The notes under the pieces: generated by a model
Told to the model about the DNA's origin: nothing
Seen by the model: the letters and a program-made list of their open reading frames with translations, nothing else
Databases searched by the model: none
In this document: in pieces, positions 1-64,000 of the stretch
Position numbering within the stretch: the first letter of the stretch is position 1
Layout: every line of letters starts with the position of its first letter
NCBI GenBank assembly: GCA_024330215.1
Contig: JANDLU010000007.1
Coordinates: 1 to 64,000 of the forward strand
Reading direction: 5' to 3'
From: Candidatus Gaiellasilicea maunaloa
GTDB lineage: Bacteria > Actinomycetota > Thermoleophilia > Gaiellales > Gaiellaceae
Length of the DNA stretch: 64,000 nt
Program-made: the position numbers and the translations under genes

Positions 1-44
1 GGGCCGTGTCGGACGATCACTGACGAGCGTGGCCGGTTGTGTTG

Positions 45-311
45 CTAACTGCAATCGACGCCGCTAAGGAGACCGTAGATTCGAAGTCTCGCGAGCCGCT
101 TGCCCCACCAGACCTGCTCACACGTCTCGGGCTCGTGGTGGACTGCGGTGAGGATGCCGTCTTCGTCGAGCATCACGTTCATGTGGTCGTCGTCCCACTG
201 GGTGGCGAAGATCCTGTCGCCGACACGGAAGGACGGCAGCCCATGGTGATCCCGCTCAACCGCCTCCGGCAACGCGAGCGCGAGGAGCCGCGCTCGTGCG
301 CGGGAAACCAT
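45..311 (-). CDS. MmcQ/YjbR-like small protein, short C-terminus
   Basis: The 88-residue product matches the MmcQ/YjbR (CyaY-fold) family in its first 60 residues: ALPEAVERDHHGLPSFRVG, then DRIFATQW and a DEDG turn. The family is usually about 110-120 residues and ends in a helix that is not recognisable here, so the C-terminus is short or frameshifted near position 110. It lies 19 bases downstream of the VOC gene on the same strand, so the two are probably co-transcribed. The function of the family is not well defined. I took the ATG at 309-311 because homology begins there. Confidence 0.6.
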   Translation of the reverse strand: MVSRARARLLALALPEAVERDHHGLPSFRVGDRIFATQWDDDHMNVMLDEDGILTAVHHEPETCEQVWWGKRLARLRIYGLLSGVDCS

Positions 312-330
312 CAGCGGCGTCTCGGATCGG

Positions 331-702
331 TCACGCCCTTGCTTCAGGCAGGTACGTGCCGAAACTCCACTCGTGCCCTTCGAGGTCGCGCGCCGAGTAC
401 TCGCGCGAGCCGTAGTCCGTGTCCTCGATCTCCCTCGTGATCTCAGCTCCGGCCGCCTTCGCGCGCTCGTAGTGCGCGTCCGCGTTGTCGACGGCGACGT
501 AGACGCCCTGTGACGCCGGATCGCCCGGGCCGAACACGATGGTACCCGGGCCGAGCGACATCTCGGCATGGTTGACGGCGCCCTCGTCGTCGCGGTACAC
601 GACGCGTTGTTCGAATCCGAACGCCCGTGAGAGCCATTCGAGGGCGGTCTCCGCGTCGGTGAAGCGCATGAACGGGAAGATGTTCGGCGCCTGATCGGCC
701 AT
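331..702 (-). CDS. VOC (glyoxalase/bleomycin-resistance fold) protein
   Basis: This 123-residue protein has the PhnB/glyoxalase-like pattern. It shows FMRFTDAETALEWLSRAFGF at residues 10-30, GTIVFGPGDP in the middle, and a closing block GSREYSARDLEGHEWSFGTY typical of VOC proteins that bind small hydrophobic or metal-bound ligands. The substrate cannot be told. The ATG at 700-702 follows a strong GAGGAGG ribosome site 6 bases upstream. It probably forms a two-gene transcript with the MmcQ-like gene downstream. Confidence 0.8.
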   Translation of the reverse strand: MADQAPNIFPFMRFTDAETALEWLSRAFGFEQRVVYRDDEGAVNHAEMSLGPGTIVFGPGDPASQGVYVAVDNADAHYERAKAAGAEITREIEDTDYGSREYSARDLEGHEWSFGTYLPEARA

Positions 703-1151
703 CTCGTCCTCCTCGGTCGGATCAAGGTCGGCGCCTGCGCCGAACCATCCATCTCTGGTCGCGAAGGTCGTCTGAGCCTCGCGCCACCGGCCGAACCGTT
801 GAGCGGTTCGCGACGAATGCTCGTCTGATGAGGCCCGTTCGCGTTGGGTCGCGATTGTCCGCGGCCCTTCCGCCGGCGGCTCTCGTCGAGACAGAGCTCT
901 GGGCGGCTCGCTTGCAGTTGCTCGCGCCTTGGGACTGACGGCAGAGGGGTGCCGGCGCGGACGGCGACGCACAGCGGCCGCCCAGATCCTTCGCGGTGCC
1001 GTTCCCGCTCCCCGCCCCGCGACCGAGCCACCGCTCGATGCCGAGAGACCGACGCCGAACACGGCTAGAATGTCCCCAGAAGGCCCGGCACGATAGCCGG
1101 CTCGTGCCCACCACAGGTGTCACAACGGGCTCGCGACAGAGGGAGACAGAC
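703..1151. other. Gene-free stretch with possible promoter for the cold-shock-like gene
   Basis: I find no convincing gene in this 449-base stretch; the open frames on both strands are arginine-rich GC shadows. A TAGAAT hexamer at 1066-1071 could be the -10 box of the downstream plus-strand gene, giving a leader of about 75 bases. A leader of that length is common for cold-shock genes, but no clear -35 box is visible. Confidence 0.4.
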
Positions 1152-1394
1152 GTGGAAGGAAAGATGCTCTTCTTCAACGAGGAGAAGGACTACGGCTTCA
1201 TCCGTACCGCGGAAGGCGAGCGGATCGCCGTCAACCGCGCCGGCTTTCTCCCCGGCGAGGCCCCCGTCGGCCGCTGCGCCGGGCTTCCTGTGAAGCTGAT
1301 CCCGGTCGAGACCGAGGAAGGCCGGGTCGCGACCCAGGTCTCCGTGCTCGTCGAGAAAGAGGTCGGCCGAGCTCGGCGTCGCTCCTCGCGCTGA
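1152..1394 (+). CDS. Cold-shock-domain-like small protein
   Basis: The 80-residue product opens with GKMLFFNEEKDYGFI, which is the RNP1-type strand pair of cold-shock domains (GxVKWFNxxKGYGFI). The second RNA-binding motif is weaker (RIAVNRAGFL instead of VFVHxSA). The tail is basic. It is probably a single-stranded nucleic-acid-binding protein. I chose GTG 1152 because GGGAG lies 6 bases upstream; ATG 1164 is the alternative. The long leader suggests post-transcriptional control, which is an inference. Confidence 0.65.
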   Translation: MEGKMLFFNEEKDYGFIRTAEGERIAVNRAGFLPGEAPVGRCAGLPVKLIPVETEEGRVATQVSVLVEKEVGRARRRSSR

Positions 1395-1431
1395 CCCGCG
1401 GGGCAGCGCCGCTCTTCGAAGCAGCTCGTTC

Positions 1432-1447
1432 TGCTACTTTTATGTAC
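1432..1447 (+). promoter_or_regulatory. Extended -10 box, leaderless start of the antitoxin gene
   Basis: TGCTACTTT at 1432-1440 is an extended -10 element (TGn plus TACTTT). The hexamer ends 7 bases before ATG 1448, the same spacing seen at many other starts in this window. It therefore selects 1448 over the ATG at 1442 and predicts an mRNA starting at or very near the start codon. Confidence 0.5.
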
Positions 1448-1720
1448 ATGAAGACGACGGTCGGCGTCGCCGAGCTGCGCCAGAACCTCAGCATCTACCT
1501 GCGGCGGGTCGAGCGCGGCGAACGGCTCGTCGTCACCGATCGAAATCGTCCGGTCGCCGAGCTCGGGCCTCCTCCAACGACGGGCGGTGGGCTCGACAGG
1601 CTACTCGCCGCAGGACGGGTGTCGCGACCGAGCCGTCGCGGACTGCCCGAGCCGCTCCCGCTCGAGGGCGACCCGTACGCGCTCAGCCGCGCGCTCGACG
1701 AGATCCGCGGCGAGCGCTGA
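1448..1720 (+). CDS. Phd/YefM-family antitoxin (VapB-like)
   Basis: This 90-residue antitoxin begins MKTTVGVAELRQNLSIYLRR, the Phd/YefM N-terminal DNA-binding fold, followed by GERLVVTDRNRPVAELGP. The C-terminal half (about 45-90) is the variable toxin-neutralising tail. The stop codon overlaps the start of the PIN toxin gene, so the pair is translationally coupled. By family knowledge it represses its own promoter and masks the toxin. Confidence 0.85.
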   Translation: MKTTVGVAELRQNLSIYLRRVERGERLVVTDRNRPVAELGPPPTTGGGLDRLLAAGRVSRPSRRGLPEPLPLEGDPYALSRALDEIRGER

Positions 1721-2136
1721 GCTCGGCGCTCTTCTACGCAGACGCCTCGGCGCTCGTAAAGCTGATCCGGGACGAACCCGAAAGCTCAGCGCTCCGAGCA
1801 TTCGTTGCCGACGCCGAGCTCGTCTCCTGCGAGCTCGTGCTCACCGAGGTTCCCCGAGCCATGCATCGCGCGGCAGCCACCGACCCTCGCCTATCGCTCC
1901 ACGATCTGCTCGCGCGTGCCGGCGACGTCCTCGACACACTCGGACTGCTCCCACTCGACCGCGGCCTGCTGGCTGTCGCCGGGGCGCTCGCAGAGCCGGC
2001 GCTTCGAGCGCTCGACGCGATCCACGTCGCCGCGGCCGTCGATCTCATGCCGCTCGACGCATTCGTCAGCTACGACGAGCGGCAGGCGGCGGCGGCCAGG
2101 CTCGCCGGCCTGCGTACCATGGCGCCGGAGAGCTGA
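1717..2136 (+). CDS. PIN-domain toxin (VapC-like), apparent CTG start
   Basis: The frame reads SSALFYADASALVKLIRDEP, a PIN-domain ribonuclease opening, with further acidic positions in ELVLTEV, LDAIHVAAA and YDERQA. No ATG, GTG or TTG exists in frame before the first catalytic Asp; the next GTG (1837) would delete it. The likely start is CTG 1717, which overlaps the antitoxin stop as CTGA, mimicking the common ATGA overlap. With it the protein is 139 residues, normal for VapC. These toxins cleave tRNA or rRNA; the target here is unknown. Confidence 0.8.
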   Translation: MSSALFYADASALVKLIRDEPESSALRAFVADAELVSCELVLTEVPRAMHRAAATDPRLSLHDLLARAGDVLDTLGLLPLDRGLLAVAGALAEPALRALDAIHVAAAVDLMPLDAFVSYDERQAAAARLAGLRTMAPES

Positions 2137-2142
2137 TGTGCG

Positions 2143-3171
2143 CTACGAGGAGCGGCTGAGCTCCTCCATCTCGGCGGAATAGCGCCCCGCGACCGCAGCG
2201 CTGTTGCAGCGGGCGCGGAGCGCGAGGAACGACTGGCCCGCCTCGACGTTCTCGCTCTTACCTCCCCACGCTGCGAGCGCCGGCGCCTGGAGTGCGCGGC
2301 CGTACGAGAACGAGAGCACCCATGGCTGCTCGCCGCGCGAGTTGATCGCGTTCAGATTCGCGCTTGCCTGCTCGTCGGACTGGCCCCCGGAGAGGAAGAC
2401 GATCCCCGGGACGGCAGCGGGAACGGTCCCGCGGAAGCAGCGGATCGTCCACTCGGCAACCTCCTCCGCGCTTGCCTGCGTGGACGAGCCCTTGCCGGAG
2501 ATGACCATGTTCGGCTTCAGCAGGATCCCGGTCAGGTCGACGCGCTGGTGATAGAGCTCGTCGAAGACCTTGTGCAGCGTCCGCTTCGTCGCCCGGTAGC
2601 AGGTCTCGATGTCGTTGTCGGCGTCCATCAGCACCTCCGGCTCGACGATCGGGACGAGCCCCTGCTCCTGGCAGAGCGCCGCATAGCGGGCGAGGGCGTG
2701 CGCGTTCGCCTCGATGCAGTACGCGGTCGGGACCCCGTCGCCGATCGTGATCACCGCGCGCCACTTCGCAAAGCGAGCGCCGAGGCCGCGGTACTCCTGT
2801 AGCCGCTCGCGCAGGCCGTCGAGCCCCTCCGTTACCGTCTCTCCGGGCGCGCCGGCGAGCGCCTTCGCACCGGTGTCGACCTTGATCCCGGGGACGATCC
2901 CGCGGCTGGCCAGCAGCTCGGCGAAGGGCGTCCCGTCGGCCGAGGACTGGCGGAGCGTCTCGTCGTAGAGGATGACGCCGCTGACGGACTCCTCGAGGCG
3001 CGGCGTCGTGAAGAGAAGCTCGCGGTAGGCGCGCCGGTTCTCCTCCGTCGACTCGAGCTCGATCGTGTCGAAGCGCTTCTTGATCGTGCCGGAGCTCTCG
3101 TCGGCCGCGAGGATGCCGCGGTCGTCCGCGACGAGCTCCTTCGCGGTCTCGTGCAGATCAGCTGGTGCCAT
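2143..3171 (-). CDS. fba: Class I fructose-bisphosphate aldolase
   Basis: The 342-residue enzyme is a class I (Schiff-base) aldolase: [18 protein letters not shown] at about 18-35, the [11 protein letters not shown] strand, and [13 protein letters not shown] carrying the Schiff-base lysine near residue 220. It interconverts fructose 1,6-bisphosphate with glyceraldehyde 3-phosphate and dihydroxyacetone phosphate. It follows glpX with a 14-base overlap, so aldolase and bisphosphatase are made together, a gluconeogenic pairing. The gene ends 7 bases from the convergent toxin gene. Confidence 0.93.
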
Positions 3172-4150
3172 TTCGCTGTCCTTTCATCAGTTCCCGGACC
3201 TTGGTGGAGGGGTGGTAGGCGGCGATTCGACGTACCGTGCCGGAGCGGGAGCGCATCACGATCGACTCGGTCTCGGCGCCCGACGCGCTGACCCGAACGC
3301 CGCGCAGGAAGACGCCGCTCGTGACGCCGGTCGCCGCGACGAAGACGTCGTCGCCGGCAACGAGATCATCGGTTGTGAGGACGCGATCGACATCGACGCC
3401 CGCGTCGACGAGCGCCTGTCGTTCCTCGTCAGAGCGCGGCCAGAGCTTGCCCTGGATCGCTCCGCGCAGGCACTTGATCGCAGCGGCGGAGATCACGCCC
3501 TCGGGCGTGCCGCCGATCCCCATCAGGACATCGACGCCTGCGAACGCCTGAGCGGCCGCGATCGAGGGGGCCACGTCGCCGTCGCGGATCAGGTTGACGC
3601 GCGCGCCCGACCGACGCAGCTCGCCGATCAACTCCGCGTGGCGCTCGCGCTCGAGCACGACGACGGTCAGCTCGCTCACGTCGAGCCCCTTCGCCCTCGC
3701 CACCGCGCGGACGTTCTCGGTCGGCGACGCATTGATGTCGATCGCGTCCGCCGCCTCGAGCCCGACGGCGATCTTGTCCATGTAGAAGGCGGCGCCGGGA
3801 TCGAACATCGTTCCGCGCTCGGCGACCGCGATCACCGCGATCGCGTTCGGCTGGCCGAGCGCCGTCAGCCGCGTTCCCTCGAGCGGATCGACGGCGACGT
3901 CCACCTCCGGGCCGCTTCCGTCGCCGACCTCCTCGCCGTTGAAGAGCATGGGCGCCTCGTCCTTCTCGCCCTCGCCGATCACGACGACGCCGTGCATCCG
4001 CACCGTGTCGAGCACGAGCCGCATCGCGTCGACCGCGGCCGCGTCGGCCTTCTCCTTCTCGCCTCGACCGACCCAACCCGAGGCCGCGAGCGCGGCCGCC
4101 TCGGTTACCCGGACGAGCTCGAGGGCGAGATTTCGGTCTGGAGCGGCCAT
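3158..4150 (-). CDS. glpX: Class II fructose-1,6-bisphosphatase GlpX
   Basis: This 330-residue protein matches Glp[19 protein letters not shown], the metal-binding DPLEGT motif near residue 92, ECF-like regular spacing and a GGTPEG loop. It hydrolyses fructose 1,6-bisphosphate to fructose 6-phosphate in gluconeogenesis. ATG 4150 follows a TAGGAT hexamer (4160-4165, complementary strand) by 9 bases, so the message is probably leaderless. It is the first gene of a glpX-fba operon. Confidence 0.93.
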
Positions 4151-4196
4151 GCGGGCGTGATCCTAACCCTGCTCCGTCGAGGAGGCCGCACCAGTT

Positions 4197-5438
4197 CTAG
4201 CCGGTCGCCGCCTCGGCTGCGGGACGAGGTCCGTCGTTGCGCACGCCGCGCACGGATGGGAGAAGAACGACCGTCAGGCTGATGGCGATGTTCAGCGCGG
4301 CGGCGACGGCGAGCGTCTCGGCAACTCCGGCCAACGCAGCGAGCGGACCGATGAGCGCGTACCCGATCGGGTTGAGCGCGACGGAACCGAGCCAGTCGAA
4401 CGAGCTGATCCGCGAGATCGCGTGCTCCGGGACGTTCCGCTGGAGCGCGGTGTACCAAAGCGTCTCACCGACGGAGAAGCCCACCCCGGCCATGAATCCG
4501 ACGGCGGCGATCAGCACGAGCGGCAGGGGCACGGCCAGCGTGGCGAGGAGCACGCCGGCGGACACGACGAGAAGCGCCGAGGCGACCAGCGGGCGGTCGA
4601 ACCTCACGCGCAGGGCGACCAGGCCACCGGCTACGGATCCTGCAGCCTGGAGCGCGAGGATCGTTCCCCACGCCCCCGCCCCACCGAGCTCCTCTTTCGC
4701 AACAAGCGGCCCGAGAACGAGATAGGCCGGGAAGAAGGTCAACTGGAAGAATCCGAAGGATGCGACCATCGCCACGACCCAGGACCGGCTGACGAACTCG
4801 CTCCAGCCGTCACGGAGATCAGCGAGGACGGACACCGAGGCCAGCCGGGCCGCCGGCGCGAGCCGCATCGACGCGACGAGCAGAGCCGACACGAGGAAGG
4901 TGCCCGAGTCGAGCGCCAGCGCCCAGGCCGGGCTCGCGGCGGCGACGATCACGGCACCAAGCGCCGGTGCGGCAACGGAGAGCGAGCTGCGGAAGAGCTG
5001 AAGGAACGCGTTCGCCTCCTGCAGCCGCTCGTCGCTGACCGCCTCGCGGACGAGACCGAGAGTCGCCGGCCGGGAGAAGGCGACCGAGACACCGAACACC
5101 GTCTGGAGAAGCGCCACGCTCCAGACGCTCGCCGCCCCGGAGAAGAAGAGTGCGGCCGTGGCCGCCTGGGCGGCGCACTTGACGAGGTCGCTGCCGACGA
5201 GGATATAGCGCCGCGACAGGCGGTCGGCGTAGACCCCGCCGAGCAGCAGGAACACGACGACCGGGATCTCTCGTGCGAGCAGCACGATTCCCAGGTCGGT
5301 CGCGCCGCCGAGGTCGAGGACGGCGAACGCGAGGGCGACGACCGCCATCCCCGAGCCGAGCGTCGAGATGGAGACGGCTGCCAGATACCGCGCGAAACTC
5401 GGCTCGCGAAGCGCGTCCAGTGAGTTCGGCATCCGCAC
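4197..5438 (-). CDS. MFS transporter, EntS/macrolide-efflux type
   Basis: The 413-residue protein has about 12 hydrophobic helices. An N-terminal PSFARYLAAVSISTLGSGM and a loop LLGGVYADRLSRRYILVGSD match the efflux branch of the major facilitator superfamily that includes EntS and MFS_3. The substrate is unknown. The start GTG 5438 lies 7 bases after a TAGGCT hexamer (5446-5451), suggesting its own leaderless promoter. It faces away from the SPFH gene and ends 47 bases before glpX. Confidence 0.82.
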   Translation of the reverse strand: MRMPNSLDALREPSFARYLAAVSISTLGSGMAVVALAFAVLDLGGATDLGIVLLAREIPVVVFLLLGGVYADRLSRRYILVGSDLVKCAAQAATAALFFSGAASVWSVALLQTVFGVSVAFSRPATLGLVREAVSDERLQEANAFLQLFRSSLSVAAPALGAVIVAAASPAWALALDSGTFLVSALLVASMRLAPAARLASVSVLADLRDGWSEFVSRSWVVAMVASFGFFQLTFFPAYLVLGPLVAKEELGGAGAWGTILALQAAGSVAGGLVALRVRFDRPLVASALLVVSAGVLLATLAVPLPLVLIAAVGFMAGVGFSVGETLWYTALQRNVPEHAISRISSFDWLGSVALNPIGYALIGPLAALAGVAETLAVAAALNIAISLTVVLLPSVRGVRNDGPRPAAEAATG

Positions 5439-5468
5439 GGTCGGGAGCCTAGAGCACTCGAGGAGGGC

Positions 5469-6410
5469 TTACGGCGTCGTCGCGGCCGACCGGAGGAACG
5501 TCGACGGATCGAGCAGGTTGCCCTGGCCCGCGGGCAGGAAGACGATCTGCGGCGGCGCCTCTTTGAGGATCTGGAGCGCCTCGAACTGGAGATTGCGGTC
5601 GGTGAGCGAGCTCGCGCGAAGTCGCTGCGCTTGTGCCTGGCCGCGGGCGCGCTCGATCTCCTGCTGCGCCTCGGCCTTCGACTGCTCGACCTTCTGGGCT
5701 GCGGCGAGCGCGTCCTGGGTCGCGACCTGCTTGCGCTCGATCGCCTGGGTGAATTCCTCCGGGAACTTGAGGTCGTTGATCAGGAAGTCGACGACGTCGA
5801 TCGAGAAGCCCTGAAGCTGCCGATCGAGCGACTCCTGGACCTCTGTCCGGATCTGCTCCCGGTTCGGGGCGACGTTGATCGACTTGAACTTGACGGTCTC
5901 GTTCTTGAAGACCTGGAAGACGCGCGGCGCGACGACCTTGTCGAAGAATGCGGGGCCGACCTCGGTATAGAGCTCCTGGATCGCCGTCTCCGAGACGCGG
6001 TAGTTGAGCGTGACGACCGCGTAGACCGGCTGCGTCTCCTCGCTCACCGCCGGGCCGGACGGGATCACGCCCGCCTCGGGAGGGGTGCGGTCGTCCATCA
6101 GGAAACGCTGACTCTCGACCTGCGTCGAGACCTCCTCGGCGCTCTGCCAGGGCGCGATCGTCTGGAAGCCGGCCGGCCTCTGGCCGATGATCTCGCCGAA
6201 CTGGCGGACGACGAGCACGTGCCCCGCGTTGACGGAGTGGAAGGAGCGGAAGGCGCCCCAGCCGCCGATCACGACGACGATGCCGAACGCGGCGGCGAGG
6301 ATCCAAGCGGTTCCCTCGTCGCGCTTGCCCTGCCGACGCAGCCCGATCCCGTTCAGGGTCGCCATCACGGCGACAAGCACGACGATCGTGGAGATGATCA
6401 GATAGCTCAC
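5469..6410 (-). CDS. SPFH/band 7 (prohibitin-like) membrane protein
   Basis: This 313-residue protein has two N-terminal membrane helices (about 3-20 and 36-55), an SPFH domain (VNAGHVLVVRQFGEI onward to about 230), and an alanine/glutamate-rich coiled coil (about 215-260). Such proteins form large membrane-attached ring or cage assemblies that organise membrane domains or proteases. The GTG start overlaps the stop of a 51-residue membrane peptide gene (GTGA), so both are co-translated. Confidence 0.85.
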   Translation of the reverse strand: MSYLIISTIVVLVAVMATLNGIGLRRQGKRDEGTAWILAAAFGIVVVIGGWGAFRSFHSVNAGHVLVVRQFGEIIGQRPAGFQTIAPWQSAEEVSTQVESQRFLMDDRTPPEAGVIPSGPAVSEETQPVYAVVTLNYRVSETAIQELYTEVGPAFFDKVVAPRVFQVFKNETVKFKSINVAPNREQIRTEVQESLDRQLQGFSIDVVDFLINDLKFPEEFTQAIERKQVATQDALAAAQKVEQSKAEAQQEIERARGQAQAQRLRASSLTDRNLQFEALQILKEAPPQIVFLPAGQGNLLDPSTFLRSAATTP

Positions 6411-6562
6411 TCGCCGGACGAGATTTCGCGTCGCGGCGGCGATTCCTTCCGTGCTCGCTCTTCCCTGCGTCCACGGCGCACGTTCGCAACCGCCTTCGCG
6501 AAGAAGGCGAGGATCGCGATCGAGCTCGCGATCACGCCGAGGATCACCTTGACCTTCAGCAT
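6407..6562 (-). CDS. Small single-span membrane protein upstream of SPFH gene
   Basis: This 51-residue frame starts at ATG 6562. Residues 5-25 form one hydrophobic helix (VILGVIASSIAILAFFA), followed by a strongly charged, arginine-rich tail (RRGRREERARKESPPRRE). Its stop overlaps the SPFH start as GTGA. The helix, positive-inside tail and coupled overlap support a real gene, perhaps a partner of the SPFH assembly. I know no named family for it. It starts one base after the upstream PIN gene ends. Confidence 0.55.
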   Translation of the reverse strand: MLKVKVILGVIASSIAILAFFAKAVANVRRGRREERARKESPPRREISSGE

Positions 6563-6955
6563 CTACGGGCTTCGGACCAGCGCTTCATGGCCGTGGCTCC
6601 GGGCCAGGCGACCGTCGGTCGTGACGAGAGCGCAGTCGAGCGCTTCCGCAAGCGCGACGTAGAAGGCGTCCCTCGCCGAGATCGTGTGACGGAGCGCCCA
6701 AGCTCGATCGACGAACGGCTGTGCTGGATACCGCCTGAGCGGGAGCGCCTTCAGATCTTCGAGAGCCTGCGCGCCGCGCTCCGCTGAGATCTCGCGGAGC
6801 AGAACCATCTTCCTGGTTGCGCTCAACGCCTCGTAATCGAGCAGGTGAGGCGCATGTGTCACGTCGGCAGCTCGGAGCTCGGCTCGTGCCCAGCTCCCGC
6901 GTTCACCTGTATCGAGAAGGACATCTACGACGGCAGACGCGTCGACCACGATCAT
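6563..6955 (-). CDS. PIN-domain toxin (VapC/FitB-like)
   Basis: The 130-residue PIN domain begins MIVVDASAVVDVLL (first catalytic Asp at 5). Further acidic residues lie in DYEALSA, SARDAFYVALAE and TTDGRLA. It is probably an endoribonuclease toxin. The start overlaps the antitoxin stop by 4 bases (ATGA). It may also be read through into the small membrane protein and SPFH genes, which follow within a base or overlap. Confidence 0.9.
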   Translation of the reverse strand: MIVVDASAVVDVLLDTGERGSWARAELRAADVTHAPHLLDYEALSATRKMVLLREISAERGAQALEDLKALPLRRYPAQPFVDRAWALRHTISARDAFYVALAEALDCALVTTDGRLARSHGHEALVRSP

Positions 6956-7200
6956 CTGCTCTCGAGCTGCTCGTCATCCTCGCGTCGGATCTGGGCGATC
7001 GTCTCCGCGCTCGCTGGCTCGAGATCGTAGAGCTCGCGGCTGCGGACTCGTGCGATCACTTCATCCATCGTCGGAGTCTTCGCGATCGTTGTCACCTCAC
7101 CGAGGAGATACTCCTGGAGCGATACGCCCGCCTTCTCCGCCCGTTGCTTCAACGTGCGATGAAGCTCCGGCGGAACGTTTCGGATCTGAATGTTGGCCAT
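6952..7200 (-). CDS. Ribbon-helix-helix antitoxin (FitA/VapB-like)
   Basis: The 82-residue protein opens MANIQIRNVPPELHRTLKQR, the FitA/Arc-type ribbon-helix-helix DNA-binding fold. The segment GVSLQEYLLGEVTTIA forms the second helix. The C-terminal half is the toxin-binding tail. A near-ideal operator palindrome lies directly upstream (7213-7233), abutting the -10 box, consistent with FitAB-type self-repression. The ATG follows TAGAAT by 6 bases with no Shine-Dalgarno site, so the transcript is probably leaderless. Confidence 0.9.
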   Translation of the reverse strand: MANIQIRNVPPELHRTLKQRAEKAGVSLQEYLLGEVTTIAKTPTMDEVIARVRSRELYDLEPASAETIAQIRREDDEQLESR

Positions 7201-7206
7201 GACCCG

Positions 7207-7233
7207 ATTCTAGTGCATGCGAAATGCATGCAC
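7207..7233 (-). promoter_or_regulatory. -10 box and palindromic operator of the FitAB-like module
   Basis: On the minus strand, TAGAAT (7207-7212) is the -10 box. Immediately upstream is a perfect inverted repeat with arms GTGCATGC (7213-7220) and GCATGCAC (7226-7233) around a 5-base spacer. The palindrome fills the -35/-10 spacer, exactly where a dimeric ribbon-helix-helix repressor would block polymerase. Confidence 0.75.
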
Positions 7234-7238
7234 CAGTA

Positions 7239-8777
7239 TCACATCCGGTCGGGTGCGTCGACGCCGACGAGGTCGAGACTGCGGGCGAGCACCGTCTGCG
7301 TCGCCGTCACGAGGGCGAGCCGGAACGGCTCCGCCTCCGAGCCGAGCACCTTGTGCTCGTGGTAGAAGCGGTGGAAGTCGTCCGCGAGCTGGATCGCGTA
7401 GTTCGGGAGCGCGTGCGGGGCGCGGCGCTCGGTCGCCTCGGCGACGAGGGTGGGAAACTCCGCGAGCCGCTTGATCAGGTCGCGCTCCTCGACGGCGAGC
7501 TCGGCGGGCGGCTCGGCTTCCGAGGACAGGGCCGACACCGTCGACGCCTCGGCGTTGCGGAGGATGCTCGCGATCCGCGCGTGCGCGTACTGGACATAGT
7601 AGACGGGGTTCTTGCGGCTCTTCTCCGCGGCCAGGTCGACGTCGATCTCGATCGTCTGGTCGTGGTCGCGGTTGACGAGGTACCAGCGGGCGGCGTCGAC
7701 CCCGACCTCGTCGATCAGCTCGTCGAGCGTGACGAGGTCGCCCGCGCGCTTCGACATCTTCGTCGTCTCGCCGCCGCGGACGAGATGGACGAATTGGTAG
7801 AGCAGCACCTCGACGCGGCCGGGGTCGAAGCCGAGCATCCGGGCGATCGCCGCGTACCAGTTGCGCGTACCGTGGTGGTCGGCCCCGAGCACGTAGATCG
7901 CCCGGTCGAAGCGCCGGCCGAGCTTGTCTGCGAGATAAACGATGTCGGCGGCGCGGTAGGTCGGCAGGCCGCCCTTCTCCGCCGAGCGGATCACGACCTG
8001 ATCCTTGTCGTCCCCGTACGCACCCGAGCGGAGCCAGAGGGCGCCGTCCCGCTCATAGGTCTCGAGGCGTGGCAGGAACTCGGGAAGTCGCAGCTCGAGC
8101 TCGCTCTGGAGCGCCCAGGAGTCGAAGTGGATCCGGAAGCGCTCGAGCGAGGCCTCGATCCGGTGCAGCATCTCCGGGACCGGATCGCCCGGATCGGCGG
8201 CGAGCTCGGCGACGTAGGCGCCGCGGTAGCCGTCGTCGGGAGCCTCCTCCCCGCGCCGGGCCGCCTCGACGGAGGCGCGGAACCGCTCCATCTGGGTGCC
8301 GGCGTCGTTGTAGTAGTACTCGCGCTCGACCTCGTGCCCTGCGAAGGCGAGCAGGCGCGCGACGCAGTCGCCGTAGGCGCCGTTTCGGGCGGCGGAGACG
8401 ACGATCGGGCCGGTGGGATTGGCGGAGACGAGCTCCACCTGGACGCGTTCCGGGGTCGCCGCCGAGCCGCCGCCGTAGTGCTCGCCCGCAGCCAGGATCC
8501 CGGCGAGCGCGTCGCCGTACCAGGCCGGCTCGAGCCAGAGGTTGACGAAGCCGGGGCCGGCGACCTCGGCTCGCTCGACCGCAGGCAGCCCGAGCGCCTT
8601 CTCGACGAGCTCCTCGGCGATCGTCCGAGGCGGCTGCCGTCGCGCGCCAGCGAGCCGGAGCGCCACGTTCGTCGCGTAGTCGCCGTGCGAGGGATCGCCG
8701 GGTCGCTCGAGCGCGACCTCGGCACCGGCGGCGTCGGCGAGCGCTGCCTCGAGGACGCGAACCGCGTCAGCGGGCAA
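7239..8777 (-). CDS. argS: Arginyl-tRNA synthetase with altered HIGH motif
   Basis: The 512-residue protein is a class I arginyl-tRNA synthetase. It has an N-terminal additional domain ending FVNLWLEP, the catalytic block ELVSANPTGP near residue 115, TKMSKRAGD (KMSKS loop), and the C-terminal anticodon-binding helices (NPVYYVQYAHARI to the end). It is shorter than the usual 550-580 residues, mostly at the N-terminus. The residues after SANPTGP read IVVSAARNGAYGD, where the family normally has the HVGH form of the HIGH signature. The first codon overlaps the end of the upstream channel gene by 11 bases. Confidence 0.9.
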   Translation of the reverse strand: MPADAVRVLEAALADAAGAEVALERPGDPSHGDYATNVALRLAGARRQPPRTIAEELVEKALGLPAVERAEVAGPGFVNLWLEPAWYGDALAGILAAGEHYGGGSAATPERVQVELVSANPTGPIVVSAARNGAYGDCVARLLAFAGHEVEREYYYNDAGTQMERFRASVEAARRGEEAPDDGYRGAYVAELAADPGDPVPEMLHRIEASLERFRIHFDSWALQSELELRLPEFLPRLETYERDGALWLRSGAYGDDKDQVVIRSAEKGGLPTYRAADIVYLADKLGRRFDRAIYVLGADHHGTRNWYAAIARMLGFDPGRVEVLLYQFVHLVRGGETTKMSKRAGDLVTLDELIDEVGVDAARWYLVNRDHDQTIEIDVDLAAEKSRKNPVYYVQYAHARIASILRNAEASTVSALSSEAEPPAELAVEERDLIKRLAEFPTLVAEATERRAPHALPNYAIQLADDFHRFYHEHKVLGSEAEPFRLALVTATQTVLARSLDLVGVDAPDRM

Positions 8778-9786
8778 CGAGCTCCTCCGGGGCGAACAGC
8801 TCTTCGAGCTTGCGCAGCTCCTCGTTCGTGCCGACGCCGATCAGGACGTCGCCGGCCTCGAGGAGCGCGTCGGGCGAGGGCGTCGTGTCGAAGGTGCCGT
8901 CGCGCTTGCGCAGGGCGACGATGATCGCCCCGGTCTGGTCGCGGACGCGGAGCGTGCGGATCGAGCTCCCCGCCGCCTGGCACGAGGCCGGCACCTCGAT
9001 CTCCTCGAGATTGAACTCGGCGCCGCCGACGGTCGTGACCACGTCGAGGAAGGCGGCGACCTGCGGCTTCGCGATCAGGTTTGCCATCTGCAGTCCCGCG
9101 CTCGAGTACGGCTGTACGACCCGGTCGGCGCCGGCGAGCCGGAGCTTCTTCGCGGCGGAGTCGTCGGACGCGCGCGCGACCACGAGGAGCGTCGGGCAGA
9201 GCGCCTTCGCGGAGAGGGTGATGAAGAGGTTGATCTCGTCCGAATCGGCGGAGGCCACGAGCCCTCGCGCCCGGTCGATCCCGGCCCGCCGCAGGTCGGC
9301 GTCCTCGGTGCCGTCGCCGTGGACGACGAGCGAGCCGTCCGCGCCGGCAGCCTCGAGCGCGTCCGCGTTGACGTCGACGACGACATAGGGCATGCGGCTC
9401 CCACGCAGCTCGGAGGCGACGCGGCGCCCGACGCGACCGTAGCCGCAGATGATCGTGTGGTGGCGCAGGTTCTCGATCGTCCGTTTCCTCCTCCGCTCGC
9501 CATAGGCATCCAGCAGCACGCCGCGCGCGATCACCTCGACCAGCGTCGTCGCGACGTAGGCGAAGAGTGCCACGCTCGCGAGCACGAGCACTCCCGAGAA
9601 GATCGTCGCACCGGCACCGCCGGGATTGGCCGCGACGCCCGTGAGCGAGACCGTCAGGAGGGCGCGATAGGCGGCGTCGACCCAGCCGAGGTCCAGCGAG
9701 AAGCGAAAGACAGCGGTGGCGAGAACGACCAGACCGAGCAATGCGACGAGGGCGGCGCCGAAGCGGCGGACGCTGAAGCTCTCCAC
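8767..9786 (-). CDS. Two-helix channel-like protein with RCK (TrkA-N/TrkA-C) domains
   Basis: The 339-residue protein has two N-terminal membrane helices (about 8-30 and 60-85), then a TrkA-N Rossmann domain starting IICGYGRVGRRVASEL (residue 112), with D at the end of strand 2 (VVDVN) for NAD(H) binding. A TrkA-C domain follows at about 255-339. The layout is that of a prokaryotic K+ channel, but the pore loop reads LTVSLTGVAANPGG rather than TVGYGD, so selective K+ conduction is doubtful. GTG 9786 lies 6 bases after a TACGAT hexamer shared with the divergent gene. Confidence 0.8.
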   Translation of the reverse strand: MESFSVRRFGAALVALLGLVVLATAVFRFSLDLGWVDAAYRALLTVSLTGVAANPGGAGATIFSGVLVLASVALFAYVATTLVEVIARGVLLDAYGERRRKRTIENLRHHTIICGYGRVGRRVASELRGSRMPYVVVDVNADALEAAGADGSLVVHGDGTEDADLRRAGIDRARGLVASADSDEINLFITLSAKALCPTLLVVARASDDSAAKKLRLAGADRVVQPYSSAGLQMANLIAKPQVAAFLDVVTTVGGAEFNLEEIEVPASCQAAGSSIRTLRVRDQTGAIIVALRKRDGTFDTTPSPDALLEAGDVLIGVGTNEELRKLEELFAPEELVAR

Positions 9787-9803
9787 GGAGTTATCGTACG
9801 GGG
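9787..9803. promoter_or_regulatory. 17-base divergent promoter with superimposed -10 boxes
   Basis: Only 17 bases separate the start codons of the channel gene (GTG 9786, minus) and the DUF3467 gene (ATG 9804, plus). TATCGT (9792-9797, plus) and TACGAT (9793-9798, minus) overlap by 5 bases, each 6 bases from its start codon. There is no room for a leader or a Shine-Dalgarno site. Confidence 0.6.
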
Positions 9804-10100
9804 ATGGACGACGCCGCCCCCGAGCGCCAGCTCAACATCCAGATCGATCCGGATCACCTCGTGGGCGTCTACGCGAACTTCGCCAACATCTCCTTCTCGG
9901 AGTACGAGTTCACGGTCACGTTCGCGCGAATCGATCACGAGGCCGAGGAGGGCGACGTTCCCGGCGTCGTCGTGACGCGCGTGAACATGTCGGCGAAGTT
10001 CGCCAAGGAGCTGCTCGACGCGCTCCAGGACTCCTGGTCGAAGTACGCAACCGTCAAGGGGATCCAGGATCTCCCGGAGGCACCCCCGCGCGAGCCGTAG
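9804..10100 (+). CDS. DUF3467 protein
   Basis: The 98-residue protein fits DUF3467: VYANFANISFSEYEFTVTF at about 21-40, then VVVTRVNMSAKFAKELLDAL. The family's function is unknown; members are small soluble proteins of about 100 residues. It appears to be transcribed alone from a leaderless promoter. Its last 47 bases overlap the 3' end of the convergent M48 protease gene. Confidence 0.85.
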   Translation: MDDAAPERQLNIQIDPDHLVGVYANFANISFSEYEFTVTFARIDHEAEEGDVPGVVVTRVNMSAKFAKELLDALQDSWSKYATVKGIQDLPEAPPREP

Positions 10101-11280
10101 CGATGCGCTCGGCGAGGGTCGGGTGGGTGTCGCGCAGGAGGTGGAGGAGGAGCGGCGGGTCGGGATCGCTGAGGCTCGTGCGCGCGAAGCGCCGGTAGAG
10201 CGCCTCCGCAGCGCGACCGTCGCGCGTGAGCCGGAGCCCGACAGCGTCGGCCTCGGCCTCGTAGCGGCGCGAGATCGCGTTTGCGAGCGGCAGGGTCGCG
10301 AGCTGGAGCAGCAGGAGCACGAGCGCGACCCGCGGTAGCGCTGGCGGCTCGCGAAGTCGCGCGACCCGGCCGAGCAGCCACGCACCGGGCAGAGCGAGCA
10401 GCGCGAACCAGACGACGCCCTTCCAGGGATGGCGCCGCGCGACATGGCCGAGCTCGTGGGCGGCCGCAAAACGGACCTCGCCGCGGCCGACCTCAGGGGC
10501 GAGCAGCGTGTCCCAGAGGATCACACGCGTCGTCGGGCCGGCGCCGATCGCCTCTGCGTTGACCGCGCGCGTGCGCTCGCGGGCCTTCCGCACCTCCACT
10601 TCGACCTCCTCGAGACCGATCCGTGCGCCGAGCTGCTGGATCTGCGTCGCGAGCTGCCGATCCTGAAGCGGACGCAGCCGCGGCGCGAGCAGGCTCGGGT
10701 AGACGAGGACGTATGCGACGGCGAGCGCGACGAACGCCGCCCATAGCCCGAGCCACGCGCGGCGGCCGAGCAGACGACCCGCGGCGACGATCGCGAGTCC
10801 CGCGATCGCCGCGAGCGCCAGCTCCCCGAGCGTCGTCGACCAGGGGCCGGCCAGATAGCCGAGATAGCCGAGCTCGGACACGTCGTAGCGCCGACGCCAC
10901 CAGTGGACACCGAGTCGCACCGGCAGCTCGGCGAGCCACAGCGTCGCGAAGACGAGCGCGCCCATGAGCGCCGCACGGAAGAGGAGCGGCCCGGGGAGGC
11001 TCGGGGCCCGGCGGGCAAGCAGCCAGAGCGCGACGAGCTGAAGGCCGAGGCCGAGCACCCAGAGCGCCGCGAGCCCGTTCTCGTAGCGGGCGTTCCGGGA
11101 CAGCGTCTCGGCGTCGAAGAGCGAGGATGGCTCGAGGTCGGGCACCTCGAGGCTCGGGACGCTCGTCCGCCAGAGCAGAGCCGCAGCGACGAGCCAGGCG
11201 CCCGCTAGGGTGGCGCCGAAGACGTGAGGGAGCCCATGGTTCCCCCGCGAGCCCCCTCCTTCACGCCTACTCACAGACAT
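10054..11280 (-). CDS. M48-family membrane metalloprotease
   Basis: The frame encodes 408 residues with six or more membrane helices and the zinc motif HELGH near residue 280 (FAAAHELGHVARRHP), plus the downstream ligand region SRRYEAEADAVGLRL. This is the Ste24/HtpX-like M48 layout (CAAX prenyl protease type). Zinc-dependent membrane protein cleavage is expected. The first 22 residues (SRREGGGSRGNHG) come from a dispersed DNA repeat, so the true start is uncertain; no other ATG, GTG or TTG is available before the first helix. Confidence 0.85.
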   Translation of the reverse strand: MSVSRREGGGSRGNHGLPHVFGATLAGAWLVAAALLWRTSVPSLEVPDLEPSSLFDAETLSRNARYENGLAALWVLGLGLQLVALWLLARRAPSLPGPLLFRAALMGALVFATLWLAELPVRLGVHWWRRRYDVSELGYLGYLAGPWSTTLGELALAAIAGLAIVAAGRLLGRRAWLGLWAAFVALAVAYVLVYPSLLAPRLRPLQDRQLATQIQQLGARIGLEEVEVEVRKARERTRAVNAEAIGAGPTTRVILWDTLLAPEVGRGEVRFAAAHELGHVARRHPWKGVVWFALLALPGAWLLGRVARLREPPALPRVALVLLLLQLATLPLANAISRRYEAEADAVGLRLTRDGRAAEALYRRFARTSLSDPDPPLLLHLLRDTHPTLAERIATARAGVPPGDPGSP

Positions 11281-11319
11281 GCCGCGCCACGGCTGCAGCG
11301 GGCAAAGCCCACCTCCGCC
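11230..11319. repeat. Dispersed ~90-base repeat, copy 1
   Basis: Two conserved blocks flank a variable 27-base centre. Block 1 (11230-11263) matches 31 of 34 bases of the copy at 16571-16604. Block 2 (from 11291) shares GGCTGC, GGGCAAAGCCC and CTCCGCC with that copy. It lies at the 5' end of the M48 gene, and both copies point the same way relative to the downstream minus-strand gene. Confidence 0.75.
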
Positions 11320-11366
11320 GACCAGTTCGCGCCCCGCACGCGCGGCGCTGTAGGAATACGAGCCCG

Positions 11367-12101
11367 ATGCGTATTGCCGTCATCTCCGACATTCACGCAA
11401 ATCTGCACGCGCTCGAGGCGGTGCTAGCCGCGATCGATACCGAGAGGGCCGACGAGCTCTGGTGCCTGGGCGACCTCGTCGGCTACGGGCCGAAGCCGAA
11501 CGAGTGCGTCGCGCTCGTCCGCGAGCGGGCGTCGACGTGTCTCGTCGGCAACCACGATCTCGCTGTACTCGAGCAGCTCGAGCTCGAGCTGTTCACGGAC
11601 GAGGCCGCTGCTGCCGCGGCCTGGTCGAGAGGGGTGCTCGAGCCGGACGCCGCCGCCTTCCTGGGGTCGCTCGCTCCCGCTGGCCGACGCGAGGGCGTCG
11701 CGCTCGCGCACGGCAGTCCCCGCGACCCCGTCTGGGAGTACGTGCTGTCCGCCGCCGCAGGCGAGGCCGCGCTTGCGGCAACCGCCGAGCCGCTCGTGCT
11801 CGTCGGTCACAGCCACGTCGCGCTCGCGCTCGGCTCTGCCGAGGACGGAGTCGTCGCCGGCGGCAAGGCGCCGGCCGGAACCGCGGTCGCGCTCGGCGCC
11901 GGTCGCAGGCACGTCCTCAACCCTGGCTCGGTCGGCCAGCCCCGCGACGGCGATCCTCGGGCGGCGTGGATCGTGATTGACGGCGACTCCGGCTGGGCAA
12001 CCTTCTGCCGGACCGACTACCCGATCGAGTCGACGCAGTCCGAGATGCGCGCGCTGCCCCTTCCCGAGGTGCTCGCGGAGCGACTCGCCCATGGCGTCTG
12101 A
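11367..12101 (+). CDS. Metallophosphoesterase, YfcE/calcineurin-like
   Basis: The 244-residue protein carries the metallophosphoesterase signature: MRIAVISDIHANLHAL (metal Asp and His), CLGDLVGYGP, LVGNHDLA, AHGSPRDP, and VGHSHV near 155. It is a di-metal phosphodiesterase or phosphatase of the YfcE-like group; the substrate is unknown. ATG 11367 is chosen because homology starts there. The next gene starts 25 bases downstream, so they may share a transcript. Confidence 0.9.
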   Translation: MRIAVISDIHANLHALEAVLAAIDTERADELWCLGDLVGYGPKPNECVALVRERASTCLVGNHDLAVLEQLELELFTDEAAAAAAWSRGVLEPDAAAFLGSLAPAGRREGVALAHGSPRDPVWEYVLSAAAGEAALAATAEPLVLVGHSHVALALGSAEDGVVAGGKAPAGTAVALGAGRRHVLNPGSVGQPRDGDPRAAWIVIDGDSGWATFCRTDYPIESTQSEMRALPLPEVLAERLAHGV

Positions 12102-12126
12102 CCCGACGAATCGACGAAGGAGAAAG

Positions 12127-12615
12127 ATGGCAGAGCTGACGAACCTGGAGACGAAGCTCGGCGAGGTGATCGGGCTGGCGATGGCCGCGCAGGTCGCGAT
12201 CGACCGGATCGCGAAGCTGGAGCCGCCGCAGGATCTCGCGAGGCAGATGAAGCAGATGCGCAGCGAGGCCGCCGCGGCCGAGAAGGCCGGCACGCAGCTC
12301 GCCGGTACGTTCGACGGCAAGAAGAGCAAGATCCTGGCCGAGGCGCGCACGGTCAAGAAGAAGGGCGGCGAGATGCTGAAGACCTACCTCGACCGCGACT
12401 CGGACATCCTCGACGGGATGGAGTTCATGACGATGGCCGAGGCCGGGGAGGTCGGTCATTGGGCCGTGCTCGAGCAGATGAACAAGACCGCGAGGCACCC
12501 CGGCGTCCGCGAGCTCGTGAAGGTGCAGCTGCCGATCCAGAAGCGTCATCTGAAGGACGTCTCCGCTGCGAGCGTCATGCTCGCGGCCAAGGAGGATCCG
12601 AACGCCGAGGCGTAG
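12127..12615 (+). CDS. Helical protein of unknown function
   Basis: The 162-residue product is almost entirely helical by composition. It has a lysine/alanine-rich middle (MRSEAAAAEKAGTQLAGTF, VKKKGGEMLKTYLDRDSD) and an EFMTMAEAGEVGHWAVLEQM stretch with Glu and His spacing reminiscent of ferritin-like four-helix bundles. I do not recognise a named family. The ATG follows GAAGGAG with good spacing. It lies just after the phosphoesterase and before a strong hairpin. Confidence 0.7.
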   Translation: MAELTNLETKLGEVIGLAMAAQVAIDRIAKLEPPQDLARQMKQMRSEAAAAEKAGTQLAGTFDGKKSKILAEARTVKKKGGEMLKTYLDRDSDILDGMEFMTMAEAGEVGHWAVLEQMNKTARHPGVRELVKVQLPIQKRHLKDVSAASVMLAAKEDPNAEA

Positions 12616-12624
12616 TCGGCCGGC

Positions 12625-12658
12625 GCTCCCGCTCGGGCACGACAGCTCGGGCGGGAGC
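12625..12658. terminator. Hairpin between convergent genes
   Basis: GCTCCCGC (12625-12632) pairs with GCGGGAGC (12651-12658). CTCGGG and its neighbours add inner pairing. It sits between convergent genes and touches the sigma-factor stop codon. There is no U tract, so any termination would be atypical; it could work in both directions. Confidence 0.5.
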
Positions 12659-13272
12659 TAGGCCTCTGCGAGCGCCGCAACCGCGGCGGGCTTCTCTGCG
12701 GTGCCCGAGCCCGTGTCGGCGCCGTAGGTGATGCCTTCGCGGCCGAGCGCGAGCTGGACCTCCTCGCGCGCCTTGTAGATCCGCCACTTCACCGTCGCGA
12801 GCGTGATCTCGAGCGAGTCGGCGATCTCGGTGTAGGAGAGGCCGACGATGTCGCGCAGGAGGAGCGCCATCTTCAGGTCGACGTTCAGGTGCTCGACGGC
12901 ACGCCAGACGGCGTCGATCGCCTCGATCCGCTCGAACGGCGCGTCGACGACCTCGAGCGGCGGGATGTCCTCGAGGTTGGCGACGGCGCGCGGCCGCCGC
13001 TCGAGGGCGCGCAGCTCGTCGAGCACGCGGTTCTTCGTCACCTGGAAGAGCCACGTGGTGAAGCGGCAGCGGAGCGAGAAGCTCGGCAGTCCCTGGTAGA
13101 CACGGAGAAAGACCTCTTGGGTCAGGTCCTCCGCCAGCGAGCGGTCGCCCACGAGCCGCAACACGTAGTTGAAGACGGGAAGCTCGTAGGCGCGCACGAT
13201 GAGCGTAAAGGCACGCTCATCGCCTCGCTGCGCCTTCCGCAAGACGCCGAGATCGGGCTGTGGCAGCGACAA
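12658..13272 (-). CDS. ECF-type RNA polymerase sigma factor
   Basis: The 204-residue protein has sigma region 2 (DLTQEVFLRVYQGLPSF, then FTTWLFQVTKNRVLDELR) at about 20-90 and region 4 (LLRDIVGLSYTEIADSLEI, TVKWRIYKAREEVQ) at about 120-175. A 25-residue alanine-rich tail follows. No anti-sigma gene is adjacent, so its control is unclear. TTG 13272 lies 9 bases after TATACT (13282-13287), the best -10 box in the window, suggesting leaderless transcription from a housekeeping-type promoter. Confidence 0.9.
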   Translation of the reverse strand: MSLPQPDLGVLRKAQRGDERAFTLIVRAYELPVFNYVLRLVGDRSLAEDLTQEVFLRVYQGLPSFSLRCRFTTWLFQVTKNRVLDELRALERRPRAVANLEDIPPLEVVDAPFERIEAIDAVWRAVEHLNVDLKMALLLRDIVGLSYTEIADSLEITLATVKWRIYKAREEVQLALGREGITYGADTGSGTAEKPAAVAALAEA

Positions 13273-13296
13273 GTGGGCCGGAGTATAGCGCCGGTT

Positions 13297-14793
13297 TCAC
13301 CGGCTGGAAGCTTTCGGGTCCGTGCGCTCCGAGAGGTCGCCCCCGGTCATCTCCGCGGGCGGCTCCAGTCCGAGGAGACGCAGGGCCGTCGGCGCGAGAT
13401 CGGCGAGGCCGCCGCCGGGCGCGAGTCTCGCGTCCATCGACGTGAGGACGAGCGGAACCGGGTTCGTCGTGTGCGCCGTCTGGGGGCTGATCCCATCCGG
13501 CTCGAGCATCTGCTCTGCGTTGCCGTGGTCGGCGGTGACGAGGCAGACACCACCGGTCGCGTGCGTCGCCTCGACGACGACACCGAGGCATTCGTCGGTG
13601 ACTTCGACCGCCTCGACGACGGCCGGGATCGAGCCGGTGTGGCCGACCATGTCCGGGTTCGCGAAGTTGACCACGGCGAAGCGGTAGCCGTTCACGATCT
13701 CAGCGGCGAAGCGCTGCGCGACCTCGCGGGCGGACATCTCAGGCTTGTGGTCGTAGCTCGGGACGTCGCGGGGGGAGGGGACGAGGATGCGGGTCTCTCC
13801 CTTCCACTCCTGCTCGACACCGCCGTTGAAGAAGTAGGTGACGTGCGCGTACTTCTCGGTCTCGGCAGCGTGGAGCTGGCGAGCTCCCTGGTTTGAGAGC
13901 GTCTCCGCGAGCGTGTTCGGCACCCGCAGGTCGCCGAACGCGACGGGCACGTCGAGCTCCTCGCCGTAGCTCGTCATCGTCGTCAGGTCGAAGCCGGCGG
14001 CGACGAGCTTCCGGGAGAGCTGGCGCCCGCGGTCGGGACGGAAGTTGAAGAAGATCGCCGCGTCCTTCTGGGTCAGCCGCGGGCGACCCGAGAGGACGAT
14101 CGGCTCGACGAACTCGTCCGTGAGCCCGGTGTCGTAGCTCGCCTGGGCGGCGACGATCGGGTCGCTCGCACGCTGTCCCTCGCCCGCGACGATGGCGGCG
14201 AGGGCGCGCTCGGTCCGATCCCACCGCTTGTCGCGATCCATCGCGTAGTAGCGGCCGACGATCGTCGCGATCCGCTCGGGCGGCAGCGTGGCGAGATCGG
14301 CGACCGCCGAGGTGGGCGAGACGTCGCGACCGTCGGTGAAGGCGTGGATCCAGGTCCGTTCCTCCATCCCGAGCCGCCGCGCAAGCTCGAGCAGCGCGCG
14401 CAGATGCTCGAGGTGGGAGTGGACCCCTCCGGTCGAGACGAGCCCGAGCAGGTGGATGTCGCCGCCGCGCGCACGAGCCCGCTCGAAAGCGGCGACGAGT
14501 GCCTCGTTCTCGAAGAGCGAGCCGTCGCGCACCGCCTGGTTCACGCGCATCAGATCCTGGAAGAGGATCCGCCCGGAGCCGATCGTGAGATGACCGACCT
14601 CCGAGTTTCCCATCTGGCCGGGCGGGAGCCCGACGACTTCGCCGGATGCGACGAGGGTCGTGTGCGGGTACTCCCGCCAGAGTCGGTCGAAGACGGGCGT
14701 ATCGGCGAGCTCGACCGCGTTGCCGGGGCCGGGCGATGCACAGCCCCAGCCGTCGAGCACGATCAGCGTTACGAGGGGGAAGCGGCCCGGCAA
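13297..14793 (-). CDS. gpmI: 2,3-bisphosphoglycerate-independent phosphoglycerate mutase
   Basis: The 498-residue enzyme matches iPGM: LIVLDGWG at the N-terminus, the phosphoserine site GQMGNSEVGHLTIGSGR near residue 60, FRPDRGRQL in the transferase domain, and VTADHGNAEQM near the end. It interconverts 3- and 2-phosphoglycerate and needs Mn2+. It overlaps tpiA by 25 bases as the last gene of the gapA-pgk-tpiA-gpmI operon. The ECF sigma gene downstream has its own promoter inside the 24-base gap. Confidence 0.95.
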   Translation of the reverse strand: MPGRFPLVTLIVLDGWGCASPGPGNAVELADTPVFDRLWREYPHTTLVASGEVVGLPPGQMGNSEVGHLTIGSGRILFQDLMRVNQAVRDGSLFENEALVAAFERARARGGDIHLLGLVSTGGVHSHLEHLRALLELARRLGMEERTWIHAFTDGRDVSPTSAVADLATLPPERIATIVGRYYAMDRDKRWDRTERALAAIVAGEGQRASDPIVAAQASYDTGLTDEFVEPIVLSGRPRLTQKDAAIFFNFRPDRGRQLSRKLVAAGFDLTTMTSYGEELDVPVAFGDLRVPNTLAETLSNQGARQLHAAETEKYAHVTYFFNGGVEQEWKGETRILVPSPRDVPSYDHKPEMSAREVAQRFAAEIVNGYRFAVVNFANPDMVGHTGSIPAVVEAVEVTDECLGVVVEATHATGGVCLVTADHGNAEQMLEPDGISPQTAHTTNPVPLVLTSMDARLAPGGGLADLAPTALRLLGLEPPAEMTGGDLSERTDPKASSR

Positions 14794-15461
14794 ATCGCTG
14801 CGAAGGAGTCGGGATCGAGCGAGGCACCGCCGACGAGAGCGCCGTCGATCGAGGGTTGATCGAGTAGCTCGGCCGCGTTCTCGGGCTTGACGGAGCCGCC
14901 GTAGAGCACCGGCCGGTCGGTCAGCCCCTTGATGAACCGATGCGCCTCCTCCGCCTGCTCCGGGGTCGCGGTCTTGCCGGTGCCGATTGCCCAGACGGGC
15001 TCGTAGGCGATCACGAGCTTCTCGTACTCCCCGGCGGCGAACGCGATCGCCTCCACCTGGATCTTGAGCACGAGCTCCGTGTCGCCGGACTCGCGCTGCT
15101 CAAGGGTCTCGCCGGCGCAGGCGATCACACCGAGGCCGGACTCGAGCGCCGAACGGGTGCGGCGCGCCACCATCTCGTCCGTCTCGCCGAAGAGCTGTCG
15201 CCGCTCGGAATGACCGACGAGCGCGCCCTGGACCCCGAGCTCGAGCAGCATCTCGGGCGAGATCTCGCCCGTGTACGCGCCGCTCCCCTCCCAGTGGACG
15301 TTCTGTGCGTAGATCGTGTGCGGACCGGTGAGCGCGGCCTCGAGCGAGACGAACGGCGGACAGAGGACGACCTCGACGCCCTCGGGCGGTTGGAAGGAGT
15401 CGACGAACGCGCGCGTCTCCTGCGGCCCCTTGAACATCTTCCAGTTGCCGGCGATCAGCAT
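14769..15461 (-). CDS. tpiA: Triosephosphate isomerase
   Basis: The 230-residue protein has N-W-K-M at the N-terminus (catalytic Lys), VGHSERR (catalytic His), AYEPVWAIGTGKTA (catalytic Glu and loop 6), and the phosphate loop YGGSVKPENA. It is about 20 residues shorter than typical enzymes, with the losses in surface loops. ATG 15461 is set by homology. It lies 41 bases after pgk, and this gap holds a palindromic repeat. Confidence 0.95.
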   Translation of the reverse strand: MLIAGNWKMFKGPQETRAFVDSFQPPEGVEVVLCPPFVSLEAALTGPHTIYAQNVHWEGSGAYTGEISPEMLLELGVQGALVGHSERRQLFGETDEMVARRTRSALESGLGVIACAGETLEQRESGDTELVLKIQVEAIAFAAGEYEKLVIAYEPVWAIGTGKTATPEQAEEAHRFIKGLTDRPVLYGGSVKPENAAELLDQPSIDGALVGGASLDPDSFAAICRAASPS

Positions 15462-15485
15462 GGCGATCCGCCCGCGCCGGGTTGC

Positions 15486-15511
15486 GTGATGGAGGTGTAC
15501 ACCTACATCAC
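15486..15511. repeat. 26-base palindromic repeat, copy 1
   Basis: Two 13-base arms, GTGATGKAGGTGT and its complement, match at 12 of 13 positions around a central GTAC. The element covers the pgk stop codon and the pgk-tpiA gap. Related copies are at 25915-25938 and 54457-54477 (21 identical bases, inverted). It could be a protein-binding site or a REP-like palindrome. Confidence 0.65.
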
Positions 15512-16669
15512 CTGACTTGGAATCGCGGCCACACCGGGCAGTTCCTTGCCCTCGAGCAGCTCGAGCGAGGCACCGCCGCCCGTGGAGACCCAGGAGATCC
15601 GGTCCTCGAGCCCGAGTTCTGTGATCGCGCGCACCGAGTCGCCGCCACCGACGACCGTGAAGCCGTCGCACTCCGCGACCGCCTGCGCGACCGCCTTCGT
15701 GCCGGCGGCGAATCGCTGCCACTCGAAGACGCCCATAGGCCCGTTCCAGAAGACGGTCTTCGCCGAGCGGATCTTCTCCGCGAAGAGCTCGCCCGTCTCC
15801 GGCCCGATGTCGAGCCCGAGCCAGCCGTCCGGGACCTCGTTCCAGGGAACGACCCGGCTCTCGGCCTCCTCGTCGAACGCGGCGGCCGCGACGACATCGA
15901 CTGGGAGGCGCACCGGTGCCTCGAGCGGGTTCTCCACCCGCAGCTGCTCGGCCATCTTGCCGCCGATCAGCATCGTGTCGACGTACTCGGAAAGGTTCTC
16001 GAGCACACCGAGCTTGTCCTCGACCTTGAGCCCGCCCACGATCGCGATGTACGGCCGTTCGACGTCCGAGAGGAGCCGGCCGAGCATCTCGAGCTCCTGC
16101 TCCAGCAGCAGTCCCGCGTAGGCGGGGAGGAGGTGCGCGACCGCCTCGGTCGAGCTGTGGGCGCGGTGCGCAGAGCCGAAGGCGTCGTTGACGTAGAGAT
16201 CGCAGCCCTCCGCGAGCTCGCGTGCGAAGTCCTCGTCGTTCTCGGTCTCGCCCGAATCGAAGCGCGTGTTCTCGAGCACCTCGATCCGCTCGTCCATCAG
16301 CAGCGCTCCGAGCTGCTCGGCGACCGGCGCGATCCGAAAGGCGGGGTCCTCCCCTTCCGGCCGGCCGAGGTGGGAGCAGACTCGGATCCGAGCGACGTCG
16401 CGCTCGAGCAGGTGCTCGAGCGTCGGCAACGCCGCCCGGATCCGCGTGTCGTCCGCAACTTGGCCGTCCTCGAGCGGCACGTTCAGGTCGGCGCGGAGGA
16501 GGACGACCTTGCCGGCGACGTCGGCGTCGCGGACCGAGCGTGGCTTCTTCAGAGCAGCTTGATCACGGGAGAACCCATGGTTCCCCCGTGTGCCCCCTCC
16601 TTCAGCGGGGCGACAAGCGATACTCGGCTGAGGCTGCGCTCGGGCAAAGCCCGGCTCCGCCCACGACAC
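15503..16669 (-). CDS. pgk: Phosphoglycerate kinase
   Basis: From residue 40 the protein is clear phosphoglycerate kinase: VVLLRADLNVPLEDG, CSHLGRPEG, VNDAFGSAHRAHSS, VGGLKVEDKLGVLENL, and GGGDSVRAI near the C-terminus. It makes ATP and 3-phosphoglycerate. The frame opens at GTG 16669, but the first 39 codons run through a dispersed repeat. No ATG, GTG or TTG lies between that and the homologous region, where CTG 16552 would give a 349-residue enzyme. The N-terminus is therefore unsettled. Confidence 0.93.
   Translation of the reverse strand: MSWAEPGFARAQPQPSIACRPAEGGGTRGNHGFSRDQAALKKPRSVRDADVAGKVVLLRADLNVPLEDGQVADDTRIRAALPTLEHLLERDVARIRVCSHLGRPEGEDPAFRIAPVAEQLGALLMDERIEVLENTRFDSGETENDEDFARELAEGCDLYVNDAFGSAHRAHSSTEAVAHLLPAYAGLLLEQELEMLGRLLSDVERPYIAIVGGLKVEDKLGVLENLSEYVDTMLIGGKMAEQLRVENPLEAPVRLPVDVVAAAAFDEEAESRVVPWNEVPDGWLGLDIGPETGELFAEKIRSAKTVFWNGPMGVFEWQRFAAGTKAVAQAVAECDGFTVVGGGDSVRAITELGLEDRISWVSTGGGASLELLEGKELPGVAAIPSQVM
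16571..16661. repeat. Dispersed ~90-base repeat, copy 2, with strong hairpin
   Basis: This copy lies in the gapA-pgk junction and matches the copy at 11230-11319 in its two flanking blocks; the 27-base centre differs in sequence but not in length. On the minus strand, CACGGGGGAACC pairs with GGGTTCTCCCGTG next to it, and CGGGC-TTT-GCCCG forms a second hairpin. GAAGGAGG precedes an ATG that opens only a 9-codon frame. Confidence 0.75.
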
Positions 16670-16688
16670 GCTGCCACATCGATGAGGG

Positions 16689-19224
<2,536 letters not shown>

Positions 19225-19539
19225 CGCGGCGCACCGTAACCCGTCGAGGGGGAGCGCGTCGCAGGCCGATTTCCGACTTGCAACTCCGGTATCGAATCGC
19301 GGCGCTCTGTCGTAGTCTTGCGTCGGCGGGTCCGTGCTCGTCCGGCGGCGGATTCAGACCCCGTCTGTCACCGGCTCGGAGCGCGGTACGCGGAGGGGGA
19401 GGTCGTCCTCGGACCACCCCCTCCGACCCGCCCTCTCGTCCTGGCCGGCCTGCTCCCGCCGGCGGAGCCCGGCTCCGCCGGCCCCTCCGGCCGCGCACTC
19501 TCAACCACCAGCCAGGAACGAGAGAGCGTGTCTCATTGG
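19225..19539. other. Intergenic stretch with a perfect 23-base palindrome
   Basis: I see no gene in this 315-base stretch. It holds the M32 promoter (TACGGT, 19233-19238) and a perfect inverted repeat, CCGGCGGAGCC (19459-19469) and GGCTCCGCCGG (19471-19481). This could act as a terminator for the small gene that ends at 19540 on the minus strand. Confidence 0.5.
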
Positions 19540-19758
19540 CTATGGATTGGATTCGCGGGCGTGTTCTTGCGCTTGCGCGGCGAGGGATGCTTCGGCGGCG
19601 CGAATATGCCCGTGCGCGGCCCAGGCGTGGGCTGCGCCACGTGGAATCTCACCGCCACGAAGGTGGCCGGCGGCGGTGCGGCAGTGCTTTGCCGCTTCCT
19701 CGAGCTCTGCTGCAGCGGCGTCGAAGAGCGCGGCCGCCGCATCGTGCTTCTCGCTCAT
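19540..19758 (-). CDS. Small alanine/histidine-rich helical protein
   Basis: The 72-residue product (MSEKHDAAAALFDAAAAELEEAAKH...) is helical and has a C-terminal AHGHIRAAEASLAAQAQEHA stretch. Regular Ala spacing and many His residues resemble small actinobacterial helical-hairpin proteins of unknown function. The first codon is 10 bases after the whiA stop, so it may be the last gene of that transcript. The amino-acid pattern is too regular for a chance frame, but I know no named family. Confidence 0.55.
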   Translation of the reverse strand: MSEKHDAAAALFDAAAAELEEAAKHCRTAAGHLRGGEIPRGAAHAWAAHGHIRAAEASLAAQAQEHARESNP

Positions 19759-19767
19759 CGAGCGAGC

Positions 19768-20685
19768 CTAGCTCGCGAGCTCGACGAGCTTGTTGAGGCG
19801 GCGGTGGACGGACGCTTTCGTGGCCGGCGGGTCGCACTTCGCGGCCAGCTCGCGCAGGGAGAGGCTCGGATGGCGGAGTCGCAGTCGGGCGACCTCGTGC
19901 AGGCGTTCCGGGAGCCGCTTCAGCTCTCCGGCCGCCTGCAGCGCGCGCAGCGCATCGAGCTGGCGCTGCGCTGCGCGGCTCGTACGGACCAGGTTTGCGT
20001 GGTCTGCGTTCGCGAGCCGGTTCGCGTCCGCTCGAGTCGCTGCGACAACGGCGCGCTCCTCCAGGGCGAGCACGGTATCGGCGGCACCCGCTGCAGCAAG
20101 CAGCGTCTCGATCGCGTCCAACCCCTTCGCGTAGGCGATCGCGTGCCGTCCACGGTCGAGGACGCCGACGTTCACCCCATCCGCCGCTGCGACGTAGCGG
20201 AGGAACTCGGCGCCCTCGACGGAGGCAGTGCGGAGCTCGAGATGCGGGGAACGCGGCTCGGAGAGCGAGCCGCCGCCGAGCAGCGCTCCGCGCAGGTAGG
20301 CGCCGCGGCAACATGCACGGCCGACCACGCGCCGCGGCGGCCGCTCGAGCGGCGCGTGCCGGGAGCCGAGCACCCCGGCCTCGACGAGCCGGTCGAGCAC
20401 GCCCTTCTCGCCGGCAACGTGCAGCTGGTAGCGCGTGGCCCGTTCGAAAGCCTGCCGCCGATACGTCCGGATCTCCGAGGCGATCTCGAGCTCCCGCAGG
20501 AGCGAGAAGGCGCGACGAGCCGCAGCCGCCGCAGAGAGGTCGAGGTGGAGCGCGAGCTCCCCTCGGCCGCGAAGATGGACGCTTCCAGCCGAGTGGAAGA
20601 GCGCGGACACCTCCGCCAGGCGGCAGCATCTGCGCGCGGGTGCGATCGCCGCCAGCTCGTTGCGAAGATCTTCAGAGAGCGGCAT
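19768..20685 (-). CDS. whiA: DNA-binding protein WhiA
   Basis: The 305-residue protein matches WhiA. It has an N-terminal LSEDLRNELAAI with RRCCRLAEVSALFHSAGS, a degenerate LAGLIDADG-type core (CCRGAYLRGALLGGGSLSEP), and a C-terminal helix-turn-helix (LSLRELAAKC, KASVHRRLNKLVELA). WhiA regulates division and, in streptomycetes, sporulation genes. It overlaps the methyltransferase gene by 14 bases. The usual uvrC-rapZ-yvcK-whiA-gapA order is only partly kept here; rapZ and yvcK are missing. Confidence 0.93.
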   Translation of the reverse strand: MPLSEDLRNELAAIAPARRCCRLAEVSALFHSAGSVHLRGRGELALHLDLSAAAAARRAFSLLRELEIASEIRTYRRQAFERATRYQLHVAGEKGVLDRLVEAGVLGSRHAPLERPPRRVVGRACCRGAYLRGALLGGGSLSEPRSPHLELRTASVEGAEFLRYVAAADGVNVGVLDRGRHAIAYAKGLDAIETLLAAAGAADTVLALEERAVVAATRADANRLANADHANLVRTSRAAQRQLDALRALQAAGELKRLPERLHEVARLRLRHPSLSLRELAAKCDPPATKASVHRRLNKLVELAS

Positions 20686-21202
20686 CTTCCCGCCCTTCGA
20701 GCCGGAGCAGCCGCCGCTTGAGTCCGACCCCGGAGGCGCCGTAGGAGCCGATCCCGTCCGCAGCAACGACACGGTGGCACGGCACGAGCAGGAAGAACGT
20801 GTTCGCCGCGCAGAAGCTCCCGGCCGCGCGACCCGCCCTCGGATAGCCGGCCCGCTCCGCCAGCTCCCCGTAGGCCACGACCTCGCCCCAGGGCACCGCG
20901 CGCAGCGCGTCCGCGAGGTCGCGCTGGAACGACGTGCACCACTCCAGGTCGAGCTCGACGTCGGCGAACGCAACCGGCTCGCCCGCGAAGTAGCTGTGGA
21001 TACGCCGCACGAGATCCGACACGAAGGCGTCACCGTTGCGTGAGAGTTCGCTCGATACGATTCCAGAAGGGGGCTTTCGTGCCCCCCTTTGGGGGGTTGG
21101 GGCGGTCGGAGCGTCGTGCGCGAGCACGATGCGGCCGTCGCCGAGCCAAAGCTCCCCCATGCCCCAGCCGTCGACCGCATAGGGCACCCGCGTCACGCGC
21201 AT
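20672..21202 (-). CDS. Methylated-DNA--protein-cysteine methyltransferase (Ogt-like) with insert
   Basis: The 176-residue protein has the Ogt/Ada-C core: SFQRDLADALRAVPWGEVVAYGELA, then active-site PCHRVVAADG (Cys 142) and GASGVGLKRRLLRLEG. It moves alkyl groups from O6-alkylguanine to its own cysteine, a suicide repair reaction. Residues 31-55, between the N-terminal strand pair and the helical part, are encoded by a GC-rich hairpin that looks inserted in frame. ATG 21202 lies 7 bases after TAGAGT (21210-21215), supporting a leaderless start divergent from pruA. Confidence 0.88.
   Translation of the reverse strand: MRVTRVPYAVDGWGMGELWLGDGRIVLAHDAPTAPTPQRGARKPPSGIVSSELSRNGDAFVSDLVRRIHSYFAGEPVAFADVELDLEWCTSFQRDLADALRAVPWGEVVAYGELAERAGYPRAGRAAGSFCAANTFFLLVPCHRVVAADGIGSYGASGVGLKRRLLRLEGREDAAL
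21067..21090. repeat. Hairpin element inside the methyltransferase gene
   Basis: AAGGGGGC (21067-21074), loop TTTCGT, and GCCCCCCTTT (21081-21090) form a strong stem, followed by GGGGGGTTGG. Such G/C hairpins normally lie between genes. Here one is translated as part of a low-complexity stretch (PTPQRGARKPPSG). Confidence 0.6.
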
Positions 21203-21226
21203 CGGCTCGACTCTACAATCGCGGCG
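21203..21226. promoter_or_regulatory. 24-base divergent promoter with overlapping -10 boxes
   Basis: The start codons of the methyltransferase (21202, minus) and pruA (21227, plus) are 24 bases apart. TAGAGT (21210-21215, minus) and TACAAT (21214-21219, plus) overlap by two bases, and each ends 7 bases from its start codon. Both genes would be leaderless and should compete for polymerase. Confidence 0.6.
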
Positions 21227-22888
<1,662 letters not shown>

Positions 22889-22964
22889 CCTCGGCCTTCG
22901 CTGTCCCGACCCGCCGTGTCTGGGCTCGCTTCTCTGCCTGTCCGGAGATGCCACGTCCGCTCGG

Positions 22965-23032
22965 GACACGTCCAGGGCCAGCCCCTGGACGTGTCCGATG
23001 GAGGCACGTCCTGCGAGGCCCTGGCCAGGGCC
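22965..23032. terminator. Tandem strong hairpins after pruA
   Basis: The first hairpin has 13-base perfect arms, GACACGTCCAGGG (22965-22977) and its complement (22983-22995), with loop CCAGC. The second, GGCCCTGGCCAGGGCC (23017-23032), is a perfect 16-base palindrome. CCAGGGCCAGCCCCTGG appears around both. They fill most of the gap to the next plus-strand gene and could end pruA transcription or be a repeat, although no U tract follows. Confidence 0.5.
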
Positions 23033-23116
23033 AGCCCCTGGCCACGGCTCAGACGACCACGGCCCGGGCGGCCACGGCTCGAACAGCCGGTTCCGGCGGT
23101 GGCGTAGCCTGACCGT

Positions 23117-24052
23117 GTGGGCGAGGTCTTCCACGCGATCCGCGTCTTCTTCGAGCAGCTCGCCTCGGTCGGCTGGGGCGCGCTCGGCCTGGCCGTGCTC
23201 GCGCACCTGCTGAAGACGTTCTGCGTCAGCCGCGCCTGGTGGAACACGATCGGCGCCGCCTACCCGGCGGACCGTCCGCCCTGGCGGTCGATCTACGGCG
23301 CCTACGTCTCGGGGGTCGGGGTCAACGCGATCGTCCCCGCCCGTGGTGGCGACGCGGTTCGGCTCTTCCTCGCCCATCGCGCGATCCCGGGCGCGGCGTA
23401 CACGACGCTCGTCTCGACCCTGCTCGTGATGAGCATCTTCGACTCGACGATGGCGCTGCTCCTCTTCGCCTATGCGCTCACGCTCGGCGTCCTCCCGGGG
23501 CTCGGCGTCCTCGGCAACCTCCCCGGCTTCGAGTTCGGCTGGTTCGTCGAGAACGGCGCGTTCTCGCTCGTGCTTCTGTTCACGCTCGCGATCGTCGGCG
23601 TCGTCGGCTTCTTCTGGCTGCGGCTGCACATCGACGACTTCAAGCAGCGCGTGCGCGAGGGTCTCGCAGTGCTCTCCGATCGGGAGCAGTACCTTCGTAG
23701 CGTCGCCGCCTGGCAGGCCGGCGACTGGCTCCTGCGCTTCGTCGCGATCTGGTTCTTCCTCGGAGCGTTCGGGATCGAGCAGTCCGTGCGGAACGTCCTG
23801 CTCGTGCAGGTGACGCAGAGCCTCGCGACGCTCGTCCCGATCTCTCCAGGCGGGATCGGAACCGAGCAGGCGTTCATCGTCTTCGTCTTCAAGGGCACGG
23901 TGACGCGAAGCGCGCTGCTCGCGTTCTCCGTAGGGATGAAGCTGACGCTGACCGCCGTGAACGCGGTCGTCGGATTCACTGCGCTCTTCCTGATCCTCGG
24001 CCACGTCCGCTGGCGCGATCTCGTCGGCCAGAAGCCGGCGCCGGAGGGCTAG
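23117..24052 (+). CDS. Flippase-like/lysylphosphatidylglycerol synthase TM-region protein (UPF0104)
   Basis: The 311-residue protein has about 7-8 membrane helices and the family blocks SGVGVNAIVPARGGDAVRLF (about 65-85) and LVPISPGGIGTEQAF (about 240-254). The family includes the membrane half of MprF and related lipid flippase-like proteins; the substrate is unknown. GTG 23117 is 6 bases after TAGCCT (23105-23110). Its stop overlaps the uvrC stop on the other strand at a shared CTAG. Confidence 0.85.
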   Translation: MGEVFHAIRVFFEQLASVGWGALGLAVLAHLLKTFCVSRAWWNTIGAAYPADRPPWRSIYGAYVSGVGVNAIVPARGGDAVRLFLAHRAIPGAAYTTLVSTLLVMSIFDSTMALLLFAYALTLGVLPGLGVLGNLPGFEFGWFVENGAFSLVLLFTLAIVGVVGFFWLRLHIDDFKQRVREGLAVLSDREQYLRSVAAWQAGDWLLRFVAIWFFLGAFGIEQSVRNVLLVQVTQSLATLVPISPGGIGTEQAFIVFVFKGTVTRSALLAFSVGMKLTLTAVNAVVGFTALFLILGHVRWRDLVGQKPAPEG

Positions 24053-25902
24053 GCGCCGCCCGATCGATGGAGCTGGGCGTAGATCGCACGGCCGGTCTTC
24101 GCGGGCACGCCCGGAACGCCCTCCAGCTCCTCCTGACTCGCTGCCACCACGTTCTCGGTCGAGCCGAAGTGGTGGAGCAGCGCGCGGCGGCGCGCCGGGC
24201 CGACACCCTCGAGCGTGTCGAAGAGCGACTCACGCGCCTTCGCCGAACGGCGCCGGCGATGGAAGTCGAGGGCGAAGCGGTGCGCCTCGTCGCGGATCCG
24301 TTGCAGCAGCTGCAGACCCGGCCCGTGCGGATCCAGAACGATTGGGTCTGGGGATCCCGGCACGAACACCTCCTCGACCCGCTTGGCCAGCGCGATCACG
24401 GCGACACGCGGCAGGTCGTAGCTCTGCATCGCGGCGAGCGCGGCCGAGAGCTGCCCTTTGCCGCCGTCGATCACGACGAGGTTCGGCGCCGTCGCGAAGC
24501 CCTCGTCGTACTCCTCGTCGGTCAGGTGACCGAGCCGGGCGAAGCGCCGCGAGATCACCTCGGCCATCGCCGCGAAGTCGTCCTGCCCTTCCAGCCCTCG
24601 TACCGCGAACTTGCGGTAGTGCGCCTTCTTCGCGACCGCGTCCTGGAAGACGACCATCGAGCCGACGATCTGCTGGCCCTGGATGTTCGAGATGTCGTAA
24701 CACTCGATCCGCAGCGGCAGGCTCTCGAGGTTCAGCGCCTCCCGGAGCTCCTCCAGCGCTTCCACGCGTCGCAACCGCTTCTGCTCCGCCTGCACCGCCT
24801 CCGAGTCGAGCGCGAGCCGCGCGTTCTGAGCGGCGAGCTCGGCCAGCCGGGCCTTCTCGCCACGTTCGGGCACTCGTACCTCGACCCGTGAGCCGCGACG
24901 CTCGCCGAGCCACTGCTCGAGCGCCTCGACGTCGCCGGTCTCGCGCGGTACCACGAGCTGCGGCGGGATGGAGGGGGCGTTGCCGTAGTACTCGGTGCAG
25001 AACGCCTCGAGGATCGTCGTCACGTCCTGCCCCTCGACGTTCTCGAGATGGAAGCCGTGCCGGTCGATCATCTTGCCGCCGCGGAGCGGAAAGACCTGGA
25101 CCGCGGCACGCTCGCCCTCGGCCGCGATCCCGATCACGTCGATCGAGCCGGTCTCCCGCCGGTCCGCCCCCTGCCGCTCGGCGAGGTTCTGGATCGCGAA
25201 GAGCCGGTTCCGGTAGCGGGCGGCGTCCTCGAAGCGCTCGTCGGCGGCCGCTTCCCGCATCCGCTCCTCGAGCGCACGCACGATCGGCCTCGTGTCGCCC
25301 GAGAGGAACTCGATCACCTCGTCGATCAGCTCCCCGTAGAGCTCCTTCGAGATGTAGCCCACGCAGGGCGCGTGGCAGCGCTCGATGTGGTAGTCGAGGC
25401 ACGGGATTCCCGAGTGCCGGCCGGGCTTCGGGCCCTCGCAGGGCCGGAACTGGAAGACGCGGTTCAGCACGTCCAGCGTCTCGCGCACCTTCTTCGCGTT
25501 CGCGTACGGCCCGAAGTAGACGACCCCGCGCCGATGCCGCTCGCGCGTGAACATGACGCGCGGATACTCGTCCTCGACGGTGACGGCGATATAGGGGAAC
25601 GACTTGTCGTCGCGCAGCCGCACGTTGAACGCCGGCCGGTACCGCTTGACCAGGTTCTGCTCGAGGTGGAGCGCCTCGACCTCGGTGCGGGTGACGATCA
25701 CCTCGAAGTCGTCGATCCGGGAGACGAGCCGCGGGATCGACTGGCGGGTGTCGCCGCGGCCGGACTGAAAGTAGGAGCGGACGCGGGGCCGGAGCGACTT
25801 CGCCTTTCCGACGTAGAGCACGGCTCCCTTCGTGTCGCGGAAGAGGTAGACGCCCGGCTTTGCGGGCAGTCCGTTCAGCTTGTCGCGGACATCCGCCATC
25901 AC
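24049..25902 (-). CDS. uvrC: UvrABC system protein C
   Basis: The 617-residue protein has the GIY-YIG nuclease (PGVYLFRDTKGAVLYVGKAK), a Cys-rich PC..HSGIPCLDYHIERCHAPC region, the UVR motif (about 200-235), the RNase H-like endonuclease (IECYDISNIQG, VIDGGKGQL), and a C-terminal helix-hairpin-helix pair (LEGVGPARRRALLHHFGS). It makes both incisions in nucleotide excision repair. GTG 25902 lies 6 bases after TACCCT (25909-25914). Confidence 0.95.
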   Translation of the reverse strand: MMADVRDKLNGLPAKPGVYLFRDTKGAVLYVGKAKSLRPRVRSYFQSGRGDTRQSIPRLVSRIDDFEVIVTRTEVEALHLEQNLVKRYRPAFNVRLRDDKSFPYIAVTVEDEYPRVMFTRERHRRGVVYFGPYANAKKVRETLDVLNRVFQFRPCEGPKPGRHSGIPCLDYHIERCHAPCVGYISKELYGELIDEVIEFLSGDTRPIVRALEERMREAAADERFEDAARYRNRLFAIQNLAERQGADRRETGSIDVIGIAAEGERAAVQVFPLRGGKMIDRHGFHLENVEGQDVTTILEAFCTEYYGNAPSIPPQLVVPRETGDVEALEQWLGERRGSRVEVRVPERGEKARLAELAAQNARLALDSEAVQAEQKRLRRVEALEELREALNLESLPLRIECYDISNIQGQQIVGSMVVFQDAVAKKAHYRKFAVRGLEGQDDFAAMAEVISRRFARLGHLTDEEYDEGFATAPNLVVIDGGKGQLSAALAAMQSYDLPRVAVIALAKRVEEVFVPGSPDPIVLDPHGPGLQLLQRIRDEAHRFALDFHRRRRSAKARESLFDTLEGVGPARRRALLHHFGSTENVVAASQEELEGVPGVPAKTGRAIYAQLHRSGGA

Positions 25903-25914
25903 CGATCCAGGGTA

Positions 25915-25938
25915 GATGGAGGCTTACACCACCATCAC
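25915..25938. repeat. Palindromic repeat, copy 2, in the uvrC/glycosidase intergenic
   Basis: It aligns to the copy at 15488-15511 with 20 of 24 bases identical; GATGGAGG and CATCAC are kept at the ends, and the differences lie in symmetrical middle positions. It lies between the divergent uvrC -10 box (25909-25914) and the plus-strand -10 box TACCGT (25949-25954), so it is placed to affect both promoters. Confidence 0.6.
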
Positions 25939-25961
25939 AGTGCAGCGCTACCGTGTCGCGG

Positions 25962-27383
25962 ATGAGGTGGGGGCTGCTTTCGGTGCTGCTCGCGCTCGCG
26001 GTCGCTCCGACCGCGCAGGCGGGCGGACCGACTCTGACGCTCGGGGCGGCCGAGGATGTCGTCCGCAGCTCGAGTCTCGTCGAGGCGAAGGCGCAGATGA
26101 CCCTGCTCCAGCTAGCCGGTTTCCGCGCGGTTCGCGTCACCTCGATCTGGAAGCCGGGCGAGCTCTCGCCGGGAGCGGCCGAGTCCAGGATCCTCGATAA
26201 CGTCGCGGCGGCTGCCGAGCTCTCCGGCGTCCGGGTCTACGCCTCCGTCTTCCACGCCGGCTCGCGCACGACGCCGCTCGCGCCCGAGGATCGCGCCCAG
26301 TTCGCCTCGTATGCGGCCGGGCTCGCCCGCGCCTATCCGAGCTTCCGCGACGTGATCGTCGGGAATGAGCCGAATCTCAATCGCTTCTGGCTGCCGCAGT
26401 ACGCCGCGGACGGGTCCGGGGCCTCTGCACCGGCCTACCTGTCGCTCCTCGCCGAGACCTACGACGCGCTGAAGGCCGTCTCGCCCGAGGTCCGGGTGAT
26501 CGGCGGCGCGCTGGCGCCTCGCGGGGTCGACAGGCCCGGTACCGGCCGCGACACGATCTCGCCCACGCGCTTCATCCGCGAGCTGGGCGCCGCATATCGC
26601 GCGAGCGGGAGGACGCTCCCGGTGATGGACGTCTTTGCCTTCCACCCCTACGCCGACAACTCGAGCCGCGCGCCCGACCTCCCGCCGGGCGATCCCGACC
26701 ATCTCGGACTCATCGATTACCCCAAGCTCGTTGCCCTGCTCGGCGAGGCATTCGACGGGACTGCGCAGGCCGGCTCGACGCTGCCGATCCTCTACGACGA
26801 GTTCGGCGTCGAGGCGACGATCCCGGCGGAGAAGGCATCGCTCTACTCCGGCGCGGAGCCCGCGACGACGAAGCCGGTGACCGAGGCAACCCAGGCCGTG
26901 TACTACCGGCGGGCGCTGCAGCTCGCGTTCTGCCAGCCGAACGTGACCGGGATCCTCCTCTTCCACTCCCACGACGAGACCGCGCTCTCTGCCTGGCAGT
27001 CGGGCCTCTACTACGCCGACGGCACGCCGAAGTCGAGCCTCGCGCCAGTCCGCGACGCGCTCGCGGCAACGCGCGGTGGCTCGATCGTCCGCTGCGACGG
27101 ACTCACGCTCACCGTCAAGCCGAGGACGGCCTTTTCGGCGCGGACGCTCGGGATCGCGCTCCGTTGCGATCTCGACTGCATCTACCGGGCGCGGCTCGTC
27201 AAGCTCCCGACAGGTTCGACCACAGCCGCGACGAGCGGCCGTGCGAAGGCGGAAGCCCGAGTCACGATCTCGCTGCGCCGGAAGCTCCGCCCTGGTCTCT
27301 ACCGGCTTGCGGTCAGCGTCACGCATCCGGTCAACGGGGGCGAGCCGGTTCTGCGCGAAAGCGCACCCTTCCGCGTTCGCTGA
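25962..27383 (+). CDS. Secreted glycoside-hydrolase-fold protein (clan A type)
   Basis: The 473-residue protein has a signal peptide (MRWGLLSVLLALAVAPTAQA) and a TIM-barrel glycosidase pattern. VIVGNEPNLNRFWLPQ holds the Asn-Glu acid/base (Glu 136), VFAFHPYADN ends strand 6, and LPILYDEFGVEA holds the second Glu (280). A beta-rich tail (about 370-473) follows. The substrate is unknown. ATG 25962 is 7 bases after TACCGT. The next gene, a paralogue, starts in its stop codon (TGATG). Confidence 0.82.
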   Translation: MRWGLLSVLLALAVAPTAQAGGPTLTLGAAEDVVRSSSLVEAKAQMTLLQLAGFRAVRVTSIWKPGELSPGAAESRILDNVAAAAELSGVRVYASVFHAGSRTTPLAPEDRAQFASYAAGLARAYPSFRDVIVGNEPNLNRFWLPQYAADGSGASAPAYLSLLAETYDALKAVSPEVRVIGGALAPRGVDRPGTGRDTISPTRFIRELGAAYRASGRTLPVMDVFAFHPYADNSSRAPDLPPGDPDHLGLIDYPKLVALLGEAFDGTAQAGSTLPILYDEFGVEATIPAEKASLYSGAEPATTKPVTEATQAVYYRRALQLAFCQPNVTGILLFHSHDETALSAWQSGLYYADGTPKSSLAPVRDALAATRGGSIVRCDGLTLTVKPRTAFSARTLGIALRCDLDCIYRARLVKLPTGSTTAATSGRAKAEARVTISLRRKLRPGLYRLAVSVTHPVNGGEPVLRESAPFRVR

Positions 27384-28633
27384 TGCGCCCCGCGCTGGCG
27401 GCGTCACTATTCCTCTGCTCAGTCGCTCTCGCCGGTTGCAACGGCGAGGACGGTAGCGCCGGCGAGGGCGCGCGATCTAGGGCAGTTACGGCAACGGTGT
27501 CAGACACGGTGCCAGAGACGGTTCCAGAGACGGTGCCAGACACGGTGCCAGACACGGTTCCAGAGACGGTGCCAGACACCGTGACAGAGACGGCGGCCTC
27601 CGAGGCGGCCTCCGAAGCGTTCGTCGTCGGCGCCGTCGACGATGCGGCTCGGCACCGCGGGCCGGTGCTCGGCCAACTCGCCGCCGCGGGGTTCGGCGCC
27701 CTTGGGATCACGAGCTACTGGGAGCCCGGCCTGTCCGCCCCCTCACCGGAGGAGCTCGCCGTTCTCCGCGACGTCGCCGGCCGCGCCGCCGAGCGCGACC
27801 TGCGCATCTTCCTCGCCGTCTTCCATCGAGGCTCCGCGACGACGCCGCTGACGGCCGTCGAGCGCGCGGCCTTCTCCTCCTACGTCGCCGCGATCGCGCG
27901 GGACGTCCCCGAGATCGAGGACGTGATCGTCGGCAACGAGCCGAACCTGAACCGTTTCTGGCTCCCCCAGTTCGGCCCGGACGGCGAGAACCTCGCGGCC
28001 GTCTTCTACCTCGCGCTGCTGGCGGACGTCTACGACGCAGCGAAGGCCGCCGCACCCAAGACGCGGATCTGGGGCGGCGCGCTCGCGCCGCGCGGCGTCG
28101 ACAAGCCGAACACGGACCGCGACACGCATTCGCCGACGACGTTCATCCGCGATCTCGGAACGGAGCTGCGCCGAACCGGGCGCACGCGACCGGTGCTCGA
28201 CGGCTTCGCCTTTCACCCGTATCCGGCCGCGTCGAACATCCCGCCCGACCGGCCGCATCCCGGTTCCCGGACACTCGGGCTCGCCGACCACGAGCGGCTG
28301 CGGCAGCTCCTACGCGCGGCGTTCGACCGCGACGTCGCGATCCTCTACAGCGAGTTCGGCGTCGAGACCGCGGTTCCACCGGAGAAGGCGGCGCTCTACG
28401 AGGGCGACGAACCTGGCAGCCCGGTTGACGAGGCGTCGCAGGCCGACTTCTACCGGCGCGCGCTCGAGCTCGCCGCCTGCCAGGAGGGCGTCGTCGGAAT
28501 GCTCCTCTTCCACTCGCACGACGAGCCGTTCCTGACCGGTTTCCAATCGGGCCTCTACTACGTCGACGGCACCCCGAAGACGAGCCTCGCTCCCGTGCGC
28601 GAGGCGATCCTGGATGCGCGCAACGGTTGCTAG
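27383..28633 (+). CDS. Lipoprotein glycoside-hydrolase-fold paralogue with minisatellite linker
   Basis: The 416-residue protein has a lipoprotein signal ending LAGC (lipobox). A linker of V-P-E-T and V-P-D-T repeats (about 39-70) follows, then the same catalytic domain as the upstream gene: VIVGNEPNLNRFWLPQFG and AILYSEFGVET keep both Glu residues. It lacks the upstream protein's beta tail. The enzyme would be held on the outer face of the membrane by the repeat linker. The pair is a tandem duplication that has diverged in anchoring. Confidence 0.82.
   Translation: MRPALAASLFLCSVALAGCNGEDGSAGEGARSRAVTATVSDTVPETVPETVPDTVPDTVPETVPDTVTETAASEAASEAFVVGAVDDAARHRGPVLGQLAAAGFGALGITSYWEPGLSAPSPEELAVLRDVAGRAAERDLRIFLAVFHRGSATTPLTAVERAAFSSYVAAIARDVPEIEDVIVGNEPNLNRFWLPQFGPDGENLAAVFYLALLADVYDAAKAAAPKTRIWGGALAPRGVDKPNTDRDTHSPTTFIRDLGTELRRTGRTRPVLDGFAFHPYPAASNIPPDRPHPGSRTLGLADHERLRQLLRAAFDRDVAILYSEFGVETAVPPEKAALYEGDEPGSPVDEASQADFYRRALELAACQEGVVGMLLFHSHDEPFLTGFQSGLYYVDGTPKTSLAPVREAILDARNGC
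27497..27592 (+). repeat. 12-base minisatellite, 8 units, translated as VPET/VPDT
   Basis: Eight 12-base units of the type GTGCCAGAGACG or GTGCCAGACACG run through the linker of the lipoprotein. The same DNA unit occurs at 62152-62237 in an unrelated gene. Several units create short palindromes such as GTGTCAGACAC. Confidence 0.85.
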
Positions 28634-28671
28634 AGGTGGAACCTCTCGGCAGCGCGCGTACCATGCACTCG

Positions 28672-29373
28672 ATGAGTGCTGAGCACCAGAACGGCCAGTA
28701 CGTCGCCTACAGCTTCTACAAGGTCGATCCCGCCTGGCGGCGCCTGCCCATCGAGGAGCGTGCGGGAGGCAAGGACTCCTTCGCCGAGGTCGTCGAGTCG
28801 TGGGCCGAGCGGCTCGACGTGCGGGCCTACTCGACCGCGGGCGTCCGGCCGGACTGCGATTTCTTCCTCTGGAAGATCACCGAGCGCTACCTCGACCTCG
28901 GCGAGCTCGGCGCGGAGCTGAACGCGACCCCGCTCGCGGGCTGGCTCGAGACGCCGTACTCCTACCTCGCGACGACGAAGCCCTCGCAGTACAGCCAGGC
29001 CCGCCGCGCCCGCAAGATCGCCCCGCGCGGCCATCCCTACCTCGTCGTCTACCCGTTCGTGAAGACGCGACCCTGGTACGCGCTGCCCCTCGCGGAGCGC
29101 CAGCGCGCGATGAACGAGCACATCGAGATCGGCGCCCGCTACGCCACGATCCAGAACCACACCACCTACTCGTTCGGGATCGACGACCAGGAGTTCATGA
29201 CCGCATTCGAGTGCGAGGAGCCGTCCGACTTCATGCACCTGATGCTGACGCTCCGAGAGAGCGAGGCCTCCCGCTACACCGAGCGCGACACCCCGATCTT
29301 CGTCGGCCAGGCCCTGGAGATCCGCGCTGCGCTCGACGCCCTCGACGGCGCCGCCAGCCGCGTCGAGGCCTAG
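28672..29373 (+). CDS. hemQ: Coproheme decarboxylase HemQ (chlorite-dismutase fold)
   Basis: The 233-residue protein matches HemQ: YSFYKVDPAWRRLP near the N-terminus, PSQYSQARRARKIAPRG, the VVYPFVKTRPWYALP stretch with the catalytic Tyr, and NHTTYSFGIDDQEFM with the haem-ligating His. It converts coproheme III to protoheme in the Gram-positive haem pathway, using H2O2. I prefer ATG 28672 because TACCAT (28659-28664) lies 7 bases upstream; ATG 28663 overlaps that box. Confidence 0.92.
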   Translation: MSAEHQNGQYVAYSFYKVDPAWRRLPIEERAGGKDSFAEVVESWAERLDVRAYSTAGVRPDCDFFLWKITERYLDLGELGAELNATPLAGWLETPYSYLATTKPSQYSQARRARKIAPRGHPYLVVYPFVKTRPWYALPLAERQRAMNEHIEIGARYATIQNHTTYSFGIDDQEFMTAFECEEPSDFMHLMLTLRESEASRYTERDTPIFVGQALEIRAALDALDGAASRVEA

Positions 29374-29391
29374 TAACAGTCTGTTACTAGG
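29369..29391. terminator. Palindrome carrying both convergent stop codons
   Basis: CCTAGTAACAG (29369-29379) and CTGTTACTAGG (29381-29391) are perfect inverted arms around a single T. The plus-strand hemQ stop TAG-TAA and the minus-strand gene's TAG lie symmetrically inside. It is AT-rich for this genome and could act as a two-way transcription end. Confidence 0.55.
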
Positions 29392-29773
29392 AGTAGGTGT
29401 GCTCGCTGCGCCAGACGCGGTAGATCGCGTAGCCGCAGGCGACGAGGACGAGGAAGAACGCGAGCGCATCGAGCCCGGAGGCGCCGAGTCCGATCAGGAC
29501 ACCGATGTCGACGACCGCCAGCACGATCGCCCCGTAGAAGACGCGGCGGCTCTGCTCCGACCAGGCCTCGATGTCGCTCCGCCGCTCCCGCCAGAGCAGG
29601 AAGAGGAAGAACGCGACCGCGAGGAAGAAGACGATGCGGAGCAGGCCGCCGACGGTCGCGAGCACCTCTTCGAGCGAGAGGACGACGACCACGGCCGCGA
29701 TCAGGGCGACGATCCCGAGCCCGCGGATCAGCGGGTTCATCTCGGCGAGGAAGCGCTTCAACCTTTCCATCAT
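29387..29773 (-). CDS. Membrane protein of unknown function
   Basis: The 128-residue product has four predicted membrane helices (about 17-35, 44-61, 80-98 and 103-119) and a short charged loop WRERRSDIEAWSEQSRR between helices 2 and 3. I recognise no family. Its ATG overlaps the stop of the upstream membrane gene (ATGA), so the two are co-translated and may form one complex. Confidence 0.7.
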   Translation of the reverse strand: MMERLKRFLAEMNPLIRGLGIVALIAAVVVVLSLEEVLATVGGLLRIVFFLAVAFFLFLLWRERRSDIEAWSEQSRRVFYGAIVLAVVDIGVLIGLGASGLDALAFFLVLVACGYAIYRVWRSEHTYS

Positions 29774-30123
29774 CCCGTCATGAACGCCCGCACGGCGAGC
29801 GCTGCTGCGAGGGCGGACGTGCCCGCGAACCAGGCGAGGCGCTTCGGGCCGCCGGCGGGCGCGTAGAACCAGGGCACGAGAATCGCCGCGAGCGAGAACG
29901 ACCCGTAGGCGTAGTGGAGGCTCTCGGCCGCCTCCCGCTCGTCGGAGAGCAGGAGCAGACCGAGCGCGACCTGGGCGACGAGCAACGTCTGGGCGAGCGC
30001 CAAGACGTTCGTCAGGATCGCCCCCGCCCCGCGCCGGCGCCAGTAGACGAGCCCGCCGGCAAGCGCCGAGAGCGCCGGCACGCCGACGACGAGGAAGGCG
30101 AGCAGGCGGTGCGTCGTTAGCAT
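29770..30123 (-). CDS. Membrane protein of unknown function
   Basis: The 117-residue product has four hydrophobic helices, with a YWRRRGAGA loop after the first and HYAYGSFSL in the middle. The pattern of a His in helix 3 and small residues resembles short haem- or quinone-associated membrane proteins, but I cannot assign it. It lies 27 bases from the divergent bcp remnant. Confidence 0.7.
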   Translation of the reverse strand: MLTTHRLLAFLVVGVPALSALAGGLVYWRRRGAGAILTNVLALAQTLLVAQVALGLLLLSDEREAAESLHYAYGSFSLAAILVPWFYAPAGGPKRLAWFAGTSALAAALAVRAFMTG

Positions 30124-30150
30124 CGTGAGACCCTACCGAGAGGAGATTTC

Positions 30151-30406
30151 TTGATCGAGGAAGGTACGAAGGCGGGGGGTTCGAGCTCGAGACCGACTCC
30201 GGCGAGACGGTGAGCCTCGAGTCGCTGCACGGCAAGCCGGTCGTCCTCTACCACGGCGTCTGGGGCGAGAAGACGTTCGCGGCAAGACGTACATGGGCGT
30301 CGAGCGCTCGACCTTCGTGATCGACGCCGACGGCAACGTCGCGAAGGTGATGCGCCACGTGAAGCCCGGCACCCATGCGGACGACGTGCTGGCGGCGTTG
30401 GCGTAA
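30151..30406 (+). pseudogene. bcp: Degraded Bcp-type peroxiredoxin
   Basis: A good ribosome site (AGGAG) and TTG 30151 open LIEEGTKA. A one-base-shifted frame then continues FELETDSGETVSLESLHGKP. After VVLYH the region with the peroxidatic Cys (normally PKDDTPGCTKEA) is missing, and a third frame gives KTYMGVERSTFVID, DADGNVAKVMRHV and DDVLAALA to TAA 30406. These pieces align in order with Bcp thiol peroxidases of about 155 residues. Two frame changes and loss of the active site mean it cannot work. Confidence 0.85.
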
Positions 30407-31492
30407 TCAGCGACGGAGCATGGAGATCGTCGTCGCGATCTCCTCGAGACTCGCGAGGTTGTGGCCGCTCGCGAAGAGGTCGACGTGCGGGAGCGCCGCC
30501 TTCATTCCCCTCGCGAGCGGCGCGTACTCGGGGTTCTCCTTGAGCGGGTTCAGCCAGACGACGCGATGGGCGAGTCGGTGGAGTCGCGCCATCTGAGCCG
30601 TGAGCAGCTTGGGCTCGTCCACTTCGAGCCCGTCCGAGCAGATCACGACCACAGCACCGCGCGCCGTTCCGGGATGACCGAACTCGTCGAGGAACGTCTT
30701 CAGGGAGGCGCCGATGCGGGTGCCGCCGTCCCAGTCGGCCGTCTGCGCAGCAGCCCTCCGCAGCGCCTCGTCGGGGCGCGCGCCGGCGAGCGGCCGGGTG
30801 AGGCGGGTCAGCCGAGTGCCGAACGAGAACGCCTCGAAGCGCCGGTCGTTTCTGAGCGCGGCATGCGCGAAGACGACGAGCGCACGCGAGTACTCGGACA
30901 TCGAGCCCGAGATGTCGAGGAGCAGCACCAGCCGCCGTCGCCTGCGGCGACGATCGCGCCAGGCCGGCTCGACCGTCTCTCCGCCGGTTCGCAGCGCCCG
31001 CCGCAGCGTCCGGCGAAGATCGAGATCGCCGGGCCGGGCCGGACCGCGGCGTGGCGTCCGCCGCAGCGGCGCCTCGAGCTGGAGCCGTGCGAGGAGTCGC
31101 GCCAGCTCTGCGAGCTCCTCCGGCGTGCAGCGCGAGAAGCTCTTGTGGCGGAGGAGCTCCGTGCTGCTCGCGAGCCCCACCTCGGGCGCGCCCGCGACCT
31201 CGACCGAGCCCTCGCCCGATGCCGCAGCACCGGCCAGCTGGAGACGCACCGTTCGCTCCAACGAAGGCGGCACGCTCCGCCGGCTGCCGCCGAAGAACTC
31301 GTGGTACACGCGATCGTAGACCGGGAGCTCGTCCCGCCGTCCGACGAGCGTCGCCCGGCCGGCCCAATAGAGCTCGCCGCCCGGCACGAGCTCGGCAGCC
31401 TCCCGGAAGGCGAGAAGTCGATCGGTTCCGACCGGTAGCCCGGCCGCGCGAAGCGCTCCGCCGAACGCCACGACCCGCTCGACCGCACTCAC
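30407..31492 (-). CDS. coxE: VWA-domain protein, CoxE-like
   Basis: The 361-residue protein has a C-terminal von Willebrand A domain with the metal-ion site LLLDISGSMSEYSR (D-x-S-x-S) near 190 and a second block ICSDGLEVDEPKLL. CoxE pairs with the MoxR ATPase CoxD to mature the Mo-Cu centre of CO dehydrogenases. It overlaps coxD by 4 bases and lies divergent to the coxG-S-L-M genes, the expected neighbourhood. Confidence 0.88.
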   Translation of the reverse strand: MSAVERVVAFGGALRAAGLPVGTDRLLAFREAAELVPGGELYWAGRATLVGRRDELPVYDRVYHEFFGGSRRSVPPSLERTVRLQLAGAAASGEGSVEVAGAPEVGLASSTELLRHKSFSRCTPEELAELARLLARLQLEAPLRRTPRRGPARPGDLDLRRTLRRALRTGGETVEPAWRDRRRRRRRLVLLLDISGSMSEYSRALVVFAHAALRNDRRFEAFSFGTRLTRLTRPLAGARPDEALRRAAAQTADWDGGTRIGASLKTFLDEFGHPGTARGAVVVICSDGLEVDEPKLLTAQMARLHRLAHRVVWLNPLKENPEYAPLARGMKAALPHVDLFASGHNLASLEEIATTISMLRR

Positions 31493-32361
31493 GAGAGCAG
31501 CTCGGGCAGCCGCGCCTGCACCGTCCGCAGATCCTCGTGGTTCTTGACCGCCCAGCCGAGCGTCGAGCGCGCCCCGTCCTCGGTCACCTCGTCGAGATCG
31601 AGCAGCGCGAGGGCCTGGGCCCAGTCGATCGCCTCCGCGGCCCCGGGTGGCTTGACGAGGTCCATCCCGCGCAGACGGGACACGGCTGCCGCGACCGAGC
31701 GAGCGAGCCCGTCTCCCGCCTCGGGCACCCGTAGTCGGACGATCGCCGTCTCGCGCTCGACGTCCGGATAGTCGATCCAGTGATAGAGACAGCGCCGCTT
31801 GAGTGCGTCGTGCAGCTCGCGGGTGCGATTCGACGTGATGATCACCGCCGGCCGGCTCCCGTCCGCGGAGCCGATGCTGCCGAGCTCCGGGATCGTCACC
31901 GCGGAGTCGGAGAGCGCCTCGAGCAGGAACGCCTCGAACTCGTCGTCCGCCCGGTCGAGCTCGTCCACGAGCAGCACGGCCCTCGAGCCGGCACGCACCG
32001 CCGCGAGCAGCGGCCTCTCCCGCAGGAAACGCGGGCCGTAGAGCTCGTCGACGACGGCATCCGGCTCGACGTCACCCGACGCGAGCAGCCGCGCGTGCAG
32101 GAGCTGCCGGGCGTAATCCCACTCGTAGAGCGCCTGGCCGGCATCGATCCCCTCGTAGCACTGGAGCCGGATCAGCTCGACCCCGAGCACCCGCGCGAGG
32201 GTACGCCCGACCTCGGTCTTGCCGACCCCGGGCTCGCCCTCGAGCAGCACCGGCCGGCGCATCGCAAGCGCCAGGTAGAGGGACACGGCGAGACTCCGAT
32301 CGGCCAGGTAGGACTCGGCGCGAAGCGCGGCTTCGAGCTCCTCCGGGCTCGCGAACGTCAC
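31489..32361 (-). CDS. coxD: MoxR-family AAA ATPase, CoxD-like
   Basis: The 290-residue ATPase has Walker A GEPGVGKTEVG (about 42-52), Walker B AVLLVDELDRADDEF and sensor ITSNRTRELHDALKRRC, all typical of MoxR. In cox clusters it drives insertion of Cu and S into the Mo site with CoxE. GTG 32361 lies 7 bases after TAGGCT (32369-32374), giving a leaderless start. Confidence 0.9.
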   Translation of the reverse strand: MTFASPEELEAALRAESYLADRSLAVSLYLALAMRRPVLLEGEPGVGKTEVGRTLARVLGVELIRLQCYEGIDAGQALYEWDYARQLLHARLLASGDVEPDAVVDELYGPRFLRERPLLAAVRAGSRAVLLVDELDRADDEFEAFLLEALSDSAVTIPELGSIGSADGSRPAVIITSNRTRELHDALKRRCLYHWIDYPDVERETAIVRLRVPEAGDGLARSVAAAVSRLRGMDLVKPPGAAEAIDWAQALALLDLDEVTEDGARSTLGWAVKNHEDLRTVQARLPELLS

Positions 32362-32448
32362 CCGGCGGAGCCTAGCGATCGACGCAGTGTCCTGGAAAGA
32401 ACGAGGTTTCGGTGCTCGCGACCGAGGTCGTGTAGCGTCCCCTCACCC
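32362..32448. promoter_or_regulatory. Divergent promoter region of the cox cluster
   Basis: This 87-base gap holds two -10-like boxes facing outward: TAGGCT (32369-32374, minus) for coxD and TAGCGT (32433-32438, plus) 10 bases before coxG. I see no obvious operator palindrome between them. Confidence 0.45.
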
Positions 32449-33060
32449 ATGAAGCTCCAGCACGAGTTCGAAGTTCCGGCTTCGCCCTCCGAGACGATGG
32501 AGCTGCTGCTCGATGCCGAGCGGGTCGTCCCCTGCCTGCCTGGCGCGGCGCTCGTCGAGGTGACCGACGACGGCACGTGGAAGACGACGATGGCCGTCAA
32601 GCTCGGCCCGGTCGGCCTCGACTTCCTGAACGACGTCCGGATCGTCGACCAGGACGACGCGGCCGGCGTGGTCCGCCTCGCGGTCAAGGGTCGCGACAAG
32701 CGCGGCCGCGGCGGGGCCGATGCGACCGTCGATGCACGGATGGTCGACCGGAGCGGAGGCGGGACGAAGGTGACGCTCGACTCCGACATCCGGTTCTCCG
32801 GCCAGGCAGCACAGCTCGGTCGCCCCTCGGTGATCCAGGACGTCTCCTCGCGTCTCCTCGATCGGTTCGCGGAGTGCTTGCGCACCCGCCTCGACCCACC
32901 CGTGACCGCGAACGGCGAGACCGGCGAAGCCGCGCCGCCCCTACCACCGCCGGTGCAGAAGCCGATCTCCGGCTTGTCCCTGCTCCTCGTCGCCGTCCGT
33001 GGCTCGCTCGCCCGGCTCCTCCGTCGTCGCCCCCGCTCCGGAGAGGAAGGCTCGTCATGA
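32449..33060 (+). CDS. coxG: CoxG-like SRPBCC protein
   Basis: The 203-residue protein has the CoxG/SRPBCC fold ([50 protein letters not shown]) and a hydrophobic C-terminal anchor ([19 protein letters not shown]). CoxG recruits CO dehydrogenase to the membrane. The stop overlaps the start of the damaged coxS (ATGA). Confidence 0.88.
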
Positions 33061-33277
33061 GACGCATCGCGATCACGGTCAACGGCGCCCGCCGCGAGCT
33101 CGAGGTCGAGCCCCGCCAGCTCCTCGTCTACGCGCTGCGCGAGCAACTCGGGCGACCGGGACGAACATCGGCTGCGACACGACCTCGTGCGGCGCCTGCA
33201 CCGTCCACCTCGACGGCGAGTCGATCAAGTCCTGCACCGTGCTCGCGGTCCAGGCCGTGGCGGGAACGGGAGCGTAG
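33057..33277 (+). pseudogene. coxS: Truncated, frameshifted CO dehydrogenase small subunit
   Basis: ATG 33057 opens [29 protein letters not shown] as in CoxS. Near 33153 a base is missing (CTGACC expected, CGACC present), and the sequence continues one frame over: [30 protein letters not shown], the plant-type 2Fe-2S site. It then jumps to AVAGTGA and a TAG stop. The second 2Fe-2S domain (CGxCxPG and CRCTGY) is absent, so about 90 residues have been lost. Confidence 0.85.
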
Positions 33278-33279
33278 TC

Positions 33280-35663
33280 ATGGGACCGCCGAGCAGACCG
33301 GCAAGTTCGTCGGCACGAGCCAGCTCCGCAAGGAGGATCCCGAGCTCATCACCGGCCGCGGCGGCTACGTCGACAACGTCACGCTCCCGGGAATGCTCTG
33401 GGTCGGGGTGGTGCGCAGCCCGTACGCGCACGCGACGATCGGCTCGATCGACGTCTCGGCCGCCCTCGAGCTCGAGGGGGTGATTGCCGCCTCGACCGGC
33501 GCTGACCTCGAGTTCGCAGCCCCGCTCGTGCTGGCGTGGCCGATCAACGGCGAGGTCAAGAATCCGCCGCACTACCCGCTGACGAAGGACAAGGCGCGCT
33601 ACGTCGGCGATCCGGTCGCCGTCGTCGTGGCCGAGAGCCGCGCGATCGCGAAGGACGCGCTCGAGCTCGTCGAGGTCGACTGGCAGCCTCTGCCGGCTGT
33701 GACAGACATCAAGGCGGCGCTCGAACCGGATGCCCCGATCGTGCACGAGGAGTTCGGCACGAACAACGCCGGCTCCTGGATCATGGAGCGCGACTCGCCG
33801 GCACCGCGACGAGGCCCTTCGGCACCGTTCTTCGACGATCCGGACCTCGTCACCATCAAGGAGGAGCACTACCTCGCCCGGCTGATCCCGAACGCGATGG
33901 AGCCGCGCGGCGTCGTGGTCGACCCGAACGTCTCGATGGGCGAGTACACGGTCATCTCCTCCACCCAGATCCCGCACATCCTTCGCACGACGCTCGCGAT
34001 CACGTGCGGGATCCCCGAGGCAAAGCTACGGGTCGTCGCGCCGGACGTGGGCGGCGGCTTCGGCTCGAAGCTCGAGATCTATCCCGAGGATGCGATCTGT
34101 CTCGCGCTCGCGCAGAAGCTGAACCGGCCGATCAAGTGGATCGAGGAGCGCTCCGAGAACTACGTCGCCTCGCTGCACGGCCGCGAGAGCTACCAGCAGA
34201 TCGAGCTGGCGGCGACCCGCGAGGGCGTCCTCAAGGCCGTCCGCGTCAACCTGACCGTCTCCATGGGCGCGTACCTGCGCCTGCTCACGCCGGGGATCCC
34301 GATGCTCGGAGCCTGGCTCTACCACGGCCCCTACGAGTGCGAGGGCTACGACTTCCAGTACACGAACGTGTTCACGAACACGACGTTCACCGACGCCTAT
34401 CGCGGGGCCGGCCGACCCGAAGCGACCTATGCGATCGAGCGGGCCATGGACACGTTGGCCCGGGAGCTCGACATGGACCCGGTGGAGCTACGTCGGAAGA
34501 ACTTCATCGCGACCGAGAGGTTCCCGAACTACACGATCGCGAGCGGCCTTACGGTCGACTCGGCCAATTACCACGGGACCCTCGACAAGTGTCTCGAGGT
34601 CCTCGACTACGAAGCGATCCGCGCGGAGCAGAAGGAGCGGCGCGAGCGCGGCGATCGCAAGTTGCTCGGGGTCGGCTTCTCGACCTGGATCGAGATGTGC
34701 GGGCTCGCCCCGTCGCGGGTGCTGGCGGCGCTCAACTACATCGCGGGCGGCTGGGACGCGGCCACGATCGAGATCATGCCGACCGGGACGGTTCGGGCAC
34801 TGACCGGCGTCTCGCCGCACGGCCAAGGCTCGGCCACCGTCTTCGCGCAGGTGCTCGCGGATCAGCTCGGCGTCGAGTACGACGATGTCGACGTCGTGCA
34901 CGGGGACACCGGCACAGTGCCGTTCGGGATGGACACGTACGGCAGCCGCGGCGTCTCGGTTGGCGGCGTCGCCCTCTTCAAGGCCGGCGAGAAGCTGATC
35001 GCGAAGGCCCGCACGCTCGCGGCCTACGAGCTCGAGTGCGCCGAGGAGGATCTCGAGTTCGAGGGCGGCAACTTCACGGTCAAGGGCACCGACCGCTCCG
35101 CGAACATCAAGGCGCTCGGCTTCAACTCCTGGACGGCGCACAACCTGCCGGACGGGATGGAACCGGGACTCAGCGCCACGCACCTCTACGACCCGCCCAA
35201 CTTCTCCTGGCCGAACGGCGCGCACTGCTGCGTGCTCGAGATCGACCAGGAGACCGGCTCGATCGACATCCTCCGCTACATCGCGGTCGACGACTGCGGC
35301 GTCCAGCTCAACCCGATGCTCGTCCAGGGCCAGGTGCACGGCGGCGTCGCGCAGGGAATCGCCGAGGCGCTCTTCGAGGAGGCGATCTACGACGCGGAGG
35401 GCAACCTGACGACCGGGACGATGACGAACTACCTCGTTCCCGGCGCGCCGGAGCTGCCGTCGTTCGAGATCCACGACACGGTCACTCCGAGCCCCACGAA
35501 TCCGATGGGCGTGAAGGGGATCGGCGAGGCCGGCACGATCGCCTCCCCGCCGGCGGTGATCAACGCGGTCGTCGACGCGCTCTCCCATCTCGGAGTCCGG
35601 AACGTGGAGCGGCCGGCCACCCCGGAGCGGGTCTGGAACGCGATCCAGGAGGCAACGCGATGA
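33280..35663 (+). CDS. coxL: CO-dehydrogenase-like large subunit, form II
   Basis: The frame encodes about 794 residues of the xanthine oxidase/CoxL family: TGKFVGTSQLRKEDPELITG, VGGGFGSKLE, active loop TDAYRGAGRPEATY near residue 372, and GEAGTIASPPAV near the end. AYRGAGR marks form II; true CO oxidisers (form I) have AYRCSFR. The ATG at 33280 is one base out of frame (ATGGGACC instead of ATGGGGACC), and the frame stays open upstream into coxS, so translation initiation is doubtful. It overlaps coxM by 4 bases. Confidence 0.85.
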
Positions 35664-36505
35664 TCCCCGCGGCGTTCGACTACGAGGTCGCCGAGTCGGT
35701 CGAGCATGCGATCGAGCTCCTCGGCAGCACCGAGGATCCGAAGCTCTTGGCCGGCGGCCACAGCCTGCTCCCGTTCATGAAGTTCCGGCTGGCGCGGCCG
35801 GCGACGCTGATCGATATCGGCCGGATCTCGGGCCTGTCAGGAGTGTCTGACGGCGGCGAGCATCTGGCGATCGGTGCGCTGACCCGGCATCACGACCTCA
35901 ATCACGATCCGCTCGTGAAGGAGCACTGCCCGCTCCTCGCTTATGCGGCCGGGCTCGTCGGCGACAGCCAGGTGCGGCACCGCGGCACGATCGGCGGCTC
36001 GCTCGCGCATGGCGACTCGGCGGCCGATCTTCCGACGATCGCGCTGACGCTGGACGCGGAGATCGTCGTGCGCGGGCCCGATCGGGAGCGCACGATCGCG
36101 GCGACCGACTTCTTCCGGGGCTTCTATGAGACGGCTCTGGAGCCGAACGAGGCGATCGTCGAAGTCCGCGTGCCGAAGACCGGCGCTGCGGGCTGGTCGT
36201 ACATCAAGTTCCGCCGACGGGCGCTCGACTGGGCGACGGTCGGCATCGCGACGGTCGTCGAAGCCGGCAACGGGACGATCGAGAGCGCCCGGATCGGACT
36301 GACGAACATGGGTCAGACCCCGCTGCGGGCCGCGGCGACGGAACAGGCGCTGGCGGGCGCAGCGAGGGACCGTGTGGCCGAGGCGACCGCAAGGGCCGAC
36401 GAGGGCACCGAGCCGCCGAGCGACGTCTCGGCGAGCTCGGACTTCCGCCGCCATCTCTGCCGGGTGCTCACGGCGCGGGCGGTGGAGGAAGCGTTGAGCC
36501 GCTAG
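35660..36505 (+). CDS. coxM: CO-dehydrogenase-like FAD subunit
   Basis: The 281-residue protein has the FAD-binding blocks LLAGGHSLLPFMKFRLARP and RHRGTIGGSLAHGDSAADLP, then a C-terminal CO-dehydrogenase FAD domain. It passes electrons from the 2Fe-2S subunit to FAD and on to the respiratory chain. ATG 35660 overlaps the coxL stop (ATGA). The stop shares CTAG with the convergent pentapeptide gene. Confidence 0.9.
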   Translation: MIPAAFDYEVAESVEHAIELLGSTEDPKLLAGGHSLLPFMKFRLARPATLIDIGRISGLSGVSDGGEHLAIGALTRHHDLNHDPLVKEHCPLLAYAAGLVGDSQVRHRGTIGGSLAHGDSAADLPTIALTLDAEIVVRGPDRERTIAATDFFRGFYETALEPNEAIVEVRVPKTGAAGWSYIKFRRRALDWATVGIATVVEAGNGTIESARIGLTNMGQTPLRAAATEQALAGAARDRVAEATARADEGTEPPSDVSASSDFRRHLCRVLTARAVEEALSR

Positions 36506-37161
36506 TCGATCACCGTGATCCCGGCCGCTGCGGCAAGCTGGCCGGCGAGCTGGAGCACCTCGTTCCACGGCATCCGGGCGCCGCGGAGCCCCTCGATTCC
36601 CTGGAGGTCGGCGAGCTCGCAGTCGCGGAGCTCGCAGCGCTCGCAGGTGGCGTCGACGAAGCTCGCGGCGGTCAGGTTGCACCGCTCGAAGCGCACCGAG
36701 GCGAGCGCGGCGCCGAGGAAGTCGGCCTCCTCGAGCCGGCAGTCGCGGAAGACGACCCGCTCGAGCTTCGCGAAGCGAAAGGAGGCGAGGTCGAGCCGCG
36801 TACCTGCGAAAGCGATGTCCTTCAACGTCGCTTCGGTGAAGTCGGCGCCGGTCGCACGGAGCTCGCGCCCCTCGACGCGGGTGAGCGTTCCGCGCGCGGC
36901 GCGCAGGTTCGCCCAGCTCCCGCCGGCGACGAGCGCGTCGATCAAGGTCAGGCCGGGCGCCTCGCTGCCCGTCAGGTCGAGATTCCGCAGCCGCACGTCC
37001 TGCAGCCGGAGGTCGGCCGCCGCGCGCTCGGAGAGGTCGCCGCTGAGCTCGGCCTCCGAGACGCGAAGCCCGAGCAGCCGCTCGTCGCCGAGATCGCGCA
37101 CCTCGAGCTCGGCGGAGACATCGGGTCGCTTCGGCTCGAGTGGCGGCAGCGACGTCATCAC
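36502..37161 (-). CDS. Pentapeptide-repeat protein
   Basis: The 219-residue protein has the A(D/N)LXX pentapeptide rhythm from about 40 to 190 (GADFTEATLKDIAFAGTRLD, EEADFLGAALASVRFERCN, TCERCELRDCELADLQ). This folds as a right-handed four-sided beta-helix. Some relatives bind gyrase, but nothing here shows that. GTG 37161 lies 6 bases after TAGGAT (37168-37173). Confidence 0.85.
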   Translation of the reverse strand: MMTSLPPLEPKRPDVSAELEVRDLGDERLLGLRVSEAELSGDLSERAAADLRLQDVRLRNLDLTGSEAPGLTLIDALVAGGSWANLRAARGTLTRVEGRELRATGADFTEATLKDIAFAGTRLDLASFRFAKLERVVFRDCRLEEADFLGAALASVRFERCNLTAASFVDATCERCELRDCELADLQGIEGLRGARMPWNEVLQLAGQLAAAAGITVID

Positions 37162-37219
37162 CCGGCGATCCTAGGGCAGCAGCCGGCCGCAGCGGGCGCC
37201 GGCAGGGAGCAGCGAAGAT

Positions 37220-37302
37220 GCGGATGAGAGGACTTGAACCTCCACGCCCCGAAAGGCACACGGACCTGAACCGTGCGCGTCTACCAATTCCGCCACATCC
37301 GC
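37220..37302 (-). tRNA. tRNA-Leu (anticodon CAG)
   Basis: The minus strand folds as a class II tRNA: acceptor GCGGATG with CATCCGC, D-arm GCGGAATTGGTAGACGC, anticodon stem CACGG/CCGTG around loop TTCAGGT (anticodon CAG, reading CUG), a long variable arm and a GGTTCAAGTCC T-arm. CCA is not encoded. TAGACT at 37313-37318 (minus) is a likely -10 box. Confidence 0.95.
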
Positions 37303-37340
37303 GTGGGCGGACAGTCTAGCGAGGTCCCGAACTGCTGGAC

Positions 37341-37421
37341 CTTGTGTTCATTCAACACAAGCTGCGTTCGAATCCGCACTGTGACGAAGGTCGAGACGAG
37401 CTTGTGTTGTTTCAATACAAG
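37341..37421. promoter_or_regulatory. Two matched 21-base palindromes 60 bases apart
   Basis: Site 1 (37341-37361) has perfect arms CTTGTGTT and AACACAAG around CATTC. Site 2 (37401-37421) has CTTGTGTT and AATACAAG around GTTTC. Both are AT-rich for this genome. They look like paired operators for a dimeric repressor, in a stretch without a recognisable intact gene between the tRNA and the damaged oxidase gene. Confidence 0.6.
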
Positions 37422-37470
37422 CTCGATTGACAGCACGAAGGGGTCATCGACCGCACAGTCTCGCGGTGCG

Positions 37471-38029
37471 TTACTCAGGGATCGAGTGAACCCGAAATGG
37501 GCGGTACGCTCCGGTCCATGGGCGTGCTTCGTTTCCTCGACCGGCTCTGGCGCAAGGTCGTTCTCGCGTTGACGGCGCGACGCGACTGAGCTCATCGAAA
37601 GCCGGCAGGCCGTCGATCGACCGCTCATTCTCTTGTCGCACGTACTCGCGCACCCCGTCCGGCGTCTTCCGCTCGAGCCAGAGGTCGCGCTGCGAGCGCT
37701 CGCTCACGTAGTCATGTGTGGAACCCCATAGCCACAGGAGTCGGCGATCCGGTCGACGTGGACGAGAACCACGCCCCTGACTCCTACCGCGCCAGGATCG
37801 GGATCCACGCGCACCTCCCCGCGCCCGTGGAGACGCACGATCCGCGGAGGACCCTCGAACGCGCAGAGCATCAGGCTGATGCGGCCGTTCTCGCGGAGAT
37901 GCGACGGTCTCCCGCCGCTTCCGACGTGGTCGTCGTACTCGACCGTACGGCCGTCGACGATCCGGAGAGACTCGATCGGCCCCCTCGGCGAGCGGTTGAC
38001 GTGGTGCTTAACGCCGTCTTCACAGGCCG
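37471..38029 (-). pseudogene. Frameshifted pyridoxamine 5'-phosphate oxidase-like protein
   Basis: One frame encodes HHVNRSPRGPIESLRIVD, VGSGGRPSHLRENGRISLM, CAFEGPPRIVRLHGRG and DSCGYGVPHMT, then stops at 37704. The next frame continues SERSQRDLWLERKTPDGV and NERSIDGLPAFDE, the usual C-terminus of PNPOx-like flavin proteins. One T is missing near 37706 (ATGACTACG instead of ATGACTTACG). The first 25-30 residues of the family are also absent, replaced by the subtilase promoter region. Confidence 0.8.
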
Positions 38030-38049
38030 CGGCTACCCTGGACGACCCG

Positions 38050-40512
38050 ATGCGCCGGGTCGCCATTCTCCTGCCTCTGCTGCTACTCGCGCTCGCCGCG
38101 TCGGCGGGGGCCGCGCGCGAGGGAACGAGCTCGGAGCCGACCGTCGAGGTCGTCGTGGCACTCGAGGCGGAGTCGCTCGCGGTCGCCCGTCCCGGCCGCA
38201 CGCTCGCCGCGACCGGAGGTCGCCGCCTCAGCCTGAGCACCGCGACCTCCCGCTCCTATCTCCGCACGCTTGCCGCCTCGCAGCAGACGCTCGAAACGCG
38301 GATCGAAGCCGCGATCCCGCAGGCGGAGGTGCGCTGGCGCTACCGGATCGTCGCGAACGGACTCGCCGTCGTCGTTCCGCGCGACCAGGTCGAGCGGCTC
38401 GCGTCCGTTCCGGGAGTCGCGCGCGTCTATTCAAGCGTCCGCTACACCCCGCTCCTCGACCGAGGCCCGCAACAGATCGGCGCGCCCGCGCTCTGGGGGC
38501 CGTCGCTCTCGACCGCCGGCCAGGGGATCAAGATCGGGATCATCGACGAGGGGATCGACCAGACGCATCCTCTCTTCGATCCGGCCGGCTTCGCGATGCC
38601 CGCCGGCTATCCCAAGGGCCAGACGTCGTTCACGACCGCGAAGGTGATCGTCGCGCGCGCTTTTCCGCCCGCCCGACCTGCCTGGAAGCACGCGTCGAAG
38701 CCTTTCGATCCCGAGCTCTCCTCGCACGGAACCCACGTCGCGGGAATCGCGGCGGGGAACGCGAACACCCTCGCGGAGGGCCGGCGGATCTCCGGCGTGG
38801 CGCCGCGGGCCTACCTCGGCAACTACAAGGCGCTGACGATCCCGACTGACGCCGACGTGGGACTCGACGGCAACTCGCCCGAGCTCGTCGCCGCGATCGA
38901 GGCGGCGGTCGCCGATGGGATGGACGTGATCAACCTCTCGCTCGGCGAGCCGGAGATCGAGCCGTCGCGGGACATCGTCGTCGCCGCGCTCTCCGCCGCG
39001 GCCGCTGCCGGGGTCGTGCCGGTCGTCGCTGCCGGAAACGACTTCCGCGACTTCGGCAACGGCTCGGTCTCCTCACCCGGCTCGACGCCCGAGGCGATCA
39101 CCGTCGGCGCCGTCACGACGACGCAGAGCGGGCCGGCGAACGTGATCGCCGGCTTCTCCGCGGGCGGCCCGACTCCGCTCACGCTCCAGCTCAAGCCCGA
39201 GGTGAGCGCGCCGGGCGTCGCCATCCTCTCGGCAGCCCCGAGACGGAGCTTCGTCACCCTCTCCGGCACGAGCATGGCTGCGCCACACGTTGCGGGCTCC
39301 GTCGCGCTTCTGCGCCAGCGGCATCCCTCGTGGACGCCGGCACAACTGAAGGCCGCGCTCGCGCTCACGGGCGACCCCGCATTTGCCGACGAGACGCGAA
39401 CCGTCGAGGCGCCGACGCCCCGCGAAGGCGGCGGCGTCGTCAACCTCAGGAGGGCCGATGCGCCGCTCCTCTTCGCCTCCCCGGTCGCGCTCTCGTTCGG
39501 CCTCGTGCCGCGCGGTGCGACGCTCGCCCGGTCGATCGCTCTGACCGACGCCGGCGGCGGCAACGGCGAATGGGCGGCGAACGTCGAGCATCAGACGGGC
39601 TCGGTAGGCGTCACCGTCTCGATCCCGCCGTCGGTGGTGGCGCCGGGCACGCTGCCGGTGAGCCTGACCACGGCTGCGGACGCGCCGGACTCCGAGGTCA
39701 CGGGCTTCGTCGTCCTGACGCAAGGAGCCGAGCGCCGCCGGATTCCGTTCTGGCTTCGCGTCTCGACGCCCGCTCTCGCCGGCGCGAAGGCAACCCCGCT
39801 CGCCAAACAGGGCGCCCACCGCGCGACGACGCGCGGCGGTAGCTCGCTCGTCGCCCGCTATCGGTATCCCGAGAGTCCCGAGGGCAAGGGCTTCGAGACG
39901 AACCTCACCGGCCCGGAGCGGGTCTTTCGCCTGAGCGTGAGCCGCCCGGTGGCGAATGTCGGCGTGGTCGTCACCTCGCGCGCCCGCGGAGTCCGCGTGG
40001 AGCCGCGGATCGTGTATGCGGGGAACGAGAACCGGCTGACGGGCTACGCGGCGCTTCCGTTCAATCTGAACCCCTACCTGCGCACGTTCGAGGAGCCGGT
40101 GCTCGCGGCCGGGATCCTCCGGCCCGCGCGCGGTGCGTACGACGTCGTCTTCGACAGCCCGAGCGCCGGAAGCGCGGGTGCGTTTGCGTTCCGCTACTGG
40201 GTGAACGACGTGACGCCGCCGCGGCTCGCCTTCCGAACGCGGGTTGTCGCCCGCGGTGCCTTGCTCACCGTCGGGGCGACCGATTCCGGCGCGGGCGTCG
40301 ACGCGAGCTCGCTCGTGCTCCGGGTCGACGGCCGGGAGCGCGGCGCTCGGATCGCCGGAGGAGCGATTCGCGTCCCGACCGGCAGCCTCGCGCGCGGCCG
40401 GCACTCGCTGGTGCTCCAGCTCTCGGACTACCAGGAGACGCGGAACAACGAGAACGTCCTGCGGATCCTCCCGAACACGGCGTTCCTGCGCACCAGCTTC
40501 ACCGTTCGCTAG
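38050..40512 (+). CDS. Secreted subtilisin-like (S8) serine protease
   Basis: The 820-residue protein has a signal peptide (MRRVAILLPLLLLALAASAGA), an inhibitor-like propeptide (about 25-130), and the S8 domain: IIDEGIDQTHP (catalytic Asp), SSHGTHVAGIAAGN (His), VAAGND (oxyanion Asn), and LSGTSMAAPHVAGS (Ser). A long C-terminal part (about 470-820) resembles Fn3-like domains. It is exported. ATG 38050 lies 10 bases after TACCCT (38034-38039). Confidence 0.92.
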   Translation: MRRVAILLPLLLLALAASAGAAREGTSSEPTVEVVVALEAESLAVARPGRTLAATGGRRLSLSTATSRSYLRTLAASQQTLETRIEAAIPQAEVRWRYRIVANGLAVVVPRDQVERLASVPGVARVYSSVRYTPLLDRGPQQIGAPALWGPSLSTAGQGIKIGIIDEGIDQTHPLFDPAGFAMPAGYPKGQTSFTTAKVIVARAFPPARPAWKHASKPFDPELSSHGTHVAGIAAGNANTLAEGRRISGVAPRAYLGNYKALTIPTDADVGLDGNSPELVAAIEAAVADGMDVINLSLGEPEIEPSRDIVVAALSAAAAAGVVPVVAAGNDFRDFGNGSVSSPGSTPEAITVGAVTTTQSGPANVIAGFSAGGPTPLTLQLKPEVSAPGVAILSAAPRRSFVTLSGTSMAAPHVAGSVALLRQRHPSWTPAQLKAALALTGDPAFADETRTVEAPTPREGGGVVNLRRADAPLLFASPVALSFGLVPRGATLARSIALTDAGGGNGEWAANVEHQTGSVGVTVSIPPSVVAPGTLPVSLTTAADAPDSEVTGFVVLTQGAERRRIPFWLRVSTPALAGAKATPLAKQGAHRATTRGGSSLVARYRYPESPEGKGFETNLTGPERVFRLSVSRPVANVGVVVTSRARGVRVEPRIVYAGNENRLTGYAALPFNLNPYLRTFEEPVLAAGILRPARGAYDVVFDSPSAGSAGAFAFRYWVNDVTPPRLAFRTRVVARGALLTVGATDSGAGVDASSLVLRVDGRERGARIAGGAIRVPTGSLARGRHSLVLQLSDYQETRNNENVLRILPNTAFLRTSFTVR

Positions 40513-40521
40513 CGGTTTCCG

Positions 40522-40782
40522 CTAGCGGCGGCGATCCTTCTCTTCGATCGTGGGGAGGTCGGCGAGGTCGCGCTGGACGCTCTCGGCGAACTCCTCGCTC
40601 TCGGAACGGATCAGCTTCAGGTTCGCCTTCCGCTTCTGGCGGGCGCGGGCTTCCCGGGCCTCCGCGCCCATCCTGCCGAACCTGGGCCGCCCGAAGCGAC
40701 GCGCGCCGGCCAAGCGCTGCCACTCCGCGCCGACGAGGACGACGAGCGCGAGTGCGAGCAGGACGATGAAGGGCCAGCTCAC
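40522..40782 (-). CDS. Small membrane-anchored protein of unknown function
   Basis: The 86-residue product has one N-terminal helix (SWPFIVLLALALVVLVGAEW) and a charged tail (REARARQKRKANLKLI, then an acidic helix ending TIEEKDRRR). I recognise no family. GTG 40782 lies 8 bases after TACACT (40791-40796), which supports a real, separately transcribed gene. A CGCTAGCG direct/inverted repeat separates it from the convergent subtilase. Confidence 0.6.
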   Translation of the reverse strand: MSWPFIVLLALALVVLVGAEWQRLAGARRFGRPRFGRMGAEAREARARQKRKANLKLIRSESEEFAESVQRDLADLPTIEEKDRRR

Positions 40783-40835
40783 TGTGCGTCAGTGTATCGC
40801 GGCGCGATTCTCGAGCTTCGAGGCAGCGCGCCTCG

Positions 40836-42554
40836 TCAGGGGGCGACGAGCGGATCGGCCGCCAGCGGGACGAGCTCGAAGCGGCCGACGTCCACGAGTC
40901 CCCAGTCGGTGATCTTCAGGCTCGGGATCACCGAGAGCGCCAGAAACGCGAGCGACTGAAACGGCGACTCGACCTCCGAGCCGAGCGCGTGCACCGCCGC
41001 GACGACGGCCTCGCTGCCCGCGATCACCTCCTGCAACGGGCGGTCGGAGAGGAGCCCCGCGACCGGCAGCGGCAGCTCGGCCGTCACACGCTCCCCGTCG
41101 ACGACGACGAGGCCGCCGGCGAGCTCGGCCGCGCGCTCGATCGCATGGATCATCTCCTCGTCGCTCATCCCGACGACGACGAGGTTGTGCGCGTCATGCG
41201 AGAACGTCGTCGCGACCGCGCCGCGCGCGAGCCCGAAGCCTCGGACGAACCCAAGCCCGATCCGCCCCGTGCCGAGATGACGCTCGACGACGGCGATCTT
41301 CGCCAGGTCGCGATCCGGGTCGGCCGTCGCTGCCCCGTCCTCGCCGGGCAGCTCCTCCACCAGCGAGTCGGTGACGATCTGGCCGGGGACGAGCCCGATC
41401 ACGCGCGCAGCGCCGCCTTTCCAGGGAACGCGCAGGTCTTCCCGCACGACGGTCTTCAGCCGCACCGTGTGTCGCACCCACTCCGGGACCGGCGTCTCCG
41501 GAATCGCCTCGGCCTGCCGGCCGCGCTTGAGCACCAGCCCGGGCACGAAGCGCTCGAGGTCGGGCAGAAGCAGGAGATCGGCCTGATAGCCGGGTGCCAC
41601 GGCGCCGAGATGGCCGATCCGATGCCAGAGCGCCGGATTGTGCGAGGCCATCGTCAGCGCGTCCTCCGCCCGGACGCCGAGCGCGACCGCCTCGCGCACG
41701 ATCCCGTTGATGTGACCGTCCTCGGCGATGTGCTCCGGCTCGCGGTCGTCGGTGCAGAAGGCCATCCGTGCCGGGCCGTACTCGATCGCGAGCGGCGCGA
41801 GCGCGCGCAGGTTTCGGGCGGCGGAGGCCTCCCGGATCAGGAGCCACATCCCGGCGCGCAGCCGCTCCAGGCCCTCCTCGGCGGTGAAGGCCTCGTGGTC
41901 GGAGCCGATTCCGGCGGCGGCGTACGCTTGCAGCTCCTTGCCGAGGACGCCCGGAGCATGACCGTCGACGTGGTCGGCGCCCTCAACGGCGAGCTTGGCC
42001 AGCTCGCTCGCAGCGCCAGAGATGACGCCGGGAAAGTTCATCATCTCGGCGAGCCCGATCACGCGCGTTCGTCGCAGCAGCGCCTTCAGGTCGCCCGGGT
42101 TGAAGGGGCGCCGCGGCGACTCGAATCGCGAGGCGGGGACGCACGAGGACGCGGTGAAGTAGACGTCGAGGGGCAGATCGGCGCACGCGTCGACGAGCCA
42201 GTGGACGCCGTCGGTGCCGAGTACGTTCGCGATCTCGTGCGGGTCAGCGACGACCGCGGTCGTCCCGAGCGGCAACACGAGCCGCGCGAACTCGGAGACG
42301 AGCACCTTCGTGCTCTCCAGGTGCATGTGCGCGTCGATGAACCCGGGGACGACGTACGCGCCGTCGGCGTCGACGGAGTCTTGGCCTTCGTAGGAGCCGA
42401 GACCGGCGATCGTGCCGTCGCAGATCGCCACGTCCACGTCGAGCCACTCCCGCGTGAAGACCGAGAGCACCCGTCCGCCGCGAACCACGAGATCGGCGGG
42501 CTCGTCCCCGCGCGCGACCGCCAGGCGGCGCGCGAGGTCACCCTTCGGCAGCAC
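40836..42554 (-). CDS. ade: Adenine deaminase
   Basis: The 572-residue amidohydrolase matches Ade: VVPGFIDAHMHLESTKV (metal ligands), VVADPHEIANVLG, AEMMNFPGVISG, GHAPGVLGKELQAYAAAGIGSDHE, and SHDAHNLVVVGMSDEEM in the C-terminal domain. It deaminates adenine to hypoxanthine. It is the last gene of the long minus-strand series, sharing one base with the receiver gene, which links that series to purine-like chemistry. Confidence 0.93.
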   Translation of the reverse strand: MLPKGDLARRLAVARGDEPADLVVRGGRVLSVFTREWLDVDVAICDGTIAGLGSYEGQDSVDADGAYVVPGFIDAHMHLESTKVLVSEFARLVLPLGTTAVVADPHEIANVLGTDGVHWLVDACADLPLDVYFTASSCVPASRFESPRRPFNPGDLKALLRRTRVIGLAEMMNFPGVISGAASELAKLAVEGADHVDGHAPGVLGKELQAYAAAGIGSDHEAFTAEEGLERLRAGMWLLIREASAARNLRALAPLAIEYGPARMAFCTDDREPEHIAEDGHINGIVREAVALGVRAEDALTMASHNPALWHRIGHLGAVAPGYQADLLLLPDLERFVPGLVLKRGRQAEAIPETPVPEWVRHTVRLKTVVREDLRVPWKGGAARVIGLVPGQIVTDSLVEELPGEDGAATADPDRDLAKIAVVERHLGTGRIGLGFVRGFGLARGAVATTFSHDAHNLVVVGMSDEEMIHAIERAAELAGGLVVVDGERVTAELPLPVAGLLSDRPLQEVIAGSEAVVAAVHALGSEVESPFQSLAFLALSVIPSLKITDWGLVDVGRFELVPLAADPLVAP

Positions 42555-42943
42555 TAGGAGACCGATCTCTTCGTCGTCACCTCGAGCAACGTCGAGACGA
42601 TCGACGAGAATGCCTCCCCCTTCTCGACGTACCTGCTCGCGCCGGTCGCAAGCGCCTGGTCGTCGAGCCGCCCGCGCGCAAATCCGGAGAGCACGACGAT
42701 CGCCGTCTCCGGGGAGGCGGCGCGGATCTGCGGAATTGCCTGCAACCCGTCCAGAACCGGCATCGCGAGATCGAGAACGACGGCGTCCGGGCGCTCTGCG
42801 GTACAGAAGCGCACGGCTTCCGCTCCGTCCACCGCCTCGGCAACGATCTCGAAGTTCCCGTCCTGCTCGAGGATCAGCCGCAGGAGCTGGCGGTACGGCG
42901 CCGTGTCGTCGGCGAGGAGCACGCGGATCCGGGCGGGCGTCAC
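42554..42943 (-). CDS. Single-domain response regulator
   Basis: The 129-residue protein is a stand-alone receiver: RVLLADDTAPYRQLLRLI (acidic pair), AVVLDLAMPVLDGLQ (phospho-Asp), VVLSG (Thr/Ser position) and YVEKGEAF (Lys). There is no output domain. It overlaps the GAF gene by 4 bases (GTGA) and probably works with it or with an unlinked kinase. Confidence 0.9.
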   Translation of the reverse strand: MTPARIRVLLADDTAPYRQLLRLILEQDGNFEIVAEAVDGAEAVRFCTAERPDAVVLDLAMPVLDGLQAIPQIRAASPETAIVVLSGFARGRLDDQALATGASRYVEKGEAFSSIVSTLLEVTTKRSVS

Positions 42944-43686
42944 CTCCGTTCGAGAGCCGGCTGCGACGCCGAGGCGCCGGATCGCCGAACGAGATCGCCG
43001 GGCCTCAGTCTTCCTTCTTTCCCTGCGCGCTCGAGCAGCTCTCCGACCATCGACTGAGCGGTCCGCAGCGTGTCCGAGACCGCCTCGCGTGCCTGCTCCA
43101 GGCGCCCCGACTCCAGAGCGAGCTTCGCCAGCGCCAGCCCTTGGACGACGTCGTCGTTCAGCTCGAGCGCGCGCTGGCGGCGCTCCTCGAGCTTGCGCCG
43201 TGCCGCCAGCCGCACCTCCAGCTCGTCGACGACGATCGCGGCCAGATCCTGCAGCGTCTCCACCTCTGCGTCGGTCACCTCCCGTGGCTCGACATCGATC
43301 ACGTTCAGCGTCCCGAGGTTGAAGCCGTCAGAGGTGATCAGCGGCACCCCCAGGTAGAAACGGAGGCCGAGCTCCCCTGCAACGAGTGGGTTGTCGATCG
43401 TCCGGAGGTCGACCTTCGCGTCCGTGACGAGCCAGGGCTCGAGCTGACAGACGGCGGATGCGCAGAGCCCCGGATCGCGGCCGATCTCGGTGGCGTCGAT
43501 CCCATGATGCGACTTGAACCAGATCCGGTCGCGGTCGACGAGGCTGACGATCGAGATCGGTACGTCGAAGAGACGTGCGGCGAGCGCCGTGATCCGATCG
43601 AAGGCGCCGTCGGGAGGCGTGTCGAGCACGTCGTAGCGGTGCACCGCCGCGAGGCGTTCCTCGTCGTTGGCGGGGATCAGCTCCAC
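42940..43686 (-). CDS. GAF-domain protein with kinase-like dimerisation helix
   Basis: The 248-residue protein has a GAF domain (about 20-155; FDRITALAARLFDVPISIVS, GLRFYLGVPLITSDGFNLGTL) and a coiled helix pair (about 160-220). The helix reads ELNDDVVQGLALAKLAL, close to the HisKA_3 motif ELHDDVVQGL but with Asn in place of the phospho-accepting His. No ATPase domain follows, so it is a sensor without kinase activity. Confidence 0.85.
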   Translation of the reverse strand: MELIPANDEERLAAVHRYDVLDTPPDGAFDRITALAARLFDVPISIVSLVDRDRIWFKSHHGIDATEIGRDPGLCASAVCQLEPWLVTDAKVDLRTIDNPLVAGELGLRFYLGVPLITSDGFNLGTLNVIDVEPREVTDAEVETLQDLAAIVVDELEVRLAARRKLEERRQRALELNDDVVQGLALAKLALESGRLEQAREAVSDTLRTAQSMVGELLERAGKEGRLRPGDLVRRSGASASQPALERR

Positions 43687-43695
43687 GCGCCTAGC

Positions 43696-44769
43696 CTAGC
43701 CTTCGAAGATCCGCAGAGGCAGACGCGAAAGCGGCTCCCCGCCGATGTCGGTGACGAGCCAGGTGTCCTGCATATAGAGGCAAGCCTTTCCGTCGGCGGC
43801 GATCGCGTGCGGGTGCATCGAGAAGACCATTCCCGCCGCGAGCTCCGTCTCGACCCCCTCGCCGAGCCTCGGGTGCTCGATCATCGTCATCCCGATCGAG
43901 TGGCCGGTCACGTGTCCGAGGTGGTAGCCGCGCTCCGTGAAACCCTTCGACACCGCCCGGTGGACGTCGTTCGCCGTCGCGCCCGGCCGCAGCGCGGTGC
44001 GGGCGATCGCGTGGTACTCCTCGTAGGCCTCGAGCATCAGCAGCGTCTCGGCGTCCGCCTTCCCGATCGCGCGCGAGATCTCGACCCAGTGCATCCCCGG
44101 ACCGGCAATCTCGAGCGACGGCACCACGAAGTCGCCGAGCACCGTCTCGGCCTTCGCGATCGCGAACTCCGGACCGACGAGGACCATGTTCATCGTCAGT
44201 CGCCCGCACCCGCGCTCGACGAAGAGCTGCTCGGCCGGCGCCATCACCTCCGCGGCGGTCCTTCCCGGCGCGTAGGCCGCAAGGAACGCCTCGAAGCCGT
44301 CCTCGTTGATCCGGACGCTCTCGCGCACCGACACGATCTCCGCCTCGCTCTTGACCGCCCGAGCCAGGTCGAAGTCGACATCGAATGGGACGAGGTCGAG
44401 CCCTTCGAGCGCCCGGTAGTCGCGAACGGTCAGGGCATAGTCGAGCCCGTAGACGCCGATCCGACTCCAGCCCCGGTCGCGCGCGATCGCGGCAATGTGC
44501 TCCCCAGGGCGGTCATGGAAGACCTGCTCGAGCTGCGCCGTCCCGTGCTCGCCCACATAGCGCGCCTCGCTCGGGAACACGATCTGCGGCTCGCCGTCGG
44601 CCGGCAGCAGCACATAGGCGTAGCGGTGGACGATCTGAAAGCCCGAGAGGTAGGTGACGGCCCCCTCGAAGCCGCTGTACTCGCTGCCCGCGACGATCAG
44701 CGCGTCGAGCTCGTGCTCGGCCATCGCCGCGCTGACGTTGGCGTGCCTCCGCTCTAGTTCTCGATCCAC
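43696..44769 (-). CDS. M24 creatinase/aminopeptidase-P-fold protein, metal ligands altered
   Basis: The 357-residue protein has the creatinase N-domain (DALIVAGSEYSGFEGAVTYLSG) and a pita-bread C-domain (HVTGHSIGM, AAGMVFSMHPH). The paired Asp metal ligands of peptidases (DxG...SDxTR) are not visible, and the last Glu region reads YMQDTWLVTD instead of RVEDT. It may be a non-metal hydrolase like creatinase. GTG 44769 follows GGAG by 5 bases and overlaps the upstream gene by 16 bases. Confidence 0.8.
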   Translation of the reverse strand: MDRELERRHANVSAAMAEHELDALIVAGSEYSGFEGAVTYLSGFQIVHRYAYVLLPADGEPQIVFPSEARYVGEHGTAQLEQVFHDRPGEHIAAIARDRGWSRIGVYGLDYALTVRDYRALEGLDLVPFDVDFDLARAVKSEAEIVSVRESVRINEDGFEAFLAAYAPGRTAAEVMAPAEQLFVERGCGRLTMNMVLVGPEFAIAKAETVLGDFVVPSLEIAGPGMHWVEISRAIGKADAETLLMLEAYEEYHAIARTALRPGATANDVHRAVSKGFTERGYHLGHVTGHSIGMTMIEHPRLGEGVETELAAGMVFSMHPHAIAADGKACLYMQDTWLVTDIGGEPLSRLPLRIFEG

Positions 44770-45680
44770 GAGCGCTCCATTCCCTTGATCAGGGCCACGA
44801 CGGCCTCGTTGAGCGGGGTCGCAACTCCGTGCTCGCGCCCGAAACGGACGATCCCGCCGTTCAGATAGTCGATCTCGGTCTGGCGCCGCGCCTCGACGTC
44901 CTGGAGCATGCTCGCCTTGTGACCGTAGGCGACGTCCGGTCGGGCGGCGTGGTCGATCAGATCCTCGGGCTCGGCGTCGAGCTCGATCCCCTGCGCGGTC
45001 GCGACCGCCTTGCCCTCGTCGACGAGACCTGTGACGAACGCGCGTAGCGGCGGCAGCTCGCAGACGCGGCCGTGCGTGAGGCCGGTGAGCGCGCCGATCG
45101 GGTTGGTCGAGGCGTTGAAGATCACCTTGCGCCACTGGGCGCCGCGCGCGTCGGCCACGGCCTGCGAGGGCATCCCGCCGCGCGTGCAGGCATCCGCGAG
45201 CTGCTCGATCGCCGCGGTCGCCGCCGGCCGCGGCTCGAACGGACCGAAGGTCGTGTCGCCCTTGACATCCCACTGGACGATCCCCGGCTCGAGGATCTTG
45301 CCGGCGGGGAAGGTCGTCCCCCGGATCACGCGCTCGGCGTGAGCGGCGATCGTCTCCTCGTTGCCGACCCCGTTCTGGACGCTGGCGACGCAACCGTGGC
45401 GGAAGGCGTGCGCGGTCGCCTCGATCGCGGCAAGGGTGTGCATCGCCTTCGTGGCGACGAGGCCGAAGTCGCACCGAGGGAGCTCGGCCGCGTCCGACGT
45501 GGCCCGGATCCCGATCGCATGCACCTCCCCCGCTCCGACGAGCCTCAGGCCGCCGTCGTTGATCGCGGCGACGTGCTCGGCGGCGAGGTCGTAAGCCCAC
45601 ACCTCGACCTCGTCCAGCGAGGCGAGGTTGGCCGCGAACAGGCTTCCGACAGCCCCGCACCCGACCACACAGATCCTCAC
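44754..45680 (-). CDS. Ketopantoate-reductase-family oxidoreductase (ApbA/PanE fold), copy 1
   Basis: The 308-residue protein has an N-terminal Rossmann motif (RICVVGCGAVGSLFAANLA), VATKAMHTL, SVQNGVGNEE and the C-terminal QWRKVIFNASTNPIGALTG with the catalytic Lys/Asn pattern. It probably reduces a 2-oxo acid or oxidises a hydroxy acid with NAD(P). Its place in a catabolic series and the second paralogue at 50289 argue against a role in pantothenate synthesis. Confidence 0.85.
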   Translation of the reverse strand: MRICVVGCGAVGSLFAANLASLDEVEVWAYDLAAEHVAAINDGGLRLVGAGEVHAIGIRATSDAAELPRCDFGLVATKAMHTLAAIEATAHAFRHGCVASVQNGVGNEETIAAHAERVIRGTTFPAGKILEPGIVQWDVKGDTTFGPFEPRPAATAAIEQLADACTRGGMPSQAVADARGAQWRKVIFNASTNPIGALTGLTHGRVCELPPLRAFVTGLVDEGKAVATAQGIELDAEPEDLIDHAARPDVAYGHKASMLQDVEARRQTEIDYLNGGIVRFGREHGVATPLNEAVVALIKGMERSWIEN

Positions 45681-46675
45681 GCGGGCCTCCGGCGGAGCGA
45701 GAGCTCACGCCCGCCCGTCAGGCCCGAGGGCCGCAGGATCAGAACCAGCGCCATCAAGGCGCCGACGACGACGAGCCTGCTTCCCGTCGGGAGATCCGGC
45801 CCGAACGAGCCCTCCTCCGCCTTCCCGAGAACGGAATCGAGCCCGCTCACCGCGAGCGCGCCGAGCACGGCACCCCAGAGGCTCGTCAGCCCGCCGACGA
45901 CGAGCATCGCGAGCGTGATGAACGTCAGCTCGAGATAGACCTGCTCGGTGGTGATCGAGCCGAGCATGTGCACGTAGAGGCCGCCCGCGAAGCCGCAAAG
46001 CACCCCGGAGAGCGTGAACGCCCAGAGGCGCTGGGCGTGGATCCCGACCCCGACGGCCTGCGCCGCCGCAGGATCCTCGCGAGTCGCACGGAGGAGCCGC
46101 CCGAGGCGGCTGCGCTGGTACGCGAACGCGACCACGACCACGAGTAGCGCCCCGAGCGTCGCCTGGAGCGCGCCCGTCGTCTCCGGGACGAGCGACAGCG
46201 TCGTCGCGCCGGGGCCGATCTTCGTCCACTCGCGGAGCAGGTTGTGGACGATCTCGAGGACGGCGAACGTCGCGATCCCGGCGGCGAGCCCGGAAAGGCG
46301 CATCAGCGGCAGGCCGACGACGAGCGCGAGAACGCCGCCCACCGCCGCCGCGAGCGCGAGCGAGGTCGCGCTCCCGACCGTGTGATCGCGCAGGAAGGGG
46401 AAGAGGTCGGGCAGGACGCCCACCTTCGACTCGAGCGGCACCGTCAGCACCCCCGCCGCGAAGGCGCCGACCGCGACGAAGCTGATCTGGCCGAACGAGA
46501 GCACGCCCGAGTTGCCGACGAAGACGTAGATCGCGACGACGATCGCGACGGAGACGAGGGCGTTCAGGAAGTAGATCTCGTTTGCGCGCGAGACGAGCGT
46601 CGCGACGAATCCGACCGCGGCGATCGCGGCCGCCGGGCCGAGCAGCTGAACCGTCGATCCCAGGCGCCGCGTCAC
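45677..46675 (-). CDS. Branched-chain-amino-acid-type ABC permease, LivM-like
   Basis: The 332-residue protein has 8-9 membrane helices and LivM-type blocks (NSGVLSFGQISFVAVGAFAA, LLRATREDPAAAQAVGV, FTLSGVLCGFAGGLY). It pairs with the LivH-like permease to form the channel. It overlaps both neighbours by 4 bases. Liv-type importers carry amino acids, amides, urea or aromatic acids, so the substrate is open. Confidence 0.9.
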   Translation of the reverse strand: MTRRLGSTVQLLGPAAAIAAVGFVATLVSRANEIYFLNALVSVAIVVAIYVFVGNSGVLSFGQISFVAVGAFAAGVLTVPLESKVGVLPDLFPFLRDHTVGSATSLALAAAVGGVLALVVGLPLMRLSGLAAGIATFAVLEIVHNLLREWTKIGPGATTLSLVPETTGALQATLGALLVVVVAFAYQRSRLGRLLRATREDPAAAQAVGVGIHAQRLWAFTLSGVLCGFAGGLYVHMLGSITTEQVYLELTFITLAMLVVGGLTSLWGAVLGALAVSGLDSVLGKAEEGSFGPDLPTGSRLVVVGALMALVLILRPSGLTGGRELSLRRRPA

Positions 46676-47583
46676 ACGCGCTCCACGAGCGCGCCGCGGC
46701 CGCGCGCGAACAGCCCGGCCGGGCGCAGGATCAGGACGAGGATCACGAGCGCAAAGACCGCAGAGGGCAGGAAAACGGTCTGCTCGGTGGGCAGGGCGCC
46801 ATTGATCACTCCGGTCGCGAAGCCGATTGCGAAGCCGCCGAGCGTCGCCGTCCAGAGCCGGTCGATCCCGCCGACGACGACGCCGACGAGCACCACGATC
46901 GTGTCCTTCAGCGCGAAGTCGGGCGAGACGAGCGGGTTCTGAACCGTCAGGATCACCGCGACAGCGGCAGCGAGGATCCCCGAGAGGACGACCGCGAACG
47001 CGATCACCCTGTCGGCGCGGACGCCGAGCAGCCGCGCAGTGCGGAAGTCGGCCGCGGCGGCCCGCATCTGCAAGCCGATCGTCGTCCGGCCGAGCAGGAG
47101 CGCGAGCAACCCCAGCGCGACGATCGCCACGCCGACCGCGACAAGCGTCACCTTCCGTACGTCGACGCCCGCGAGCGAGATCGCCTGGTTCAGCGGCGCC
47201 ACCGACGACGCGGGCTCGCCGATCGTGTCGTCGCGGACGTCGACGATCAGCGCCACGCTCTGGAGCAGGAACGCGACCGCGAAGGTGGTCACGAGCATGA
47301 CGGCCGGCGAGCTCGTGCGTAGCGGACGGAAGACGGCGCGCTCCATGAGCAGGGAGAGAGCGATCACGACCGCGAAGCAGGCCGCGATGCTCCCGGCCAC
47401 CGGCCAGGTCGAGGTGAACGCGAGCGTGTAGGCGCCCGCCATCACGAGCTGGCCGTAGGCGAAGTTGACGAGCCGGAGGACGCCGAAGACGAGCCCGATC
47501 CCGACCGCCATCAGCGCGTAGACCGCGCCCAGACCGACGGCGTCGACGAGCGTCTGGGCGTCGACGACCGCAAGGACGTTCAT
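46672..47583 (-). CDS. Branched-chain-amino-acid-type ABC permease, LivH-like
   Basis: The 303-residue protein has about 8 helices and the LivH signature GLGAVYALMAVGIGLVFGVLRLVNFAYG, with the coupling-helix region RAAAADFRTARLLGVRADR. It is the second permease half of the importer encoded at 45677-50292. Confidence 0.9.
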   Translation of the reverse strand: MNVLAVVDAQTLVDAVGLGAVYALMAVGIGLVFGVLRLVNFAYGQLVMAGAYTLAFTSTWPVAGSIAACFAVVIALSLLMERAVFRPLRTSSPAVMLVTTFAVAFLLQSVALIVDVRDDTIGEPASSVAPLNQAISLAGVDVRKVTLVAVGVAIVALGLLALLLGRTTIGLQMRAAAADFRTARLLGVRADRVIAFAVVLSGILAAAVAVILTVQNPLVSPDFALKDTIVVLVGVVVGGIDRLWTATLGGFAIGFATGVINGALPTEQTVFLPSAVFALVILVLILRPAGLFARGRGALVERV

Positions 47584-48293
47584 GACAGGTACGCCGCGAT
47601 CATCCGCTCGGTGTCGTCCGCGTCGGCCGGGGTCAGGATCATCCGGAGCTCGCCGTTCCCGAGCACGTAGGTGCGATCGGCGAACGCGACCGTCCGCTGC
47701 GCGCGCTGCTCGACGAGGAGGACGCTGACCCCACGCTCCCGGATCGCCGCGAGCGCCGCGAAGACGACGTCCACGACGGTGGGCGCGAGCCCGAGCGACG
47801 GCTCGTCGAGCAGGAGCACGTCGGGGCTCGCGACGAGCGCGCGCCCGATCGCGAGCTGCTGCTGCTGGCCGCCCGAGAGCGCTCCGGCCTGGCGGCCGCG
47901 CGAAGCGGCGAGGATCGGGAAGAGCTCGTAGACGGCGTCGAGCGCCGAGCCGCCGTCGCCGCCTCGTCGCGCCGCGAGTCCCAACCGCAGATTCTCCTCG
48001 ACGCTCAAGTCGCCGAAGATCCGCCGGCCCTCCGGCACGAGCGCGATCCCGGCGCGGGCGACGTCCTCGGGCCGGCCGGCGCGGAGCGGCCGCCCCTTGA
48101 GCCGGATCTCGCCGGCGCGCGGCGCCAGCACGCCCATGATCGCGTGCAGCGTGGTCGACTTGCCCGCACCGTTCGGACCGATCAGGCCCACGATCTCGCC
48201 CTCCAATAGGTGCAGATCGAGGTCGCGGACGGCGGCCACCGAGCCATGGCGCACCTCGACGCCGTCGAGCTCGAGGATCCTCGCGTCACTCAT
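47580..48293 (-). CDS. ABC ATPase, LivF-like
   Basis: The 237-residue ATPase has Walker A GPNGAGKSTT, signature LSGGQQQQLAIGRALV, Walker B VLLLDEPSLGLAP and the switch His region. Its size and LVPEGRRIFGDLSVEENL match LivF. It powers uptake together with the LivG-like ATPase, which overlaps it by 8 bases. Confidence 0.92.
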   Translation of the reverse strand: MSDARILELDGVEVRHGSVAAVRDLDLHLLEGEIVGLIGPNGAGKSTTLHAIMGVLAPRAGEIRLKGRPLRAGRPEDVARAGIALVPEGRRIFGDLSVEENLRLGLAARRGGDGGSALDAVYELFPILAASRGRQAGALSGGQQQQLAIGRALVASPDVLLLDEPSLGLAPTVVDVVFAALAAIRERGVSVLLVEQRAQRTVAFADRTYVLGNGELRMILTPADADDTERMIAAYLS

Positions 48294-49086
48294 CTGCGGT
48301 CACCGCGCTCTCGCCGAGATAGGCAGCGGTCACGTCGAGATTGGAGCGGATCTCGGCCGGCGTCCCCTGCGCGAGCGTCCGCCCCTGGTCGAGCACGTGG
48401 ATCCGGTCGCAGACCTCCATCACGAGCGCGATGTTGTGGTCGATCAGGAGCACGCCCGCCTCGTGCTCGTCGCGGACAGCCCGAATGACCGCCGCGAACT
48501 CGGGCACCTCCGCCTCGGGGAGCCCCGCGGCCGGCTCGTCCAGGAGCACGAAGCGCGGCTCGGTCGCGAGCGCCCGCGCGACGCCGAGCCTTCGTTCGTC
48601 GCCGTGCGCGAGCGCGCCGGCCGGAGCCTCGGAGCGAGCCTCGAGTCCGAGGAGGCCGAGGAGCTCTTGGCCGCGCCGGCGGGCGACCCGCGGCCCGGCG
48701 CCGACCCCGAGCGCCGCCACCTCGACGTTCTCCCGCACGCTCAGCTCGCGGAAGGAGCGGCTGTGCTGGAACGTCCGCGCGAGCCCTGCCCGCCCGCGTC
48801 GTTGCGGGCTCCAGCCGGTGACATCGCGCTCCTCCAGCTCGACCGTGCCGGAGCTCGGCAGGTCGAAGCCCGTCATCACGTTCACGAGCGTCGACTTACC
48901 CGCCCCGTTCGGGCCGATCAGACCGACGACCTCGTGCCGGTGCACCTCGAGCGTGACGCCGTCGAGCGCCTGGACTCCCGCAAACGAGCGCGACACGGAG
49001 GAGGCCCGGAGTGTTCCGGGCCTCCTCTCGGCCAGGTTCCTCATGACCTCGGATGTGACGACATCGGAGATGGTGGAGTCGGCCAA
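48286..49086 (-). CDS. ABC ATPase, LivG-like
   Basis: The 266-residue ATPase has Walker A GPNGAGKSTLVNVMTG, a LivG-type RTFQHSRSFRELSVREN block, signature LAHGDERRLGVARAL, Walker B FVLLDEPAAGL and DHNIALVMEVCDRIHVLDQG. It follows the binding-protein gene by 3 bases. The short first 28 residues before LRASSVSRSF may be non-native. Confidence 0.92.
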   Translation of the reverse strand: MADSTISDVVTSEVMRNLAERRPGTLRASSVSRSFAGVQALDGVTLEVHRHEVVGLIGPNGAGKSTLVNVMTGFDLPSSGTVELEERDVTGWSPQRRGRAGLARTFQHSRSFRELSVRENVEVAALGVGAGPRVARRRGQELLGLLGLEARSEAPAGALAHGDERRLGVARALATEPRFVLLDEPAAGLPEAEVPEFAAVIRAVRDEHEAGVLLIDHNIALVMEVCDRIHVLDQGRTLAQGTPAEIRSNLDVTAAYLGESAVTADE

Positions 49087-49089
49087 TCC

Positions 49090-50292
49090 CTAGATGTTCG
49101 GAACGACCTTGGCCTTGACCGAGCCCACATAGCTCGGCTTCCCGTTCTGGATCTTGATCACGCGGTACTGGCGTCCGAAGACACTGTGGAAGCGCTTCGA
49201 GAAGTTGATCTCGCCGCCGAGCGCGGGCACGCGGCGGAAGAGCTCCAGCCGCTGAGCCAGCTTCGCGCCGTCGGTCGAGCCCGCCCTGCGGATCGCGGTG
49301 ACGACGCCGTCGATCGCGGCCGCGCCGGTGACGAAGCCGCCGGTTGCCGGGGCCGCACCGGCCTTCTTCAGCTGGGCGATCAGATTGCGAACCGCCTTGT
49401 TCGGGTCGTCGCCGAAGACGGATGCGTAGGTGACGGCGTAGTACTCGGTCACCAGCGGGCTCTTCGGGTTCCAGTAGGTACCGTCGCCTGCCCACGAGTT
49501 GAGGATCGGCGTCTTGTTCCCGAGCGAGCGGAGCCCCGAGACGAACGCCGGCAGCTCGCCGAACGCGGTCGACGTGACGTAGACATCGGCGTCGGCGCCG
49601 TTCAGACGGCTGACCGCAGCATTGACGTTGTTGGCGCCCGTCGCGTAGCTCTCCCGGGCGACGATCCTGCCGCCGAGCTGCGTGAACCGCTTCTCGAACG
49701 CGGCCGTGACGTTCTTGAAGTAGACGATCACCGTGTTCGTCCCGATTCCGGCCGTGCGCCAGCCCTTGCGCCAGGCGAACTCGGCCATCGCCGAGCCTTC
49801 GTCCTGGGCGACGTTGCCGAAGCTGAACGCGAGCTTGCCCTTGGCGCCGAAGCGCTTCGGTCCCATCTGATCGGTGCCGATGCACGCGGCCACCGCGAGC
49901 TTGCCACGATTGATCGCCTCTTGCACGACGGGTGTCGCGAAGTCGACGTCGCAGGTCGTGAAGATCACGTGCGCCCCGGTCCCGAGCAGGCTGCGGGCAC
50001 ACGCCTTCGCCCTCGTCGGATTGTTGTTCTGCGTGTCGCAGACGTTGATCTGGAGCTTGCGCCCGAGCACGCCGCCCTTCGCGTTGATCGCCCGGACCTG
50101 GATCCGTGCGGCCGCGAGAGCCGGGTTGTCGAACGGGGCCATGTTCCCCCTGCTGTCGAAGGCCCAGCCGATGATAATCGGCGCCTGCACCTTCGTCGCA
50201 CCGCCGCCGACCGTGGTTCCGACCGCCGCGACGACGACCGCGGCGAGCAGAAGCGCGATACCCGCCGCATTCCATCGCTTCCTTGCTGTCAT
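49090..50292 (-). CDS. Periplasmic/extracellular substrate-binding protein, LivK-like
   Basis: The 400-residue protein has an N-terminal signal or anchor (TARKRWNAAGIALLLAAVVV, no lipobox Cys) and the peripla_BP_6 fold: GWAFDSRGNMAPFDNPALAA, RKLQINVCDTQNNNPTRAKA, FGNVAQDEGSAMAEFAW and YVTSTAFGELPAFVSG. ATG 50292 follows AAGGGAG by 6 bases. It captures the importer's ligand; residues N-terminal to strand 1 differ from amino-acid binders, so the ligand is unknown. Confidence 0.88.
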   Translation of the reverse strand: MTARKRWNAAGIALLLAAVVVAAVGTTVGGGATKVQAPIIIGWAFDSRGNMAPFDNPALAAARIQVRAINAKGGVLGRKLQINVCDTQNNNPTRAKACARSLLGTGAHVIFTTCDVDFATPVVQEAINRGKLAVAACIGTDQMGPKRFGAKGKLAFSFGNVAQDEGSAMAEFAWRKGWRTAGIGTNTVIVYFKNVTAAFEKRFTQLGGRIVARESYATGANNVNAAVSRLNGADADVYVTSTAFGELPAFVSGLRSLGNKTPILNSWAGDGTYWNPKSPLVTEYYAVTYASVFGDDPNKAVRNLIAQLKKAGAAPATGGFVTGAAAIDGVVTAIRRAGSTDGAKLAQRLELFRRVPALGGEINFSKRFHSVFGRQYRVIKIQNGKPSYVGSVKAKVVPNI

Positions 50293-51242
50293 TCCGGTCT
50301 CCCTTCGGATTGCCCGATCTCGAGTTCCCATGAAGCCTCCTTCGCCTTGATCAGCCGGTAGAGCGCCGTGTGCAGCGGCACTGCGACGCCGAGCCGCGCG
50401 GCCTCGCGCACGAGCGCGCCCGTGATCAGCTCGATCTCCGTCGGGCGGCGAGCCTCGACGTCCTCGAGCATCGACGGGTGGTGCGCGCTCCCCCGCCGCG
50501 TCGCGAGCACGTTCATCTCCCACGGATCCTCGTGCAGCTCGATCCCGGCCGCCGCTGCGACCGCCTTACCCTCGTCCATCAGAGCGTGGACGAGATGGCC
50601 GAGGTCACCGGTCTCCGCCTCCGCGCCGAAGTGACGGTCGTGCGGCAGTCCAGTGAGTGCCGCAACCGCGTTCACCGTCGCGTTGAAGATCAGCTTCGAC
50701 CACTGCGCCGGCCGTAGATCCGGGAACCCGCGAGCCTTTAGCCCTGCGCTCTCGATCAGCGCGACCAGCTCCTCGACGCTCTCGTATGGCGTGCCGTTGT
50801 ATGGGCCGAGCCAGGTCTCCGTGTCGAGGATGTACTCCACGTGGGTGTCGTCGTGGCGGGTGCCGCTCATGAAGGTGACACCGGAGACGATCGGCCAGTT
50901 GCCGTGGCCGCGGACGATTCCCTCCGCCCCGAGCCCGTTCTGGACGGTCACGATCGTCGCGTCGGCGAAGCGCCCCTCGAGCGAGCTCGCCGCGGCGTCG
51001 AGCCCGGTTGCCTTCGTGGCGACGATCGCGATGTCGAATGCAGGAATCGCGTCCGGGTCGGCCGTCGCATGGACGGCGCCGTTGAAGTCCGCGCGCCCCG
51101 AGACCCGCAACCCTCGCGCCTCGAGCGCACGTGCGTGCTCCTCGCGGCGCGTGAGCACCCAGACGTCGGTCACCCGGCTCAGGTGGGCGGCGTAGAGACT
51201 GCCGATCACCCCGGCTCCGACGACGCAAACGCGCTCGATCAA
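50289..51242 (-). CDS. Ketopantoate-reductase-family oxidoreductase, copy 2
   Basis: The 317-residue protein starts at TTG 51242 (LIERVCVVGAGVIGSLYAAH) and shares with copy 1 the SVQNG/TVQNGLGAEG loop, QWSKLIFNATVNAVAALTG and EDVEARRPTEIELITGALV. An in-frame extension upstream exists but has no homology and crosses an operator palindrome, so I place the start at TTG. It overlaps the binding-protein gene by 4 bases. Confidence 0.82.
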   Translation of the reverse strand: MIERVCVVGAGVIGSLYAAHLSRVTDVWVLTRREEHARALEARGLRVSGRADFNGAVHATADPDAIPAFDIAIVATKATGLDAAASSLEGRFADATIVTVQNGLGAEGIVRGHGNWPIVSGVTFMSGTRHDDTHVEYILDTETWLGPYNGTPYESVEELVALIESAGLKARGFPDLRPAQWSKLIFNATVNAVAALTGLPHDRHFGAEAETGDLGHLVHALMDEGKAVAAAAGIELHEDPWEMNVLATRRGSAHHPSMLEDVEARRPTEIELITGALVREAARLGVAVPLHTALYRLIKAKEASWELEIGQSEGRPE

Positions 51243-51309
51243 GGGCCGGTCCGGAAAGTGGTCGCGGTGGATGGCACGCGACACGTGCCGCGGGGCAAGG
51301 ACGCAGGGA

Positions 51310-51334
51310 GCGCCAATATGCCGAATATTGGCGC
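51310..51334. promoter_or_regulatory. 25-base palindromic operator upstream of the importer genes
   Basis: Arms GCGCCAATAT (51310-51319) and ATATTGGCGC (51325-51334) are perfectly inverted around GCCGA. The AT core is striking in this GC-rich DNA. It lies in the 160-base gap between the LLM gene end and the panE-like gene, 68 bases upstream of the latter, a good position for a repressor or activator of the importer operon. Confidence 0.7.
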
Positions 51335-51402
51335 GACTGAGGACGCCGAACCGCGGTGCGTGGCGCCTGCCAGGCACCCCGATCCAGTTTCTGGACGGGC
51401 CC

Positions 51403-52500
51403 TCAAGCGGGGGTCGCCGCCTTCTCCGTCTCTTTCTTCTTGGCCCGTGCCTGGAAGTGCGGGATCACGGCACGCGCGAAGAGCTCCTGCGCCTTGATCG
51501 CCTGCCAGTGCTCGGCGCCGCCTGCATTGACCGTGATCGAGACCTCCGTCAGGCCCTCGCAGATCGCCTGCACGGCCTCGATCCGCTCGATCACGTCCTG
51601 CGGTGTCCCGACCCAGACGATGTCGCCCGCGATCATCTCGTCGTAGGGCGTCTCGGCGAGCTTCTCGAGGATCCCGGCGGAGTAGAAGCCGTAGCCGGCC
51701 GCGTTCAGCTCGTCGGCGGGCGGCGGCGCGAAGTCGGTGAGCGGCGAGGCGTTGCCGCGGAGGAAGCCCTCCATCCACTCTTGCGCTTCGCGCTTCGCGA
51801 CCGTGCGGTCCTCGTCGATGTAGCAGGCGTGGATCCAGACGATGTCCGGCTCGGTGCCGTGCTCGGCGCACTTGGCGCGGTAGAGGTCGAGCTGGTCCTC
51901 GAGCGCCGCGTACGGCAGGAGCGGCGGCACGACGACCGCCCAGCCGCGCTCGGCGGCGAGCTCGTAGGTGCGGTCGGACGTGCCGCCGAGGAAGACGCGG
52001 AACCTCCGACTTGGTCGCGGCACGATCCCTGAGTCAGCGATTTGGAAGTGCTTGCCGGCGTACGAGAAGCGCTCGTTCTCGAGCGCCGTGAAGAGCAGCT
52101 CGACGGACTCCTCGTAGCGCTCGCGCGACTCCGGGGTCAGCGCGAGACCGGCCTTCGGCGGCAACCAACCGTGACCGCGACCGACACCGAACTCGTAGCG
52201 GCCGTCGAGCAGGATGTCCGCGACCGCGATCTCCGAGGCCAGGACGAGCGGGTTGTGGTACGGCATCGAGTGGAGGAGCGTGCGGAAGACGATCCGGCGG
52301 GTGCGTTGAGCACAGGCCGCGAAGAGCGCGAGCGGGTTGGCCGAGATGGAGAACTTCGGGAAGAAGAAGTGCTCGATCACCGCGTAGGCGTCGTAGCCCA
52401 GCCGGTCGGCGTTCACGACCTGCTCCATCACCTCGCCGTAGAGCTCCGCGGCGGTCTTGCCCGGCCAGCTCTGGAGCTCCGAGTAGAGACTGAACTTCAA
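51403..52500 (-). CDS. LLM-class flavin-dependent oxidoreductase, copy 1
   Basis: The 365-residue protein is a luciferase-like monooxygenase (TIM barrel): AVIEHFFFPKFSISANPL, TLLHSMPYHNPLVLASEIAVAD, GRYEFGVGRGHGWLPPKAGL, and FLGGTSDRTYELAAERGW. The cofactor is FMN or F420. It starts at TTG 52500 after AAAGGGG. It could oxygenate an intermediate of the pathway encoded around it. Confidence 0.88.
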   Translation of the reverse strand: MKFSLYSELQSWPGKTAAELYGEVMEQVVNADRLGYDAYAVIEHFFFPKFSISANPLALFAACAQRTRRIVFRTLLHSMPYHNPLVLASEIAVADILLDGRYEFGVGRGHGWLPPKAGLALTPESRERYEESVELLFTALENERFSYAGKHFQIADSGIVPRPSRRFRVFLGGTSDRTYELAAERGWAVVVPPLLPYAALEDQLDLYRAKCAEHGTEPDIVWIHACYIDEDRTVAKREAQEWMEGFLRGNASPLTDFAPPPADELNAAGYGFYSAGILEKLAETPYDEMIAGDIVWVGTPQDVIERIEAVQAICEGLTEVSITVNAGGAEHWQAIKAQELFARAVIPHFQARAKKKETEKAATPA

Positions 52501-52571
52501 GGCAACCCCTTTCGCGTCCGCCAGGACTCTCGGCGCGAGTATCTCGCGCCCGTGTCATGTCAGTCAATGGG

Positions 52572-52970
52572 TCAGTCGGACGTGACCGCCGTGCACTCGA
52601 TCTCGATCAGCAGTCCCTCCACCGCCAGACCCGCGATCCCGACGATCGTCTGCGCGGGATGGTCGGCGCCGCCCGTCACCTGGTCGATCGCCGCGGTGAT
52701 CGCCCCGTACTCGGTCGGGTGGAGCGTGTAGATCGTCCGGCGGACGACGTCGTCCCACGTCGCGCCGGCTGCCTCCAGGGCAAGCTCGACGTTCCGCATC
52801 GCCGCCTTCGTCTGCTCGGCCAGGTCGTCGCCGCCGACGATCCCGAACTGCTGGTCGAGCGCGACCTGGCCCGCAAGGTGGACGACCTTCGTTCCAGCAG
52901 CGATCGCGACGTGACTGAAGCCAGGAGCAGGGTGAAGCTTCGGTGGATTGATGAGCCTCCGGTCAGACAT
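52572..52970 (-). CDS. RidA-family (YjgF) protein
   Basis: The 132-residue protein has the RidA pattern: VVHLAGQVALDQ, DLAEQTKAAMRNVELALEAAG, and a C-terminal EGLLIEIECTA in place of the usual DxLVEIEA. The catalytic Arg seen in RidA proper (near residue 105) is not evident. RidA proteins hydrolyse reactive enamines and imines, which fits a nitrogen-compound pathway. It starts one base after the HMGL gene ends. Confidence 0.88.
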   Translation of the reverse strand: MSDRRLINPPKLHPAPGFSHVAIAAGTKVVHLAGQVALDQQFGIVGGDDLAEQTKAAMRNVELALEAAGATWDDVVRRTIYTLHPTEYGAITAAIDQVTGGADHPAQTIVGIAGLAVEGLLIEIECTAVTSD

Positions 52971-54146
52971 TCAGCCTCCCTTGCGGACGATGGCGCGGAA
53001 CTCGGCGTTCGTGACGAGCCGGCCTTCCTTGGCGCCGAGCGCCTTGACCTTCGCGAGCAGGCCTGGGCGGGCCCCCTCCCCTACCTCGAGGCCCAGCTCT
53101 TCGGCCTTCAGCCGGATCGAGTCGAGGCCGCTCTTCTTCCCGAGCACGATCGCGCGCTCGGCGCCGACGAGCTCGGAGGAGTACGGCTCGATCGCCGGCG
53201 GGTCGTGGAACTGGCTGGCGACGGCGCCGCTCTCCCGCGTGAAGAGGTTGTCGCCGGTGAGCGGCTTCCACGGCTCGAGCGCGTAGCCGGAGCGCTCTTG
53301 CACGAGCGCGGCGAGCGAGCGCGTCCTCGTCAGGTCGAGCCGCGTCGAGATCCCGTAGAGTGCGTCGAGCGCGAGCGCAACCTCGAGCAGGTTCGCGTTC
53401 CCGGCCCGTTCCCCCATCCCGTTGACTGTGCCGTGGACCCAGGTCGCTCCCGCCTGGACGGCGGCGACCGCGGCAGCAGTCGCGAGACCGAAGTCGTTGT
53501 GGCCGTGCCAGTGCACGGGGACGTCGAGCCACTCGACCGTGCGACCGACGAGATAGGCGGCGGCCTCGGGGGTCGCGACGCCGATCGTGTCGACCGCGAC
53601 AACCTCGGTGGCTCCGGCCTCGACTGCGGTCGAGTACGCCTGCCGGTAGAACTCGAGGTCGGCGCGGGTCGAGTCGACGCCGAAGAAGGCGACGGTGATC
53701 CCGTGCCCGACCGCGAAGGAGACCGCCTTCGCGATCCGCTCGAGCATCGTCTCGCGCGAGACGCCGAGCGCCTCGAGCTTGAGATCCGAGATCGGGCTCT
53801 CGATGACGGCAGCTCGCACGCCGAGCTCGACGAGCGCCTCGACGTCGGCCGGGACGGCCCGGGAGAAGCCCCAGACCTCGGCGTGGAGACCGGCAGCGGC
53901 GATCAGCCGAATCGCTTCGGCATCGTCCTCCGAGACCCGCGGGAAGCCCGCTTCGATCCGGTCGACGCCGGCTTCGTCGAGCGCGCGGGCGAGCTCGAGC
54001 TTCACCTCGGGCGAGAGCACGACGCCGACCGTCTGCTCGCCGTCGCGAAGGGTCGTGTCGTAGAGGCCGATCGGCCCGGACGGCTGCGGATCGAGCGCGA
54101 GCCGGTTGAGGTTGCCGGTCCAGACCTTGTCGCGGTCGATCGTCAT
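52971..54146 (-). CDS. HMGL-family lyase/condensing enzyme (isopropylmalate- or homocitrate-synthase-like)
   Basis: The 391-residue TIM-barrel protein has GLYDTTLRDGEQTVGVVLSP (catalytic Arg and metal Asp), IEAGFPRVSEDD, HWHGHNDFGLATA (metal His pair) and TVNGMGERAGN. This is the LeuA/NifV branch, but it lacks the large LeuA regulatory domain. It joins acetyl-CoA to a 2-oxo acid or acts in the reverse sense. ATG 54146 overlaps the M24 stop. Confidence 0.85.
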   Translation of the reverse strand: MTIDRDKVWTGNLNRLALDPQPSGPIGLYDTTLRDGEQTVGVVLSPEVKLELARALDEAGVDRIEAGFPRVSEDDAEAIRLIAAAGLHAEVWGFSRAVPADVEALVELGVRAAVIESPISDLKLEALGVSRETMLERIAKAVSFAVGHGITVAFFGVDSTRADLEFYRQAYSTAVEAGATEVVAVDTIGVATPEAAAYLVGRTVEWLDVPVHWHGHNDFGLATAAAVAAVQAGATWVHGTVNGMGERAGNANLLEVALALDALYGISTRLDLTRTRSLAALVQERSGYALEPWKPLTGDNLFTRESGAVASQFHDPPAIEPYSSELVGAERAIVLGKKSGLDSIRLKAEELGLEVGEGARPGLLAKVKALGAKEGRLVTNAEFRAIVRKGG

Positions 54147-55303
54147 CCGCACCTGACGATGCCATCCGGGAACCGCGAGAGCTTCTCGGCGCCGGTCTCC
54201 GTGATCAGGAAATTGTCCTCGACACGAAGGCCCCCACCCTCGGGCCAGTAGACGCCCGGTTCGATGGCCAGCACCATCCCGGCCTCCATCGTCCCACCTC
54301 CGGCTTGGTGCGCGTACGGCGGCTCGTGCGCGCGAGCGCCGACGCCGTGACAGACCGGGTGGCTCGGTTGGCCCGGATACCCCATCTCGGACAGTCGTGC
54401 GCGCGTCTCCCTGTCCAGATCGGCCAGGCTTGCACCGTCCGAAAGGGACGACGTTGTGTAGGTGTACACCTCCATCAGCCCTCGTTCGAGCTCGACGTAG
54501 CGCTCGTCCAGCTCGCCGGGTATGAGGTTCTTCGTGTGGTCGCACCAGTAGCCGTCGGCGCAGACCCAGATCTCGAAGAGCGTCGGCTCGTGCGCCTGGA
54601 TCGGCCGGCTCCCGGTCGCCGTGAAGGTCTTGATCCCCGGCCCCGACCAGACGAGGGAAAACCCACGCGCGAGCTCGACCCGATCCTCGAAGCCGGTGCC
54701 GTGATCGTGCACCCAGCCCTCCCACATCGCCGCGACCTCGCTCTCCCGCATTCCCGGCCGGAGGCGCTCCTGGACGTGCTCCATCGCTCGGGCTGCGATC
54801 TCGTTCGCGAGCCGCATCCGCTCGAGCTCCTGCTCCGTCTTCAGCGCTCGGACGGTGTTGAGAAGCGGCGTCGCGTCGACAGCCTCCGGAAACGCGTCGA
54901 ACCAGGCCTTCGTGAACGTCGTCGGCTCGCCGATCATCCGGTCTGCTGCCTGAGTTCCGAGCGAGAGCTCGAGCCCGATCTGCCCGAACTCGGAGGCGAG
55001 CTGCCGGGCCAGGTCGAGCGCCCGCAGCCCCGGCGGTCGCGGATCCCGCTCGTCGTAGCCGCGGAAGAAGCGCACCTCGTCGGTCCAGCTCATCCGCTCG
55101 GCTTCGGCCTCGGAGGCCTCGAGGCAGACGAGCACCGGCTCGTCATCGCGGGGGAAGACGACGGCGTCGTAGCCCTTCATCCCCCAGAAGTTCGTCAGGT
55201 AAAGAACGTTGTCAGGGGCGCGGACGACGAGCGCGTCGAGCTCCTGGTCGGCCATCGCCGCGCGCACGCGCTCGAGCTTCGCTTCATCCCTGGGCCAGCT
55301 CAA
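54143..55303 (-). CDS. M24-family Xaa-Pro peptidase/creatinase-like protein
   Basis: The 386-residue protein has the creatinase N-domain (LDALVVRAPDNVLYLTNFWG) and a C-domain keeping HGVG, EAGMVLAIEPGVYW and GLRVEDNFLIT; the Asp pair region reads FEIWVCADGYWCDHTKN, with Glu at the first Asp position. TTG 55303 overlaps the toxin stop (TTGA). Codons for MEVYTYT lie in a palindromic repeat shared with other loci. Confidence 0.87.
   Translation of the reverse strand: MSWPRDEAKLERVRAAMADQELDALVVRAPDNVLYLTNFWGMKGYDAVVFPRDDEPVLVCLEASEAEAERMSWTDEVRFFRGYDERDPRPPGLRALDLARQLASEFGQIGLELSLGTQAADRMIGEPTTFTKAWFDAFPEAVDATPLLNTVRALKTEQELERMRLANEIAARAMEHVQERLRPGMRESEVAAMWEGWVHDHGTGFEDRVELARGFSLVWSGPGIKTFTATGSRPIQAHEPTLFEIWVCADGYWCDHTKNLIPGELDERYVELERGLMEVYTYTTSSLSDGASLADLDRETRARLSEMGYPGQPSHPVCHGVGARAHEPPYAHQAGGGTMEAGMVLAIEPGVYWPEGGGLRVEDNFLITETGAEKLSRFPDGIVRCG
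54457..54477. repeat. Palindromic repeat, copy 3, inside the M24 gene
   Basis: Twenty-one bases here are identical, in inverse orientation, to 15487-15507, including the central AGGTGTACACCT (54460-54471). The match falls in frame and encodes part of a stretch (MEVYTYTTSSL) that is atypical for M24 proteins. Confidence 0.65.
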
Positions 55304-55740
55304 CGTGTTGTCGCCTCGGCGTACTGACGCTCATCGACGAGGAGCTGCCAGAAGCCTCGTTCGGGTCGCGTGGCACGAAAGTGCTCGAAGTCGAACGTGA
55401 GAATCGGTAGGTCCTCCCGCTCAGCCAGCGCCATCACCGTTGCATCGGCGTAGCCGAGATCGAGATCGGCGTACTGCGCGTCGATCTCGACCGCCCGGCG
55501 CAGTAGCCCCGGGGAGGAAAATCGGACGTCGAACGCCCGCGCCGCGACCGACGCGAGAAGCCCGCGGGCAACGGCGGGGCCGACGCGCCGGCGCACGAGC
55601 TGGTCGACCTCGACCAGCACCGGCTCCGGGATCACGAGATCGCGGCCGAGCTCGATGACGAGCGCGGCTGCGAGGACGTGAGCGCGTTCGCGGCGGTTCG
55701 CTGCGGCCACGAGCGGTCCCGTGTCCGCGACGACCCTCAC
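55300..55740 (-). CDS. PIN-domain toxin within the catabolic series
   Basis: The 146-residue protein reads VRVVADTGPLVAAANRRE (first Asp at 6), then PEPVLVEVDQLV, LGYADATVMALAE and ILTFDFEHF, a PIN-domain ribonuclease. GTG 55740 overlaps the antitoxin stop (GTGA), and its own stop overlaps the M24 start (TTGA). The toxin is therefore translationally linked to a metabolic gene. Confidence 0.87.
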   Translation of the reverse strand: MRVVADTGPLVAAANRRERAHVLAAALVIELGRDLVIPEPVLVEVDQLVRRRVGPAVARGLLASVAARAFDVRFSSPGLLRRAVEIDAQYADLDLGYADATVMALAEREDLPILTFDFEHFRATRPERGFWQLLVDERQYAEATTR

Positions 55741-55964
55741 CGCTCGTCGGCCAGTTCGCGCAGGTACTTCTCGGCGTTGATCCCGAGATCCTCCGGTCCC
55801 TCTCCGGATCCGATCCACGAGGGCTTGCGGGGACCGCGCAGAGCGCGCATGCCTTCGTCGAGCAACCGCGTCACTGTTGCCGAGAACGACTCCCCCTCGA
55901 GCGTGAGCTCGCGGACGTCGGCCTCGACGCTGTCCGGAAGGTTGACCGTTCGTCTCGCCATCAC
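55737..55964 (-). CDS. Ribbon-helix-helix antitoxin
   Basis: The 75-residue protein starts MMARRTVNLPDSVEADVREL, the ribbon-helix-helix DNA-binding fold, followed by ESFSATVTRLLDEGMRAL and a toxin-binding tail. It lies 33 bases after the FAH gene; TATGAACTCTGTCATCATA in the gap (about 55978-55996) is AT-rich and could hold its promoter. Confidence 0.82.
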   Translation of the reverse strand: MMARRTVNLPDSVEADVRELTLEGESFSATVTRLLDEGMRALRGPRKPSWIGSGEGPEDLGINAEKYLRELADER

Positions 55965-55997
55965 GCCTCCTCAGGGTATGAACTCTGTCATCATACT

Positions 55998-56864
55998 TCA
56001 CCAGCGCACGCGCGACGGGGCCGGCACGCCGTGCGCCTCCTCCCAGCCGAGGACGGGGTTGCGGAGGACGCCGATCCGCTCGATCTCGGCCTCGATCACG
56101 TCACCGGGCTTCAAGTAGAGCGAGGCCGCGTCCGCCGAGAAGCCGGCGACCCCGCTGACCGTCCCGGTTGAGAGCACGTCGCCCGCCGAGTAGCCGAGCG
56201 CCGAGTAGTGGCTGAGGATCTCGGGGATCGTCACGCTCATCCGCCCGGAGTGCGAGGTCTGTCGCGTCTCGCCGTTCACGCGCAGCTCCATCGCGAGGTC
56301 GTGCGGATCTGGGATCTCGTCCGGCGTGACGATCCACGGCCCGAGCGGGCAGAACGTGTCGATCGCCTTGCAAAAGCTGAAGACCCCGGAGCGCATCTCG
56401 CGCCGCTGGATGTCGCGCGCGGTGATGTCGTTGAAGATCACGTAGCCGCCGACGTAATCCATCGCCTCCTCCGGCGGGAACCACTTCCCCGACTTCTTGA
56501 GGACGACGGCCAACTCGAGCTCGTAGTCGAGCTCCTCGGTCAGGTGCTCGGGATAGACGATCGGCTCCTCCGGCCCGACGATCGCGTCCACGTTCTGGAA
56601 GAAGACGATCCAGGGCGCGATCTCGTGCGACCAGTCGACGACCTTCGACTCCTCCTCGTGCTCGCGGAAGTTGCCGGCGGTGTGGAAGAACTTCTTCGGC
56701 ACAATCGGGGCGCGTAGCGTCGCGTCCGCCAGCGCGACCCGCTCGCCGATCTCATCGGCCCCGCCGCGCTCGAACCACTCCCGCATCGTCGGCACGTCGA
56801 GGACGGCGATCTCGTCCTCGTCGACCTGGCCGACCCGTCCCTCGTCGAACGTGACGAGCTTCAC
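55998..56864 (-). CDS. Fumarylacetoacetate-hydrolase-family protein
   Basis: The 288-residue protein has the FAH C-domain: KFFHTAGNFREHEEE, LDYELELAVVLKKSGK (metal Glu pair), VIFNDITARDIQRRE (metal Asp), KAIDTFCPLGPWIV, and STGTVSGVAGF. Members hydrolyse or decarboxylate 2,4-dioxo acids from aromatic or heterocycle breakdown. It overlaps the M20 gene by 4 bases. Confidence 0.9.
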   Translation of the reverse strand: MKLVTFDEGRVGQVDEDEIAVLDVPTMREWFERGGADEIGERVALADATLRAPIVPKKFFHTAGNFREHEEESKVVDWSHEIAPWIVFFQNVDAIVGPEEPIVYPEHLTEELDYELELAVVLKKSGKWFPPEEAMDYVGGYVIFNDITARDIQRREMRSGVFSFCKAIDTFCPLGPWIVTPDEIPDPHDLAMELRVNGETRQTSHSGRMSVTIPEILSHYSALGYSAGDVLSTGTVSGVAGFSADAASLYLKPGDVIEAEIERIGVLRNPVLGWEEAHGVPAPSRVRW

Positions 56865-58054
56865 CCGCAGATGCTCTGCGCCGCGCGCGCATAGACCTCG
56901 GCGATCTTGACGAGTCCCTCGATCTCGAGGTTCTCACCGTAGTCAGGATCGGGGAGGCCGGAGGACGTGCCGTAGTTGATCGTCGCGATTCCGTATCGCG
57001 AGAGCACGGACGCGTCCGAGAACCAGCGCGTGACATCGCGCTCGGGCACGGCACCGAAGACCTCCTCGTGTGCGCTCTCCAGCGCGCCCACCAACGGATG
57101 CGACTCGTCGAGCTCCGCCCCAGGCGCGGTCACATAGGCCTCCGCCTCGACTCCTTCGAGCCCGCGCGCGAACTCCAGAGCCCGTCGCCGCGCCTCCGCC
57201 ATCTCCACATTCGGCGGCACGCGCAGATCCACGAACAGATCCGTCCGGTGCGGCGTCCGCGAGACCCGCCAGCCGAAGCCGCCCTGGATCGCGCCGACGC
57301 TCGCCACGCCCCGCACCTCTCCGTACGACATCTCCTCCTCCCACTCCGGCAGCCACGCGAGCACGCGGTCGAGCACGTCGCGCATCCGCACGATCGAGTT
57401 CTCCTCGATCCGGCCGGACGAGAATGCGGTGTGGATGAACGGACCCGACGTCGAGAGCCGCAGCCAGAGCGTGCCGAAGTGCGCGAGCACGAGCTTCTGC
57501 TCGGTCGGCTCGCCGAGGATGCACATATCCGCCGCGCCACCGTGCCCGACAAGGTGCCGCGAGCCGGCCGCATAGCCGCGGAACTCCGCCCCCTGCGCGT
57601 CGCCCTGCTGCGTCTTCTCGATCTCACCCGCGACTGCGGCGAGCAGCACGTCGCCCTTCAAAGCCTCATCGCCCAGCGCCCGCACCGCCGCCAGGTAGGC
57701 GACGAGCGCCCCCTTCATGTTCGAGATCCCGAGCCCGTAGATCCGGCCCTCGTGCTCGAAGCCCTCCGGCTGGAAGCCCGGGATCCCCGCGAGCCACGGC
57801 TCCCGCCCGGAGTACGAAGTGTCGAGGTGCCCGTTGAACATGAGCGTCGGGCCGCCGCCCGAGCCGGCGCGCGTCGCGAGCACGTTCGCCCGCCCGTCCT
57901 CGACCTGCTGCCACTGGACGGCGAGCCCGAGCTCCTCGCACCGCTCCGCGTACCACGCGGCCAGCGCTTCCTCCGAGCCGGTGAAGCTCGGGATCGAGAC
58001 GGCGGCCAGCGCGTCTGCGACCAGGCGCTCGCGATCGATCACGAGCTCAGTCAC
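56861..58054 (-). CDS. M20-family amidohydrolase/deacylase (ArgE/DapE-like)
   Basis: The 397-residue protein has LMFNGHLDTSYSG (first metal His and catalytic Asp), AGEIEKTQQGDAQG (Glu pair region), a dimerisation domain with GWRVSRTPHRTDLFVDLRVP, and SDASVLSRYGIATINYG. It cleaves amide bonds of N-acyl amino acids or carbamoyl compounds; the substrate is unknown. Confidence 0.9.
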   Translation of the reverse strand: MTELVIDRERLVADALAAVSIPSFTGSEEALAAWYAERCEELGLAVQWQQVEDGRANVLATRAGSGGGPTLMFNGHLDTSYSGREPWLAGIPGFQPEGFEHEGRIYGLGISNMKGALVAYLAAVRALGDEALKGDVLLAAVAGEIEKTQQGDAQGAEFRGYAAGSRHLVGHGGAADMCILGEPTEQKLVLAHFGTLWLRLSTSGPFIHTAFSSGRIEENSIVRMRDVLDRVLAWLPEWEEEMSYGEVRGVASVGAIQGGFGWRVSRTPHRTDLFVDLRVPPNVEMAEARRRALEFARGLEGVEAEAYVTAPGAELDESHPLVGALESAHEEVFGAVPERDVTRWFSDASVLSRYGIATINYGTSSGLPDPDYGENLEIEGLVKIAEVYARAAQSICG

Positions 58055-59078
58055 GGAAATGCGGGAGGACCTTCTCCCCGAAGAGGCGGATCTGGTCGTG
58101 TCGCTTGTCGCCCCAGAGCTCGAGCATGACGTGCGTGCAGCCGGCGTCGCGGTACTCCTCGATCGCCTCGATGCAGTCCGACGGCGTGCCCGCGATCGGC
58201 TTGCACTTGTCGAGGATCGCGTCGGTCACCTTCGCCTTCGCCGCGAGCCGGCCGCCCTGTTCCATCGCCTCCGCGACCGGCCGGATCTCGTCCTGCTCGA
58301 GATGCGCGAGGTCGAGCAGCGTGTCCGCCGAGCCCTGGATGTTCTGCACCTTGTTCGCGAGGTACATGCCGGCGATCTCGCGCGCGCCGTCGCGCCCCCG
58401 GTCGCGATCCTCGTCGATCGACGCGACGACCGTACAGCCGATGTCGATCTCCGAGCCGGTGTTCCCAATCGTGTAACGGACGAAGTCAGGCGTGGTGATC
58501 GACGGCGTCAGGCAGCCGTCCCCGATCTCGCCGGCGAGCGCCTGCATCTTCGGCGCGGTTGCGGCGACGTAGACCGGCGGCACCTCGCGCGGCGAGTGCG
58601 CCTCCTCCTGCAGCGGCGGAATCGACGCGCTCCAGGTGTCGCCCTCGTACTCGAAAGCCTCGCCGCCGAGCACACCGCGCACGATCGCGACCGCGTCGCG
58701 CATCGGCCCGAGCGTCTTGGACGTGCTCATCCGCGCGTTGTTGAGGAAGATCTTCGAGGTCCCGAAGCCGAGCAGGAATCGTCCCGAGCCGGCCGCCTCC
58801 TGAACGACGCGGGCGTCCATCGCGACCTGCACCGGATGGCGCGTGAACGGGGAGATGATCCCCCAGCCGATCGTCAGCCGCTCCGTCTCGCGGGCCATCA
58901 GCGCCGACACGACCGTCGACGACCGCGCCTCCATCCCGTGCTTGCGCCACCAATGGTAAGCCTCGGCGAGCCAGATCGTGTCCATTCCGGCCTCGTCCAT
59001 CACGCGGGCCGACTCGAGCATCTCGTCGAGCGGCTCCATCGTGAGCTGCATCACGCCGATCCGGAACGGCACCGCCAC
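58047..59078 (-). CDS. LLM-class flavin (F420-type) oxidoreductase, copy 2
   Basis: The 343-residue protein has IGVMQLTMEPLDEMLESARV, TIWLAEAYHWWRKHG, TIGWGIISPFTRHPVQVAMDA, and RFLLGFGTSK, the LLM pattern close to F420-dependent reductases. It is only distantly similar to copy 1. It overlaps the M20 gene by 8 bases. Confidence 0.87.
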   Translation of the reverse strand: MAVPFRIGVMQLTMEPLDEMLESARVMDEAGMDTIWLAEAYHWWRKHGMEARSSTVVSALMARETERLTIGWGIISPFTRHPVQVAMDARVVQEAAGSGRFLLGFGTSKIFLNNARMSTSKTLGPMRDAVAIVRGVLGGEAFEYEGDTWSASIPPLQEEAHSPREVPPVYVAATAPKMQALAGEIGDGCLTPSITTPDFVRYTIGNTGSEIDIGCTVVASIDEDRDRGRDGAREIAGMYLANKVQNIQGSADTLLDLAHLEQDEIRPVAEAMEQGGRLAAKAKVTDAILDKCKPIAGTPSDCIEAIEEYRDAGCTHVMLELWGDKRHDQIRLFGEKVLPHFRD

Positions 59079-59082
59079 AGGG

Positions 59083-59676
59083 CTAGGCGCGGTCTTCGGT
59101 CGAGTGCGTCGGCCCCTCGGGGTCGGACTCGTAGGTTTCCGGGGAAAGCGGGTTGATCCCCTCCTCGGCGCCGTCCGGCTGCGCCTCGTGCGGCTCGTCT
59201 GGCTTTGGCGGCGCCTCGGCGTCTTTCTCCGACCCCGCGGCCGCCTCGACCTGTCGCTCCAGCGCTGCCAGCACGTTCCCGACCTGCTGGTTGATGATCG
59301 GCTGGAGCACGCGCTGGCCCATCGCGCCGACGGCGCCCGCGATCTTCACGTCCGCCTCCCACCGCATCGAGGTGTGCCCGCCGTCGCCGCTCAGATGGAA
59401 CTGCGTCTTCATGTTCAGCATCGCGCCGACGCCGTTCCCCTTCGCGTTCAGCTGGGCGAACTCCGGCTCGCGCTCCTCGACCTTCTCGAAGTCGATCGTC
59501 ATTCGCAGCCCGCCGAGGCCGAGCGGGATCTTCACCTTCGCCTGCCAGCGGCGCTCGTCCGTGACGTCGAAGCCCTCGACGCCGGGCATCAGCTGCGCCA
59601 TCTGCGCCGGATCGTTCAACACCTTCCAGACGGTCTCGCGCGGTGCGGCCAACTCCTTCGTTCCTCCGACCTTCAC
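59083..59676 (-). CDS. CoxG-like SRPBCC protein, copy 2
   Basis: The 197-residue protein has KVGGTKELAAPRETVWKVL, PGVEGFDVTDERRWQAKVKI, and GAVGAMGQRVLQPIINQQVG, the CoxG fold. An acidic, disordered tail (about 150-197) replaces the hydrophobic anchor of copy 1. It lies 10 bases after the Mo-subunit gene and probably serves that hydroxylase. Confidence 0.87.
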   Translation of the reverse strand: MKVGGTKELAAPRETVWKVLNDPAQMAQLMPGVEGFDVTDERRWQAKVKIPLGLGGLRMTIDFEKVEEREPEFAQLNAKGNGVGAMLNMKTQFHLSGDGGHTSMRWEADVKIAGAVGAMGQRVLQPIINQQVGNVLAALERQVEAAAGSEKDAEAPPKPDEPHEAQPDGAEEGINPLSPETYESDPEGPTHSTEDRA

Positions 59677-59686
59677 TGAGGCACCG

Positions 59687-62245
59687 TCATCGGGACACCA
59701 CCTTCACGTTGGCGCGAGTCGCTTCTGGGTCTTGCAGCATCGACCAGACGCGGTGCGAGGGATTGCAGCTGTCGTAGACGATCGGCTTGCCGGCCGGTTT
59801 GAGGGCATCCTGGATCGCGGAGCAGATGCAGTGGATCCCGCCGCCGCCGCCCTCGCCCATCCCCTTCGTCCCCAGCGGCGTGAAGGGCGACGGCGACTCG
59901 ATCGCGGCGGTCTTCAGCGTCGGCATGTCGAGGGCGTGCGGCACGTGATAGTCGTAGAAGTTGGACGTCAGCAGCTGGCCGTCCTCGTCGTAGACGAAGT
60001 CCTCGTGCAGTGCCGCGCCGATCGCGTGCGCAGTGGCGCCGTGCACCTGCCCCTCCACGATCTGCGGGTGGATGCGCACGCCGCAGTCGTCCACGGCGGC
60101 GTAGTCGACGATCTCGACGACGCCGGTCTCCTCGTCGACCTCGACCACGCAGGCGTGGATCTGGGTAGCGTAGGTCAGCGTCAGCTTGCCCATCTTCTTC
60201 TCGAGATCGACGTTGCCGAAGTACGGCCGGTAGACGAAGCGGTGGTTCAGCGTCGGATTGAAGTCGGGCGGCAGGAAGGCGTTGTTCGCGTTCACGATCG
60301 CGCCGAGCGCCATGAACGGCAGCGCCGCCTCGTCCGGCCCGTCCTTGATCCGCGCGAAGCCGTCGGCGAGCTCGATCGCCTCCTCCGGCGCCTGCAACAC
60401 GGCCGCCGCGAGCTGGATCATCTCGGCCCGCAGCAGATCCGCTGCACCCTTGACCGCGCCGAGACCGGTGACCGCGAACTGGCTCGCGTACGTCCCCGAG
60501 AAGCCCGCGTGCGAGTTGAAGAACGTGTCATGCCCCGGCCGCACGTGCACCTGCTCGGGTGAGCAGCCGATGATGTCGCCGACGACCTGCGACGCGGTCG
60601 TCTCGTGCCCCTGTCCTTGCGGCACCGTGCCCAGCGTCACCACGACCTCGCCGAAGATGTCGAGCTTCACGGTCGCCGCCTCGTTGTTCCCGGAGAACTG
60701 GAGCTCGGGGTTCAAGAGCTGCGACTGGCCGAAGTTGTTCGTGCCGGAGTCGAGCGTCGAGCCGATCCCGACGCCGAGGAGCTTCCCGCGAGCGGCCGCC
60801 TCCTCGCGCCGCGCCTCGATTCCCTCGTAGCCCACGAGCTCGAGCGCCAGGTCGAGGCAGCGTGCGTAGTCGCCGGAGTCGTAGACGCAGCCGTTCGGCG
60901 TCTCGTACGGCATCTGCTCGGTCTTGACATAGTTCAGCTTGCGTACCGCCACCGGATCGAGCTCGAGCTCCGACGCGACGATGTCGATGATCCGCTCGGT
61001 CAGCCAGAGATGCTGCATCCGCGAGTAGCCGCGGTTCGGCGAGACCGGCGACTTGTTCGTCGTCACCTGGGTGAAGTCGACGCGGATGTTCCGCCACGCG
61101 TAGCAACCGGGGGTCACCTGCGCCCAGATGATGCAGCCGAGCGGCTCGTAGCGCGGGAAGGCACCGCAGTCGTCGAGCGCCTTGACATTGAAGCCGAGCA
61201 TCGTTCCATCGGACTTGACCGCGACCTCGACGTCGTGGAACCAGCGCTCGTTGCCGTGCGCGTTCGCCGTGTGCTGGTCGGTGCGCCATTCCGTCCACTG
61301 GATCGGTCGGCCGAGCTTGCGCGCCAGCAGGCAGAGCGCGACGTAGGACGGGTGCAGGCAGATCTTGTTCCCGAAGGCACCGCCGATGTCGTGGGTCACG
61401 AAGCGGAGCTTGTCGAGCGAGGTCCGCAGCGCGGGCGCCATCCAGATCGCGCCGATCCCGGGCATCTGGTGATTGCAGTAGAGCGTCCACTGGCCGGTGC
61501 CGCGCTCATACTCGACGAGGGCACCAGCGCACTCGAGCGGCGTCGAGCTGAAGCGGTGGAAGTGCAGCTCGTCGACCTTGATGATGTGATCCGCCTCGGC
61601 CTTCGCGCCCTCCCAGTCGCCCCAGTCGAAGACCCCGCTCCAGACGACGTTCGAGCCCGCCTCCTCATGCATGACTGTCTCGTTCTTGACAGCCTCGCGC
61701 GCGTCGACGAGCACGTCGAGCGGCTCGTACTCGACCTCGACCAACTCAGCGGCGTCGCGCGCGAGCTCGCGAGTAGCGGCCGCGACCGCGGCGACCGGCT
61801 CGCCCATGAAGCGCGTCGTGCCGACGGCCAGCGCGTAGTCCTTGATGTTCGCTCCCGGCGGAGTCGACATCTCGAAGAACGGATCGGTGTGGATCGCGAC
61901 CTCGTCGCCGGTGAGCGTCCCGTAGACGCCCTCGAGCGCCAGCGCAGCCGAGACGTCGATCGAGACGATCTTCGCGTGTCCGTACGGCGAGCGGACGAAG
62001 TGGACGTAGCCGGTGCCGTGGCGGCGGATGTCGTCGAAGAAGACGCCCTGACCCTGGACGAGCCGGCCGTCCTCCTTACGCGGGATCGAGGTGCCGATCG
62101 AGCCCTTCTGCAGCTCCGTCGTCTCTGTCGCGACGGCCGTCGTCGAGGCTTCGTGTCTGACTCGGTCTCTGGCACCGTCTCTGGCACGGTGTCTGACACC
62201 GTCTCTGGCACCGTCTCTGGCACCGTCTCTGGCACCGGAGCTCAC
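59687..62245 (-). CDS. Molybdenum hydroxylase large subunit (xanthine dehydrogenase/CoxL family)
   Basis: The 852-residue protein has GTSIPRKEDGRLVQGQGVFF, DIGGAFGNKICLHPS, SPNRGYSRMQH at the active loop (near residue 403, neither AYRCSFR nor AYRGAGR), and GTKGMGEGGGGG near the end. It binds Mo-pterin cytosine dinucleotide and hydroxylates an unknown substrate. GTG 62245 overlaps the small-subunit stop (GTGA). The first 33 residues come from a minisatellite read as GARD repeats. Confidence 0.88.
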   Translation of the reverse strand: MSSGARDGARDGARDGVRHRARDGARDRVRHEASTTAVATETTELQKGSIGTSIPRKEDGRLVQGQGVFFDDIRRHGTGYVHFVRSPYGHAKIVSIDVSAALALEGVYGTLTGDEVAIHTDPFFEMSTPPGANIKDYALAVGTTRFMGEPVAAVAAATRELARDAAELVEVEYEPLDVLVDAREAVKNETVMHEEAGSNVVWSGVFDWGDWEGAKAEADHIIKVDELHFHRFSSTPLECAGALVEYERGTGQWTLYCNHQMPGIGAIWMAPALRTSLDKLRFVTHDIGGAFGNKICLHPSYVALCLLARKLGRPIQWTEWRTDQHTANAHGNERWFHDVEVAVKSDGTMLGFNVKALDDCGAFPRYEPLGCIIWAQVTPGCYAWRNIRVDFTQVTTNKSPVSPNRGYSRMQHLWLTERIIDIVASELELDPVAVRKLNYVKTEQMPYETPNGCVYDSGDYARCLDLALELVGYEGIEARREEAAARGKLLGVGIGSTLDSGTNNFGQSQLLNPELQFSGNNEAATVKLDIFGEVVVTLGTVPQGQGHETTASQVVGDIIGCSPEQVHVRPGHDTFFNSHAGFSGTYASQFAVTGLGAVKGAADLLRAEMIQLAAAVLQAPEEAIELADGFARIKDGPDEAALPFMALGAIVNANNAFLPPDFNPTLNHRFVYRPYFGNVDLEKKMGKLTLTYATQIHACVVEVDEETGVVEIVDYAAVDDCGVRIHPQIVEGQVHGATAHAIGAALHEDFVYDEDGQLLTSNFYDYHVPHALDMPTLKTAAIESPSPFTPLGTKGMGEGGGGGIHCICSAIQDALKPAGKPIVYDSCNPSHRVWSMLQDPEATRANVKVVSR
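62152..62237 (-). repeat. 12-base minisatellite, about 7 units, translated as GARD
   Basis: On the coding strand, units GGTGCCAGAGAC and GGTGTCAGACAC repeat about seven times at the 5' end of the Mo-subunit gene. They are the same DNA units as at 27497-27592 but are read in another frame, giving GARDGARDGARD and RVRH variants. Confidence 0.85.
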
Positions 62246-62715
62246 GCGTTCACCGCCACGATCGCCTCGACGATGTTCTGGTAGCCGGTACAGCGGCAGA
62301 TATTGCCCTGGATCGCCGTCCGCGCCTCGTCCTCGCTCGGCCGCGGGTTCGCCTCGAGCAGGGCGGTCGCGCTCATCAGCATCCCGGGAGTGCAATAGCC
62401 GCACTGGAGCGCGTGATGGGAGGAGAACGCCTGCTGGAGCGGGTTCAGCCCGTCGTCGTTGGCGAGGTCCTCCACCGTCCGGAGTTTCGCGCCGTCGGCC
62501 TGCACGGCGAGGAGCATGCAGCTCTTCACCGCCTGCCCGTCGAGTTGGATCGTGCAGGCACCGCAGTTCCCGGTGTCACAGCCGATGTGCGTTCCGGTCA
62601 GCTCCACGTCGTCGCGGATGAAGTGAACGAGCAGGCGGCGAGCGTCGACCTCGCGCTCGTAGACCTCGCCGTTGATCTCGACCGAGATCGACGCGCTCGT
62701 GGAGGGCTCCGCCAC
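62242..62715 (-). CDS. 2Fe-2S subunit of molybdenum hydroxylase (CoxS-like)
   Basis: The 157-residue protein keeps both iron-sulfur domains: GCDTGNCGACTIQLDG with KSC for the plant-type cluster, and QCGYCTPGMLMSA with GNICRCTGYQNIV for the second. It passes electrons from the Mo site to the FAD subunit. It contrasts with the damaged coxS at 33057. It lies 6 bases after the FAD-subunit gene. Confidence 0.93.
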   Translation of the reverse strand: MAEPSTSASISVEINGEVYEREVDARRLLVHFIRDDVELTGTHIGCDTGNCGACTIQLDGQAVKSCMLLAVQADGAKLRTVEDLANDDGLNPLQQAFSSHHALQCGYCTPGMLMSATALLEANPRPSEDEARTAIQGNICRCTGYQNIVEAIVAVNA

Positions 62716-62721
62716 GCCTGC

Positions 62722-63537
62722 CTACCTCCCTCGCTCGCTTGCCTGCTGGACAGCTCGGACCGCGCACACCTCGGCGAGGTGGCGGCGATAGTCCGCCGAT
62801 GCGTGGACGTCGGCGGGTGGATCGAGCGCGGCAGCGGTGACGGCCCCGCGAATGCTCTCGGGGTCGCTCCTCTCCGGCTGCACGAGCACGGGCACCGCAT
62901 CGACGCATCCGATCGCGACGCGCGTCGCGTCGTCGTCCAGGCAGGCGGCGGCACTGACGATGCACGTTCCGTCGCGGCCGATCGTCACCGCGGCGAAGCC
63001 GTCTGCGGCGTTGCCTGAGGCGGGTACCGAGACCGAGAGGAGCAGCTCGCCCTCCGCCACCGCCGTCAGATAGACGCCGAGGAAGAAGTCTGACGCGGCG
63101 ACCGTGCGCTCGCCGCCGGTCCCGCGAATCGTGAAGGAGGCGTCGAGCGCGACCAGGAGCGGTGGCAGGTGATTCGTCGGGTCGCTCGAGCAGACGTTGC
63201 CCCCGATCGTGCCGCGGTTGCGCACCTGGACGTCCGCGATCTGCGCGACCACCTCACCGAGGATCGGTCGCGAGACCTCGACCTCCGACGAGCCCATGAT
63301 CTGCGTGTACGTCGCCATCGCCCCGAGCACGAGGGTGTCGCCCGAGACGGAGATCGTGCGCAACTCCTCGACCCGGCTCAGGTCGACGAGCACGTCCGGG
63401 GACGCAGCCCTCGCCTTCATCACGTTGACGAGCGTCTGACCGCCGGCGAGCGCCCGCGCGCCCTCGTGGCCGGCCAGCAGTTGGATCGCCTCCGCGACCG
63501 ACCCCGGCCGCGCGTACTCGACCTCTCGCAGGAGCAT
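62722..63537 (-). CDS. FAD subunit of molybdenum hydroxylase (CoxM-like)
   Basis: The 271-residue protein has ARALAGGQTLVNVMKARAASP and VRNRGTIGGNVCSSDPTNHLPP (FAD binding) and a C-terminal DYRRHLAEVCAVRAV block. It is the first gene of the long catabolic series. ATG 63537 lies 7 bases after TAGGAT (63545-63550), so the series probably begins with a leaderless message. Confidence 0.92.
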   Translation of the reverse strand: MLLREVEYARPGSVAEAIQLLAGHEGARALAGGQTLVNVMKARAASPDVLVDLSRVEELRTISVSGDTLVLGAMATYTQIMGSSEVEVSRPILGEVVAQIADVQVRNRGTIGGNVCSSDPTNHLPPLLVALDASFTIRGTGGERTVAASDFFLGVYLTAVAEGELLLSVSVPASGNAADGFAAVTIGRDGTCIVSAAACLDDDATRVAIGCVDAVPVLVQPERSDPESIRGAVTAAALDPPADVHASADYRRHLAEVCAVRAVQQASERGR

Positions 63538-63610
63538 GAACGTGATCCTACGCAGATTGCTTCGTGACATGTCAAAGGCTCCGTCGCGCCTGACGGCTAT
63601 CGTCGGCCCG
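63538..63610. promoter_or_regulatory. Divergent promoter region: catabolic series and DNA methyltransferase
   Basis: This 73-base gap has TAGGAT (63545-63550, minus) for the catabolic series and TATCGT (63598-63603, plus) 7 bases before the methyltransferase ATG. Between them lies an AT-richer stretch with TTCGTGACATGTCA, whose TGACATGTCA core is palindromic and could be an operator. Confidence 0.5.
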
Positions 63611-64000
63611 ATGAGCGATCCGGTGTACCGCGTCCCCGTCGACGACGAGATCCTGCTCGGCGACAACCTCCCCCTGCTGCGGGAACTCGCGAGCGAGACG
63701 TTCCAGCTCGTCTACGTCGATCCGCCGTTCAACACCGGCCGGACACAGAAGCGGTTGACCCTCGCGACCGCACCCAACGCGACTGGCGACCGTACCGGCT
63801 TCGGCGGGCGGCGGTACGCCACCCGGCTCCTCTCCGAGTCGTCCTACCGCGATTCCTTCGACGACTACCTCGACTTCCTCGCGCCTCGGCTCGAGGAGGC
63901 GCGGCGGCTGCTGACGACATCAGGAACGCTGTACTTCCACATCGACTACCGCGAGGCGCACTACTGCAAGCTGCTCCTCGACGAGATCTTCGGCCGCAAC
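63611..64000 (+). CDS. DNA methyltransferase (N4/N6 type), cut by the window end
   Basis: The first 130 residues are visible. EILLGDNLPLLRELASETFQ precedes the catalytic motif YVDPPFNTG (D-P-P-F), and SGTLYFHIDYREAHYCKLLL with DEIFGRN forms the motif V region. The order (catalytic motif first) fits beta-class or type III Mod-like adenine/cytosine-N4 methyltransferases. Whether a restriction gene follows cannot be seen. Confidence 0.88.
   Translation, partial: MSDPVYRVPVDDEILLGDNLPLLRELASETFQLVYVDPPFNTGRTQKRLTLATAPNATGDRTGFGGRRYATRLLSESSYRDSFDDYLDFLAPRLEEARRLLTTSGTLYFHIDYREAHYCKLLLDEIFGRN

Follow-up and report, generated by a model that had tools for sequence, protein, structure and literature searches.

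Dispersed 12-bp REP-like arrays in Candidatus Gaiellasilicea maunaloa and a congener: probable dependence on a RAYT-type transposase and apparent concerted change

REP families are usually described as scattered palindromes that occur as singlets, pairs or clusters, and the units of VNTRs are normally locus-specific. The palindrome described here forms a minisatellite able to sit in phase inside reading frames. We found it in the window, a stretch of 64,000 nucleotides from Candidatus Gaiellasilicea maunaloa (assembly GCA_024330215.1, contig JANDLU010000007.1, positions 1 to 64,000). The closest known systems are TIRtrons and REPINs, from which this family is set apart by its array form, the missing GTAG tag, a short RAYT and apparent concerted change at fixed sites. 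RAYT transposases are HUH enzymes that act on single strands, and cutting and rejoining of the repeats cognate to them has been reported (PMC6006769). TIRtrons, or TIRYTs (Di Nocera et al. 2013, PMC3733652), fall mostly within TnpA-REP subclass 2.1 (PMC6006769). Their points in common with the present system are a Y1 transposase gene that has short inverted repeats beside it, at times self-complementary and without a GTAG tag, and repeats able to form moderately abundant dispersed families in dimers or clusters; the palindromes GGGGTCAG and GGGGACAG, seen in relatives from the family, agree with the TIR consensus GGGGWSAS. In contrast, our repeat is of the GGTGTC type and forms 12-bp head-to-tail arrays, and in its RAYT, of 166 aa, Pfam detects no C-terminal DnaA-like/HTH domain such as subclass 2.1 has. 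With the RAYT-REP and REPIN systems of Pseudomonas and E. coli (PMC2817692, PMC3116915, PMC8049555) it shares a RAYT at a fixed place together with a dispersed palindrome family and, in the sister lineages G074 and G076, doublets 15-18 bp apart. However, the 5' GTAG/GTGG tetranucleotide tag is absent from the consensus GTGYCAGASACG, the palindrome is shorter, the 12-mers lie in tandem and head to tail instead of as an inverted REP pair around a short spacer, and the family sequence differs between congeners at orthologous sites. Intragenic REPs and the Rickettsia conorii RPE (listed in PMC3733652) are likewise palindromic repeats found in frame in many unrelated proteins and tolerated in linkers or termini, but here it is the 12-bp period of the tandem unit that keeps the frame, and only a minority of arrays are intragenic. 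Coding minisatellites and VNTRs can also have a 12-bp tandem unit that keeps the frame, but here one unit is common to about 18 loci. A literature search for the palindrome sequences returned no relevant paper, and nothing close was found on concerted evolution of REPIN families or on dispersed bacterial minisatellites.

TRF over the window identified a period-12 array at 27494-27593 (8.3 copies) and another at 62152-62237 (about 6-7 copies), with a unit common to these two arrays only and present in no third array of the window. The first, on the plus strand, consists of eight units, GTGTCAGACACG, GTGCCAGAGACG, GTTCCAGAGACG, GTGCCAGACACG twice, GTTCCAGAGACG, GTGCCAGACACC and GTGACAGAGACG, and includes the perfect 11-bp palindrome GTGTCAGACAC, a RAYT-type core, at 27497-27507. 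It lies in a lipoprotein gene (27383-28633, plus strand; lipobox LAGC), where it forms the linker from the lipobox to the main domain and is translated as TVSDTVPETVPETVPDT... (V-P-E/D-T). The second has seven units in the minus-strand reading (GTGCCAGAGACG three times, GTGTCAGACACC, GTGCCAGAGACG, GTGCCAGAGACC and GAGTCAGACACG), with a perfect 13-bp palindrome, GGTGTCTGACACC, at 62188-62200. It belongs to the large subunit of a molybdenum hydroxylase (59687-62245, minus strand; Pfam MoCoBD_1/2 and Ald_Xan_dh_C), whose GTG start is overlapped by the stop codon (GTGA) of the [2Fe-2S] small subunit (62242-62715, minus strand; Pfam Fer2_2). The seven units sit a few codons past this start and are translated as GARDGARDGARDGVRHRARD... 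(G-A-R-D). Both arrays are co-oriented with their host gene, the unit of the second being on the minus strand like the gene itself, and a unit length divisible by 3 lets them lie within genes without shifting the frame. Translation thus bears out an earlier note, made from the window alone, in that one 12-base repeat occurs in two unrelated genes and is read in two frames as V-P-E/D-T and G-A-R-D; what that note called a G-A-R-D tail is, however, an N-terminal extension of the large subunit. The lipoprotein gene is the downstream member of two tandem paralogues, 54% identical, that occupy 25860-28633, and the pair is also found in the congener G048.

We read the hydroxylase region in 14 relatives, where the small and the large subunit abut or overlap, the array and any G-A-R-D extension are absent, and the large subunit starts close to its conserved part. 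Lipoprotein homologues of other genera pass directly from signal peptide to domain, and the orthologue in G048 (69% complete, the sole congener compared) is 80% identical and has an array-encoded linker spelling T-V-A-D / D-A-E-S. On these comparisons the linker is not an old protein feature. It could be argued that the linker was chosen as a T/V/acid-rich spacer and that the likeness of the DNA is secondary, since the G048 linker retains its T-V-x-D/E character over a different DNA. We consider this extremely unlikely and reject selection on the protein as the main cause, as the identical DNA unit is also read in another frame and lies mostly in intergenic DNA, other genera lack the linker in their homologues, and G048 too uses its unit genome-wide. 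The picture that the earlier note set against its own view, a linker conserved as protein across distant relatives with different DNA, is therefore not what we see, as the linker is not kept beyond the genus. The two congeners do have its site in common, but with DNA that differs because the array family has changed as a whole.

The repeat extends far beyond these two genes. A 21-mer taken from the array has 95 near-matches in the 3.85-Mb genome compared with 2 for a reversed control pattern, a frequency far beyond chance. Reading out the loci gave about 21 arrays or array ends, or about 18 distinct arrays once contig ends matching the two sides of one site were merged (C29/C57, the start of C69 with the end of C121, and probably C24/C193); these counts come from pattern searches of the genome. 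In this assembly (G000), an array lies at or close to the end of many contigs (C24, C26, C29, C57, C69, C121, C169 and C193); the repeat thus breaks up the assembly, and the number of arrays may be underestimated. According to a simple composition-based gene call, most arrays are located at gene boundaries, and the intragenic ones are a minority. The family unit GTGYCAGASACG contains the palindrome GTGTCAGACAC, and the consensus over 120 units is GTG[CT]CAGA[GC]ACG. The GTGTCAGACAC version of the unit is a perfect 11-bp palindrome, while the majority of units, both in this genome (GTGCCAGAGAC) and in G048, are not palindromic. Arrays are 36-132 bp long with flanks that are unrelated among loci, they differ in copy number and have unit variants intermixed along them, and the 20-40 bp beside them is often diverged; no target-site signature was found at the arrays. 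A strict search of 103 family genomes retrieved this unit from its own genome only, but a species-private repeat was ruled out, as G048 carries arrays of another unit. An array scan of viral contigs gave no match, leaving a phage origin without support.

G048 has about ten arrays, built from its own unit G[TA][CT]GCAGA[GC]ACG, and this congener is where the behavior of the family can be followed. At least six of the arrays face an empty site in this close relative (L050/L200, L059/L201, L062/L202, L064/L203, L064/L207 and C121-C69/L204), as in mobile elements, and these empty orthologous sites argue that arrays arrive as insertions. One G048 array (L196) faces an array-free site in our genome. 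Eight arrays share their site with G048, including the lipoprotein array (L192 in G048) and the one linked to the RAYT gene, and the flanks at shared sites mostly align with 78-90% identity. Together with the roughly 18 arrays, mostly at gene boundaries, and the missing linker in other genera, the empty sites uphold the spread at the DNA level that the earlier note had proposed; the search of the whole genome that it called for did return further arrays.

The arrays at shared sites are not alike in sequence. Position 4 of the unit is Y (C/T) in 119 of 120 units of our genome and R (G/A) in 57 of 57 units of G048, and identity between the two genomes is 68.6% (0.686) for orthologous arrays and 68.1% (0.681) for non-orthologous ones. 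Array units are, by this comparison, genome-specific and not locus-specific. Because they differ by genome, and because arrays at orthologous sites resemble each other no more than arrays at other sites do, we conclude that the array family evolves in concert at the level of the DNA. Local slippage as the sole process was discarded, as it would have left orthologous arrays more alike than the others. Identity between loci is 0.87 in our genome and 0.72 in G048, and the greater uniformity of the former fits more recent activity than in G048. The lack of a locus-specific signal at the shared sites (0.686 versus 0.681) could also be expected if the two species had independently acquired arrays, each of a different type, at sites preferred in both and not shared by descent. 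This would require arrays to have landed eight times at closely matching positions although the sites show no target sequence in common, and six or more further sites are filled in one genome only, so we find such hot-spot insertion unlikely.

The earlier note saw no transposase, which holds for the contig of the window, where no Y1 gene was found; elsewhere, the genome codes for four Y1_Tnp genes. One of these, on contig C57 at 4683-5180, is of RAYT type and is flanked by a member of the dispersed repeat, as in RAYT-REP systems: an array lies at C57:5284-5331, about 100 bp upstream, and an array is found at the syntenic place beside the RAYT of G048. No array was found downstream of the C57 RAYT or adjoining the other three Y1_Tnp genes. 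The protein has intact HuH (THVH) and Y---NP motifs and scores 34.9 bits with Pfam Y1_Tnp (cut-off 23), with no other Pfam domain and hence no C-terminal HTH/DnaA-like domain detected by Pfam; the match to NCBIfam REP_Tyr_transpos (E=1.8e-20, 73.3 bits) is just below the curated cut-off of 80. Just before HuH, 8 of the 28 RAYTs scored, including those of C57, G048 and L105, have a T in place of N. Between our genome and G048 the RAYT has 52% aa identity and a dN of 0.42, compared with 80-97% and 0.02-0.15 for most neighboring genes, and its dS is 1.14 versus 0.2-0.6. This fast divergence, as far as the sequences go, fits co-evolution with the repeat but also relaxed constraint. Gene replacement may account for the high dS, although the two RAYTs are sister sequences and the gene has a weak codon bias; both cluster with the RAYTs of G074 and G076 (97/94 support). 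Dyad-symmetric units at gene boundaries that change in concert also resemble a co-evolving protein-site pair, and the arrays might be binding sites for a host DNA-binding protein, a regulator or chromosome organizer, that took on a different specificity in one lineage. However, the analysis turned up no candidate for such a regulator, and the fast-diverging gene next to an array is the RAYT itself, which makes this explanation very improbable.

The link between RAYT genes and palindromes is seen in the whole family. We compared 30 RAYT loci, the one on C57 and 29 others taken from relatives in the family. A count of palindromes belonging to the classes GGTGTCNGACACC, GGGGTCNGACCCC, GGGGACNGTCCCC and GGTGCCNGGCACC, or closely similar to them, gave 35 at a distance of up to 350 bp from a RAYT and 0 in the remaining 63 kb. 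Such palindromes flank the RAYT in 21 of the 30 loci and lie on both sides of the gene in 7, while the C57 RAYT has its GGTGTC-type array upstream only. The 13-bp palindrome at 62188-62200 of the window, GGTGTCTGACACC, is the same as those flanking the RAYT genes in G027, G030, G074 and G076. Repeated GGTGTCWGACACC palindromes adjoin the RAYT in G074 and G076, and these two genomes also carry dispersed singlets and doublets away from it, with 11 and 6 copies in samples of 279 and 202 kb, respectively, several of them in doublets 15-18 bp apart. We infer that the 12-bp array is most likely a condensed version of these doublets and tandems. Tandem palindrome arrays are present beside other RAYTs of the family at L114:1966-2073, L119:1308-1380 and L123:1988-2051, with periods of 40, 36 and 17 bp, so tandem packing of RAYT palindromes recurs with varying spacing. 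A scan of 84,980 species genomes, which may omit that of the window, for three degenerate units in a row identified one other genome, the Burkholderiales MAG SJ17. It has 197 GTGTCWGACAC sites, the loci read being 12-bp arrays, and a single RAYT with arrays of this same palindrome on both sides that is identical to the C57 RAYT at 54 of 164 aligned residues. The similar arrays of this unrelated MAG suggest that the 12-bp array state recurs.

Both window arrays belong to one dispersed REP-like family, which probably depends on the RAYT-type Y1/HUH transposase of C57. The unit would measure 12 bp because copies of the 13-bp palindrome GGTGTCAGACACC follow one another head to tail and have their outer base in common. 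The RAYT would recognize this unit on single-stranded DNA and either insert new arrays or replace the content of existing ones, slippage would then alter the local copy number, and the VPET and GARD peptides would be tolerated by-products. Spread by the RAYT and replacement of units within arrays would jointly explain the empty sites, the concerted change and the linkage to the RAYT. The earlier note's hint at REP-like sequences and RAYTs holds for this linkage and for the palindrome class flanking RAYTs in the family, but not for strong single-strand hairpins in the window. Compared with shuffled sequences, folding was not significant for the array at 27490-27598 (z about -0.3) or for that at 62150-62240 on its two strands (z -1.8 and -0.4), so a hairpin formed by each array as the recognized form gained no support there. 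The lipoprotein array of G048 folds worse than its shuffles (z +1.6), the RAYT-linked array and L059 fold weakly (z -2.2), and the SJ17 array folds strongly (z -9.4).

Concerted evolution could also proceed with no transposase, through gene conversion, replication slippage and template switching, the RAYT-linked array being just one member of the family. Array copy number does vary and unit variants are mixed along arrays, and local REPIN amplification by the replication machinery has been proposed (PMC8049555). However, at a length of 36-132 bp and with flanks that are unrelated, arrays are ill suited to conversion between loci, conversion leaves the arrays at congener-empty sites unexplained, and RAYT genes throughout the family have palindromes of this class clustered beside them; we therefore judge this route improbable. 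The RAYT and the whole array family may have switched recognition sequence together; in one lineage or in both, a new 12-mer would have been written in place over the units at ancestral sites of the genus, while the RAYT diverged unusually fast. This is a tentative proposal, and we lean slightly against it. If true, it would be a bacterial parallel to the turnover of proteins and their sites, as with PRDM9 and hot spots. Family-wide turnover of sequence at fixed sites, as seen here between two congeners, gives direct access to the questions of whether RAYTs are active in maintaining their repeats and how RAYT specificity and repeat sequence co-evolve.

Last, two further motifs occur beside arrays. 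A cluster of AGGGACAGTCCCT-type palindromes, a class also seen near other RAYT genes of the family, occupies L064:137-600 next to the array of contig C169; a second palindrome family seems to exist in the genome. In both congeners, a GCAACAATTC motif is located some tens of bp beyond the RAYT-linked array (L057:5249-5258 and L189:1066-1075); it also lies outside one further G048 array (L196:4333-4342), and it may mark a mobile unit longer than the array alone.
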